This document shows positions 1 through 47,485 of a stretch of 47,485 nt of DNA, piece by piece (position 1 is the first letter of the stretch; the number at the start of each line of letters is the position of its first letter). Both the position numbers and the translations under genes were made by a program. The stretch covers positions 1 through 47,485 of the forward strand of contig WOUQ01000016.1 in the NCBI GenBank assembly GCA_009772925.1, in the 5' to 3' direction. The stretch is from a bacterium. GTDB taxonomy: Bacteria > Pseudomonadota > Gammaproteobacteria > Burkholderiales > Thiobacillaceae. The notes under the pieces were generated by a model that was given only the letters and a program-made list of their open reading frames with translations, searched no databases and was not told the DNA's origin.

Positions 1-105
1 GCCCTTGGAGGTGTTCGCAAGAATGCTGGCCGCGGTCCATCAACCCTCAACCTCAATTCATTGACTCAGGGGTGTTGCACTTGGGAATTGAAACCGCCAG
101 GTTTT
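1..105 (+). mobile_element. possible 3' end of an insertion sequence (transposase C-terminus)
   Basis: An open frame enters from the window edge (frame starting at base 2) and stops at TGA 56-58; its last residues read LEVFARMLAAVHQPSTSIH. This resembles the tail of an IS transposase, and the following bases (ggggtgttgcac) look like the terminal region of such an element. Both points are recollection of family style, not a match I can verify. The rest up to about 235 shows no coding signal. It could equally be the end of an unrelated gene. Confidence 0.25.
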
Positions 106-234
106 TGCGCGCCAGGGTGGATAGTTCAATCCGTGCTTATCGGGTTGTCACACCCAGCCACTAGATGTAGTGGTCTGTGACTTGGCGGCATAGAGCTCAG
201 CATAGGTGGGGGCGCTGACGCCGCCCGCGCGGAA

Positions 235-247
235 CGGGGTCAGACAC
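235..247 (+). repeat. RAYT-associated repeat, outer left copy
   Basis: The 13-mer cggggtcagacac occurs here, at 991-1003 and 1014-1026 in the same orientation, and inverted at 1873-1885. The stop codon of the vapC-type toxin gene (240-242, minus) lies inside this copy, so the toxin's last two residues (CV) come from repeat sequence. Confidence 0.8.
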
Positions 248-686
248 AATTGGCATGCATGAATGGGTTACATATCTCCAAGCCCGCCACCTTGTGCCCG
301 TGCTGCATATCTTCCGAATACAGGCATTCCGCCCCGGACGACTCTGCGCTGGCGAGAATGAGGCTATCCCAGAAGTTGTAGCCGGTGAGCTCCATCAACT
401 CGGTGGCGCGCAGGATGTCGTCTACGCCGGTATCACGCGCAACCCAGGCGCCATACGCGCGCACGATATCGCGGGCTTGGGCCAAAGCGATGGGGTGTTG
501 CAGTTTGCGGATCGCGTTGACCAGAAATTCCTGCAGTACCTGAGGGCTGAGCGTTCCGCGTCTGTCCTCCCAGAGCGAGGCAAGCAGCTTCGCCGCGATC
601 ACGTGTTTTTCACCCGCTTGATGATCATGCGCGTATAGCAATATGTTGGTGTCCACGAAGGCATGCCGCGAATCGTTAGCGCTCAT
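240..686 (-). CDS. PIN-domain ribonuclease toxin (VapC family)
   Basis: A 148-residue PIN-domain protein, predicted to be a Mg-dependent endoribonuclease toxin that cleaves tRNA or other RNA when not held by its antitoxin. The acidic residues expected of the fold are visible: D12 in the VDTN motif, E53 in LQEF, D107 in FWDSLI and D126 in SED. The start chosen is the ATG at 684-686, because it follows the conserved spacing before VDTN and overlaps the upstream antitoxin gene by 11 bp, typical of translationally coupled toxin-antitoxin pairs. An upstream in-frame ATG at 717-719 would put extra residues inside the antitoxin gene. The C-terminus runs into the RAYT-type repeat at 235-247, so the native tail may have been replaced. 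VapC family membership is secure; the RNA target is unknown. Confidence 0.85.
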   Translation of the reverse strand: MSANDSRHAFVDTNILLYAHDHQAGEKHVIAAKLLASLWEDRRGTLSPQVLQEFLVNAIRKLQHPIALAQARDIVRAYGAWVARDTGVDDILRATELMELTGYNFWDSLILASAESSGAECLYSEDMQHGHKVAGLEICNPFMHANCV

Positions 687-909
687 GGGCGGCCTCGCGG
701 TCAAGGTAGCGCCCCCCAAGTGCCAGGGGGGCTTGCGCCAACCAGGCCAAAGCGATGCGTTTGGCCTGCTCGTAACGCTGATCCGCCTGGACCTGCTGGG
801 CGAGGTCTTCCGCCAGAAGCTTGCTCACGCTCAGTTTTCGGCGTGCAGCCAACTGACGGGCCTGGTATAGCGTTTGCTCATCGAGGGAAAGCGTGATGTT
901 TTGTTTCAT
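676..909 (-). CDS. ribbon-helix-helix type antitoxin of the PIN toxin
   Basis: A 77-residue protein starting MKQNITLSLDEQTL, an N-terminal beta strand followed by helices as in ribbon-helix-helix DNA-binding antitoxins; the C-terminal half would bind and neutralise the toxin encoded immediately downstream. The ATG at 907-909 is preferred over the GTG codons just upstream because AGGTGG sits about six bases before it. It is the first gene of the pair, as usual for autoregulated modules, and a palindromic operator lies just upstream (946-960). The exact antitoxin class (VapB, CopG-like) is not certain from sequence alone. Confidence 0.75.
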   Translation of the reverse strand: MKQNITLSLDEQTLYQARQLAARRKLSVSKLLAEDLAQQVQADQRYEQAKRIALAWLAQAPLALGGRYLDREAAHER

Positions 910-938
910 GTTCACCACCTAAAAGCATTGGTCTGTTC

Positions 939-960
939 GATTATCCACGTATATTACGTG
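939..960 (-). promoter_or_regulatory. probable autoregulatory operator and -10 of the toxin-antitoxin operon
   Basis: A perfect inverted repeat CACGTA-TAT-TACGTG (946-960) is directly followed, reading the minus strand, by GATAAT (939-944), a good -10 hexamer, about 30 bases before the antitoxin ATG. A ribbon-helix-helix dimer bound here would cover the promoter, the usual autorepression arrangement. The palindrome and hexamer are seen; the role is inferred. Confidence 0.55.
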
Positions 961-967
961 CAGGAAC

Positions 968-1031
968 AAAGACAAAACGAAAAGACAAAACGGGGTCAGA
1001 CACAAAGACAAAACGGGGTCAGACACGATTA
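968..1031 (+). repeat. left end of RAYT unit: tandem 23-mers with cggggtcagacac
   Basis: Two perfect tandem copies of a 23 bp unit (981-1003, 1004-1026), each ending in cggggtcagacac, with a partial third copy in front (968-980). The bases 1010-1031 recur exactly inverted at 1868-1889 on the other side of the transposase gene, making a 22 bp terminal inverted repeat around it. The unit contains repeated gacaaaacg words (971, 984, 1007). Confidence 0.85.
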
Positions 1032-1073
1032 CATGCTATCGTGCAGCCTCGTGCACTTATCCTCCTTCGAGCC

Positions 1074-1802
1074 ATGTCCCGCCTGCCCCGATATTTTCTG
1101 CCCAACCAGCCCCAGCACGTCATCCAGCGTGGCAACAACCGCCAACCCATTTTCTTCTCGGAAGACGACTACCACTTCTTCCGGGATTGCTTGACAGACG
1201 CGGCCCGGATTCATGGTGTGCGCATCCATGCCTACGTCTGGATGACCAATCACGTTCATTTGCTCGCCACACCGGATACCGCGGAGAGTCTGGGCAAAAC
1301 CTTCCAGTCCGCGGGCAGGCGCTATGTGCAGCATGTCAACCATGCCTACAAGCGCAGCGGCACGCTCTGGGAAGGCCGCTACCGCGCCACCGTGGTCGAC
1401 AGCGCGCAGTATCTGCTTACGGTGATGCGCTACATCGAGCTGAATCCGCTGCGCGCGGGCATGGTGGAGCGGCCTGAGGATTACCCCTGGTCGAGCTATC
1501 GGGGCAACGCGCTGGGTATGGGCGGCGCGGAGTTCGACTGGCTTTCTCCGCATGAGGAGTATCTGCGCCTGGGTGCGATGGCGGAGGAGAGGCAGGCGGC
1601 GTACCGGGCGTTGTTTACGACGGAGATCAGTGCCGATGCGCTGGCGGCGATTCGTGAACGTACCCACAAGGCCTGGGCACTGGGCGGCGCAGATTTCGTC
1701 GCTCGGGTTGAACAGTTGAGCCAGAGGCGAGCCGCGTCGAAGGGGGTGGGAAGGCCAAGAAAGGCGGAGCAGGCGGGGGAAAGTGGGGAAATCGGGCGGT
1801 AA
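1074..1802 (+). CDS. REP-associated tyrosine transposase (RAYT, Y1/HUH family)
   Basis: A 242-residue single-strand DNA transposase of the IS200/Y1 type. It has the family pattern: the N-terminal QHVIQRGNNRQ segment, the metal-binding HUH motif as HVH at residues 60-62 within MTNHVHLL, a Tyr-containing helix followed by SGTLWEGRYRA (about 84-105), and RYIELNPLRAGMV then PWSSY further on. RAYTs are thought to move or maintain short palindromic repeats in trans rather than to carry normal IS ends. The ATG at 1074 is chosen because MSRLPRY is the conserved beginning; upstream residues are not family-like. Copies of cggggtcagacac lie on both sides and are the likely substrate. The gene looks intact, without frameshift or truncation. 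Confidence 0.9.
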   Translation: MSRLPRYFLPNQPQHVIQRGNNRQPIFFSEDDYHFFRDCLTDAARIHGVRIHAYVWMTNHVHLLATPDTAESLGKTFQSAGRRYVQHVNHAYKRSGTLWEGRYRATVVDSAQYLLTVMRYIELNPLRAGMVERPEDYPWSSYRGNALGMGGAEFDWLSPHEEYLRLGAMAEERQAAYRALFTTEISADALAAIRERTHKAWALGGADFVARVEQLSQRRAASKGVGRPRKAEQAGESGEIGR

Positions 1803-1867
1803 TCGTATGCATGGCCACGTATGCAAACCGCAGCTCGCAATGCAGCGGAAGGCGCGGTGAGTTCTTG

Positions 1868-1926
1868 TAATCGTGTCTGACCCCGTTTTACCGTTCGTTT
1901 TACGCCGTTTTACGTTTCGTTTTACG
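1868..1926 (-). repeat. right end of RAYT unit with four cgttttac words
   Basis: Bases 1868-1889 are the exact inverse of 1010-1031 on the left side. They are followed by cgttttac words at 1884, 1896, 1906 and 1918 (spacings 12, 10, 12), mirroring the gacaaaacg words of the left end. The stop codon of the ygfX-like gene (1922-1924, minus) lies in the last word. Confidence 0.8.
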
Positions 1927-2368
1927 TTTCATGCCCGTCCGCATCCGACGCCCGACCCGCATCCTTTGCCAGCCAGCCCAGCCAGACCCTGAACCGCCGC
2001 GCATCCTCGGCCGGCAGGCTGTCGGGCAGGACCAGCAGGCGGCGGTCGCGGCGATCGCCGGCGAGGCGGTAGCGCAGCAGGGTGAGGGCGGGGGTGCGCA
2101 GAGGCGCGCGCAGGGTTGCGACGGCCCGCCAAGTGTCGTCCTGGAGGATTTCCAGGACTCCGTCGGCCTTGCCGCGCAGGGTCGTCGCCGCGGCCTGTCC
2201 GGGCCGAGCGGCCAGGCTGAGGAGCAGCAGCAGCGTGCCGGCGACCTGGACGGGGACGGGTAGCGCGGCCAGCCACAGGGCGGCGCCGGCGAGCAGGTGC
2301 AGCACCGCCATGCCCACCCGCAACTGGCGCGAGGGCGCGACGGTGAGGGTGAGAGGCAGGGGGAACAC
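1922..2368 (-). CDS. ygfX: YgfX/CptA-like inner-membrane protein
   Basis: A 148-residue protein with a short basic N-terminus containing PSRQLR, a hydrophobic hairpin of two membrane segments (about 18-36 and 39-54), and a soluble C-terminal part ending in a Trp-rich stretch (RVWLGWLAK). This is the architecture of the YgfX (CptA) family, described in E. coli as a membrane protein opposing cell division and cytoskeleton polymerisation and usually partnered by SdhE/YgfY; no sdhE homologue is next to it here. The GTG at 2366-2368 is chosen because the PSR motif must be included and it lies two bases after the stop of the upstream protease gene, indicating co-transcription. A large overlapping frame extends much further upstream but is only a shadow of the protease gene. 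The C-terminus reads into the RAYT repeat. Confidence 0.6.
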   Translation of the reverse strand: MFPLPLTLTVAPSRQLRVGMAVLHLLAGAALWLAALPVPVQVAGTLLLLLSLAARPGQAAATTLRGKADGVLEILQDDTWRAVATLRAPLRTPALTLLRYRLAGDRRDRRLLVLPDSLPAEDARRFRVWLGWLAKDAGRASDADGHET

Positions 2369-2370
2369 GC

Positions 2371-3162
2371 TTACCTGCTTGGCCCGTCGGCGGCCACTCC
2401 CGCCCGTTCCAGCAGCGCTTTTACATATTGCACGGGGATGGCGTAGGTAATGCCGCTGGGGTCGCGCAGGACGTTTTCCTTGGCGCCTTTGACGAACACC
2501 GAGTTGATGACGGCGATCACTTCGCCGCTTGTGCCGTCGTAGAGGGGACTGCCGCTGTTGCCGGGGTAGGCGGTGGCGTCGAGCTGGAAGATGGTGAAGC
2601 TGTCCTCGGCGCGGCGGATCAGTTTTGGAGTCAGGGTTTTCACCGATGCCGGCTGGCTGAAGACGGGGGCGATGGCGGCCAGTCCCGCGCGGTGGGTAGC
2701 GGGATGCAGGCCGAGCACGGCGCCGATGGGGTAGCCGGTGAAGTAATAGAGTTGGCCTTCGCGGGCGCGCGCCGCGTCGCCCAGGCGCAGCGTGGGCAGG
2801 GGGGCGCCCTCGATGCGCAAGAGGGCCAGGTCGCGTTCGGGGTCGCTGGCGACCCTTTGCGCCTTGCGCACCGACACCCCGTCCCCTTCGCGCAGGAAGA
2901 CGGCGACGGATTCGCCTTTCTCGCTTTCCACCGTGGCGGGCGGCACGTGCGCGTTGGTGACCACGTGGCGGCCGTCGGCGACGGCGAAGCCGGTGCCCAG
3001 CAGCTTGATGCGTGGACTCTGCAAGGGATGGAAGCTGCCCACGCCGACCACGGCCGGCTTGACGCGCGGCAGCAACTCGACGATGTCGGCGCGAGCCGAA
3101 AAAGCGCTCAATGAAAGGCCGAGGGCGGCCGATAACAGCAGGGTCGAAAGTCGCTGGGGCAT
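2371..3162 (-). CDS. secreted trypsin-like serine protease (S1 family)
   Basis: A 263-residue exported serine protease. Residues 1-25 form a signal peptide ending at SARA. The catalytic triad is visible as H72 in TNAH, D111 in ERDLALL and S203 in YPGNSGSP, the pattern of DegP/HtrA-like trypsin domains. There is no PDZ domain after the protease fold, so it is a short stand-alone enzyme and probably not a classical DegP. It should act in the periplasm on unfolded or specific substrates. A Shine-Dalgarno GGAGA precedes the ATG at 3160-3162. It is followed two bases later by the ygfX-like gene, so both are probably one operon; a functional link is not established. Confidence 0.85.
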   Translation of the reverse strand: MPQRLSTLLLSAALGLSLSAFSARADIVELLPRVKPAVVGVGSFHPLQSPRIKLLGTGFAVADGRHVVTNAHVPPATVESEKGESVAVFLREGDGVSVRKAQRVASDPERDLALLRIEGAPLPTLRLGDAARAREGQLYYFTGYPIGAVLGLHPATHRAGLAAIAPVFSQPASVKTLTPKLIRRAEDSFTIFQLDATAYPGNSGSPLYDGTSGEVIAVINSVFVKGAKENVLRDPSGITYAIPVQYVKALLERAGVAADGPSR

Positions 3163-3237
3163 GGTGGTCTCCGGTTGCCCACATCATGCCACGGGCTTTA
3201 CTCGTTAGAATGTCAGCGCTTTTTTTCGGGAGTCATC

Positions 3238-4521
<1,284 letters not shown>

Positions 4522-4523
4522 GC

Positions 4524-4571
4524 AGGACTGAGTAGCGAGGACTGAGGACTGAGGACTGAGGACTGAGTGAG
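4524..4571 (+). repeat. heptamer repeat (aggactg)n, left of the S23-type gene
   Basis: Four to five period-7 units of aggactg with a degenerate front (aggactgagtagcg). The same sequence family occurs inverted at 4952-4985 and 5252-5287. It fills the gap between the dehydrogenase stop codon and the next gene, whose GTG start at 4567 lies inside the repeat. Confidence 0.85.
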
Positions 4572-4947
4572 TAGGGCGGAGCGCTTCGAGGATCTCATCG
4601 CCTGGCAAAAAGCGAGGGCCTTGGCGGCTGCCGTATATCAGGCAAGCGGGTCGGGCCCTTTCTCGAGGGATTTCGGTCTGCGTGACCAAATACGTCGTGC
4701 GGCTGTCTCGGTCATGTCCAATATCGCGGAGGGATTTGAACGGGGAGGCAGGCCTGAGTTTCATGCTTTTCTGGTCATAGCCAAGGCATCCTGCGCTGAG
4801 GTCCGTTCACAGCTCTATATTGCCAGGGATGTGGGCTACCTCCCGCAAACACAATTCGACGGCCTGTTGGCCATGGCGGAAGAAACCGCCCGTATCATCG
4901 GCGGTCTGAGAGCCGCTGTTAAACCGAAATCACCGAAAGCCGCATGA
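4567..4947 (+). CDS. four-helix-bundle protein, S23/IVP family
   Basis: A 126-residue helical protein with the family signature: [14 protein letters not shown] at the start, [29 protein letters not shown] in the middle (quoted here by position 34-62), then a helix with [15 protein letters not shown]. The family includes proteins encoded by 23S rRNA intervening sequences and is related to Avd, the accessory protein of diversity-generating retroelements; its general role is unknown. No reverse transcriptase is nearby. The GTG start at 4567 is the only good one and lies in the heptamer repeat. Its stop overlaps the ATG of the epimerase (ATGA). It interrupts an otherwise expected dehydrogenase-epimerase pair and is flanked by inverted repeats, suggesting insertion. 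Confidence 0.85.
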
Positions 4948-6059
4948 TGCCCACTCAGCCCTCAGTCCTCAGTCCTCGTTACTCGGACCTCCTCGAAAAA
5001 CTCCCGAACGAGCCCAGGACCTGGCTGATCACCGGCGTCGCCGGCTTCATCGGCTGCAACCTGCTGGAAACCCTGCTGAAGCTGGATCAGCGGGTCGTGG
5101 GCCTGGACAACTTCGCCACCGGCCATCGCCACAACCTGGAACAGATCCGGGCGGCGGTGACGCCGGCGCAGTGGGCGCGCTTACAGTTCATCGAAGGCGA
5201 CATCCGCAATCTGGACGATTGCCGCCGCGCCATGACCTGGACCGGCGCCGGCACTCAGTCCTCAGCACTCGCTACTCAGCACTCAGTAGATTTCGTCCTG
5301 CACCAGGCCGCCCTGGGCTCCGTGCCGCGCTCCCTGGAAGACCCCATCACCACCAACGGCGCCAACATCGACGGTTTCCTCAACATGCTGGTGGCGGCGC
5401 GCGATGCGAAGGTGGCGCGCTTCGTCTACGCCGCCTCCAGTTCCACCTACGGCGACCATCCCGGCCTGCCGAAGGTGGAGGATCGCATTGGCAAGCCGCT
5501 GTCGCCCTACGCGGTGACCAAGCTGGTGAACGAGCAGTACGCCGAGGTGTTCGCCCGCGCCTACGGCTTCAGGACCATCGGCCTGCGCTACTTCAACATT
5601 TTCGGTGCGCATCAGGATCCCGAGGGCGCCTATGCCGCGGTGGTGCCCAAGTGGACCTCGGCGATGATTCACAACGAGCCGGTGTACATCAACGGCGACG
5701 GCGAGACCAGCCGCGACTTCTGCTACATCGCCAACACGGTGCAGGCCAATCTGCTGGCCGCCACCGCCGAGCACCCGGACGCGGCGAACCAGGTCTACAA
5801 CGTGGCGGTGGGCGATCGCACCACCCTGAACGACCTGTTCGAGGCCATTCGCGCCACCCTGGAGCCCCGTTTCCCCCATCTCAAGGGGTTCAAGCCCGTT
5901 TATCGCGACTTCCGCGCCGGCGACGTGCGCCATTCCCTGGCGGACATCGGCAAGGCGCGCACCCTGCTCGGCTACGCCCCCAGCCACCGCATCCGCGAGG
6001 GTTTGGTGGAAGCCATGGACTGGTACGTCAATGACCTGAGCGGACGTGGCGGCCGCTGA
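4944..6059 (+). CDS. UDP-N-acetylglucosamine 4-epimerase (WbpP/TviC type)
   Basis: A 371-residue extended short-chain dehydrogenase interconverting UDP-GlcNAc and UDP-GalNAc (or their uronic acids). Seen: the NAD motif TGVAGFIG (30-37), [11 protein letters not shown], the catalytic Ser/Tyr region ASSSTYGD and YAVTKLVNE, and the family stretches [13 protein letters not shown] and [13 protein letters not shown]. Compared with my memory of WbpP, two stretches are foreign: the N-terminus ([12 protein letters not shown], residues 4-15) and [13 protein letters not shown] (103-115), inserted between DIRNLDDC and [10 protein letters not shown]. Both are translations of the heptamer repeat. The insertion keeps the frame and falls in a surface loop after a beta strand, so the enzyme may still work. 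The start is ATG 4944, overlapping the S23-type stop; ATG 4947 is possible. The dacB gene overlaps its end. Confidence 0.9.
4952..4985 (-). repeat. heptamer repeat, right of the S23-type gene (inverted)
   Basis: Units of ctcagtc in the opposite orientation to 4524-4571, so the S23-type gene is bounded by inverted copies. This copy encodes residues 4-15 of the epimerase. Confidence 0.8.
5252..5287 (-). repeat. heptamer repeat inserted in frame in the epimerase gene
   Basis: The bases include tcagcactcgctactcag, close to the inverse of part of 4524-4571 (one base differs). The copy is an in-frame insertion inside the coding sequence and adds about 13-15 residues. Confidence 0.8.
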
Positions 6060-7530
6060 ATCGGCCAGGGCTCGGCCCTCCCCGCGCGGGCGGGCATCGC
6101 GAGGAGTGTTGCTGGCGGCGCTGCTGTCGGCGAGTACTGCGCATGCGCAACTGCCCGAGCCGGTGGCCCTGGCCCTGACGCAAGCCGGCATTCCGGACAG
6201 CCATATCGGCGTGGTGGTGGCGGAAATCGGCAACCCCGCGCCCCTGCTGGCGCATGGCGAGACGCGTTCCCTCAACCCCGCCTCGGTGATGAAGCTGGTC
6301 ACCACCCTGGCCGCGCTGGAACTGCTCGGGCCGGCCCACACCTTCCGCACGCGGGTGGAGGTGGAAGGCGAGATCCGCGACGGCGTCCTTGTCGGCAACC
6401 TGATCCTGCGCGGGGGCGGCGATCCGGCGCTGACGCGGGAACGCTTCTGGTCGCTGCTGCGCGAGGTGCGCGCGCGCGGCATCCGCGAGATTCGCGGCGA
6501 TTTGATCCTCGACGACCGCTTCTACGAACTGCCGCCCATCGACCCGGCGGCCTTCGACCAGGCCCCCCTGCGCCCCTACAACGCGCCGCCCGCCGCGTTG
6601 CTGGCCAATTTCAACAGCATCGGCCTGCGCCTGGTGCCCGACGGCGGTGCGGTGCGGGCCGGGCTGGAGGTCGAGCAGGCCCTGCCGCTGGACAACCGCC
6701 TCGCGCTGACCGAGGCGCCCTGCAACGGCCTGCGCGAACAACTCGACCTGCGCGTCGAGGAGGGCGTGCTGCGGCTCGCCGGCCGTTATCCCGTTGCCTG
6801 CGGTGAGCAGGTGCTCGCCCTCAATCTGCTTGCGCCGCCCTCCACCGTGGCGGTTTGGTTCCGCGCGCTGTGGCAGGAACTGGGCGGCCGGCACGAGGGC
6901 GGCGTGCGCGTCTGCGCGGCGGGCGATGAGGCCCGCCTGCTGCTGGAGCACGAGTCGCCGCCGCTCGCCCTGCTGGTGCGCGACATCAACAAGCACAGCA
7001 ACAACGTCATGGCCAAGATGCTGTTCCTCAACCTCGGCACCGCCCGCTTCGGAGCCCCGGCGACTTGGGACAAGGGCGCCAGGGCGGTGCGCGAATGGCT
7101 GACGGAAAACGGCCTGTGGTCGGAGGAAATGGTGTTCGACAACGGCTCGGGCCTGTCGCGCATCGAGCGCATTTCCGCCGCCTCGCTCAACCGACTGCTG
7201 CAATACGCCGCCGCGCGGCCGGCCTATTACGAATTCGCCGCCAGCCTGCCGGCCACCGGCCTGGAGGGCACCCGCAAGAACCCGCTGAACGGTTCCCCCC
7301 TGGCCGGCCAGTCCTGGCTGAAGACCGGCAGCCTGAACGGCGTGCGCGGTCTGGCGGGTTACGTGCTGGGGGCGGACGGCCGCCGGCGCGCGCTCACCCT
7401 GCTCATCAACCACCGCAACGCGCAGGCCGCCGGACCGGTCCAGGATGCTCTGCTGGCGTGGACCGCGGGCCTGGGCGGGGACGTCACGGCCACCCCGCCG
7501 TCGGCGGCAGGTTCGGAATTTAAGCATTAA
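6046..7530 (+). CDS. dacB: D-alanyl-D-alanine carboxypeptidase/endopeptidase (PBP4)
   Basis: A 494-residue class C low-molecular-weight penicillin-binding protein, acting in the periplasm on peptidoglycan cross-links and terminal D-Ala. The three active-site motifs are S80-V-M-K83, S318-N-N320 and K426-T-G428. A signal peptide with hydrophobic core [11 protein letters not shown] ends at AHA-Q, residues 34-35. The GTG start at 6046 overlaps the epimerase stop by 14 bp; in-frame GTG 6106 is an alternative that would shorten the signal peptide's basic region. It probably shares a transcript with the epimerase. Length and motifs are normal for PBP4. Confidence 0.92.
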
Positions 7531-7804
7531 CTTATACACACCCCCGCAAGTCCATCAAGCGCCGCCGCGATACTCCCGCGCGTTCCCGCGGACTCTTTGC
7601 AAGCCATTGATTTAAATATGTAATTTCATTGCTCATTTTTTAGGCCACAGCGATAAACTGCGACTGCGCAAGGGAATTGGTCAGTTCCGTGACGCATTTT
7701 CCACATACTTATCCACAGCTTTCGTGGACAACCTGAAAACCCGCTTATGCCTCATTCGGTTCTTTTGTACTGCTTTGAAATCACTTTAAGTTCCCGGGCT
7801 AATC
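7531..7804 (+). promoter_or_regulatory. AT-rich intergenic region with DnaA-box-like sites upstream of priA
   Basis: The gap contains TTATACACA (7532-7540) and TTATCCACA (7709-7717), both fitting the DnaA-box consensus TTATNCACA, plus TTTTCCACA (7697-7705) with one mismatch, exactly 12 bp before the perfect box. An inverse-like TCGTGGACAA follows at 7722-7731. Between the boxes lies a markedly AT-rich stretch (about 7608-7640) in otherwise GC-rich DNA. It may be a DnaA-regulated promoter for priA or an origin-like element; the motifs are seen, the role is inferred. Confidence 0.5.
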
Positions 7805-10015
7805 GTGGAAGTGGTCGCGCCCGCTGAGGCGGCATCCGGCTGCATCGCCCGGGTGGCCCTGGATGTCCCCCAGGATCGCCTGTTCGATTACCTGGCCAGC
7901 GGCGTCGACGCGGACGATATCGGCCGGCGCGTCGAAGTGCCGTTCGGGCGCCGGCGGCAGATCGGCGTGCTGCTCGAGCTGGCTGCCGCCTCGGAGTTGC
8001 CCGCCGACAGCCTGAAACCCCTGGGCGCCGTGGATCGGCGCACGCCTCCCCTGCCCGCCGAGTTGCTCGCCCTGGCGCGCTTCGCCGCCGATTACTACCA
8101 GCATCCGCTCGGCGCCGTGCTGGCCAGCCTGCTGCCACCCGCCCTGCGCCGCGCCGCCGCGCCGCGCACCCAGGCGGTGGAGGCGTACGCTCTGACCGAG
8201 GCGGGTGGGCTCGGCATCGGCGAGTTGCCGGCCCGCGCTGTCGCGCGCATCGCCCTCGCGCAGCGGCTGCGCGCCGGGCCGCTGGCGCGCACAGCCCTGA
8301 CCGAGGGCGAGCGGCGCTGCCTGCGCGAGTGGCTGGCGCGCGGCTGGGTGGAGGCGGTGACGCCGGCGGCGGATACCCTACCCTGCGCGACGCCGGTCGA
8401 GATGCCGGTGTTGACCGAGGAACAGGCCGCCGTCCTCGCCGAACTGGAGGCGGCGCCGCCCGGCTACTCGGCGACGCTGCTGCACGGCGTCACCGGCAGC
8501 GGCAAGACCGAGCTCTACCTGCGGCGGGTGGCGAGCGTGCTCGCGCAAGGCCGGCAGGCGCTGGTGCTGGTGCCGGAAATCCACCTGACGCCGCAGTTGG
8601 GCGAGCGCTTCGCCGCCCGCTTTCCGGGCCGCCGCCTGCTCGCCCTGCACAGCGGCCTGAACGAGGGCGAACGCCGCGCCGCCTGGCTGGAGGCCCTGCA
8701 GGGGCGCGCCGACGTGCTGCTGGGCACGCGCCTGGCGGTGTTCGCGCCCCTGCCGCGGCTGGGGCTCATCGTCGTCGACGAGGAACACGACAGCGCCTAC
8801 AAGCAGATGGAAGGCATGCGCTACTCCGCCCGCGACGTCGCGGTGTGGCGCGCCAAGGCGCGCGGCGTGCCGGTGCTGCTGGGTTCCGCCACGCCCGCCC
8901 TGGAGTCCTGGCGCAACGCGCAGGCCGGCCGCTACCGGCTGCTGAGCCTGGTGCGGCGCGCCAACGCGAAGGCGGAACTGCCCGCCGTGCGTCTCATCGA
9001 CAGCCGCGCCGACCGACCGAAGCAGGGCTTCACCGGCGGCCTGCTGAACGCCCTCGGCGCCTGTCTGCAACGCGGTGAACAGAGCCTGGTGTTCATCAAT
9101 CGGCGCGGTTACGCCCCCACCCTGCTGTGCAACGGCTGCGGCCACGTGTTTCCCTGCCCGCGCTGCACCGCCCACCTGGTACTGCACCGGGAGCGCGGCA
9201 ACTACCGGCTGGTCTGCCACCACTGCGGCCTTGCCGCGCGGCCACCGGAGGCCTGCCCGGAATGCGGCGGCCTGGATCTGCGCGCCGCCGGCCACGGCAC
9301 CCAGCGGGTGGAGGAAACCCTGGCCGAACACTTTCCCGAGGCCCGCATCCTGCGCATCGACCGCGACACCGCCGGGCGCAAGGGTGCCTTCGCCGCCATG
9401 CGCGACCGGGTGGAGGCGCGCGAGGTGGACATCCTGGTGGGCACCCAGATCGTCGCCAAGGGCCACGATTTTCCCCACCTCACCCTGGTCGGGGTGCTGG
9501 GCGCCGACCATGCGCTGATTTCCCCGGACTTTCGTGCCAGCGAGCGACTGTTCGCCCAGCTCATGCAGGTCGCGGGCCGCGCCGGACGGGCCGAGCGGGC
9601 GGGCGAGGTGCTGATCCAGACCGCCTATCCCCGGCATCCCCTTTATCAATCGCTGCTGCGCCACGACTACGCCGGCTTCGCCGCGGCGACGCTGAAGGAA
9701 CGGCGCGGCGCCGACGCCCCGCCCTTCGTCAGCCAGGCCCTGTTGCGTGCCGAGGCGGACGCCGAGGAGGCGGCCATGGGCTTCCTGCTGGCGGCGCGCG
9801 AGGCGGGCCTGCGGCTCGGCATGGGCGTCACCCTGTTCGATCCCGTCCCCGCGCTCATGGCCAGGGTGGCCAACCGCTACCGGGCGCAGTTACTCGCGCA
9901 ATGCGGCGCGCGCGCGCGGCTGCAGGATTTCCTCAAGGTCTGGCTGGCCGGCGTGCGCGAACTGTCCGGCAAAGGCGTGCGCTGGAGCGTGGACGTGGAC
10001 CCGGTCGATTACTGA
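7805..10015 (+). CDS. priA: primosomal replication restart helicase PriA
   Basis: A 736-residue superfamily-2 DNA helicase that recognises stalled forks and loads the replisome. Seen: an N-terminal 3'-DNA-binding domain, Walker A G228-VTGSGKT-235, the DEEH box at D325-H328, and the eight zinc-binding cysteines at about 442, 445, 451, 454, 471, 474, 484 and 487, followed by helicase motifs such as GTQIVAKGHDFP and QVAGRAGR. The GTG at 7805 is taken as start; GTG 7811 is possible. No clear Shine-Dalgarno is visible. The upstream gap has DnaA-box-like sequences. The protein is full length. Confidence 0.95.
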   Translation: MEVVAPAEAASGCIARVALDVPQDRLFDYLASGVDADDIGRRVEVPFGRRRQIGVLLELAAASELPADSLKPLGAVDRRTPPLPAELLALARFAADYYQHPLGAVLASLLPPALRRAAAPRTQAVEAYALTEAGGLGIGELPARAVARIALAQRLRAGPLARTALTEGERRCLREWLARGWVEAVTPAADTLPCATPVEMPVLTEEQAAVLAELEAAPPGYSATLLHGVTGSGKTELYLRRVASVLAQGRQALVLVPEIHLTPQLGERFAARFPGRRLLALHSGLNEGERRAAWLEALQGRADVLLGTRLAVFAPLPRLGLIVVDEEHDSAYKQMEGMRYSARDVAVWRAKARGVPVLLGSATPALESWRNAQAGRYRLLSLVRRANAKAELPAVRLIDSRADRPKQGFTGGLLNALGACLQRGEQSLVFINRRGYAPTLLCNGCGHVFPCPRCTAHLVLHRERGNYRLVCHHCGLAARPPEACPECGGLDLRAAGHGTQRVEETLAEHFPEARILRIDRDTAGRKGAFAAMRDRVEAREVDILVGTQIVAKGHDFPHLTLVGVLGADHALISPDFRASERLFAQLMQVAGRAGRAERAGEVLIQTAYPRHPLYQSLLRHDYAGFAAATLKERRGADAPPFVSQALLRAEADAEEAAMGFLLAAREAGLRLGMGVTLFDPVPALMARVANRYRAQLLAQCGARARLQDFLKVWLAGVRELSGKGVRWSVDVDPVDY

Positions 10016-10097
10016 CGCCGCGATAAAAAAACTTAACGGTCGCTGCGGCGTACAAAGGTTAGACTGAGCCCAGTTCGCCCATACGAAGAAGACGAGC

Positions 10098-11984
10098 ATG
10101 ACGGAAACACGAGGAGATTCGGCGGCGCCGCCGCCGGAATTGGCAGACATCCTGGCCCGCCACGGCGGCAAGCCGCATCGTCTGCTGCAGGTGCTGCTGG
10201 AGATCCAGGCCAGCCGACAGCGCATCTCGCCCCAGGTCGCCGTCGAGGTGGCGGAAAGCCTCGGTGTGCCGGTGGCGCGGGTGCGCGGTGTCATCGGTTT
10301 CTATGCCTTTCTCGCGGAAAAACCCTGGGGCCGCTACCGCGTGCTGTTCTCCGACAACATCACCGACCGCATGCTGGGCAACATGGAATTGCTCACCGCC
10401 CTCTGCGAGAAGCTCTGGGTGGAGAAGGGCCGCATGTCCGAGGACGGCCTGGTGTCCGTCGACACCACCTCCTGCACCGGCCTGTGCGACCAGGGCCCGG
10501 CCATCCTGGTGAACGGCCGGGCCATTGCCAACATCACGCCGCAGAGGCTGGAGCGGATCGCCGAACTGATCCTGGCGCAAACCCCGCTGGAAGCCTGGCC
10601 GGAGGAACTCTTCGCCATCGAGGACCACATCCATCGCAAGGACATCCTGCTCGACCACGGCCTGCAACCCGGCGACGCGCTGCGGGCCGCCCTCGCCCGC
10701 GGCGCCGAGTCCCAGGCCGAACAGGCGGCGAACGCGCGTTCCTGGCGCGAGGGCCACGGTGGCGGCCCCAGCGGCCCGGCCGCCACCCTGGAGGAGATCA
10801 AGCGCGCCAACCTGCGCGGTCGCGGCGGCGCCGGCTTCACCACCGGCCTGAAGTGGGAAGCCTGCCGCAACGCGCCGGGCAAGATCCGCTACGTGGTGTG
10901 CAATGCCGACGAGGGCGAGCCCGGCACCTTCAAGGACCGGGTGTTGCTGCGCGCGTATGCCGATCTGGTGTTCGAGGGCATGACCGTGTGCGCCTACGCC
11001 ATCGGCGCCAGCCACGGTTTTCTCTACCTGCGTGGCGAATACCGCTTCCTGCTGGAGCCGCTCAATGAAGTGCTGGCCCGGCGCCGCGCCGCGAAGCTGC
11101 TGGGACCATCGATACTCGGCCAGGCCGGCTTTGACTTCGACATCGAAATCCACCTCGGCGCCGGCGCCTATGTCTGCGGCGAGGAATCGGCCCTCATCGA
11201 ATCCCTCGAGGGCAAGCGCGGCGTGCCGCGCAACCGGCCGCCCTATCCGGTGACACACGGCTACCTGCAACAGCCGACGACGGTGAACAACGTGGAAACC
11301 TTCTGTGCCGCCGCCCTCATCGCCAAACACGGCGGCGACTGGTATCGCGCCATCGGCACCGCCAAGTCGGCCGGCACCAAGCTGCTGTCGGTGGCCGGCG
11401 ACTGCGCCCGGCCGGGCATTTATGAATACCCCTTCGGCACCAGCGTGCGCCAGGTGCTGGAGGATTGCGGCGCCGTGAATACCCTGGCGGTGCAGATCAG
11501 CGGTCCTTCCGGCGTCTGTATCGACGGTTCCGAATTCGACCGCCGCATCGCCTTCGAGGATCTGCCCACCGCCGGTGCCTTCACCGTGTTCGACAGCCGC
11601 CGCGACATGTTCGAGGTGGCGCGCAACTACACCCACTTCTTCGCGCACGAGAGCTGCGGCTTCTGCACCCCCTGCCGGGTGGGCACGGCGATGCTGAAGG
11701 CCACCATGGACAAGATCGCCGAGGGCCACGGCACGCCCTATGACCTGGCGGAGATCGAGAAGCTCGACAAGGTCCTGCACCTCTCCGCCCATTGCGGCCT
11801 CGGCCACACCGCCTGCAATCCCACCCTGGACACCTTGAAGCGCTTCCGGCCCATGTACGAGCGCCGCCTGAAGTCCCTGGAGTTCGAACCCGCCTTCGAC
11901 CTGGACGGCGCCCTCGCCCGCGCCCGCCAGATGACCGGGCGGGACGACGCCGGCGCCCACCTTTCCATGGAGTCCGAGCCATGA
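10098..11984 (+). CDS. hoxF: NAD-reducing hydrogenase, diaphorase subunit HoxF
   Basis: A 628-residue fusion of NuoE-like (about 1-165) and NuoF-like parts. With HoxU it forms the NAD+/NADH module of the soluble bidirectional [NiFe] hydrogenase in the cytoplasm. Seen: the FMN-binding glycine-rich stretch RGRGGAGFTTG, the NADH-binding CNADEGEPGTFKDR, and the [4Fe-4S] ligands C520, C523, C526 (SCGFCTPC) and C566. In the NuoE part one Cys pair is present (C126, C130) but the first pair of a classic NuoE [2Fe-2S] site is not; only C103 is near. Whether this is the family norm I cannot check here. It begins the hox operon; the next gene overlaps by ATGA. The preceding gap of 82 bp after priA should hold the promoter. 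Confidence 0.93.
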   Translation: MTETRGDSAAPPPELADILARHGGKPHRLLQVLLEIQASRQRISPQVAVEVAESLGVPVARVRGVIGFYAFLAEKPWGRYRVLFSDNITDRMLGNMELLTALCEKLWVEKGRMSEDGLVSVDTTSCTGLCDQGPAILVNGRAIANITPQRLERIAELILAQTPLEAWPEELFAIEDHIHRKDILLDHGLQPGDALRAALARGAESQAEQAANARSWREGHGGGPSGPAATLEEIKRANLRGRGGAGFTTGLKWEACRNAPGKIRYVVCNADEGEPGTFKDRVLLRAYADLVFEGMTVCAYAIGASHGFLYLRGEYRFLLEPLNEVLARRRAAKLLGPSILGQAGFDFDIEIHLGAGAYVCGEESALIESLEGKRGVPRNRPPYPVTHGYLQQPTTVNNVETFCAAALIAKHGGDWYRAIGTAKSAGTKLLSVAGDCARPGIYEYPFGTSVRQVLEDCGAVNTLAVQISGPSGVCIDGSEFDRRIAFEDLPTAGAFTVFDSRRDMFEVARNYTHFFAHESCGFCTPCRVGTAMLKATMDKIAEGHGTPYDLAEIEKLDKVLHLSAHCGLGHTACNPTLDTLKRFRPMYERRLKSLEFEPAFDLDGALARARQMTGRDDAGAHLSMESEP

Positions 11985-12739
11985 GCGAGACCGCCATCTT
12001 CCTGCTCGACGGCGAGGAAGTCCCCTTCGAGCCCGGCCAGACCGTGATCCAGGCCGCCTTGAGCGCCGGCCGCTACATTCCCCACCTGTGCTACCACCCG
12101 GAGTTCAAGCCGCACGGCAGTTGCAAGGTATGCACGGTGAAGGTCAATGGCCGCACCGCCGCCTCCTGCACCCTGCCGGCCCAGGCCGGCCTGGATGTGG
12201 AAAGCGACACCGAGGAGATCAACGAGCTGCGCCGCACCCTGGTGCAGATGCTGTTCGCCGAGGGCAATCATTTCTGCCCGTCCTGCGAGAAGAGCGGCAA
12301 CTGCACCCTGCAGGCCCTGGGCTACGACCTCGGCGTCATGACCGCCGGCTTCCGCCACTTCTTCCCGGATCGGCCGGTGGATGCCTCGCACCCGGACATC
12401 CTGCTCGACTTCAACCGCTGCATCCTCTGCGAACTGTGCGTGCGCGCCTCCTGCGAGGTGGACGACAAGTGCGTGTTCGCGCTGTCCGGGCGCGGCCTCT
12501 CCAAGCACCTGGTGGTCAATGCCGAATCCGGCCTGCTGGCGGACACCGACATCGCCCTCACCGACAAGGCCATGGAAGTCTGCCCGGTGGGCGTGATCCT
12601 GAAGAAGCGGGTCGGCTTCGCCCAACCCATCGGCCGGCGCCGCTACGACCCCGACCCCATCAGCGCCCAGGCCCTGCGCGACGCGCCGCGGCCGCCCACG
12701 GGCGCGGGCCACTGCGCCGCCTGCGAGGTGGAAGAATGA
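11981..12739 (+). CDS. hoxU: NAD-reducing hydrogenase, subunit HoxU
   Basis: A 252-residue iron-sulfur protein equivalent to the N-terminus of NuoG; it wires electrons from the hydrogenase module to HoxF. Ligands seen: a [2Fe-2S] set C37, C48, C51, C63; a His/Cys set H97, C99, C102, C108; and ferredoxin-type Cys runs from C147 (CILCELC...C) to the later EVCPVGV. The ATG at 11981 overlaps the hoxF stop (ATGA), supporting translational coupling. The next gene, hoxY, again overlaps by ATGA. No hoxI or accessory hyp genes are inserted. Confidence 0.92.
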   Translation: MSETAIFLLDGEEVPFEPGQTVIQAALSAGRYIPHLCYHPEFKPHGSCKVCTVKVNGRTAASCTLPAQAGLDVESDTEEINELRRTLVQMLFAEGNHFCPSCEKSGNCTLQALGYDLGVMTAGFRHFFPDRPVDASHPDILLDFNRCILCELCVRASCEVDDKCVFALSGRGLSKHLVVNAESGLLADTDIALTDKAMEVCPVGVILKKRVGFAQPIGRRRYDPDPISAQALRDAPRPPTGAGHCAACEVEE

Positions 12740-13293
12740 ACGCCCCGGTCGAGACGAAGAAGAAACTGCGCGTCGCCACCACCTCCCTGGCCGGCTGCTT
12801 TGGCTGCCACATGTCCTTTCTGGACATCGACGAGCGGCTGTTCCCGCTGCTCGACCTGATCGAGTTCGACCGTTCGCCGCTGACCGACATCAAGCACTGC
12901 GGCCCCTGCGACATCGGCATCGTCGAGGGCGGCATCTGCAACGCCGAAAACGTCCACGTGCTGCGGGAGTTCCGCCGCAACTGCAAGATCCTCATCGCCA
13001 TCGGCGCCTGCGCCGTGACCGGCGGCCTGCCGGCCCAGCGCAACCACCTGGACCTGGGGGATTGCCTGTCCGAGGTCTATCTCACCGAGGGCGGCCTGGA
13101 GCACGGCCTCATCCCCAACGACCCGGAGCTGCCCCTGCCCCTGGACAAGGTGCACCCCCTGCACGAGGTGGTGAAGGTGGATTACTTCATCCCCGGCTGC
13201 CCGCCCTCGGCGGACGCCATCTGGAAATTCCTCACCGACCTCATCGCCGGGCGAACGCCCAAGCTCGGGCACGGTCTGATCAAGTACGACTGA
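12736..13293 (+). CDS. hoxY: NAD-reducing hydrogenase, small subunit HoxY
   Basis: A 185-residue small subunit carrying the proximal [4Fe-4S] cluster. The ligands are visible as C21 and C24 ([10 protein letters not shown]), C92 (IGACAVTGG) and C155 (IPGCPPSAD). It lacks the twin-arginine leader and extra cluster domain of membrane-bound hydrogenase small subunits, consistent with a soluble enzyme. The start ATG 12736 overlaps hoxU by four bases; the large overlapping frame beginning upstream is a shadow within hoxU. Confidence 0.93.
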
Positions 13294-13304
13294 AGGTTGA
13301 CCGC

Positions 13305-14783
13305 ATGAGCCTCGAACTGGAAACCGCCACGAACCCGGATGTCCTGCGCCGGGTCGCCATCGAACCCCTCTCCCGGGTCGAGGGCCACGGCAAGGTCACC
13401 CTGCTGCTGGACGAGGACGACCACGTCCAGCAGGCGCGCCTGCACATCGTCGAATTCCGCGGCTTCGAGAAATTCGTGCAGGGCCGGCCGTTCTGGGAGA
13501 TCCCGGTCATGGTGCAACGCCTGTGCGGCATCTGCCCGGTGTCCCATCACCTGGCCGCTTCCAAGGCCATGGACCAGATCGTCGGCGTCGATCACCTGAC
13601 GCAGACGGCGGAGAAGCTGCGCCGGCTCATGCACTACGGCCAGATCCTGCAATCCCACGCCCTGCACTTCTTCCATTTGTCCTCGCCAGACCTGCTGTTC
13701 GGCTTCGATTCCGACGTGGCCAGGCGCAACATCGTCGGCGTCGCCGCCGAGTATCCGGACGTGGCGAAGCAGGGCGTGCTGCTGCGCAAGTTCGGCCAGG
13801 AAGTCATCCGCATCACTGCCGGCAAGCGGGTGCACGGCACCAGCGCCATCCCGGGCGGCGTCAACAAGAATATTTCGAAGGAGGAGCGGGATTTCCTGCT
13901 CAAGGACATCTACCAGATCATCGGCTGGAGCCGGGACGCGGTGCATCTGGCGGCGCGCCTGTTCGAGCAGAACCTGGACCTGTACAACAGCTTCGGCCGC
14001 TTCCGCGCCCACAACCTGAGCCTGGTCCGTGCCGACGGCGCCATGGACCTCTACCACGGCGGCCTGCGCGCCCGCGACATGGACGGCAAGACCCTGTTCG
14101 ACCATCTGGAATACAGCCACTACTGGGAACACATCCACGAGCAGGTGAAGTCCTGGTCCTACATGAAGTTCCCCTTCTTCCGCGAACTGGGGCCGGAGGA
14201 CGGCTGGTACCGGGTGGGGCCGCTCACCCGGGTGACCCAGTGCGATTTCATCCCCACCCCCTTCGCCGATCACGAACGCCGCGACTTCCTGGCCTTCGAC
14301 GGCGGCAGCGCCACGGGCGCCACCCTGGGCTACCACTGGGCGCGCATGATCGAGATGCTGCACGCCGCCGAGATGATCAAGGAACTGCTGCACGACGACG
14401 ACCTGCTGGGCAGCGACCTGGTGGTCACCGGCGAGCGCCGCGAGCGCGGCGTGGGCATGATCGAGGCGCCGCGCGGCACCCTGATCCACCACTACCGGGT
14501 GGACGAGAACGATCTGGTGGTGCGCGCCAACCTCATCGTCTCCACCACCCACAACAACCAGGCCATGAACGAATCCATCCGCCAGGTGGCACGCCAGCAC
14601 CTGGACGGGCGCAAGCTGACCGAGGGACTGCTCAACCACATCGAAGTGGCCGTGCGCGCCTTCGACCCCTGCCTGTCCTGCGCCACCCATTCCCTGGGCA
14701 GGATGCCTCTGGAGGTGGAGTTGCTCGATGCGGAAGGGAGCCGCCTGGACGCCGTCAGCCGGGACATGCAGGGCTTCTGTTGA
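13305..14783 (+). CDS. hoxH: NAD-reducing hydrogenase, large [NiFe] subunit HoxH
   Basis: A 492-residue catalytic subunit binding the Ni-Fe site. The N-terminal ligand motif is [10 protein letters not shown] with C74 and C77, and the C-terminal motif is [12 protein letters not shown] with C456 and C459. The conserved H462 is followed by a 30-residue tail, the part normally removed by the maturation protease after nickel insertion; the tail is intact and its protease gene follows directly. The ATG 13305 lies 12 bases after the hoxY stop, with AAGG upstream. The sequence pattern fits group 3d bidirectional hydrogenases. Confidence 0.94.
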
Positions 14784-15241
14784 GCCGGGTGGAGGGCGGG
14801 GCCGGCCGCCTGATCATCGGCATCGGCAATCCCAGCCGGGGTGACGATGCCCTCGGGCCGCTGGCCATCGAGCGCCTGCAAGCCCTGAACCTGCCCGACG
14901 TGGAACTGCTCAGCGATTTCCAGTTGCAGGTGGAATACGTGCTGGATTTGGCAGGGCGCGATGAAGTCATCTTCATCGACGCCAGCGTGGACCCGGCGCT
15001 CGCGGGCTTCTCCTTCCTGCCCGTGCGGGCACAGCGGGACACCAGTTACTCCAGCCACGCGCTGTCGCCCGCGGCCCTGCTGGCGGCCTACGAACACCAC
15101 CATGGGCGGCCGCCGCCGCCCTGTCACGTGCTGGCGATCCGAGGCCACGCGTTCGGACTGGGCGAGGGGCTGAGCGCCGCCGCCGCCGCCGCCCTCGAGG
15201 ATGCCCTGGGCTTTCTGGCGCGCCGCCTGAGCGCGACCTGA
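14780..15241 (+). CDS. hoxW: hydrogenase maturation endopeptidase (HoxW)
   Basis: A protein of about 153 residues of the HybD/HoxW family, which clips the C-terminal tail of the large subunit after Ni incorporation. Seen: the family start RLIIGIGNPSRGDDALGP with the metal-ligand acidic residue in RGDD, and the later FIDAS segment and a His in SSHALSP. The start is uncertain: TTG 14780 (overlapping the hoxH stop, with AGGG in front) or GTG 14789. The position as last gene of the hox operon, before a convergent terminator, supports specific maturation of HoxH. Confidence 0.88.
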   Translation: MSRVEGGAGRLIIGIGNPSRGDDALGPLAIERLQALNLPDVELLSDFQLQVEYVLDLAGRDEVIFIDASVDPALAGFSFLPVRAQRDTSYSSHALSPAALLAAYEHHHGRPPPPCHVLAIRGHAFGLGEGLSAAAAAALEDALGFLARRLSAT

Positions 15242-15251
15242 GCGGAAATGA

Positions 15252-15277
15252 AAAATGGCCGCTCGCGCGGCCATTTT
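15252..15277. terminator. bidirectional terminator between hoxW and dksA
   Basis: Stem aaatggccg/cggccattt with a T tract on the plus side and an A tract before it, so it can end transcripts from both convergent genes. Confidence 0.8.
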
Positions 15278-15293
15278 TTCGAAGCTGGAAGCT

Positions 15294-16466
15294 TCAGTCG
15301 GCGTACAGCTTCTCCAGCCGTTCGTGCTTTTCCTGCGCCTCGATGGACAGTTCCGCGGTGGGCCGCGCCAGCAGGCGGGGAATGCCGATGGGGTCGCCGG
15401 TCTCCAGGCAGTAGCCGTAGGCACCTTCCTCGATGCGCGTGAGCGAGGCGTTGATTTTCTTCAGCAGCTTGCGTTCGCGGTCGCGCACCCGCTGCTCCAG
15501 CAGGTTTTCCTCTTCCACCGTGGCGCGGTCGTTGGGGTCTGCGAAGACTTCGTTTTCCTTCAGGTGCTCGCCGGTTTCCCGCGCGTTTTCCAGGATCTCG
15601 TCGCGCATCGCTTCCAGCTTGGCCTTGAAGAAGGCCAGTTGCGCATCGTTCATGTAGTCCTTGTCGGACATGGTCAGGACGTCGGCGTCGGTGAGCGGAG
15701 CGCCCAGAGGCTTGCGGGGGGATTTACCGGTTTTCTCGGTGGAGGTTTTTGTTTCGCTGGTTTTCATGGGTTTCGCGGGAAGGGTTGCCGTCGCCTGTCT
15801 GGCAGCCGGCTTCCTGGGTGCCGGCGGTGGAGTGGGAACAGGCTGTTTAACGGCGGTTTTCGCTTTCACTTGAGGCACAGCCCTGGCGGGGGCCGGTGCG
15901 GTTTTTCGGGTGCCCGCCTTGGCCGGGGCGGCTTTCACAGCGGCCTTGGGCTTGGCTGGAGCGGCTTTCGCCGCGGTGGGCTTGGCCGGCGTGGGCTTGG
16001 CCGGCGCGGGCTTGGCTTTGGCCGCCACTGTTTTCACGGCAGCTGCCTTGGCTTTCACCGGCGAGGCTTTGGCGGGAACCGTCTTGGCCTTCACGCTCTT
16101 CGCGTTGGCGGGAGCCGCCTTCGCCTTGCCGGGTGCCGCCGACTTGGCCTTGGCCGGAGCCGCCTTGACGGGAGCCGGCTTGGCCTTCGCCGTCGCCGCT
16201 TTGGCCGGAGCGGCTTTGGCTGGAGCCTGCTTCACCGGCGCCCCCTTGGTTTTCGCTGCGGCGCCCTTGGGCGTGCTCGCCTTGGCCGCTGCTGCCTTGG
16301 CGGGGGCCTTGGGCGTGGTCTTCTTCGACGCGCTGGCCGCTACCGGTTTGCTAGCCGGCTTCTTGCCCGACACGCTTGCTTTCGCGGCGGCTACGGCCTT
16401 GGTGACAGCTTTCTTGGCGCTGTTCGTCGCGGGTTTGCCGGCCTGCTTTTTGGCTGCTTTTGCCAC
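15294..16466 (-). CDS. dksA: DksA-type RNA polymerase-binding factor with long Ala/Lys/Pro-rich N-terminus
   Basis: A 390-residue protein. Residues from about 255 are a complete DksA domain: the coiled-coil with the tip motif FADPNDRAT, a long basic helix, then the zinc-finger region and C-terminal helix. DksA binds the RNA polymerase secondary channel and with ppGpp reprograms transcription. The zinc-finger position keeps one Cys (YGYCLETGDP) and lacks the other three, so it is a zinc-independent type. The first 250 residues are low-complexity repeats of Ala, Lys and Pro (AKAAPAKA style), like histone H1 tails, and very basic. The GTG start at 16466 has GGAGGA in front, so the tail is genuinely translated. 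DksA alone is usually about 150 residues. Confidence 0.85.
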   Translation of the reverse strand: MAKAAKKQAGKPATNSAKKAVTKAVAAAKASVSGKKPASKPVAASASKKTTPKAPAKAAAAKASTPKGAAAKTKGAPVKQAPAKAAPAKAATAKAKPAPVKAAPAKAKSAAPGKAKAAPANAKSVKAKTVPAKASPVKAKAAAVKTVAAKAKPAPAKPTPAKPTAAKAAPAKPKAAVKAAPAKAGTRKTAPAPARAVPQVKAKTAVKQPVPTPPPAPRKPAARQATATLPAKPMKTSETKTSTEKTGKSPRKPLGAPLTDADVLTMSDKDYMNDAQLAFFKAKLEAMRDEILENARETGEHLKENEVFADPNDRATVEEENLLEQRVRDRERKLLKKINASLTRIEEGAYGYCLETGDPIGIPRLLARPTAELSIEAQEKHERLEKLYAD

Positions 16467-16544
16467 GATCGAGTCCTCCGTGTGAATGAAGCGCGGGAAA
16501 AATCGGTGGCGGATTATGCCATGTTCCCGTCCCAGGCCAAGCCG

Positions 16545-17627
16545 CTATCCCTTGGCGCGATATAGCCCGAAGGGATCGTCGGGATCGATGCCGTCCATGA
16601 AGGGCTTGTCGCGATCGCGATGGGTCAATTGATACATGCAACCCATCCAGTTGCCGATGACCGCCTCGGCCGTGTCGTGCCAGGTGTTGTCCAGATGCGC
16701 CGCGATCAGGGCCTCGGGGAATTCCGGCGCCGGCTGGCCCGCCGCGCGCGCGGCCAGCAGGCGGTCGCGCCATTCCAGCAGGATGGCCTGCTCGTGCGGG
16801 CGCAGATAGTGCTCGGGGAAGGGCGGGAAGGCGGGCAGGGCGCCCTGGGCATGCAGCAGGGCGTCGCGCTTGTATTCCTTGAGCAGGGAGATGGTGTCGT
16901 ACTCGGGGTGGCCCTGGAAGAACACCATGCGGATGCCGTCGTGGCTGGTGGCCAGATGTACGCCCACCGCCTCGCTTTCCACCAGCACGCGCAGGCCGGC
17001 CGCCTCGAACTGGGCGCGGGAGACGTCGTTCCAGCGCGAATGCGGCACGTCGAAGCGGGTGTTGACGTCCGCCACCAGGGGATGCCGCTGGTCGACCACG
17101 CGGTGCGAGAACACGCCCCAGCGCTTGCTCGCCTGTTTCACGCGCGGCTGCCGGTAGCGGAAGTGCAGCACCGCGTGCGTGGCCAGGCAGGACAGCAGGG
17201 TGGTGGTGACGTTCGCCCAGGCCCAGTCGATGACTTCGCCCAGGGGCTGCCAGAAGGGTTCCTTCGACAAGTCCTCGCCGGTGACGTTGGCGCCGGTGAT
17301 GATCAGCGCGTCCAGGCCCTCGGCGCGGATCTTCGCGAACGGCTCGTAATAGCGCGCGATGTGGTCCGCCGCCTTGGCGCCGCGCGGGATGGCGTCGAGG
17401 GTGAAGGGGTGCACGTAGAACTGGGCGATCGGGTTGCTCTCCCCGACCAGGCGGAAGAACTGGCGTTCGGTGGCCTCCAGCGCGGCGTCCGGCATCATGT
17501 TGAGGAGGCCGATGTGCAGTTCGCGGATGTCCTGGTGCAGCGCCCGTTGTTCCGGCAGCACGATGGTGGTGCCGGCTTCGCGCAGGCGTTGCAGGGCGGG
17601 CAGGTCGTTGTGGGCGACGATGGGCAT
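16545..17627 (-). CDS. metA: homoserine O-acyltransferase (MetA family)
   Basis: A 360-residue enzyme acylating homoserine at the first committed step of methionine synthesis. The catalytic Cys is C147 (LLSCLATHAVL), with H240 and E242 in FFQGHPEYD; these correspond to the catalytic residues of E. coli MetA with an offset of five. GVFSHRV is also characteristic. Whether it uses succinyl- or acetyl-CoA cannot be read safely. It is a single gene between dksA and a dispersed palindromic repeat; no methionine riboswitch is evident in the short upstream gap. Confidence 0.92.
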   Translation of the reverse strand: MPIVAHNDLPALQRLREAGTTIVLPEQRALHQDIRELHIGLLNMMPDAALEATERQFFRLVGESNPIAQFYVHPFTLDAIPRGAKAADHIARYYEPFAKIRAEGLDALIITGANVTGEDLSKEPFWQPLGEVIDWAWANVTTTLLSCLATHAVLHFRYRQPRVKQASKRWGVFSHRVVDQRHPLVADVNTRFDVPHSRWNDVSRAQFEAAGLRVLVESEAVGVHLATSHDGIRMVFFQGHPEYDTISLLKEYKRDALLHAQGALPAFPPFPEHYLRPHEQAILLEWRDRLLAARAAGQPAPEFPEALIAAHLDNTWHDTAEAVIGNWMGCMYQLTHRDRDKPFMDGIDPDDPFGLYRAKG

Positions 17628-17648
17628 GGCGGTGACCTTAACGTGAAA

Positions 17649-17713
17649 GTCGCGTCAGCGACTCTCAAAGCCCCCCTCTCCCGCAGGCGGGAGAGGGGTT
17701 GGGGGTGAGGGAA
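17649..17713. repeat. dispersed palindromic (REP-like) element
   Basis: A small hairpin gtcgc-gtca-gcgac (17649-17662) precedes a perfect 12 bp stem cccctctcccgc/gcgggagagggg (17673-17698) followed by ttgggggtgaggg. A related copy in the other orientation lies at 20373-20409. It may also end transcription around metA. Confidence 0.7.
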
Positions 17714-17761
17714 ACGGACATGACATTCATGCTTCGGGGTGTCTTCTCAAAGGCATGTCCG

Positions 17762-18610
17762 TTAGCGCTTGCGGGCGATGGCGGCCTCGACCAGGTCCAG
17801 GAAATCCGCTTCGTTGCGCACCCGCGCCACCTCCTGCGAGGTGACGGTGTAGCCGTGCGGACCGGCGATCGCCTCGTAGCGCGGCACGCGCGAATGGAAC
17901 AGGCGCGGGAACACCCAGCGGGTGAAATCGTCGGGCACGATCTGGGCGACGAACTCGACGCCCTTCTCCGCCATGTACACGGGTAGATGCTCGGCCAGGA
18001 AGGCCGGGCGGTAATACAGCGGCTTCGGGTCGGACTGGGCGCGGCGGATCAGGGTGTCCTCCTCCTCGCGCGTGGTCACCTGGATGTAGAGGATCAGGGT
18101 GTGCTCGGCCAGCAGCTCGATGACCGAGTCGTCCTCCAGTTCGCACAGGCTGCCGCCGACGTCGTTGACGAAGTGGGCGTAGCCGTAGATTTCCCGCGCT
18201 TTGCGGATGAACTCCGGCACGTCGCGCATGGCGGCGATCTCCGCCTCCCGGTAGAGGGCCTGGCGCTGGCTGAACTCGGGCAGCGACAGGCCGGCGTGGT
18301 CCGGGTCGCCCAGCTTGCCGACGAAGGACAGCACCGGGCCCAGGTCCTCGATCTTGATGTTGTTGCGGATGTCGATCCAGTCGTTGCGCAGCAGCTCCTT
18401 GAGGAAGGGCACGGTCATCGCCTGCTGCTTGATCAGATCGAGGATGGGCTCGTCCAGGTAGCGCGTGCCGATGCGGTAGTCGCCGGAGAAATGAAACCAG
18501 TCGTGCCGGCGCAGCAGGCCCGAGATATAGGTCTTGCCCACACCGGACATGCCGAGCAGGGTGATGTTCCTGCGCTCCCAGGCGCGGAAGGATTGGGGGG
18601 TGAACTTCAT
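17762..18610 (-). CDS. P-loop ATPase of unknown function
   Basis: A 282-residue soluble protein with a clear Walker A motif, GMSGVGKT (20-27), right after an N-terminal strand, in a fold like small kinases or dynein-type ATPases. The middle is helical with many charged residues, and EEEDTL and FTRWVFPRLFHSRVPRY are conspicuous later. I recognise it only as a conserved ATPase of proteobacteria, without an assigned substrate. The ATG at 18610 is the natural start before FTPQSFRAWERRN; upstream in-frame codons run into the divergent hemP region. It is divergent from the iron-regulated hemP, but sharing of control is not shown. Confidence 0.6.
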   Translation of the reverse strand: MKFTPQSFRAWERRNITLLGMSGVGKTYISGLLRRHDWFHFSGDYRIGTRYLDEPILDLIKQQAMTVPFLKELLRNDWIDIRNNIKIEDLGPVLSFVGKLGDPDHAGLSLPEFSQRQALYREAEIAAMRDVPEFIRKAREIYGYAHFVNDVGGSLCELEDDSVIELLAEHTLILYIQVTTREEEDTLIRRAQSDPKPLYYRPAFLAEHLPVYMAEKGVEFVAQIVPDDFTRWVFPRLFHSRVPRYEAIAGPHGYTVTSQEVARVRNEADFLDLVEAAIARKR

Positions 18611-18720
18611 GGGGGCTGCCGGTCGCTCGTTGCAACAGTGCAAGTGTGCCCCAGCCGGACGTCGCGGTGAACTCGCGACCGACTGAATCAGGATTTCCCT
18701 ATCCATATAAAGACCATTGT

Positions 18721-18743
18721 ATTCGAGAAGCATTCTCATTACT
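18721..18743 (+). promoter_or_regulatory. Fur box upstream of hemP
   Basis: The perfect dyad GAGAA-GCA-TTCTC (18725-18737) with flanking CATTAC-like bases matches proteobacterial Fur operators and lies 15 bp before the hemP start. The divergent ATPase gene starts 115 bp away. Confidence 0.7.
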
Positions 18744-18751
18744 ATGAGGCC

Positions 18752-18937
18752 ATGCTTACGCCGACCCCTCCCTTCCAGTCCCCGCCGCTGCGGGGCGAGG
18801 CGCCTTGCGCGCCGCGTCCCGGCACGGTGCGGGCGGTGGATCTGCTGGGGGATCGGCAGGTCCTGCTGATCGAACATGCCGGCGAGCGGTACCAGTTGCG
18901 ACTGACCCGCAATGGCAAGCTGATCCTGACCAAGTAA
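18752..18937 (+). CDS. hemP: hemin uptake protein HemP
   Basis: A 61-residue small protein of the HemP family, with the conserved C-terminal block YQLRLTRNGKLILTK and LLGDRQVLLIEH before it. HemP is linked to haem acquisition and in some betaproteobacteria acts as a transcriptional activator of haem-uptake genes. Here it stands alone; no haem receptor gene follows, only a broken porin. A strong Fur-box-like dyad precedes it. The ATG 18752 is favoured because it leaves the Fur box just upstream. Confidence 0.85.
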   Translation: MLTPTPPFQSPPLRGEAPCAPRPGTVRAVDLLGDRQVLLIEHAGERYQLRLTRNGKLILTK

Positions 18938-19030
18938 GCGCGCCGCGCGAAGATTTCCTGCAAGCGAGCCAGGGGGCCTGCGCCCCGGTAGCCAGCCAGT
19001 GATGACTGTGTTTACCGAAGGGAGTAGTCC

Positions 19031-19650
19031 ATGTCTGCCGCTGCAACCCGCAATATCTGTGCGCGGCATGCCCTGCGCGCGCTGCCCCTGATCCTTGCCC
19101 TGGCCGCACCCCCGGTGTTCGCCAGCGAAACAGCCGACGTTGCCGCCCTGCTCAAGCAGATGCAGGAGCGCCTGACCCGTCTGGATCAACGCAACGCCGA
19201 ACTGGAACAGCGTCTCGCGCAATCCCCGGCGCCGGCTGCGGACGGCGCCAAGCTCGCCGCCCGCGTCGACGTCAAAGTGGAACTGCCCCTGGGCGCCATC
19301 GGCGACGCCCAGGGTAAGCTGTTCGCCCACTTCCGCGCCGCCTTCGGTGACGAATCGGGCATGGACCTCATGCAGGCCTGGTACCAGCTCGACATCCGGT
19401 CGGCGCCGCGAGCGGCAACCTGGGCCGGGTCGAGGGCACCGTCGGCAAGATCGACCCGTTCGGCTTCTTCGACGGCAACAACATCGCCGACGACGAATCC
19501 GAGCAGTACCTCAACCTCGCCTTCATCCACAACCCCCTGCTAGACGCCGGCGGCGACATCGGTGTCGGCGACGATGGCGCCAGCCCAGGCCTGCGCCTGT
19601 CCTACATCAGCGTCGGTTCAAGCAACAAGGCCGAACTCATTCCCCTCCCC
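19031..19650 (+). pseudogene. truncated, frameshifted carbohydrate-type porin
   Basis: The start is good: signal peptide ending FASE, a coiled-coil segment (VAALLKQMQERLTRLDQRN), then LFAHFRAAFGDESGMDLMQAWYQLDI in positions 99-124. At about 19390-19400 the frame shifts; the next frame continues with family-like GNLGRVEGTVGKIDPFGF and DDGASPGLRLSYIS. After about 19620 the similarity stops and the sequence becomes the ahpC upstream region. So the gene has one frameshift and has lost most of its beta barrel. The intact protein would have been an outer-membrane porin of the OprB-like class; that identity is from memory of such sequences. Confidence 0.7.
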
Positions 19651-19687
19651 TCGCGTTCAGCACGGCCGTTCCAATTGAGGACGTCGA

Positions 19688-19726
19688 TTGCATCATTCAT
19701 GCATATCAATTGGATCAATGACGCAA
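19688..19726 (+). promoter_or_regulatory. inverted repeat upstream of ahpC, candidate OxyR site
   Basis: Arms ttgcatcatt (19688-19697) and aatgacgcaa (19717-19726) pair at nine of ten positions across a 19 bp spacer, 70-110 bp before the ahpC start. The oxyR gene is in this window, and ahpC is a classic OxyR target. The repeat is seen; the regulator is inferred. Confidence 0.4.
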
Positions 19727-19796
19727 TGCGGCATACAGTACGTCCCACACACGTTTCCCAACCCCGCTGAATCAACCCACCAAGGAGATCGTCAAG

Positions 19797-20363
19797 ATGC
19801 AATCCCTGATCAACACCCAAGTGCAACCCTTCGCCGCCCAGGCTTTCCACAACGGCAAGTTCGTCGAAGTGACCGAGAAGAGCTTGCACGGCAAGTGGTC
19901 CGTGCTGATCTTCATGCCGGCCGCCTTCACCTTCAACTGCCCCACCGAGATCGAGGACGCCGCCGACAACTACGCCGAGTTCGAGAAGGCCGGCGCCGAG
20001 GTGTACATCGTCACTACCGACACTCATTTCTCCCACAAGGTGTGGCACGAAACCTCCGCCGCCGTGGGCAAGGCCAAGTTCCCCCTGGTCGGCGACCCGA
20101 CCCACGCTCTGACCAACGCCTTCGGCGTGCACATCCCGGAAGAAGGCTTGGCGCTGCGCGGTACCTTCGTCATCAATCCGGACGGTGTCATCAAGACCAT
20201 GGAAGTGCATTCCAACGAGATCGCCCGTGATGTGTCCGAAACCCTGCGCAAGCTGAAGGCTGCCCAGTACACGGCCGCTCACCCGAACGAAGTCTGCCCG
20301 GCCAAATGGAAGGATGGCGCCGCCACCCTGACCCCGTCGCTGGATCTGGTGGGCAAGATCTAA
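19797..20363 (+). CDS. ahpC: alkyl hydroperoxide reductase, peroxiredoxin subunit AhpC
   Basis: A 188-residue typical 2-Cys peroxiredoxin of the cytoplasm, reducing H2O2 and organic peroxides. The peroxidatic Cys is C48 in FTFNCPTE and the resolving Cys is C167 in EVCPAKW near the C-terminus. The ATG has a strong AAGGAGA ahead of it. Its reductase, ahpF, follows 120 bp downstream after a palindromic repeat, which may set the ratio of the two proteins. Confidence 0.95.
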   Translation: MQSLINTQVQPFAAQAFHNGKFVEVTEKSLHGKWSVLIFMPAAFTFNCPTEIEDAADNYAEFEKAGAEVYIVTTDTHFSHKVWHETSAAVGKAKFPLVGDPTHALTNAFGVHIPEEGLALRGTFVINPDGVIKTMEVHSNEIARDVSETLRKLKAAQYTAAHPNEVCPAKWKDGAATLTPSLDLVGKI

Positions 20364-20372
20364 GTCTCGTTC

Positions 20373-20409
20373 CTCTCCCCCAGCCCCTCCCCCGCCTGCG
20401 GGGGAGGGG
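20373..20409. repeat. dispersed palindromic (REP-like) element between ahpC and ahpF
   Basis: Perfect 12 bp stem cccctcccccgc/gcgggggagggg (20384-20409) preceded by ctctcccccag; the inverse matches the element at 17673-17713. In this intergenic position it may attenuate or stabilise the ahpC end of the transcript. Confidence 0.7.
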
Positions 20410-20483
20410 CGCCACCAAAGCGCAACACCAAGCCGTCACCCTGGCGACGACTTCGTATTGCCCTTTGATTCAGGAGAAACACC

Positions 20484-22046
20484 ATGCTCGACGCCAATAT
20501 CAAGGCCCAACTCAAGGCCTACATGGAAAGACTCGTGGCCCCCATCGAACTGGTGGCTTCCCTCGACGACAGTCCCAAGTCGGCGGAGATGCGCGGCCTG
20601 CTGGAGGACGTCGCCAGCGTCTCCGACAAGATCACCCTGCTGGAAAATGGCGTCGACCCCCGCAAGCCCTCCTTCACCGTCGGCAAGGTGGGCGAGCCCG
20701 CGCGCATCGCCTTCGCCGGCCTGCCCATGGGGCATGAGTTCACCTCTCTGATCCTGGCCCTGCTGCAGGCCAGCGGCTACGCGCCCAAGATCAGCGACGA
20801 GCAGGTGGCCCAGATCAAGGCACTCAGCGCCCAGCTCCGCTTCGAGACCTACATCTCCCTGTCCTGCCACAACTGCCCGGACGTGGTGCAGGCCCTCAAC
20901 ACCATGGCCGCCCTCAACCCCAACGTCCAGCACGTGATGATCGACGGCGCGCTGAACCAGGCCGAGGTGGAGGCCCGCCAGATCATGGCGGTACCCAGTG
21001 TCTGGCTGAACGGCGAACCCTTCGACGACGGCCGCATGTCCCTGGCGGAAATCCTGGCCCGGGTGGACACCGGCGCCGCCGACCGCGAAGCCGCCAGGCT
21101 GGCGGAGCAGGCACCATTCGACGTGCTGGTGGTGGGCGGCGGCCCGGCCGGCGCGGCGGCGGCGGTGTACGCGGCGCGCAAGGGCATCCGCACCGGCGTG
21201 TTGAGCGAGCGCTTCGGCGGCCAGGTGATGGACACCCTGGCCATCGAGAACCTCATCTCCGTGCCCCACACCGACGGACCCAAACTCGGCCGCGCCCTGG
21301 AGGAGCACGTGAAGGAATACGAGGTTGACATCATGAACCTGAAGAAGGCCGCCGCCCTCATTCCCGGCGAGGCGGGCGGCTTCCACGAAGTGCGCCTGGA
21401 GAATGGCGCGGTGCTCAAGGCCAAGGCGTTGATCCTGGCCACCGGCGCCCGCTGGCGTGAACTCAACGTGCCCGGCGAGCAGGAATACCGCGGCAAGGGC
21501 GTGGCCTATTGCCCGCACTGTGACGGCCCGCTGTTCAAGGGCAAGCACGTGGCGGTGGTGGGCGGCGGCAACTCCGGCGTCGAGGCGGCCATCGACCTGG
21601 CCGGCATCGTCGGCCACGTCACCCTGCTGGAGTTCGGCGACGCCCTGCGCGCCGACGCGGTGTTGCAGAACAAGCTCTACAGCCTGGCCAACGTCACCGT
21701 CATCAAGAGCGCGCAGACCACCGCGGTGACCGGCGCCGGCGGCAAGGTCAACGGCCTCGACTACACCGACCGCCTCACCGGCCAGAGCCAGCACATCGCC
21801 CTGGAAGGCGTGTTCGTGCAGATCGGCCTGTTGCCCAACACCGACTGGCTGAAGGGCACGATCAACCTGTCCCGCTTCGGCGAGATCGAGGTGGACGCGA
21901 AGGGCGCCACCAGCGTGCCCGGCGTGTTCGCGGCGGGAGACTGCACCACCGTGCCCTACAAGCAGATCATCATCGCCATGGGCGAGGGCGCCAAGGCCAG
22001 CCTGTCCGCCTTCGACCACCTGATCCGGAGTTCGGCGCCGGCGTGA
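20484..22046 (+). CDS. ahpF: alkyl hydroperoxide reductase, flavoprotein subunit AhpF
   Basis: A 520-residue NADH-dependent disulfide reductase that recycles AhpC. The N-terminal double-thioredoxin domain carries the CxxC pair C128/C131 (SCHNC), followed by the FAD motif [13 protein letters not shown] around 213, the redox CxxC C343/C346 (YCPHCDGP) and the NADH motif [12 protein letters not shown]. Length and order are typical. Shine-Dalgarno AGGAG precedes the ATG. It probably shares a transcript with ahpC. Confidence 0.95.
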
Positions 22047-22132
22047 AACCCGCCAGGGGCCATGCGTCCCCTTCGCCGTGCAGTAAGGAGGCGTTGCCTC
22101 GCACGCGAGGGAGACAGAGGTACACTGCGGCC

Positions 22133-22990
22133 ATGATCCCGACCACGTTGCGCCGCATTGCGATCCTGTTCGGCCTGCTTGCCGCCAGCGCACTGGCGGA
22201 GGACATCCGCGAAGGTGATGGCGGCCGCTCGCTGAGCCGCGGCGAACTGCTGCAACGCCTGGCCGGCGCCGACTTCCTGCTGCTCGGCGAAACCCACGAC
22301 AACCCGTTGCATCACCAGGCGCGCGCGGCGCTGCTGCGCGATCTGCCCGCGCCGGTGGGACGCGTCGTGCTCGAACAGCTCGACCGTGGTGCCCGCCTGG
22401 ATCCCGCTCTGCCCCTGGATGAAGCCCTGGAGCGTGCCGGTTTCCAGCGTGGGGCCTGGCAATGGCCTTTGCATGAACCGGTGTTCGTTGCCGCCCGCGA
22501 GCGCGGCATGCCGATTGTGGGCGGCAACCTCGGCCGCGCCGACGGACGTCGCATCGCCACCCAGGGCGAGGCGGCCGTGGACCCGGCGCTGGCGGCGCTG
22601 CTCGCCGAGGCGCCGCTGTCGGGGACGGCGCAACGCGAACTGGACACCGATCTGGTCGACGGCCACTGCGGCCGGCTGCCCGCCTCCCGCCTACCCAACA
22701 TGCGCCTGGCCCAGCGCGCCCGCGATGCCGCCCTCGCCCTCAGCCTGCTCGAGGCCGCCGGCGCCCCGGCGTTGCTCATCGCCGGCAACGGCCATGTGCG
22801 CCGAGACTACGGCGTGCCGCCGCTGCTCGCGGCGCGCGCGCCCACCGCCAGGGTGGTGAGCGTCGGCTTCGTGGAAGTGGCCGCCGGCGCGACGCCCGAT
22901 CCGGCAGGGCTGCGCGGTCGCTACGACTATGTCTGGTTCACGCCCCCGGTCGAGCGCGAGGATCCCTGCGCGGGCTTGCGTATGCCCTGA
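22133..22990 (+). CDS. ChaN family haem-binding-type protein
   Basis: A 285-residue exported protein of the ChaN/PhuW group. Residues 1-21 form a signal peptide (ILFGLLAASALA). Family marks are FLLLGETHDNPLHHQ (about 44-58), VVLEQLD and LIAGNGHVRRDYG. A ChaN protein of Campylobacter binds haem and is thought to help iron uptake at the outer membrane. No lipobox Cys follows the signal peptide, so this one looks periplasmic and not lipid-anchored. The ATG 22133 is chosen over the upstream one because it begins the signal peptide. It opens a run of co-directional metal-related genes. Confidence 0.8.
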   Translation: MIPTTLRRIAILFGLLAASALAEDIREGDGGRSLSRGELLQRLAGADFLLLGETHDNPLHHQARAALLRDLPAPVGRVVLEQLDRGARLDPALPLDEALERAGFQRGAWQWPLHEPVFVAARERGMPIVGGNLGRADGRRIATQGEAAVDPALAALLAEAPLSGTAQRELDTDLVDGHCGRLPASRLPNMRLAQRARDAALALSLLEAAGAPALLIAGNGHVRRDYGVPPLLAARAPTARVVSVGFVEVAAGATPDPAGLRGRYDYVWFTPPVEREDPCAGLRMP

Positions 22991-23000
22991 GCGGGCACGG

Positions 23001-23426
23001 GTGCCAGTGGTAAGCTTCGCGCTTCCCTGCGATGTGCCCAGCCGCTTGACCGCTCCTTTCCTTTCCCTATGCACAGTCGCCGCGCCCGCCGCTAACCGGG
23101 TTGGCGCGGGTGCGCCTGCGCGCTGGCCGGTGCTGCTGGTCTGGCTGGTCAGCCTGTTGTTCTGGATCGCCCAGGCTGGCGCCGCCGCGCATGCGCTGGA
23201 GCACCTGCATGACGACGAGCACGGTCACCACGATCACGTCGTCGCCTGTGAACTGTGCCTGGCTTACTCCACCGTCGGTGGCGGTCTTTCCGGCATGCCG
23301 CCCGGGCTTGTCTCGCCGGAACCGTCTGTTACGCCGGCAGCTCGGGTCGTACGGCCAACGTTCATCCTGCGCGCGGAGCGCGTCCGCATCCGCGCGCCGC
23401 CTTCTTCCTCCACGCCGGTTCATTGA
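23001..23426 (+). CDS. small membrane protein with His-rich loop and CxxC (DUF2946-like)
   Basis: About 141 residues with one strong hydrophobic segment (WPVLLVWLVSLLFWIAQAG), then a His/Asp-rich stretch (HALEHLHDDEHGHHDHV) directly followed by CELC. Such proteins are common beside metal transporters and are often grouped with DUF2946; the His cluster and CxxC suggest metal binding at the periplasmic face. The start is uncertain: GTG at 23001, 23007 or 23034. It precedes the TGA-interrupted porin and znuAB, in line with a role in zinc or related metal handling. Function is not established. Confidence 0.55.
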   Translation: MPVVSFALPCDVPSRLTAPFLSLCTVAAPAANRVGAGAPARWPVLLVWLVSLLFWIAQAGAAAHALEHLHDDEHGHHDHVVACELCLAYSTVGGGLSGMPPGLVSPEPSVTPAARVVRPTFILRAERVRIRAPPSSSTPVH

Positions 23427-23500
23427 GTCGGCCCGCCTCGCGGGCCCCCCATGCCTGGTCCCGCCATCGCGGGCCGGGCAGCCTCATGGAGGAATGATTC

Positions 23501-24853
23501 ATGCGACACAAGCCATTGATCATGGCCCTGGCGCTGGCGCTTGCCGCGCCGGGCGCCGCCCTCGCCGCAACCGAGATCGACCAGTTGCGCGCCGAGTTCG
23601 AGCGCAAGCTCAAGGAAGTCCAGGCGGGCTACGAGGCCCGTCTGAAGGATTTGGAAGGGCGCCTCGCCCGCCACGAAAGCGCCGCCAAGGAAGCCGCCGA
23701 GGGTGCCCGCCAGGCGCGGGAAGCGGTGCCGAAATCCGCGGGCGGAGGCTTCAATCCGGAAATCTCGCTGATCCTGCAAGGGCGCTACTTCAGCGCCGAT
23801 GGCGACGGCCACATCACCGGCTTCCTGCCGGCCGGCCATGCGCACGGCCAGGAGAAGGGCTTTTCGGTGGACCACACCGAGTTGACCCTCGGCGCCAGCA
23901 TCGATCCGTATTTCCGCGGCTACGCCAACTTCGCCCTCGTCGACGACGAAGTGGAAACCGAGGAAGCCTGAGTGGCCACCACCGCGCTGGGCAACGGCCT
24001 CACCGTGAAGGCCGGGCGTTACCTGTCCGGCATCGGCTACGTCAACGAGCAACACCCGCACGCCTGGGACTTTGCCGACCAGAACCTGGCCTACTCCGCC
24101 ATGCTGGGCGAGCACTACGCCCAGGACGGCCTGCAACTGAAGTGGGTGGCGCCGACGCCGATGTTCCTGGAGTTCGGCCTGGAGGCCGCGCAGGGCGCCG
24201 ACTGGGGCGACCGCAACGGTCTTGGCAGCAAGGCCGCCTTCGTGCACGTGGGCGACGACGTGGGCGTCAGCCATGCCTGGCGCGCCGGCCTGTCCTATCT
24301 TCGCGTCAAGGCGAAGGGGCGGGAGGGCCATTGGGACGACGACAACGACGTGGAAGCCGAAACCGAGTTCGACGGCACCAGCAAGTTCTGGATCGCGGAT
24401 TTCGTCTGGAAGTGGGCGCCCGAGGGCAATCCCAGGTACCGCAATTTCAAGTTCCAGGCCGAGTACGTGCGCCGCGAGGAAGATGGCGATCTTAGTTGCG
24501 AGGACAACACGCCTGCCGGCGCCTGCCCGGGAATCACGGATAGCTACGACGCGCGCCAGTCCGGCTGGTATGCCCAGGGGGTCTACCAGTTCCACCCGCA
24601 ATGGCGCGTCGGTTACCGCTACGACCGCCTGGACGTGGGCTCGGTGGACTTCGGTCCCGCCTTCGCCGGCGTACTGTCGAAGCCCGACTTCACGCCGAAA
24701 AGGCAGAGCCTGATGCTGGACTACAACCCCAGCGAGTTCTCGCGCCTGCGCCTGCAGTTCGCGCGTGACGAGGCGGAACAGGGCTTGAAGGATAACCAGA
24801 TCACCCTGCAATACATCCACAGCCTCGGCCCGCACGGCGCCCACAAGTTCTGA
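23501..24853 (+). pseudogene. outer-membrane porin of the zinc locus, interrupted by in-frame TGA
   Basis: One continuous reading frame of 450 codons is broken only by TGA at 23969-23971 (codon 157). The first part has a signal peptide (ALAAPGAALA), a coiled-coil segment (about 24-75) and beta strands including a His-bearing loop GHAHGQ. After the stop the same frame continues with GLTVKAGRYLSGIGYVNEQHPHAWDF and barrel strands to a C-terminal phenylalanine (HKF), as expected for an outer-membrane barrel. The missing residue is most simply Trp (TGG to TGA) in a strand. It may be a real nonsense mutation, a sequencing error, or a readthrough site. A downstream restart at GTG 23972 would lack a signal peptide. 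It sits just before znuA, so it is likely a metal-entry porin. Confidence 0.75.
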
Positions 24854-24864
24854 GCGGCCAACGT

Positions 24865-24892
24865 GGTTCCGCCGGCCGCGGTCGGCGGAACC
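24865..24892 (+). promoter_or_regulatory. hairpin in the leader just before znuA
   Basis: A perfect 10 bp stem ggttccgccg/cggcggaacc lies 17 bases ahead of the znuA start, before the AAGGAG. There is no T tract, so it is not a standard terminator; it may shape mRNA processing or translation between porin and znuA. Confidence 0.5.
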
Positions 24893-24908
24893 GTTCAAGG
24901 AGAACAGC

Positions 24909-25814
24909 ATGCGTATCGTATCCACCCTCGCCAGCCTGGTCCTGGCCCTGGGTCTGGCCGCGCCGGTTCATGCGGCGCTCGAAGTGCTGGCCTGCGAACC
25001 GGAGTGGGCCGCGCTGGTGCGCGAGATCGCCGGCGACCAGGCGCGCGTCGCTTCCGCCACCACCCCCAGCCAGGACCCCCATCGCATCGAGGCGCGCCCC
25101 AGCCTGATCGCGCGCGCGCGCAATGCCGACCTGCTGGTGTGCACCGGCGCCGAGCTGGAGGCGGGCTGGCTGCCCCTGCTGCAGCGCGAATCCGGCAATG
25201 CCCGCATCCTGCCCGGCAGCGCCGGCCACTTCGAGGCGGCCGACTTCGTCGAACTCATGGACAAGCCCCAGCGCGTCGACCGCGACATGGGCGACGTGCA
25301 CGCGGCGGGCAATCCCCACCTCCACCTCGACCCGGGCAACGTCGCCCGCGTTGCCGATGCCCTGGCCACCCGGCTGGCGCGGCTGGACGCCGCCAACGCC
25401 GCCCACTACGCGGCGCGCAACCGCGACTTCCAGAACCGCTGGCGCGAAGCCATGCAAGGCTGGCGGGTTCGCGCCGCGCCGCTGAAGGGAGTGCCGCTGG
25501 CCACCCACCACAAGGACTGGGTGTATCTCGCGCGCTGGCTCGGCATGCGCGTGGAGACCACGCTGGAGCCCAAGCCCGGCATCGAGCCTTCCGCCGCCCA
25601 TCTGGCCGAGGTGTTGCGGCGCTCACGCGAGCGCCCGGTGAGGCTGATCCTGCACACCAACTATCAATCGCCGCGCGCCAGCCGCTGGCTGGAGGAGAAA
25701 ACCGGCGCGCCGGCGGTGCGGCTGCCGCACACGGTGGGCGCGACGCCGCGCGCGACGGATCTGATCGCCTGGATGGACGAGGTCGTCGAGACCTTGCTGG
25801 CGGCGCTGAAATGA
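24909..25814 (+). CDS. znuA: zinc ABC transporter substrate-binding protein (ZnuA family)
   Basis: A 301-residue periplasmic binding protein of cluster A-I. It has a signal peptide (1-22) ending VHA. Candidate metal ligands are H58 (SQDPHRIE), H137/H139 (GNPHLHLDP), the His pair in ATHHKDWVYL, and an Asp/Tyr near the C-terminus. Compared with E. coli ZnuA the acidic/His-rich flexible loop is short (DVHAAGNPHLH). The ATG has AAGGAG. The permease gene overlaps its end. Zinc is the best guess; manganese cannot be excluded. Confidence 0.88.
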   Translation: MRIVSTLASLVLALGLAAPVHAALEVLACEPEWAALVREIAGDQARVASATTPSQDPHRIEARPSLIARARNADLLVCTGAELEAGWLPLLQRESGNARILPGSAGHFEAADFVELMDKPQRVDRDMGDVHAAGNPHLHLDPGNVARVADALATRLARLDAANAAHYAARNRDFQNRWREAMQGWRVRAAPLKGVPLATHHKDWVYLARWLGMRVETTLEPKPGIEPSAAHLAEVLRRSRERPVRLILHTNYQSPRASRWLEEKTGAPAVRLPHTVGATPRATDLIAWMDEVVETLLAALK

Positions 25815-26572
25815 ACACCGGCGTGGAATGGAGCATCCTGCTCCCCGCCTTGCTGGCTGGCCTGCTGGTGCTGGCCAGCCACGTGCCCCTGGGGCAGCGC
25901 GTGCTCGAGCGCGGCATCATCTTCATCGACATCGCCATCGCCCAGTTCGCCGGCCTGGGCCTCATCCTCGCGCATTTCCTGGGTTGGGAGGGCGGCTGGC
26001 AGGGCCAGGCCGCCGCCCTGGTCCTGGCCGCCGTCGGCGCCCTGATGCTGCATGGCACGGAACGACGCTGGCCGCGGTTGCAGGAAGCGATCATCGGTGT
26101 GTCCTTCGTGCTGGTCGCCTCGGTCGCCATCCTGCTGCTGGCGCAGGACGCGCATGGCGGCGAACATCTGCGCGAGATGCTGGTCGGCCAGATCCTCTGG
26201 ACCACCTGGGACGATCTGCCGCTGCTGGCGCTGCTCAACGGCCTGGTGCTGGCGGCCTGGTTCGGCGGCCTGCACAAGTCCGCGCTCGGCTTCTACCTGC
26301 TGTTCGCGCTGGCCATCACCGCCTCGGTGCAGGTGGTGGGCGTCTATCTGGTGTTCGCCAGCCTGATCGTGCCGGCCTTGGTCGCGCACGCCAAGCGCTG
26401 CGGGCGAGCCCTGCTGGTAGGCTATCTGACCGGCGCGGTGGGCTATGCCCTGGGCCTGCTGGCCTCCGCGCGCTGGGACCTGCCGGCGGGCGCGGTGATT
26501 GTCTGCGCCCTGGTGGTCGCGGCCTGCGTGGTGACGGTCTGGCGAAGTATGTTGCGGCCAGTGCCTGGTTGA
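25811..26572 (+). CDS. znuB: zinc ABC transporter permease (ZnuB family)
   Basis: A 253-residue integral membrane protein with about seven to eight hydrophobic segments and the family-like stretch RGIIFIDIAIAQFAGLGL near residues 36-53, the region that contacts the ATPase. ATG 25811 overlaps the znuA stop (ATGA), so the two are coupled. An ATP-binding subunit (ZnuC) would be needed for transport and is not encoded before or after in this window. Confidence 0.88.
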   Translation: MNTGVEWSILLPALLAGLLVLASHVPLGQRVLERGIIFIDIAIAQFAGLGLILAHFLGWEGGWQGQAAALVLAAVGALMLHGTERRWPRLQEAIIGVSFVLVASVAILLLAQDAHGGEHLREMLVGQILWTTWDDLPLLALLNGLVLAAWFGGLHKSALGFYLLFALAITASVQVVGVYLVFASLIVPALVAHAKRCGRALLVGYLTGAVGYALGLLASARWDLPAGAVIVCALVVAACVVTVWRSMLRPVPG

Positions 26573-26638
26573 ACGTTAGAGTTGGGCGTGAGCATGAAAA
26601 ATGGGGGATGACTTCCTCCCATGCTGCGCGTTAGTTTT

Positions 26639-26661
26639 CCTTGCCCCTTGCCCCTTGCCCC
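26639..26661 (+). repeat. heptamer repeat ccttgcc x3
   Basis: Three period-7 units just before the dmeF start. The same period appears in the aggactg arrays at 4.5-5.3 kb; a related (g/c)aaggcaagg run lies at 37446-37455. Confidence 0.7.
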
Positions 26662-26665
26662 TGAA

Positions 26666-27637
26666 ATGGCCTCCCACGACATCAGCCTCTGGCAACACCC
26701 CCACGACTTCGGCACCGAGCGGCAACGCCACGCGGAACGCCGCACGCGCTGGGTGGTGGGCCTGACCTTCCTGACCATGCTGGTGGAACTGGTCGCCGGC
26801 TGGCTGACCGGCTCCATGGCGCTGCTGGCCGACGCCTGGCACATGGCCAGCCACGTCGGTGCCCTGGGTCTGGCCGCCTTTGCCTATGCCTTCGCCAGGC
26901 GCCACGCCGGCGACGCCCGCTTCACCTTCGGTACCGGCAAGGTCTCCGCCCTGGCGGGGTACAGCAGCGCCCTGCTGCTGGCGGTGGTGGCCCTTTGGAT
27001 GGCCTGGGAATCCACGCAGCGCCTGTTCAATCCGGTGACCATCCACTATGCCGAGGCCATGGCCGTGGCGGCACTGGGTCTGACGGTGAACCTGGCCAGC
27101 GCCTGGCTGCTGCGGGATGAACCCCATCACCATGATCATGGCCACGACGACGACCACGATCATCAACACGCCCACGATCACCCCCACCACGTCGATCACA
27201 ACCTGCGCGCCGCCTACCTGCACGTGCTGGCCGATGCGCTCACCTCCGTTCTGGCCATCATCGCCCTGGCTGGCGGCATGCTCTATGGCTGGAGATTCCT
27301 GGATCCCCTCATGGGCCTGGTCGGCGCGGCGGTCATCAGCCGCTGGGCCTGGGGACTGGCGCGCGACAGCGGCGCCGTGCTGCTGGACGCCGAAGACCAC
27401 GGACCGACGGCGGCCGAGGTACGCCGCCGCGTCGAGGCCCTGCCGGACCACGAGGTGGCCGACCTGCACCTCTGGCGGGTGGGCCCCGCCAGCCGTGCCT
27501 GCATCCTCTCCGTGGTGACCCACGCACCTCGCGCGGTCGAGCACTACCGGCAACTCCTGGCCGACATCGACGGGCTCGACCATGTGACGGTGGAGATCCA
27601 CCAGTGCAGGGACGAGCGCTGTCTCACCGGCCGGTGA
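26666..27637 (+). CDS. dmeF: cation diffusion facilitator, DmeF-type divalent metal exporter
   Basis: A 323-residue inner-membrane cation/proton antiporter with six membrane segments. Seen: the start SLWQHPHDFG, the HxxxD-like metal site in LLADAWHMASH, and a second DxxxD-type site LADALTSVLAI, with a cytoplasmic His/Asp-rich loop between segments IV and V (about 152-180) and a C-terminal domain with LHLWRVGP. The N-terminal motif points to DmeF (Co/Ni export) in preference to ZitB. ATG 26666 is preferred since the residues before it come from a heptamer repeat. It lies directly after znuB, an exporter beside an importer. Confidence 0.88.
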   Translation: MASHDISLWQHPHDFGTERQRHAERRTRWVVGLTFLTMLVELVAGWLTGSMALLADAWHMASHVGALGLAAFAYAFARRHAGDARFTFGTGKVSALAGYSSALLLAVVALWMAWESTQRLFNPVTIHYAEAMAVAALGLTVNLASAWLLRDEPHHHDHGHDDDHDHQHAHDHPHHVDHNLRAAYLHVLADALTSVLAIIALAGGMLYGWRFLDPLMGLVGAAVISRWAWGLARDSGAVLLDAEDHGPTAAEVRRRVEALPDHEVADLHLWRVGPASRACILSVVTHAPRAVEHYRQLLADIDGLDHVTVEIHQCRDERCLTGR

Positions 27638-27638
27638 G

Positions 27639-27860
27639 ATGAGCCGCCCCCACCACCCTGCTGGTCATCGGCATCCATCGCGAGGAACTGGCATTCGGCC
27701 AGGCCGTCGCGGCGAGCCTGGACCCGGCCAGCGTGCAAGTGCTGGCCATCCCCGACGGCCTATCGGGCCGCCACCCCCGCGCGGATCAAGGCTTCCACTG
27801 GGACACCCTGCACCGGGCGCTCTTCCTGCAACTTCGTCCGCATGTACGCGGACAGCAGGG
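27639..27860 (+). pseudogene. remnant of an N-terminal amidohydrolase/deacylase-like protein
   Basis: After ATG 27639 and a run of five C, the next frame gives TTLLVIGIHREELAFG, then VLAIPDGLSGRHPRADQGFH and LHRALFLQLRPHV, like the beginning of an aspartoacylase/succinylglutamate desuccinylase-type protein. GC-rich third positions persist to about 27830 and then fade. One extra C near 27648 puts it out of frame with the ATG and the rest of the gene is missing. Family assignment is by memory and is tentative; its 3' part overlaps the small minus-strand gene. Confidence 0.35.
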
Positions 27861-27918
27861 TTTTGACGGGGGGCAGGCCGGCTGCGTCGGCGGCCGTTGC
27901 GCAGGTGTTCGCGTTCAT
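27760..27918 (-). CDS. small protein, last gene of the DUF2325 operon
   Basis: A 52-residue protein of unknown function, beginning MNANTCATAAD and ending VEALIRAGVAAR. About 84% of third positions are G or C throughout, as in true genes here, and GGAAGC precedes the ATG at 27918. It starts 13 bases after the DUF2325 stop, on the same strand. Its C-terminal half lies antisense to the decayed plus-strand remnant, so part of the coding sequence may be recruited. Confidence 0.5.
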   Translation of the reverse strand: MNANTCATAADAAGLPPVKTLLSAYMRTKLQEERPVQGVPVEALIRAGVAAR

Positions 27919-27931
27919 CGGGTTGCTTCCA

Positions 27932-29305
27932 TCAGAGGACGGGTTTCGCGGCCATGGGCATGAAGGGCAGCGGTGAGCCGGCGCCGAAGTCGATGTCGCC
28001 CGCCGCCAGCCGGCTGAGGCCGTCGGCGAAGCTGGCGAGGCTGGAGCCGCGCAGCATGACGCAGGGCTTGCGCGCCTGCTTGCAGTGCCGCTTGAGCTGG
28101 TAATAGGCGGGGTGGCCGACGTTGTCGGCCGGGCAGATGACGGCGTCGGCCTGGCCGAGCAGTTCCGGCAGGCGGGCGAGCGCTTCCTGCTTGCCGCCGT
28201 CGTGGTAGATGAACTGGCCGCCGGCCTTTTCCACCAGCTGGCGGTATTTCGCCTGAAGATTGATGCGGCCACCCACGCAGAGCAGGCGCTGGCCGCGCAG
28301 CTCGGGGCCGGGACAGGCGTCATGCAGGGCGCAGTCGCCGCAGTCCTGCTCCTCCAGCAGCAGACGTTCCAGGGCATCGCGTCCGTCGCGCGCCTGGCGC
28401 AGGTCTTCTTCCAGTTTGCGCTGCGCCTCGCCGAGGCTGGCGAGACGCTCCTCCAGCACCTCCGCGCGCTCCGCCCTGCGCGCCAGAGCGGTGGCCCGCT
28501 CCGCGCTGGCGGCGAGCCGCTGTTCGAGTTCGGCCAGGGCGCGGCCGGAGGCCAGGTCATCCACCCGGCGGCGCAGGTCGTCGTTCTCCCGCGCCTTGTC
28601 CTCGGCCATGGCCAGAGACTTTTCCAGATAGCGGATGCGGGCCGCGCGCTGCGCGAGTTCGCTTTCGCTTTTCTCGCCGGCGCGCCGCAGTTGCGCCTGC
28701 AAGCGGCGCACCTCCTCCTCCAGCCTGGCGACGCGGGCTAGATCGGCGCGCACGCCGGCGCCGACCTGATGCGACAACATGTGGATGTCCTCGTAGACCT
28801 GCTGGGTCAGTTCCGGTGTGATCGCTCGGCAGGATGCCGCGCCCCACAGCGCGCCCGCCGCTTCGCCCCGTTCCAGGGCGGCGTTCCAGAGATCGCGCGC
28901 GACCGCCTCGCTTTTCGCCTTGGCGAACCGCCCTACCCAGAGGGCATGCTGCCGATCGAGCGCCTTCTGTACCGCCTCGGAGACGGGATTGCGGCTCTTG
29001 CAATGCGAGACCACGGTGACGTGGGCATCATAGTCGCCGGCGGATTCTGGAATCACCCCGTGCTTGCGCGCCAGGGCGCGCACCTCGGGCATGGACAGGC
29101 AGGTGCCGATGACCGGGCAGAGCAGTTTGTGGTCGAGTTCCCAGATGCGCGGCGGCAGCTTGCTGGCGCGCTGCCTGGGCGCATCGGCCGGACCGGCATT
29201 GGCGGCGTCGACTTCGACGACGGGTTCCTCGCGGCCCAGGAAGCGCGCGGTCCAGGACTTGACCAAGTCCTCCCGGGGACCCCAGGCAGGCAGCTCCTGG
29301 CTCAC
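27932..29305 (-). CDS. DUF2325 domain protein with coiled coil and Cys cluster
   Basis: A 457-residue soluble protein. Residues 50-190 form a helical domain with several Cys and His (LLCPVIGTCLSMP, VVSHCKSRN, MLSHQV). Residues about 195-325 are a long coiled coil rich in Glu, Arg and Ala. Then comes a Cys cluster, CGDCALHDAC, and from about 343 the DUF2325 domain (LLCVGGRINLQAKYRQLVE ... VICPADNVGHPAYYQLKRHCKQARKPCVMLRGSS, given by positions 345-440), a Rossmann-like fold. The Cys groups suggest metal or Fe-S binding. Function unknown. The start is GTG 29305; the preceding gene ends 10 bases upstream. The operon has a Fur-box-like site and lies beside bacterioferritin. Confidence 0.8.
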   Translation of the reverse strand: MSQELPAWGPREDLVKSWTARFLGREEPVVEVDAANAGPADAPRQRASKLPPRIWELDHKLLCPVIGTCLSMPEVRALARKHGVIPESAGDYDAHVTVVSHCKSRNPVSEAVQKALDRQHALWVGRFAKAKSEAVARDLWNAALERGEAAGALWGAASCRAITPELTQQVYEDIHMLSHQVGAGVRADLARVARLEEEVRRLQAQLRRAGEKSESELAQRAARIRYLEKSLAMAEDKARENDDLRRRVDDLASGRALAELEQRLAASAERATALARRAERAEVLEERLASLGEAQRKLEEDLRQARDGRDALERLLLEEQDCGDCALHDACPGPELRGQRLLCVGGRINLQAKYRQLVEKAGGQFIYHDGGKQEALARLPELLGQADAVICPADNVGHPAYYQLKRHCKQARKPCVMLRGSSLASFADGLSRLAAGDIDFGAGSPLPFMPMAAKPVL

Positions 29306-29315
29306 CGGAGGCCCC

Positions 29316-29615
29316 TCATGCCGCTTCTCCCAGGCATTCCCAGGTCAGCCACGGCGTGGGACGCGCCGAGGCGCGCATGGACGGCACCAGGTGGACACGC
29401 TCATCGCGCGTCTCCAGGCTTTCCAGGACTTCGTCCAGCAGTCGGCAGCGCTCGCGCAGTTCGGCATCTACGTCCGGCTCGACGGCGATGCGCGCGAGCA
29501 GAAGGCTGGCGAGATGGGCGGAACGCGGCCGCCCGGTCTGCATGAAGCAGGCCAGGTGTTCCAGCACGGCGGCCATCAGGTCGGGGCGGTTGTCGGTGGC
29601 GGCGGGGAAGGTCAT
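29316..29615 (-). CDS. conserved small helical protein of the DUF2325 operon
   Basis: A 99-residue, mostly helical, acidic protein of unknown function; MAAVLEHLACFMQTG and AHLASLLLARIA form amphipathic helices. It starts six bases after the stop of the upstream small membrane protein and ends 10 bases before the DUF2325 gene, so it is translated from the same message. No recognisable motif beyond helices and one or two Cys. Confidence 0.6.
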   Translation of the reverse strand: MTFPAATDNRPDLMAAVLEHLACFMQTGRPRSAHLASLLLARIAVEPDVDAELRERCRLLDEVLESLETRDERVHLVPSMRASARPTPWLTWECLGEAA

Positions 29616-29621
29616 GTCGAT

Positions 29622-29783
29622 TCACCCCGCCTGATGCCGAGCGGCCGACTGCGACGGCGCATCCTGGGCGCGCGGGGTTTCCAGCGGCACCAGGGCGTAT
29701 ACCGCCACTACCATCGTCAGGAACAGGGCCATGCCGGCGGCGCTGCCGCGGAGGACCCACATCAGGGTGTTCAGCCAATCCAT
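29622..29783 (-). CDS. small single-span membrane protein, first gene of the DUF2325 operon
   Basis: A 53-residue protein with one membrane segment (about 14-33, GSAAGMALFLTMVVAVYALV) and a polar C-terminal tail. ATG 29783 has AGGAGA ahead of it. It leads the operon, about 110 bases downstream of the Fur-box-like site. It is smaller than annotation cut-offs in many pipelines and may be missed. Its partner in the membrane is unknown. Confidence 0.6.
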   Translation of the reverse strand: MDWLNTLMWVLRGSAAGMALFLTMVVAVYALVPLETPRAQDAPSQSAARHQAG

Positions 29784-30130
29784 ATCCGTCTCCTGTGAAT
29801 AAGCTAGAGATCGGCTGGCTGGGACGGCGTCCTGGCTGGCTGCTGCTAGACCCGCCTCCGCCACGGGGTGGACGGGAAGCGTGCGACGGATATTAAACGA
29901 GAACGATTCGCAAACACAAGTATTTTTTCCGTAGCGAATGCGGTGGCGGATTGAGCCTGTGCACGGAAATCGTCGGTCCGTGGGGGCGGGCGCACCCGCG
30001 GTTGGTTGGATGATTCGCGGGCGAGCCCACTCCCACGGCACCGCCAAAGGTTCTTCCCGTGCTCATTCGAGATCGCCAACCAAGCAGAAAAAAGCGGGCC
30101 CGCGGCCCGCTCAGGTGGCCAGGCGACGCG
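29784..30130. promoter_or_regulatory. intergenic region between the DUF2325 operon and bacterioferritin with Fur-box-like site
   Basis: Holds the dyad GAGAA-CGA-TTCGC (29899-29911) in an AT-rich context (attaaac before, caaacac after), matching the hemP and bfd sites, and the bfr terminator at its other end. The short frames in it look non-coding. Confidence 0.6.
30086..30112 (-). terminator. terminator of bacterioferritin
   Basis: On the minus strand gagcgggccgcgggcccgct is followed by six T; a strong GC stem 20 bases after the bfr stop. Confidence 0.8.
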
Positions 30131-30610
30131 TCAGGAGCCAAATTCGCCCATGGCGCTTTGCAGGTAGTTCTGCAGGCCCACCTTGTCCAGGAGTTCGAGT
30201 TGCGTTTCCAGGTAATCGATGTGCTCCTCGGTGTCCTCCAGGATGTCGTCGAGGACTTGCCGCGAGACGTAGTCCTTGATGGATTCGCAGTAGGCGATGG
30301 CTTCCACGTAGAGCTCGCGGCCGCCCAGTTCCAGCTTCAGGTCGCCGGCCAGGCATTCGGGCACGTTCTCGCCGATGTGCAGCTTGTTCAGGGTTTGCAG
30401 GTTGGGCAGGCCTTCGAGGAAGAGGATGCGTTCGATGAGTTTGTCGGCGTGCTTCATCTCCTCGATGGATTCCTCGTACTCGTGCTTACCCAGGGCGTTG
30501 AGGCCCCAGTTCTTGTACATGCGGGCATGCAGGAAATACTGGTTGATGGCGGTCAACTCGACCGCCAGCGCCTTGTTCAGCAGCTGGATGACTTTTTTGT
30601 CGCCTTTCAT
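30131..30610 (-). CDS. bfr: bacterioferritin
   Basis: A 159-residue iron-storage subunit that forms a 24-mer with haem between pairs of subunits and a diiron ferroxidase centre. Seen: [16 protein letters not shown] (ferroxidase Glu), [18 protein letters not shown] containing the haem-ligand Met and further Glu/His ligands, and [18 protein letters not shown] 30610 is chosen because it has AAGGAG and [13 protein letters not shown] is the family start. Bfd, which releases iron from it, is the next gene upstream on the same strand. Confidence 0.95.
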
Positions 30611-30817
30611 GGGGGCTCCTTGTCCGTGGTTGCGGTGTGTCCTGGGGGAGCGGCGGGCCGGTGGCTGGAGCTGGCTGAATACTTGGCTAATGGGCTTGCC
30701 GCCGCGCGGTCCGGCGGGGTGCCGGTTCGCATCGATTATAGACAAGGCGAGCGCGAACAACCTCCATGACGGAGGTGGGGTGAATGCGGGCGCGGTGCTG
30801 GAGCTCGCGACTTGCGC

Positions 30818-31018
30818 TTAGCCCGCGCAGGACATGCCCCGTGCCTCAGCCGGGCAGTTGCGGCACTCCTTGAGAATGCCGTGCGCGCAGCGCGCGCATT
30901 TGCCGCATTCCGAGGCCACGCCCAGGTGTTTGCGCAGCGCGCTGAGGGAATGCACGCCCTGTTCGAACGCGTCGCGAACCTGTTTTTCCGTTACGGCCTG
31001 GCAAATGCAGACATACAT
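30818..31018 (-). CDS. bfd: bacterioferritin-associated ferredoxin
   Basis: A 66-residue [2Fe-2S] protein that reduces ferric iron in bacterioferritin for release. The ligands are CxC at residues 4-6 (MYVCICQAV) and CxxC in ECGKCARC near 38-44. The C-terminal tail has extra Cys (ECRNC, MSC), more than usual. It has its own Fur-box-like site just upstream, consistent with production under iron shortage, whereas bfr lacks a clear one. Confidence 0.92.
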   Translation of the reverse strand: MYVCICQAVTEKQVRDAFEQGVHSLSALRKHLGVASECGKCARCAHGILKECRNCPAEARGMSCAG

Positions 31019-31054
31019 GGCATGGCTCCGGTGGGGAGGTGGCGCAAGTCTGTC

Positions 31055-31075
31055 GCTAATGAGAACGGTTGTCAA
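31055..31075 (-). promoter_or_regulatory. Fur-box-like site upstream of bfd
   Basis: GAGAA-CGG-TTGTC (31061-31073) in the context taat...aat, 43-55 bp before the bfd start; same layout as the sites at 18725 and 29899. Confidence 0.6.
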
Positions 31076-31113
31076 TATGTTTAATTGGGACGCTTGCCAC
31101 CCCTGGGGGCGGT

Positions 31114-32178
31114 TCAGGCCAGGGCCGGGGAGGCGGGCTTGCCGGCGGCGGCGTGGGTGAAGTCCTCGAGCAAGCGCCGGACGAAACCCTCCTCCAGACC
31201 GGCGGTGATGAAGACGAAACGGCTGCGTCGGTCGTCGTCCGGCCACTCCCGCAGTTCGGCCGGCGGATAGAGCACGTGCTGCACCGCGTGCAGCACCACC
31301 GGGGCGTCCTTGCCGGCGACGTGGACGATGGCTTTCATGCGCAGCAGGTTCTCTGCTCGGAATGCCTGCAACATTTCCAGGGCGGCGGCCAGGCCGTCCC
31401 AATCCAGGGGTTCATCGAAGCTGAGGCTGAAGGCGCGGATGCGGCCGTCATGAGCGTCCGCCGGTTGCGGCCGGGTCTTGCCGCCGAGCCCGGCGCCGCG
31501 CGCGACCGGCCGATAACGCGCATGGGCGAGCCATTTCTCCACGTCCGAGTGCTTGTGGCGGGCGTTGAACAGGCCGACATCGAGGATCAGCGCGGGGTCG
31601 ATGGCGCCATGTGTGACGATATGTCGGGGCGCGGCGGGATTGAGCGAGGCCAGGCGTTCCTCCAGCGCGGCGCGGGTCTCGGGCGTGGCCTGGTCGGTCT
31701 TGGTGAGCAGCAGGCGGTCAGCCACCGCCACCTGGCGCCGCGCCTCCGGGTAGGCGTCGAGCTGTTGCTGAGCGTGCGCGCAGTCCACCGTGGTGATGAC
31801 GCCGTCCATGCGATGGCGGGCGGCGATCCAGCGGTCGTTGAGCAGCACGTCGAGGATGGGGGCGGGGTCGGCGATGCCGGTGGTTTCGATGATCACCCGG
31901 CGGTAGGCCGGCAGCGTGCAGCCGCGCGCCATGTAGAGGTTTTTCAGGGTGGGGCCGAGCGAACCCTGCACCTGGCAGCACACGCAGCCGCCTGAAAGCA
32001 GCGCCAGGGGGCCGCGCGTGTCCTCCAGCAGTTGATGATCCAGGCCGATCTCGCCGAATTCGTTCATCACCACGGCGGTGAGCGGCTCCCGACGCAGCAA
32101 TTGATTGAGCAGCGTGGTCTTGCCGCTGCCCAGGAAGCCGGTGAGCAGGGTAACGGGGAGGAGGTCGGCGGTGGTCAT
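31114..32178 (-). CDS. COG0523-family GTPase (CobW/ZigA-like metal chaperone)
   Basis: A 354-residue G3E GTPase. Seen: Walker [10 protein letters not shown] (14-22), the metal-binding CxCC motif at 65-68 (GGCVCCQ), the TKTD guanine-specificity motif, and a C-terminal CobW domain ([19 protein letters not shown]). Family members deliver Zn, Co or Fe to target proteins; which metal is not readable here. There is no cobalamin gene nearby, so a CobW role in B12 is unlikely. The neighbourhood (bfd, bfr, dps, and znuAB 5 kb away) supports a metal-homeostasis role. Confidence 0.85.
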
Positions 32179-32245
32179 GGGGCGGGCGGGCTACGGACGT
32201 TCAGGCCGCCGATTCTATCTCCGGCCGCCCGCACCGGACCGGCGC

Positions 32246-32755
32246 CTACTTGCGCCGCGCCTTGGCCGGTTTTGGTGCCGCCGCGCCGTCCTCCAGCAGC
32301 GAACGTAGCATCCAGGCATTCTTCTCGTGCACTTCCATGCGCTGCGTGAGCAGGTCGGCGGTGGGCTGGTCGTCGGCCGCGTCGGCCACCTTGAAGGCGG
32401 CGCGGGCGGTGCGCGTCACCGCTTCCTGGCCGGCCACCAGTTGCCGGATCATGTCGTGCGCCGAAGGCACGCCTTCCTCTTCCTGGATGCTGGAAAGTTC
32501 CGTGTAGCGCTTGTAGGAACCCGGCGCCGGATGGCCCAGGGCGCGGATGCGCTCGGCGATCAGGTCGAGGGCGTTCCACAGTTCCGTGTACTGCTGCATG
32601 AACATGATGTGCAGGGTGTTGAACATGGGCCCGGTCACGTTCCAGTGGAAGTTGTGGGTCTTGAGATACAGGATGTAGCTGTCCGCGAGCATCCTGGAGA
32701 GGGACTCCGCGATGCGTGCGCGGTCCTTGTCGCCGATACCGATATCGATGGCCAT
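32246..32755 (-). CDS. dps: DNA-protecting ferritin-like protein Dps
   Basis: A 169-residue dodecameric mini-ferritin that oxidises Fe(II) with H2O2 and protects DNA. The intersubunit ferroxidase residues are in [10 protein letters not shown] (about 33-42) and [12 protein letters not shown] (59-70). The C-terminal tail is Lys/Arg-rich (KPAKARRK), suited to DNA binding. AAGGAG precedes the ATG. It is divergent from oxyR over a 137 bp gap, a classic control arrangement. Confidence 0.93.
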
Positions 32756-32862
32756 GCTGTGCTCCTTGCAGTTAAGCCTCTCGGCTGAGAGGAATGTTGG
32801 ATCGCTTCACGCCTTCATTTAAGACCAGGCGGAGGAGTTGGTGAAATGAATATAATCTTTCG

Positions 32863-32877
32863 CATCAATCAATGATG
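32863..32877. promoter_or_regulatory. palindrome between dps and oxyR, candidate OxyR operator
   Basis: CATCA-ATCAA-TGATG, a perfect 5 bp dyad with 5 bp spacer, ends 15 bp before the oxyR start. Possible autoregulatory and dps-control site; an AT-rich tataat (32851-32856) lies beside it. Confidence 0.4.
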
Positions 32878-32892
32878 TAGATCGTAACCGCC

Positions 32893-33798
32893 ATGACCCT
32901 GCAAGAACTGCGCTATCTCGTCGCCCTCGCCGACAGCGGCCACTTCGGCCAGGCGGCCGAGACCTGCTTCGTCAGCCAGTCCACCCTGTCGACCGGCCTC
33001 AAGAAGCTGGAGGATTACCTGGGGGTGATCCTGTTCGACCGTTCCCTCAAGCGGGTGGTCCCCACCCCCATCGGCCGGGAGATCGTCGAGTCGGCCCGCC
33101 GCATCGTCGAGGAGGCGGCCCATATCCGCGAGGTGGCCAGTTACGCCAGGGATCCCATGGAGCGCACCGTGCACCTGGGCGTGATCCCCACCCTGGGGCC
33201 CTACTACCTGCCCCATGTGCTGACCCGCGTGCGCGAGGCACATCCCGGCCTGCGCCTGCTGCTGCGCGAGGAGATGACGCCGCACATGCTGGCCCACCTG
33301 GCCGAGGGCAAGCTGGATGCCGGCCTGCTGGCCCTGCCCATCCAGGATCCCACCCTGGAGGTGAAAGCCCTGTTCAAGGAACCCTTCCTCGCCGCCATCC
33401 CCGCCGGGCATGCCCTGGCCAGGGCGAAATCGGTGGACATCGACACCCTGGCGAAGGCCGGCCTGCTGTTGCTGGAGGAGGGCCACTGCCTGCGCGACCA
33501 GGCCCTCGACGCCTGCCACCTGCAAGGTTTGAAAAGCGAGGAGATACGCGCCACCAGCCTGGAGACCCTGCGCCAGATGGTCGCCATGGGCCTGGGCGTG
33601 ACCCTGATGCCCGCCCTGGCCTGCGCGGATTCATCGCCGGTCACGGCGTCGGTGAAGTTCAAGCCCCTGGCCAAGCCGGGCGCGTCGCGCAGCATCGGAC
33701 TGGTCTGGCGCCGGCGCTCGCCCCTGGCCTACAGCATGGAACGCCTGGCGGAGACCCTGGCCGCCAGCCTGCCGCCGCATACCTTGCCGGTGAAATAG
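32893..33798 (+). CDS. oxyR: peroxide-sensing regulator OxyR
   Basis: A 301-residue LysR-type regulator. N-terminal winged helix (1-60, LRYLVALADSGHFGQAA), then the effector domain. The redox-active cysteines fall at C199 and C208 (GHCLRDQALDAC), exactly the E. coli numbering, which makes the H2O2-sensing assignment firm. Likely targets in this window are the divergent dps and the ahpCF genes. A strong hairpin follows the gene. Confidence 0.95.
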   Translation: MTLQELRYLVALADSGHFGQAAETCFVSQSTLSTGLKKLEDYLGVILFDRSLKRVVPTPIGREIVESARRIVEEAAHIREVASYARDPMERTVHLGVIPTLGPYYLPHVLTRVREAHPGLRLLLREEMTPHMLAHLAEGKLDAGLLALPIQDPTLEVKALFKEPFLAAIPAGHALARAKSVDIDTLAKAGLLLLEEGHCLRDQALDACHLQGLKSEEIRATSLETLRQMVAMGLGVTLMPALACADSSPVTASVKFKPLAKPGASRSIGLVWRRRSPLAYSMERLAETLAASLPPHTLPVK

Positions 33799-33812
33799 GT
33801 CGTCCATGAAAA

Positions 33813-33840
33813 ACGCCCGCCTCCCGGAGGAGGCGGGCGT
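33813..33840. terminator. hairpin after oxyR
   Basis: Perfect 12 bp stem acgcccgcctcc/ggaggcgggcgt with a 4 base loop, 12 bases after the oxyR stop. The A/T tract lies on the left side only, so termination of plus-strand transcripts may be weaker than of minus-strand ones. Confidence 0.5.
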
Positions 33841-33945
33841 CGCGGACACTCGGAGAGAACCGGCTTAGCCGAAGGGCTTCGGCTTCGGCGTGTCGATGGC
33901 GGAAGGCGGCCGGATACAATGCCCCCGCTTCCACTCCCTACCGCC

Positions 33946-34872
33946 ATGGCCGATTCCATCCTGCACAAGGGCGCCGCGAAAACCGCCCGCATCCCCATCA
34001 AGGTCGTGGCCAAACCGCGCCTGAAACTGCCTCCCTGGATCAAGGCACAGGCACCGGCCGGACCGGAGGTGGCGCGCATCCAGTCGTTGCTGCGCAAGGC
34101 ACGGCTGCATACCGTGTGCGAGGAGGCTTCCTGTCCCAACCTGGGCGAATGCTTTCGCCACGGCACCGCCACCTTCATGATCCTGGGCGATCTCTGCACC
34201 CGCCGCTGCCCGTTCTGCGACGTCGGCCATGGCCAGCCGCTGCCGCCCGATGCCGACGAACCCGCCCACCTGGCACATACCCTGGCGGCGATGGGACTGA
34301 AGTACGTGGTCATCACCAGCGTCGACCGCGACGACCTCAGGGACGGCGGCGCCGCCCACTTCGCCGCCTGCATCCGCGCGGCAAGGGCAGCCACCCCCAA
34401 TACCCACATCGAAATTCTTACCCCGGATTTTCGCGGCCGCCTGGATATCGCCCTGGACCTGCTTGCCGCCGATCCTCCGGACGTGATGAACCATAACCTG
34501 GAGACCGTGCCGCGCCTTTACAAGGCTTGCCGGCCCGGGGCGGACTACGCACATTCATTGCTGTTGCTTAAACGGTTCAAGGCGCGCTGCCCCGGTGTGC
34601 CCACCAAGTCCGGCATCATGCTGGGTCTGGGCGAGACGGACGCGGAGGTGCTGGAGGTGCTGCGCGATCTGCGCGCGCACGACGTCGACATGCTGACCAT
34701 CGGCCAATACCTGCAGCCTTCCCCGCACCATCTGCCGGTGGAACGTTTCGTACCGCCGGAACAGTTCGCCGAGTTCGCGCGCGTCGCCCTGCAGATGGGC
34801 TTCAGGAACGTCGCCAGCGGCCCCCTGGTGCGTTCCAGCTATCACGCCGACCGGCAGGCGGCGGGGGTGTAG
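33946..34872 (+). CDS. lipA: lipoyl synthase
   Basis: A 308-residue radical-SAM enzyme inserting two sulfurs into octanoyl groups of lipoate-dependent enzymes. The auxiliary cluster ligands are C58, C63 and C69 ([12 protein letters not shown]) and the radical-SAM ligands C84, C88 and C91 (CTRRCPFC); the Ser ligand lies in the C-terminal RSSYHAD. ATG 33946 is preferred; a good -10 (tacaat, 33914-33919) lies upstream. lipB, the usual neighbour, is not here. Confidence 0.95.
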
Positions 34873-34944
34873 GCGTCAAGCCCGGGGGCGGTGGACAGGC
34901 TCCACGGCGCGCGCGGTATGGGCGGATCGCGGCGACACCCATGC

Positions 34945-34969
34945 ACAAGCCCCGATTGACGGGGCTTGT
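34945..34969. terminator. bidirectional terminator after lipA
   Basis: Stem acaagcccc/ggggcttgt with a 7 base loop between convergent lipA and the next minus-strand gene; the T-rich end is modest. Confidence 0.65.
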
Positions 34970-34973
34970 TGCA

Positions 34974-35444
34974 TTACAGCGGTGACCGGTCCGGCGCCAA
35001 CTGCTCCGAAATCAGGCGCTCGGCCTCGCGCATCAGCGTGCGCATCAGGCTGCTGGCGGATTGCATGCCGCCGACGGCCATGTCACCCAGGGGCGCGATG
35101 CGCGCGGCCAGGTCCGCGCTCAGGCAGCCGCTCTGGGGCGCGCCCGCCGGCAGCGCCTGGCCGCCGGCCAGGAAACCTTGCTGGAAGCGCGCCAGTTCCC
35201 ATTGCTGGCGCATGAGGCGGCCGGCGTCGTAGGGGCTGATGCGGCCTTCTTGCAGGGCCTGCTCGATCCAGCGCATGCGTTCCTGAAACGGGGCTGTGCC
35301 GGCGGCGGTGGTGCCGGTCTGCGGGATTGGCGCCTGGTACCCGGGCAGGCACGCTGCGTTGCCGGCCTGGGCGCCGCCCGCGGCGAGGGATAAGGTGGTC
35401 AGCATGGCAAGGCCCAGATGCTTGAGGGATGAACGGGATTTCAT
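34974..35444 (-). CDS. secreted protein of unknown function
   Basis: A 156-residue protein with a signal peptide (1-28, AMLTTLSLAAGGAQA), then two Cys (AACLPG and SGCLSADL) that may pair, and helical segments with Arg/Gln-rich stretches (WIEQALQEGRISPYDAGRLMRQQ). That middle stretch resembles short helical domains of periplasmic proteins seen in betaproteobacteria; I cannot name the family. ATG 35444 has AAGGAG and is correct; a longer frame upstream is not. Confidence 0.6.
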   Translation of the reverse strand: MKSRSSLKHLGLAMLTTLSLAAGGAQAGNAACLPGYQAPIPQTGTTAAGTAPFQERMRWIEQALQEGRISPYDAGRLMRQQWELARFQQGFLAGGQALPAGAPQSGCLSADLAARIAPLGDMAVGGMQSASSLMRTLMREAERLISEQLAPDRSPL

Positions 35445-35557
35445 GACGGGACTCCTTGAAGATTGCCCCCGTGCGACATGCGCGGGGGATGGGTCCAGTC
35501 TGGGAGCGGCCTGTAAGCCTGGTATTTCTGAACTATTACCGGCTGCAAGCAAATGTT

Positions 35558-36403
35558 TCAGCGCCAGGTACGCGCCATCTCCAGCAAACGCGCGACGCGC
35601 TGCTCGGTGGCCGGGTGGGTGCTGAAGAGTCCTTTCAGGTCGCCGCCGGAGAGCGGGTTGATGATCATCATCTGGGCGGTTTCCGGGTGCATCTCGGCGG
35701 TATCCATGCGGGTGCCGCGCGCGTAGGCCTCGATCTTGCGCAGGGCCGAGGCCAGCGCCTCGGGATCGCCGCTGATCTCGGCGCCGCCGCGGTCGGCGCC
35801 GAATTCGCGGGCGCGCGAGATGGCCATCTGGATGAGCATGGCGGCGAGGGGCGCGAGGATCAGCAACGCCATCTGCACGATGGCGTTGGGGCGGTCGCGG
35901 CCACCGCCGAAGAACATGCCGAACTGTGCCAGCGCGGCGATGGCGCCGGCGATGCTGGCGGAAATGGTGGAAGTGAGGATGTCGCGGTTCTTCACATGCG
36001 CCAGCTCGTGCGCCATGACGCCGCGCAGCTCGCGCGTGTCGAGCAGGCGCAGGATGCCCGTGGTGGCGGCGACGGCGGCGTGCTCGGGGTTGCGGCCGGT
36101 GGCGAAGGCGTTGGGCTGGACCTGGTCGATGAGATAGACGCGCGGCATCGGCAGGCCGGCGCGGCCGGACAGTTCCGCCACCATGCCGTACAAGGCGGGC
36201 GCGTCGGCCGGGCCGATCTCACGGGCGCCGTACATGCGCAGCACCATCTTGTCCGAGTTCCAGTAGGCCCACAGATTCATGGAGCCGCCGGCGAGCAGGG
36301 CGATGAGCATGCCGGTGGCGCCGCCGAGCATGGCGCCGACCACGCCGAACAGAGCGAGGATGGCGGCCATGAGCAGGGTGGTCTTCAGCCAGTTGTTGAG
36401 CAT
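35558..36403 (-). CDS. htpX: membrane zinc metalloprotease HtpX
   Basis: A 281-residue M48 protease of the inner membrane involved in quality control of membrane proteins. The catalytic HEXXH is H132-E-L-A-H136, with the third ligand Glu in [10 protein letters not shown]. Four hydrophobic segments (two N-terminal, about 7-42, and two after the active site, about 145-190). The ATG 36403 has GGAG upstream; a longer frame into fmt is a shadow. It lies directly before fmt on the same strand and may be transcribed with it. Confidence 0.94.
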
Positions 36404-36482
36404 CGCGTGTCTCCGTGGGCAATGTGGATTCGCCGCGTAGATGCGACAAACACACGGAAATTCAAGATCTTGCGGGGGGGGG

Positions 36483-37406
36483 TCAGGCGAGCAGATGGCC
36501 GGGGCGCAGGTCGTGGCCGGCGAGGAAGGCGGCGACCGGCAGGCGCTTGCCGCCGGCCTTCTGCACTTCGCCGATTTCCAGGGCGCCCTCGCCGCAGGCG
36601 ACGCGGATGCCATGCCGATCCACCGCCAGGAGGGTGCCCGGCTCACCCGAACCGGCCACCGGCCGGGCGCGCCAGATCTTCAGCGGTTCGCCGTCGAGCA
36701 GGCAGAAGGCGCCGGGGAAGGGATCGTAGGCGCGGATGCGCCGGTCCAGCGCGGCGGCCGGCAGGCTCCAGTCCAGGCGGGCGTCGTCCTTGCCGATCTT
36801 GCCGGCGTAGGTCGCCAAGGCGTCATCCTGAGGGGTCGCAGCCACCCGGCCCGCCGCGAGTTCCGGCAGCAGGGCGACGATCTCTCTCGCGCCCAGCTCG
36901 GCGAGCTTGTCGTGCAGGCTGCCGGTGGTGTCCCCGGCCAGGATGGGGAGGGTGGCGCGCCGCAGCATGGCGCCGGTATCCAGGCCCTTGTCCATCTGCA
37001 TCAGGGTGATGCCGGTCTCCGCGTCACCGGCCTCGATGGCGCGGTGGATGGGGGCGGCGCCGCGCCAGCGCGGCAGCAGCGAGGCGTGGATGTTGACGCA
37101 GCCGAGCGCCGGCAGGTCCAGCACCGCCTGCGGCAGGATGAGGCCGTAGGCGGCCACCACCATGACCTCGGCCGCCGCGTCGCGGATGGGTTGGCGGGCT
37201 GCCTCGGTCTTCAGGTTCTCGGGCTGGGCGACGTTCAGGCCGTGCGCCAGGGCGAGCTCCTTCACCGCGCTCATCCGCAGCTTCATGCCGCGCCCGGCCG
37301 GCCGGTCCGGCTGCGTCAGCACCAGCGGGATGTCGTGCCCGGAGGCGATGAGCGCCTTCAGCGCGGCGGCGGCGAACTCGGGGGTACCGGCGAAGAGGAG
37401 GCGCAT
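36483..37406 (-). CDS. fmt: methionyl-tRNA formyltransferase
   Basis: A 307-residue enzyme formylating initiator Met-tRNA. The start [16 protein letters not shown] and the catalytic [15 protein letters not shown] segment are typical, with the second domain from about 207. It follows def on the same strand, the standard def-fmt pair, with an 86 bp gap containing short direct repeats. Full length. Confidence 0.95.
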
Positions 37407-37418
37407 TCAGAGAGGGGC

Positions 37419-37455
37419 AAGGTTCAAGAGGAAAGGTTCGAGAGGCAAGGCAAGG
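37419..37455 (+). repeat. short direct repeats between fmt and def
   Basis: aaggttcaagagg (37419-37431) and aaggttcgagagg (37433-37445), followed by caaggcaagg. Low-complexity insertion in an otherwise tight operon; resembles, in the other orientation, the ccttgcc array before dmeF. Confidence 0.6.
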
Positions 37456-37492
37456 AGCCGACTTCCTTGAATCTTGCGCCTTGTAGCTGAAC

Positions 37493-37996
37493 TTACATCG
37501 CTTCCCGCGCCTGTTTTCCCAGTTTGTGGCGGATGCGGGCCTGCTTGAGGCGGGAGAGGTATTCGACGAAGACCTTGCCGTCCAGATGGTCGATCTCGTG
37601 CTGGATGCAGACCGCCAGCAGGCCGACGGCGTCGAGCTGGAAGGGCTTGCCTTCGAGGTCCAGGGCTTCGACGCGGATGTGCTCGGCGCGCGTCACCTTG
37701 TCGTAGATGCCGGGCACGGAAAGGCAGCCTTCCTCGCGCACCGCCTCGCCTTCCTTCATGACGATGCGGGGATTGATCAAGGTGAGCAGGCGGTTCTTCT
37801 CCTCGCTGATGTCCACCACGATGAGTCGCACGTGGCGATCGACCTGGGTGGCGGCCAGGCCGATGCCGGGCGCGGCATACATGGTTTCCGCCATGTCGGC
37901 GGCGAGCTGGCGGATGTCGGCGTCGACGGCGGCCACCGGCTTGGCCACGAGGTGCAGGCGCGGGTCGGGGAAATGCAGAATTTTCAGCAGGGCCAT
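37493..37996 (-). CDS. def: peptide deformylase
   Basis: A 167-residue Fe(II)/Zn enzyme removing the N-formyl group from nascent proteins. All three motifs are present: GIGLAATQV (44-52), EGCLSVP with metal ligand C91, and HEIDH (133-137). ATG 37996 is chosen since [13 protein letters not shown] is the family start. Divergent from the LysM gene over 111 bp. Confidence 0.95.
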
Positions 37997-38107
37997 GTCG
38001 TGTAAGGGCAGTGTATTCCGTGCAAAATTTGACAAAGTGGTTTAAGTTTTGTGCGGACTGAATTATAACGGCCGCAACGCCGCAGCAAGCCAGGAAGGGC
38101 AGGAACC

Positions 38108-39379
38108 ATGCGTACACTTGTATTGATCGCCGCCTTGGGCCTGAGCGCCCCCCTCAGTGCAACCGTCCGGGCCGACGAGGTCCGCCTGCAGGAAAACGCG
38201 CCGGAGCGCCATGTGGTGGTCAAGGGCGACACCCTGTGGGACATCTCGGCGAAATTCCTGAAGGATCCCTGGCGCTGGCCGGAGGTCTGGCGGCTGAACC
38301 AGGAACAGATCAAGAACCCCCATCTCATCTACCCCGGCGACGTGGTCGTGCTGACCATGGAAGACGGCAAGCCCAAGCTTTCGCTGGAAGGTTCCGGCCT
38401 GCCGCTGGTCAAGCTCAGCCCGCAGGTCCGCGGCGAGCCCATCGAACTGCAGAACCAGGGTATCCCCGCCATCGAGCCGCGCCTCCTGCTGCCTTACGCC
38501 ACGGTCGCCGGCATTCTCGACGCGGGCAAGCTGGGTGCCGCGCCGAAGATCCTGGGGACGGCCGATCAGCGGGTAATGATCACCCAGGGTGACATCCTCT
38601 ATGCCGCCGCCGGCAAGCCGGATACCACGCAATGGAAGGTGGTGCGCCCAGGCCGGCAATTGACCGATCCCGACACCGGCGAAGCCTTGGGGCTGGAGGC
38701 GGAAGTCGTCGGACGCGCGAGCACCCTGGTGCCCGGAAACCCGCAGACCCTGCGGCTGGACAAGGCGAATCAGGAAGTGATGTTGGGTGACAGCCTGCTG
38801 CCCGACGCGCCCTACGCGTTGGACTCCATGCTCCCGCGCGCGCCGGCCAAGCCGGTGCAAGGCAAGATCATCCAGGCCTACGGCGGATTCAACGCCACCG
38901 CCCAGTACGCCACCGTGGTCATCAACCGTGGTCAGCGCGACGGACTTGAACCCGGCCACGTCCTTTCCATCCAGCGTCAGGGTCGCCTGTTGCCGGGCGA
39001 GAAGGTGCCGACCGGCGCCTACACCGACACGAAATGCGTCAAGCCCGGCAAGACGTTGACCAGCGACTTCTACGATCCCAAGGAAATGCTGGTCGACTGC
39101 AGCACACTGCCGGCGGATGCGCCGAAGCAGGTGGTGCGCTACGCCGACATCGGCTGCCTGAAGCCGGGCGCCAAGATCACCGCCAACGAGTTCTTCGATC
39201 CCAAGGAGGTGTACCACCTGCACTGCCGGCCCGAAGAGCGCACCCGCAACCAGGTGCAGTTGCCGAACCATAACGTGGGCGTGCTGTTCGTCTACCGCGT
39301 CTACGACAAGGTGGCCTACGGGCTGATCATGCGCGCCGACGGTCCGGTCTACCTGATGGATTCCGTCGCCAGTCCCTGA
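38108..39379 (+). CDS. secreted LysM-domain protein
   Basis: A 423-residue exported protein. Signal peptide 1-22, then a LysM peptidoglycan-binding domain (about 34-80: HVVVKGDTLWDISAKFL ... NPHLIYPGDVVVL). The remainder is an extended region with repeated CVKPGKTLTSDFYDPKE / CLKPGAKITANEFFDPKE segments (about 303-320 and 350-367), an internal duplication. Betaproteobacteria commonly carry this gene divergent from def and upstream of dprA. It likely acts at the cell wall; exact function unknown. It is followed by dprA in the same direction. Confidence 0.85.
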   Translation: MRTLVLIAALGLSAPLSATVRADEVRLQENAPERHVVVKGDTLWDISAKFLKDPWRWPEVWRLNQEQIKNPHLIYPGDVVVLTMEDGKPKLSLEGSGLPLVKLSPQVRGEPIELQNQGIPAIEPRLLLPYATVAGILDAGKLGAAPKILGTADQRVMITQGDILYAAAGKPDTTQWKVVRPGRQLTDPDTGEALGLEAEVVGRASTLVPGNPQTLRLDKANQEVMLGDSLLPDAPYALDSMLPRAPAKPVQGKIIQAYGGFNATAQYATVVINRGQRDGLEPGHVLSIQRQGRLLPGEKVPTGAYTDTKCVKPGKTLTSDFYDPKEMLVDCSTLPADAPKQVVRYADIGCLKPGAKITANEFFDPKEVYHLHCRPEERTRNQVQLPNHNVGVLFVYRVYDKVAYGLIMRADGPVYLMDSVASP

Positions 39380-39391
39380 GCGACGAGCATC

Positions 39392-40471
39392 TTGAGCGGC
39401 CACCCCTCACAGGCGGCCTGGCTCGCCCTTGAGGCCGTGCCCGGCCTGGGCCCCGAAACGGCCGGCCGTTTGCTGGAAGTCTTCACCACGCCCGAGACCA
39501 TCCTCGGCGCCAGCGTGGCCCAGCTCCGGCCCCTGGTGGGCGACGGCCTCGCCCGCGCCATCGCCGCCGGCGTCGCGCCGGAAGCCACGCGCGCCGGCCT
39601 GGAATGGCTGCAAGGCCCCGACAATCACCTGGTCACCTGGAACGACGCGGCCTACCCCGAGCGCCTGCGCGACATTCCCGCCGCACCGCCGTGGCTATAC
39701 GTGCGCGGCGATCCGGCCTGGCTGGCGCGGCCGATGCTGGCCATCGTCGGCAGCCGCAACGCCACGCCGCAGGGCCTGCGCGATGCCCGCGCCTTCGCCC
39801 AGAGCCTGTCGGAGGCCGGGCTGACCATCGTCAGCGGCCTCGCCCTGGGCGTGGATGCGGCCGCCCATGCAGGCGGTCTGGCTGGCCTGGCCGGCAGCGT
39901 GGCGGTGGTCGGCACCGGTCTGGACCGGGTGTATCCGGCGCGCAACAAGGATCTGGCGCACCGTCTCGCGGCGGAAGGCGCCATCGTCTCCGAGTTTCCC
40001 GTCGGCACGCCGCCGAAAAGCGGCCATTTCCCGCGCCGCAACCGCATCATCAGCGGCCTCTCCCTGGGCGTCCTGGTGGTGGAGGCGGCGCTGGAAAGCG
40101 GTTCCCTCATCACCGCCCGCCTCGCGGCCGAGCAGGGCCGCGACGTGTTCGCCCTGCCGGGCTCCATCCATTCCCCGCTGTCGAAAGGCTGCCACCGGCT
40201 GATCAAGCAGGGCGCCAAGCTGGTGGAATCGGCCGCCGACATCCTGGAGGAACTGGGCCGGGTGCTGCCCGCAGCGGCGGCCAGCATGCCCGCCAGCGGC
40301 GGCGCCGACGCCCTGCTGGAGTGCCTCGGCGGCGGTCCGCTGGCGCCCGACCAGTTGGCTTCCCGCCTCGGCTTGACGGTGGAGGAGGTCTCCGTCAAGC
40401 TTCTCGCCGCCGAAATGGAGGGCGCCGTGGCGAAACTGCCGGGCGGTCTCTACCAACGACTATTCCCATGA
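39392..40471 (+). CDS. dprA: DNA-processing protein DprA
   Basis: A 359-residue protein that loads RecA on incoming single-stranded DNA during natural transformation. The N-terminal helix-hairpin region (AVPGLGPETAGRLL) is followed by a Rossmann-type domain with GSRNATPQG, SGLALGVDAAAH and EFPVGTPPKSGHFPRRNRIISGLS, and a C-terminal winged helix (LTVEEVSVKLL). TTG 39392 is the likely start. It overlaps smg by ATGA. Confidence 0.93.
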   Translation: MSGHPSQAAWLALEAVPGLGPETAGRLLEVFTTPETILGASVAQLRPLVGDGLARAIAAGVAPEATRAGLEWLQGPDNHLVTWNDAAYPERLRDIPAAPPWLYVRGDPAWLARPMLAIVGSRNATPQGLRDARAFAQSLSEAGLTIVSGLALGVDAAAHAGGLAGLAGSVAVVGTGLDRVYPARNKDLAHRLAAEGAIVSEFPVGTPPKSGHFPRRNRIISGLSLGVLVVEAALESGSLITARLAAEQGRDVFALPGSIHSPLSKGCHRLIKQGAKLVESAADILEELGRVLPAAAASMPASGGADALLECLGGGPLAPDQLASRLGLTVEEVSVKLLAAEMEGAVAKLPGGLYQRLFP

Positions 40472-40947
40472 TGTTCGACATCCTCCTCTATCTCTACGAC
40501 ACCTATGTGCATGCCGAAGCCTTTCCGGATGCCGCCCAACTGAGCCGCAAGCTGTCCGCGGCCGGTTTCGAGGACGAGGCGATCGGCGAGGCCCTCGACT
40601 GGCTGGCCGCCCTCGATGACCTGGCGCCCGGCGAGGACTGCGCCGTGTCCCAGTCCTTCCGTATCTTCAGCGCGGAGGAGGTCGCCCGCATCGCCACCGA
40701 AGGCCGCGCTTTCCTGGGCTATCTGGAAAGCTCCGGCCTGCTCGCCGCGCACGCCCGCGAATGGGTCATCGACCGCGCCCTGGCCCTGCCCGACGCGGTG
40801 GTGTCCGGCAACCGCCTGAAGTGGATCGCCCTGCTCGCCGTCTGGAAACTGAAGGGCGCCGGCGAGGTGCTCTGGCTGGAGGATCTGGTGCGTGGCGGCG
40901 ACACGTCCGACGACGACGCCGAGAGCTGGCAACCTACACTCCACTGA
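40468..40947 (+). CDS. smg: Smg family (DUF494) protein
   Basis: A 159-residue protein of unknown function, conserved in gamma- and betaproteobacteria, usually next to dprA or fmt/def. MMFDILLYLYDTYVHAEA and LDWLAALDDL are characteristic. The start ATG 40468 overlaps the dprA stop; ATG 40471 is an alternative. Its stop shares one base with the start of the topoisomerase gene, so the three genes form one operon. Confidence 0.9.
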   Translation: MMFDILLYLYDTYVHAEAFPDAAQLSRKLSAAGFEDEAIGEALDWLAALDDLAPGEDCAVSQSFRIFSAEEVARIATEGRAFLGYLESSGLLAAHAREWVIDRALALPDAVVSGNRLKWIALLAVWKLKGAGEVLWLEDLVRGGDTSDDDAESWQPTLH

Positions 40948-43613
40948 TGTCCAAACAACTCATCATCGCCGAGAAGCCATCGGTGGCCCAGGACATCGCG
41001 CGGGCCCTGGGCGGCTTCCACAAGGAGAAGGACTACTTCGAGTCCGAGCATTACGTGCTCTCCTCCGCCATCGGCCACCTGCTCGAACTCACCGTGCCGG
41101 AAGAATACGAGGTCAAGCGCGGCAAGTGGTCCTTCGCCCACCTGCCGGTGATCCCGCCCCACTTCGCCCTGGCGCCCATCGAGAAGACCGAGGACCGCCT
41201 CAAGCTGCTCACCCGGCTGATCAAGCGCAAGGACGTTGAAGGCCTCATCAACGCCTGCGATGCCGGCCGCGAGGGCGAGCTGATCTTCAATTTCATCGCC
41301 CAGCACAGCGGCAACAAGAAGCCGGTGCGCCGCCTCTGGCTGCAATCCATGACCCAGGCCGCCATCAAGGAAGGCTTCGCCACCCTGCGCGAGGCGGCCG
41401 AGGTGGAGGGTCTGCGCACCGCCGCCATCTGCCGGGCGGAAAGCGACTGGCTGGTAGGCATCAACGGCACCCGCGCGATGACCGCCTTCAACTCCAAGAC
41501 CGGCGGCTTCCATCTCACCACCGTCGGCCGGGTGCAGACGCCGACCCTGGCCATCGTGGTGGAGCGGGAGGAACGCATCCGCAGGTTCGTGCCGCGCGCC
41601 TACTGGGAACTGGAAGGCCGCTTCGCCGGCGAGAAGGGCGAGTACGCCGGGCGCTGGTTCGACGAGAAATTCAAGCGGGACGAGAGCGACGAGCACGCCA
41701 TGGCCCACCGCCTGTGGGACCCGGCCCGGGCCGAGGCGATCCGCGCCGCTTGCGTCGGCAAGCCGGCGCAAGCCTCCGAGGAAACCAAGCCCTCCAGCCA
41801 GCTCTCGCCCCTGCTCTACGACCTCACCAGCCTGCAACGGGACGCCAACGGCCGCTTCGGCTTCTCCGCCAAGACCACCCTGGGCCTGGCCCAGGCGTTG
41901 TACGAAAAGCACAAGGTGCTGACCTACCCGCGGACCGACGCCCGCGCCCTGCCCGAGGACTATCTGCCGACCGTGCAGGAAGTGCTGGGCAACCTGCCGG
42001 AGGAGTACGCGCCTTTCGCCAAGACCATCCTGCAGCGGAAATGGGTGACGCCCAACAAGCGCATCTTCAACAACGCCAAGATTTCCGACCACTTCGCCAT
42101 CATTCCCACCGGCACGCCGCCGAAGACCCTGAATGAGCTGGAATGGAAGCTCTACGACCTGGTCACCAAACGCTTCCTGGCGGTGTTCTACCCGGCCGCC
42201 GAATATGCCATCACCACCCGCATCACCCGCGTCGAGCAACACGCCTTCAAGACCGAGGGCAAGGTGCTGGTGAATCCGGGCTGGCTGGCGATCTACGGCA
42301 AGGAAGCCCAGCCCGAGGACGAGGAGGGCGGCGGCAATCTGGTGCCGCTGGTGTCCGGCGAGACCCTGGACACCCGCGCGGTGGACCTCAAGGCCGCCAT
42401 GACCCGCCCGCCCGCCCGCTTCAACGAAGCCACCCTGCTGTCCGCCATGGAAGGCGCCGGCAAGATGGTGGATGACGAGGAACTGCGCGCCGCCATGGCC
42501 GGCCGCGGCCTGGGCACACCCGCCACCCGGGCGCAGATCATCGAGAACCTGCTGTCGGAAAACTACCTGCACCGGGAAGGCCGGGAACTGGTGCCCACCG
42601 CCAAGGCCTTCTCCCTCATCACCCTGCTGCGTGGCCTGGATATCCAGGAACTGGCCTCGCCGGAGATGACCGGCGCCTGGGAATACAAGTTGTCGCAGAT
42701 GGAACGCGGCAAGCTGTCACGCGACGAGTTCATGGGCCACATCACCGCTCTCGCCCAGGATATCGTCGACCGCGCCAAGCGATACGAGTCCGACACGGTG
42801 CCCGGCGACTTCGCCACCCTGGCGGTGCCCTGTCCCAAATGCGGCGGCGTGGTGAAGGAGAACTACAAGAAGTTCGCCTGCCAGGCCTGCGACTGGAGCG
42901 CCTGGAAGATCGTCGCCGGCCGCCAGTTCGAGGTCGAGGAGATGCAGGCCCTGCTGAGTGACGGCAGGGTGGGGCCGCTGACCGGCTTCCGCAACAAGAT
43001 GGGCCGGCCCTTCGACGCCGAGATCCGCCTCAACGACGACAAGCTGCCGGAGTTCGACTTCGGCCAGCCCAAGGCGGGCGAGGAAGCCGAGGAAGTGGAC
43101 TTCTCCGGCCAGGAAAGCCTGGGCAAGTGTCCCAAATGCGGCGGCCAGGTCTATGAACATGGCGCCTCCTATCTCTGCGAGCGCAGCGTCGGCCCCAACA
43201 AGACCTGCGACTTCCGCAGCGGCCAGGTCATCCTGCAGCAGCCGGTGGCGCGCGAGCAGATGCAAAAACTCCTGGCCGAGGGCAAGACCGATCTCCTCAC
43301 CGGCTTCGTTTCCGCCCGCACCCGCCGCGCCTTCTCCGCTTTCCTGGTGCGCGACAAGGACGGCAAGGTGGGCTTCGAGTTCGAGCCGCGCGAGGCCAAG
43401 GCCGGCAAGCGCGCCGCCCCGGCCCCCGCCAAGGAACTGGGCGCCCATCCCGCCGACGGCAAGCCGGTGCAACTCAAGTCCGGCCGCTTCGGCCCCTATG
43501 TGCAGCACGGCAAGCTAATGGCCTCCATCCCAAAGGACCGCAAGCCCGAGGATCTGAGCCTGCAGGAAGCCCTCGCGCTGCTCGCCGAGAAGGCGGCCAA
43601 GCAGGCGGCCTGA
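40947..43613 (+). CDS. topB: DNA topoisomerase III (type IA)
   Basis: An 888-residue type IA topoisomerase relaxing or decatenating DNA. Toprim motifs: IIAEKPSVAQDIARAL at the start and DAGREGELI; the catalytic Tyr is Y327 in LTYPRTD. The C-terminus has two zinc-finger-like Cys groups (CPKCGG...CQACDW and CPKCGGQ...C) and a basic tail with repeated short domains (LLTGFVSARTRRAFSAFL). The start ATG 40947 follows the smg stop. The order dprA-smg-topoisomerase III is a betaproteobacterial hallmark as I know it. Confidence 0.92.
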   Translation: MSKQLIIAEKPSVAQDIARALGGFHKEKDYFESEHYVLSSAIGHLLELTVPEEYEVKRGKWSFAHLPVIPPHFALAPIEKTEDRLKLLTRLIKRKDVEGLINACDAGREGELIFNFIAQHSGNKKPVRRLWLQSMTQAAIKEGFATLREAAEVEGLRTAAICRAESDWLVGINGTRAMTAFNSKTGGFHLTTVGRVQTPTLAIVVEREERIRRFVPRAYWELEGRFAGEKGEYAGRWFDEKFKRDESDEHAMAHRLWDPARAEAIRAACVGKPAQASEETKPSSQLSPLLYDLTSLQRDANGRFGFSAKTTLGLAQALYEKHKVLTYPRTDARALPEDYLPTVQEVLGNLPEEYAPFAKTILQRKWVTPNKRIFNNAKISDHFAIIPTGTPPKTLNELEWKLYDLVTKRFLAVFYPAAEYAITTRITRVEQHAFKTEGKVLVNPGWLAIYGKEAQPEDEEGGGNLVPLVSGETLDTRAVDLKAAMTRPPARFNEATLLSAMEGAGKMVDDEELRAAMAGRGLGTPATRAQIIENLLSENYLHREGRELVPTAKAFSLITLLRGLDIQELASPEMTGAWEYKLSQMERGKLSRDEFMGHITALAQDIVDRAKRYESDTVPGDFATLAVPCPKCGGVVKENYKKFACQACDWSAWKIVAGRQFEVEEMQALLSDGRVGPLTGFRNKMGRPFDAEIRLNDDKLPEFDFGQPKAGEEAEEVDFSGQESLGKCPKCGGQVYEHGASYLCERSVGPNKTCDFRSGQVILQQPVAREQMQKLLAEGKTDLLTGFVSARTRRAFSAFLVRDKDGKVGFEFEPREAKAGKRAAPAPAKELGAHPADGKPVQLKSGRFGPYVQHGKLMASIPKDRKPEDLSLQEALALLAEKAAKQAA

Positions 43614-43722
43614 GCCAGCAGCCAGCCCGCGCGCCACGTCAAGTCGACATGAGGGGCGGTGCCGGGCGGGATTGAAGCTGCACCTGATGCGGCGCCGAGC
43701 CCCGGAGAATCGGGCACCGCTT

Positions 43723-45186
43723 TCAGCGCCGATGCTTCTCCCACAACTCGCGGCTGTCGATGGGCGTCATGTCCTCGTTGTGTTTCGGATTGCGGCCCGT
43801 GAAGCGCACGTAATCGTAGGGCTGGCCTTCCCAGGTTTCGCCGGTGGTAGTGTTGCGGGTGCCCCAGCGGTCGGTGTGATAGACGCTGCCGCCCTCGATG
43901 GACGAGATCCAGTCCTGCTCGCCGCGGATGGTCTGGGTGCGCTTGTAGTCCAGGTAGTCCTGGCTCTTCTGGCGCTCGTCGTAGGCGGCCTGCATCATCT
44001 CGCGCACGTCGCGGGCGTTGCCCGCCACCTTGCGTGCCGTCTCCTCCTCCATCCGCCTGAGCCGTTCCATGCCCTGTTTGACGTAATTCCTCACCCAACC
44101 CTCGTCCAGCGCATAGGAGCCGAGCATGGCACCGAACAGCGGTGCATAGTCCTCGAAGCGGTCACGTGGCGCCGCCACGGTGATGTGGCGGAAATTCCAG
44201 TTGCTGTCGAGGCGCGAGCCGAAGCTGATGCCCAGGGTATAGCCCTTGGTCGGCCCCTCGCGGGTATCGCAGTGATAAAGGAAATCGGCCACCTGTACCG
44301 GCCCCGCCGTATAGACCTGGGCCACCTGGGCGGCGATCTGCGGGCGCGGATTCACCTCGAGGAACTTCATGTTGCTGGCCAGCCCCTGGGCGCCGGAGAG
44401 GAAGCGCCAGGCCTGGTCCGGCGGCAGGTAGGGCGAGATGGGCACGCCCGGCACGCGCACGCCCAGGTTGGGGGTGATGACGTCGGCGCTGGTTACCATG
44501 AAGCTGGGGCTGCCCGCCGGGTCACTGGCGATGAACTGGCCTTTGCCCAGTTCCCTCACCCGCCAGCCGCTCGGAATCTGCAAGCTGGCCGAACCGTCGG
44601 CCAGACGATGCGGCTTCAGCGGCGGCAGGGCGGCGCGCTCGCCTGCGCCAGCGGCTTGCGCGGCCTTCATGGCGCGCACATTGGCCAGGATGGTGAGGAG
44701 GGTCGGCTTGATGGCCTCGAGCTGGCCCTGCGGCGCCGAAATGGTTGAGTAATGGAAGTGGCCGTCGCGCAGGCTCATCCAGGCCCGCATCTCCCGGCGG
44801 CCACCCTTGCCGTCGGCGAAGGCGCCGTCGAACTTCAGGCGGTCGCCCGCCCCAGAGGCCCATAGATTGCTGAGGGCGAGGTCGGGATAGAGCTGTGCGA
44901 TCTGTGCCACCTGCTGCCGTGCCAGGCTCATCAAGTCGGCGCCCGCCGCGGCGCCGAGCTGCAGGGCCACCTTGTAGCGCAGCGCGGGGTCGGCGACCCG
45001 CAGCATCTGCAGATTCCGGTCGCGGCCTTCCTCCGCCTTCCAGCCCGCCGGTAGGTAGAGCACGAAGCCGCCCTGCTGAGTGACCTGCTTCTGCATGGAA
45101 GGTGGCGCCGCTGCGCGCGCCGCGCACGCGACCAACAACAGGGAGAGAAACGCGACGCGGCTCAATGACCAGGACAAGCCACTCAT
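43723..45186 (-). CDS. exported (lipo)protein of unknown function
   Basis: A 487-residue protein with a signal sequence ending in a possible lipobox (LVAC, C21). Two similar halves follow: GGFVLYLPAGWKAEE ... LQMLRVADP (about 35-60) and ADGSASLQIPSGWRVRELG ... FIASDPAGSPSFMV (about 200-235), so a PsbP/DUF1795-like module may be duplicated. The C-terminal part is polar with Glu/Arg helices. ATG 45186 has a strong AAGGAGGT. I cannot name the family. It is a single gene, divergent from the next. Confidence 0.6.
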   Translation of the reverse strand: MSGLSWSLSRVAFLSLLLVACAARAAAPPSMQKQVTQQGGFVLYLPAGWKAEEGRDRNLQMLRVADPALRYKVALQLGAAAGADLMSLARQQVAQIAQLYPDLALSNLWASGAGDRLKFDGAFADGKGGRREMRAWMSLRDGHFHYSTISAPQGQLEAIKPTLLTILANVRAMKAAQAAGAGERAALPPLKPHRLADGSASLQIPSGWRVRELGKGQFIASDPAGSPSFMVTSADVITPNLGVRVPGVPISPYLPPDQAWRFLSGAQGLASNMKFLEVNPRPQIAAQVAQVYTAGPVQVADFLYHCDTREGPTKGYTLGISFGSRLDSNWNFRHITVAAPRDRFEDYAPLFGAMLGSYALDEGWVRNYVKQGMERLRRMEEETARKVAGNARDVREMMQAAYDERQKSQDYLDYKRTQTIRGEQDWISSIEGGSVYHTDRWGTRNTTTGETWEGQPYDYVRFTGRNPKHNEDMTPIDSRELWEKHRR

Positions 45187-45374
45187 GACCGACCTCCTTG
45201 TAGTGGGGAAGATGTCTTCATCATAGGGAAACCGCCGGAAAACAGGAGCGCGTCGGGCGGGGCGTGGCCAGCGTGTCGGAATATTTGACCTCCTGCCCCC
45301 GGTGCAGCCCTTGGCCGCTGATGGGCGATGCTGGCACGCTATACTGCTCCGCCACCTCTCGTGACGCACCGGCC

Positions 45375-45773
45375 ATGACCTCCGTTCTTCCCGGCGAGCC
45401 CGCGCCGCTCCTGCTCTCGGTCATCGAACTGCTGGGCTACCCCAACCTGCGCCCCCTCTATGAGCGCCTGGGCTACCGCGTGCATACCGAATTCGCCGTG
45501 CGCAAGGCCATCGCCTTCCTGCGCAAGGAAAAGCCGGCGGTGATCGTCGCCGATTTCTACTTCCAGCCAGATTTCCGCGACCGCGTCAGCAACCTCGAAT
45601 CCCTGCTGGCGGCGGCCCAATCACTCAAGGGGGTGAAGGTGCTGGTGCTCCACGAGAGCGCCCATGAGCATGCCCTGGAACGCCTGCGCCAGCGCTTCCG
45701 CATCGACGCGGCGCTGACCCTGCCGGCGCGTGAGGAGGAAATCGGCGCGCTTATTCGGGGGTGGGGTCCCTGA
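45375..45773 (+). CDS. small receiver-like protein of unknown function
   Basis: A 132-residue soluble protein with alternating strands and helices: LLLSVIELLGYP, VIVADFYF with an Asp where receivers carry theirs, VKVLVLHES, and LERLRQRFRIDAALTLP. It resembles a degenerate response-regulator receiver without output domain, but the second acidic pocket is not clear. ATG 45375 is chosen since earlier codons read through non-coding DNA. It precedes the PEP-CTERM gene by 155 bp. Confidence 0.55.
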   Translation: MTSVLPGEPAPLLLSVIELLGYPNLRPLYERLGYRVHTEFAVRKAIAFLRKEKPAVIVADFYFQPDFRDRVSNLESLLAAAQSLKGVKVLVLHESAHEHALERLRQRFRIDAALTLPAREEEIGALIRGWGP

Positions 45774-45792
45774 TGGGGGCATCGGCCGGAAG

Positions 45793-45811
45793 GTGTCGAT
45801 TTTTTTGACAC
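45793..45811 (+). promoter_or_regulatory. inverted repeat, candidate activator site for the PEP-CTERM promoter
   Basis: GTGTC-N9-GACAC with a T-rich spacer, 60 bp upstream of the sigma-54 motif; placement suits an enhancer-binding protein such as PrsR. The repeat is seen, the regulator inferred. Confidence 0.5.
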
Positions 45812-45870
45812 TTTGCCCCGGAAAAGAATGTTGTGTGGCATAGCGGGCTGTTTATTATGGAAAAAATTAT

Positions 45871-45887
45871 TTGGCATGAAATGTGCT
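45871..45887 (+). promoter_or_regulatory. sigma-54 promoter of the PEP-CTERM gene
   Basis: TTGGCATG-N4-TGCTT: GG (45873-45874) and GC (45885-45886) separated by exactly 10 bp, the -24/-12 spacing. A transcript would start near 45898, giving a leader of about 30 bases. Confidence 0.7.
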
Positions 45888-45927
45888 TGACCAATGGTAG
45901 GTATTATCCTTGACGTTGGACGCGACC

Positions 45928-47133
45928 ATGAAACGCAAAATTCTCACCCTCGTTCTTCCCTTGGCGTTGTCCAGCCTATCCGCGCAGGCGCAGTTCGTCT
46001 TGCCCGGCGCCGGCTACGTGCAGTACGGCGACGCCCAGTCCTACTCCCTGCCCGCCCTGGCCTATGCCACCGATCCCACCAAGACCGGGCCTGGTAATCC
46101 CTACTATGTGGTCTCCACGCCGGGCGCCATCAAGGACCTGATCGTGGTTGCCACCGGCGCCGACGGCACCCCGGTCAACACCAATATTGCTGGCATGGAT
46201 AACGCTTACTCCACGCCCAACGGCTCGGGTCCCATCTATTTCAGCACCGACACTTACACTGATCCTAATCAGGTGGGTGGCAACTTCACCGGCGACAACG
46301 CGAACACCTGGGACGCGACCGCGGGTTCCCTGAAGAGCTTCCTGCAGAAGGCGAACGGTGGCTTCGAGGACATGATCTTCTTCTTCAACAACAACCAGAC
46401 CAACAGCGGTGGGCAGGCGACGCAAAGCTTGGCGGCTTGGGCGCTGATCCAGGTGTGGGATTACACCACTAACCTGAACAACCCGACCCTGCTCGGCACT
46501 TACGAACTCGCCAACAAGGTGGTATCCACAAGCACCGGAGAAATGTATCGGCCGATTACTGAAGGCGGGGGTGGCCTGTTCAACGGCAACGTGACCACTT
46601 TCGCTTCTGACAATACCAGTGGCGGGCCGAATCAAACCAGCCAGAGAAACCCCAACGCCGGCACCAACATGCAGACCGACTATGTCCTCTCCGGCGGTGC
46701 CCTGTGTCTGACCAATACCGGGATTCTGGTGGGCTGCGGCGCCACCTTGCCTGCAGGCGTCACCATCGAGCAGCAGTTCGACCACAACCTGGGCGCCAAT
46801 CAGGCGGCCTACGCCATCGTCTTCCCCGAGTTGAACACCCTGTTGACGGGCCTCTTCAACTCCAACCTGGATCTCAGCAAGATCACCATGAGCGTCGACT
46901 TGCGCATGGGCTGCGCTCCTGGCTCTTCCAACGGCAACCCCACCGATCCAAACACGCCTTACAACGTCTGCAACGGTACGGGCTGGGGTTACGGCCGCGA
47001 GATCAACAACGGTTACGAGCAGGTGTTCATCGGCAAGGCCACTACCGTGGTGAATGTGCCCGAGCCCGCCACCCTGGCCCTGCTGGGCATGGGCCTGATC
47101 GGCCTGGGCCTGGCGCGCCGCCGCCGCGCCTGA
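45928..47133 (+). CDS. PEP-CTERM sorted exported protein
   Basis: A 401-residue secreted protein. Signal peptide 1-21 (TLVLPLALSSLSAQA), a long Asn/Thr/Gly-rich body typical of surface proteins, and the sorting signal VPEPATLALLGMGLIGLGLARRRRA at positions 377-401: the VPEP motif, a membrane segment and an Arg cluster. Such proteins are processed by exosortase EpsH/XrtA and are linked to exopolysaccharide and floc formation. The body has conserved-looking MIFFFNNNQTNSGG and a Cys-bearing loop (CLTNTGILVGCG). No exosortase gene is in the window. ATG 45928 begins the signal peptide. Substrate or partner unknown. Confidence 0.9.
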   Translation: MKRKILTLVLPLALSSLSAQAQFVLPGAGYVQYGDAQSYSLPALAYATDPTKTGPGNPYYVVSTPGAIKDLIVVATGADGTPVNTNIAGMDNAYSTPNGSGPIYFSTDTYTDPNQVGGNFTGDNANTWDATAGSLKSFLQKANGGFEDMIFFFNNNQTNSGGQATQSLAAWALIQVWDYTTNLNNPTLLGTYELANKVVSTSTGEMYRPITEGGGGLFNGNVTTFASDNTSGGPNQTSQRNPNAGTNMQTDYVLSGGALCLTNTGILVGCGATLPAGVTIEQQFDHNLGANQAAYAIVFPELNTLLTGLFNSNLDLSKITMSVDLRMGCAPGSSNGNPTDPNTPYNVCNGTGWGYGREINNGYEQVFIGKATTVVNVPEPATLALLGMGLIGLGLARRRRA

Positions 47134-47151
47134 AGTCGACACCGGCACGAT

Positions 47152-47181
47152 ACGAGGCCCCCGCAAGGGGGCCTCGTCGTT
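47152..47181 (+). terminator. terminator of the PEP-CTERM gene
   Basis: Stem acgaggccccc/gggggcctcgt (loop gcaa) followed by cgtttt, 18 bases after the stop codon. Confidence 0.85.
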
Positions 47182-47228
47182 TTCGGGCGCCGCATCCATC
47201 TCCCTGAACCTGGAAACCTTAGTAGGTC

Positions 47229-47412
47229 ATGTGTGGATCGCGCGCATGCCGCGTGGATCTGGGATGACGAGTTGTTGGCGTGAAACACCGCATTGGGCGT
47301 CATTGCGAGGAGCGTAGCGACACGGCAATCCAGGGGCTAGACGCGCCCTGCAAAGATCGCCACGCGGAGTATATGCCCGCAGGGCGCTCGCGATAATGGG
47401 ATGGACGCCCCT
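47229..47412. repeat. dispersed palindromic repeat (MITE-like) region
   Basis: Contains gcattgcgaggagcg-type words: gggcgtcattgcgaggagcg (47295-47314) with an imperfect inverse at 47384-47409, and ccgcgtggatct (47250-47261) with an inverse at 47354-47367. Common interspersed repeat style in many bacterial genomes; no transposase in it. The remainder to the window end (47413-47485) has no gene I can support. Confidence 0.55.
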
Positions 47413-47485
47413 TCCGGAACGGCATCGAAGTGCCAAAGTGGAAGTGTCTACAACCACTGAATGGAAAGGGTGTCCGAGATGAAGA

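Follow-up and report, generated by a model that had tools for sequence, protein, structure and literature searches.

Genes of the S23/IVP family, best known from inserts in ribosomal RNA, stand between tandem heptamer arrays in bacteria of many phyla, and we regard this association of gene and arrays as near certain. For the system as a whole we lean, if only modestly, towards a reading like that of REPIN and RAYT, in which the IVP would be the sequence-specific partner of a family of hairpin repeats and the intervening sequences (IVSs) of rRNA would be a special case of it. Two old questions meet here, the function of IVP proteins and the abundance of heptamers in bacteria, and a heptamer-armed IVP could explain both the role of the protein and the long-unexplained repeats. 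If true, this would be an additional system for the spread of repeats, based on a protein that has no known nuclease; a unit of gene plus arms with its own repeat also makes direct and cheap testing possible.

The IVP gene and its arms in the window

The window analysed is the whole of a 47,485-nucleotide contig, C29, from a draft genome of 3.22 Mb (G000), and the features discussed here are collected in Table 1. The IVP gene is flanked by inverted GAGGACT arrays; TRF returned AGGACTG in 6.3 copies at 4524-4567, CTCAGTC in 3.4 copies at 4954-4977 and a third array of period 7/14 at 5251-5288, and direct reading of the sequence confirmed all three, which lie where the original prediction had placed them. 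The pattern AGGACTGAGGACTG matched 21 times in the 3.22 Mb genome (17 forward and 4 reverse matches, some of them overlapping) and its reversed control 0 times, and thus the window arrays are not a product of chance. The strand from 4524 to 4985 (462 nt) is predicted to fold into a structure whose terminal stem, built from both arms, is about 25 bp long. The G+C content of the IVP gene is 58.0%, compared to 64.6 and 65.5% in its two neighbours and 67% in the window.

Table 1. Features around the IVP gene in the window
Feature	Position	Strand	Remarks
TviB-like nucleotide sugar dehydrogenase, upstream neighbour	3238..4521	+	profile matches
Left arm, tandem heptamers GAGTAGC-(GAGGACT)n	4524..4571	+	G-rich strand in sense; TRF and direct reading
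IVP / S23 / four helix bundle protein gene, 126 aa	4567..4947	+	GTG start at left-arm end; PF05635, TIGR02436, AlphaFold
TviC-like NAD-dependent epimerase, downstream neighbour	4944..6059	+	N-terminus altered, loop inserted; profile matches
Right arm, minus-strand heptamers of left-arm type (CTCAGTC in sense)	4952..4985	-	gives epimerase a new N-terminus
Third, single arm within epimerase gene	5251..5288	-	with a few flanking bases, a 15-residue in-frame insertion

In profile searches the IVP gene scored 125 bits (E 1.7e-36) against PF05635 and 115.7 bits against TIGR02436, and the product belongs to this family both by a score above the curated cut-off and by its fold. The AlphaFold model is a helical bundle of four long helices (pLDDT 96.4), for which Foldseek gave 2gsc (XCC0516) and 2rld (S23 family), of five chains each, as best PDB matches, followed by Avd of diversity-generating retroelements (DGRs), alone in 4dwl and as part of the reverse transcriptase RNP in 8ub7 and others (E about 0.01, probability 1.00, sequence identity about 16-18%). 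With Avd the IVP shares its fold, and the immediate neighbours of the window IVP are the tviB- and tviC-like genes. We know of no catalytic motif in IVP proteins, and to our knowledge no job has been established for the S23/IVP family. The protein is under purifying selection, since dN/dS was computable for 17 of 18 related IVP pairs and was 0.15 or less in all 17, these pairs not all being independent.

The original prediction had the IVP gene splitting a dehydrogenase-epimerase pair, and comparison with 20 epimerase orthologues of the same genus (L162-L181) bears this out. In 19 of them tviB lies upstream with the gap visible (the sequence of L178 stops short of it), and none of these 19 gaps contains an IVP gene. 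The 15-residue loop encoded by the third array, which had been described as lengthening the epimerase without a break in frame, is missing from the alignment in all 20, so that the prediction is not refuted on this point, L164 having 4 extra, unrelated residues at that position. Where the native start of the epimerase is visible in the orthologues it reads ATG-ACC-GCC-TAC or near it, and in the window it has been replaced by the second array, again as predicted. Because the orthologues lack the loop, lack the IVP and keep the native start, the arms with their IVP gene, and also the third array, are, judging from these sequences, insertions in the lineage of the window. It had further been suggested that the repeats avoid stop codons in several frames, and this holds for the C-rich strand, (CTCAGTC)n being stop-free in all frames, but fails for the G-rich strand, which has a TGA in every 21 nt. 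Both arrays that are coding within the epimerase are C-rich in sense, which fits the stops (TGA) being on the G-rich strand only.

Several of the relatives carry other inserts of about 600-1000 bp in the tviB-tviC gap (L167, L171-L173, L175, L177), which we take to resemble nucleotidyltransferase/HEPN or PIN-type pairs. Elsewhere in the window, on the minus strand at 240-918, a PIN-domain protein gene stands beside a small DUF6364-like ORF (just below the cut-off), looking like a VapBC-type toxin-antitoxin pair.

Heptamer arms of IVP genes across bacteria

That heptamer repeats go with S23/IVP genes, as suspected, has strong support reaching far beyond this one locus. We pooled 235 IVP loci from the same family, from a phylum sample and from 80 named contigs of many phyla, excluding plasmids, and found a period-7 array (score at least 7) at 342 of 463 flanks, compared to 10.4 in dinucleotide shuffles, so that the arrays are far from randomly placed relative to IVP genes. 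For periods 7-9 the count was 380 flanks against 29.8 in the shuffles, and at a score of at least 10 it was 267 against 1.0. At 210 of the 235 loci an array scoring at least 8 (periods 7-9) was present on one side or both; with a score of at least 7, arrays were present on both sides at 162 and on neither at 17.

Taken set by set, and with distant-window controls that are mostly coding DNA, period-7 arrays were found at 140 of 174 flanks of 87 distinct same-family loci (distant windows, 11 of 374), at 114 of 157 flanks in the 80 named contigs, whose many phyla include candidate ones (28 of 484), and at 43 of 57 flanks in the phylum sample (11 of 170); 40 more regions of the phylum sample, one of which repeats an earlier locus, had arrays at 47 of 78 flanks. 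The flanks of tviC, used as a control, had arrays at 2 of 38. The possibility that IVP genes are merely located in heptamer-rich DNA was rejected because arrays are rare in the shuffles, around tviC and in distant windows.

The named-contig set consists of the best 80 out of 581 confirmed loci and, having been found by one motif, is biased to that subfamily, and the phylum sample comprises 29 loci and 39 regions examined out of the matches. The same-family profile was built with one wrong-frame seed (L100) and still located 90 of 91 loci, the missed one (L153) having GATTTCG arms on both sides. Removal of L103, L079 and L141 as duplicates left the 87 same-family loci, and four items lay outside the initial set: a below-cut-off match in G088, G113:C10, G001:C3 (added later) and a further part of the L159 locus. 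From the pooled count L370 was removed as a duplicate; five near-identical pairs remain in it (L022/L142, L116/L117, L110/L298, which are one place, L129/L133 and L290/L291), and a small number of loci therefore enter the count twice.

Of 25 plasmid records, 10 IVPs were examined, and each had an array on one side or both; in one case the unit was of 8 bases. Two of the plasmid genes, both cyanobacterial, are armed IVP genes inside CRISPR operons, between cas10 and cmr3 (L308) and between cas6 and cas4 (L309). When the ends of the element were sought by comparing two Calothrix plasmids (L300, L301), the flanks were alike, with similar genes around both. In viral contigs, queried with the window protein alone, 35 pattern matches yielded 0 relatives.

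Where period-7 arrays were present on both sides, the right arm was the reverse complement of the left at 120 of 125 loci and a direct copy at the other 5, and the score for matching an arm with its own partner averaged 19.9, compared to at most 6.6 with shuffled partners. The left arm had more G than C at 109 of the 125 loci and less at 9. Arms had a median length of 28 nt (quartiles 24 and 33), typically four units; the idea that a pentameric protein is matched to an arm of five units was dropped on account of this length. Heptanucleotides are the commonest longer simple repeats in most bacterial genomes, and their abundance has been ascribed to the footprint of the polymerase (Mrazek 2007, as cited in the parts of PMC4679880 and PMC4692102 available to us). 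Replication slippage in loose intergenic DNA might make the arrays, which would then lie around IVP genes by chance, and it probably does act on some of them, namely long ones (up to 161 nt) with few imperfections. Slippage cannot, however, give inverted partners of the same unit, nor the typical length of four units, nor insertion together with a gene; we consider it barely conceivable as an explanation, and slippage alone is contradicted by the inverted partners and was rejected.

The repeat unit also tracks the sequence of the IVP (Mantel r 0.48 across 161 proteins, with 0 of 999 permutations as high). The mean match between units, out of 7, was 6.8 at more than 90% protein identity, 5.3 at 60-70% and 3.9 at 30-40%. 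The GAGGACT unit of the window occurs beside IVPs 68% and 64% identical to that of the window, in Nitrospira and Deltaproteobacteria assemblies, and these stand without tviB or tviC alongside; other IVPs of similar identity, for example L192, carry different units. Some lineages have units of 9 bases (L203, L240, L260) or 8 bases (L214, L217, L218, L283), as do others, and the lineage of the protein may determine how long the unit is.

Gene-less hairpins in the source genome and its relatives

Besides the IVP gene of the window, the source genome has a second one, and its heptamers fall into two families, GAGGACT and GGGAAAC. The second IVP gene (C4:279597) lies between inverted GGGAAAC arrays and presumably stands between the ends of dnaK and dnaJ; its surroundings are the same in G014 and G001. 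GGGAAAC arrays gave 82 forward and 92 reverse overlapping matches (at most 3 mismatches) in this genome, compared to 1 and 8 for a control pattern, and represent 36 separate sites among the matches listed. At 11 of the 14 sites read both arms were present, and at 3 a single arm was found at that threshold. These hairpins consist of about four G-rich units, a spacer and about four C-rich units, the spacer being 22-27 nt in 7 of the 11 and up to 93 nt, with no evident conserved sequence. The GAGGACT family occurs at eight further places in this genome, at each of which we read an array followed, after a short spacer, by its inverted partner, with no gene between the arms. Most arrays of this genome are such gene-less hairpins, without an IVP alongside.

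Counts across 117 genomes, which are raw and ignore kinship, suggest that hairpins of a family tend to accompany their cognate IVP. Arrays of GGGAAAC (3 units, at most 1 mismatch) numbered 65 in G000, 29 in G014 and 82 in G001, with 1 in G022 and none in the remaining 113, and a GGGAAAC-armed IVP (L022, L142, L134) was found in exactly the three genomes that hold the bulk. Within one genus, the median number of TCAGG arrays was 27 in 15 genomes with a TCAGG-armed IVP and 3 in 41 without (P = 1.3e-6, or 4.9e-5 after subtracting 4 matches for the gene's own arms; G069, which has a mixed left arm, was counted as non-cognate), and in the same genus a non-cognate IVP alone had no effect on the count (P = 0.36).

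The correspondence is not strict. TCAGG arrays also occur where no TCAGG-armed IVP was seen, both within the genus (25 in G104, 22 in G075) and outside it (34 in G114 and 28 in G001, for example). GAGGACT pairs are present in 8 of the 117 genomes, and among the IVPs examined only that of G000 has GAGGACT arms. GTGAAA arrays are multi-copy in G011, G017, G031, G032 and G001 (the backwards control also matches, up to 7 times in G001, because GTGAAAA arrays fit it too), and a profile search found no PF05635 match in the first four of these, G001 alone having a matching IVP, shortened at its N-terminus. A strict rule of no hairpins without an IVP is refuted by the genomes with GAGGACT or GTGAAA arrays and no cognate IVP; loss of the gene with the hairpins kept, incomplete assemblies or another driver would explain these cases.

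One intergenic GGGAAAC hairpin site of the source genome was traced, by reading, through 23 genomes of the same genus. The site holds GGGAAAC in G000 and G014, a GTGAAA-type hairpin in G011, G017, G031 and G032, a GAGCGGT-type in G027 and G028, a GGTAGTC-type in G018, whose IVP (L073) has GGTAGTC arms, and a GAGTCGC-like one in G020. Heptamer hairpins of five kinds thus occupy it in 10 of the 23 genomes, and it is array-less in another 10 (G012, G013, G015, G016, G019, G021, G022, G023, G026, G030), G029 falling outside these tallies. No PF05635 match was found in six of the ten hairpin-bearing genomes (G011, G017, G020, G027, G031, G032). A different, GTTGGGC palindrome occupies the site in G024 and G025 (L312, L324, L336), as if several repeat families competed for one landing place. 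Set beside a classical MITE of a DDE transposase, the elements have inverted arms, and no clean target duplication could be read at the traced site.

The original prediction of a small mobile unit gains from such empty and array-less sites, and has to be amended in that the gene-bearing unit can stay put and the scattered copies are mostly gene-less. Frequent jumping of the gene-bearing unit is unsupported, several of the pairs compared sharing their surroundings. In G045 the pair L140/L141 is identical over all 2724 bases compared and hence shows no element boundary.

A different view of the scattered hairpins would make the IVP an RNA-binding regulator or stabiliser, with arms in mRNA as its sites, autoregulation through those of its own gene, and a regulon of hairpins near gene ends and starts. 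By eye, several hairpins appear to lie near gene ends or starts, and the IVP gene is more often than not co-directional with the longest neighbouring ORFs, which we used as a proxy (119:56 upstream, 124:52 downstream); a role in translation has also been proposed for the TAACTGA arrays of Beggiatoaceae (PMC4679880, in the part available). Regulation by itself leaves unexplained the five hairpin families and array-less states at one site and the restriction of GGGAAAC to three genomes, and the third array of the window is inside a gene. We therefore think it unlikely, though worth bearing in mind, that regulation accounts for the system.

Relation to known repeat systems

One close precedent is the IVS in the 23S rRNA of Coxiella burnetii, which according to the part of PMC4990558 available to us is 428 nt long, has a terminal stem of 28 bp, is excised by RNase III and carries 2-3 tandem GACAGAT heptamers, varying between strains, before an S23p ORF regarded as probably not expressed. 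The window element likewise has an S23/IVP ORF and complementary ends predicted to form a stem, and the two are alike in protein family, in size (428 and 462 nt), in an end stem of 25-28 bp and in heptamers before the ORF. Unlike an rRNA IVS, the window element lies outside rRNA genes, between tviB- and tviC-like genes; that part of the Coxiella account makes no mention of other genes, of gene-less copies or of heptamers to both sides of the ORF. This likeness could be taken further, to an RNA element whose arms pair in the transcript and whose hairpin is excised by RNase III, making the insertion harmless, with the IVP mainly a passenger or a protector of the excised RNA. The length and predicted stem of the window element and the Coxiella case favour such an element, whereas the low dN/dS speaks against a mere passenger, and no Rfam match was found in the window, nor any Rfam rRNA match in 20 IVP loci (17 array-less and 3 others). 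As a full account we consider it improbable; it is compatible with a REPIN/RAYT-like system and not exclusive of it.

REPINs and their RAYTs come nearest in logic and, as described in the part of PMC3116915 available, share with the present system inverted doublets, a hairpin with spacer, many dispersed gene-less copies and a cognate gene. They differ in that each arm of a REPIN is one REP and those of the IVP are tandem 7-9-mers, and in that the gene between the arms encodes a PF05635 four-helix bundle and no Y1/HUH transposase. The window system resembles both IVS and REPIN/RAYT and is set apart from them because it is not in rRNA and has no Y1 transposase between its arms.

A Y1_Tnp transposase gene (IS200/RAYT-like, PF01797) does occur in the window at 1041-1802, with tandem repeats of 23 bp (981-1026) and 22 bp (1883-1926) on either side (TRF), and this locus, 2.7 kb from the IVP element, is a possible REP/RAYT locus. 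Its presence would suit an arrangement in which a Y1 (RAYT/IS200-like) transposase mobilises the hairpins and IVP genes ride between two of them. However, TRF lists no heptamer array around the Y1_Tnp gene (five window proteins were scanned for Y1_Tnp), the gene between the arms is an IVP across phyla, and the unit follows the IVP sequence; we regard this arrangement as very improbable.

On the REPIN/RAYT-like reading, an IVP gene with two inverted arms of about four heptamers each would be the gene-bearing member of a hairpin repeat family, and the gene-less copies (an arm of about 28 nt, a short unconserved spacer and another arm of about 28 nt) would be miniatures of it. The IVP, a four-helix bundle and probably a pentamer, would recognise its own unit (7 nt long, or in certain lineages 8 or 9) on the single-stranded DNA or RNA of the hairpin, and may promote the copying or retention of units bounded by its repeat, by analogy with RAYT and REPINs. 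Having no known nuclease, it would act together with an enzyme of the host or a borrowed one, perhaps with a reverse transcriptase as Avd does in DGRs, and rRNA IVSs would be such elements lodged in 23S rRNA. It is likely that the IVP acts on its repeat, and our best inference is that it drives the spreading of the repeat; the copy number could reflect retention rather than copying. Against this reading are the arrays in genomes where no cognate IVP was seen, the 17 loci with arrays on neither side, the 5 with direct arms, and the fact that neither a transposition intermediate nor a clean target duplication was seen and that IVP proteins have no known catalytic motif.

We hold more tentatively, as a possibility that falls a little short of probable, the wider claim that S23/IVP proteins are dedicated sequence-specific drivers of most bacterial tandem 7-9-mers, unit and protein co-diverging. 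This would be a further widespread kind of system beside REPIN/RAYT; its members would include the cyanobacterial tandem heptamers and the Xanthomonas GGGAATC repeats, and rRNA IVSs would be one special form of it. In the literature searched, which left out most subscription journals and preprints, we found no account of a general link between heptamers and IVP. Tandem heptamers of Calothrix are cited in the available part of PMC4692102. The TAACTGA repeats of Beggiatoaceae fall into 169 direct sets plus a single indirect one, usually lying immediately before starts (PMC4679880, in the part available); they are likewise tandem intergenic heptamers, in unrelated phyla, and differ in being nearly all direct sets, and the term 'S23' is absent from that text as available. 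The GGGAATC heptamers of Xanthomonas are mostly intergenic and form convergent inverted pairs, 70 of them in Xcc and 75 in Xac (PMC4692102, in the part available), and in the main text available no link of these heptamers to an S23 gene is made, the terms 'S23', 'four helix' and 'XCC0516' being absent. They resemble the arrays described here in being G-rich and in inverted pairs, and in our set GGGAATC arms flank an IVP, that of L373, which is open only in its first part and has XCC0516 as its top match in the PDB (58% identity, 36 of 62 aligned residues).
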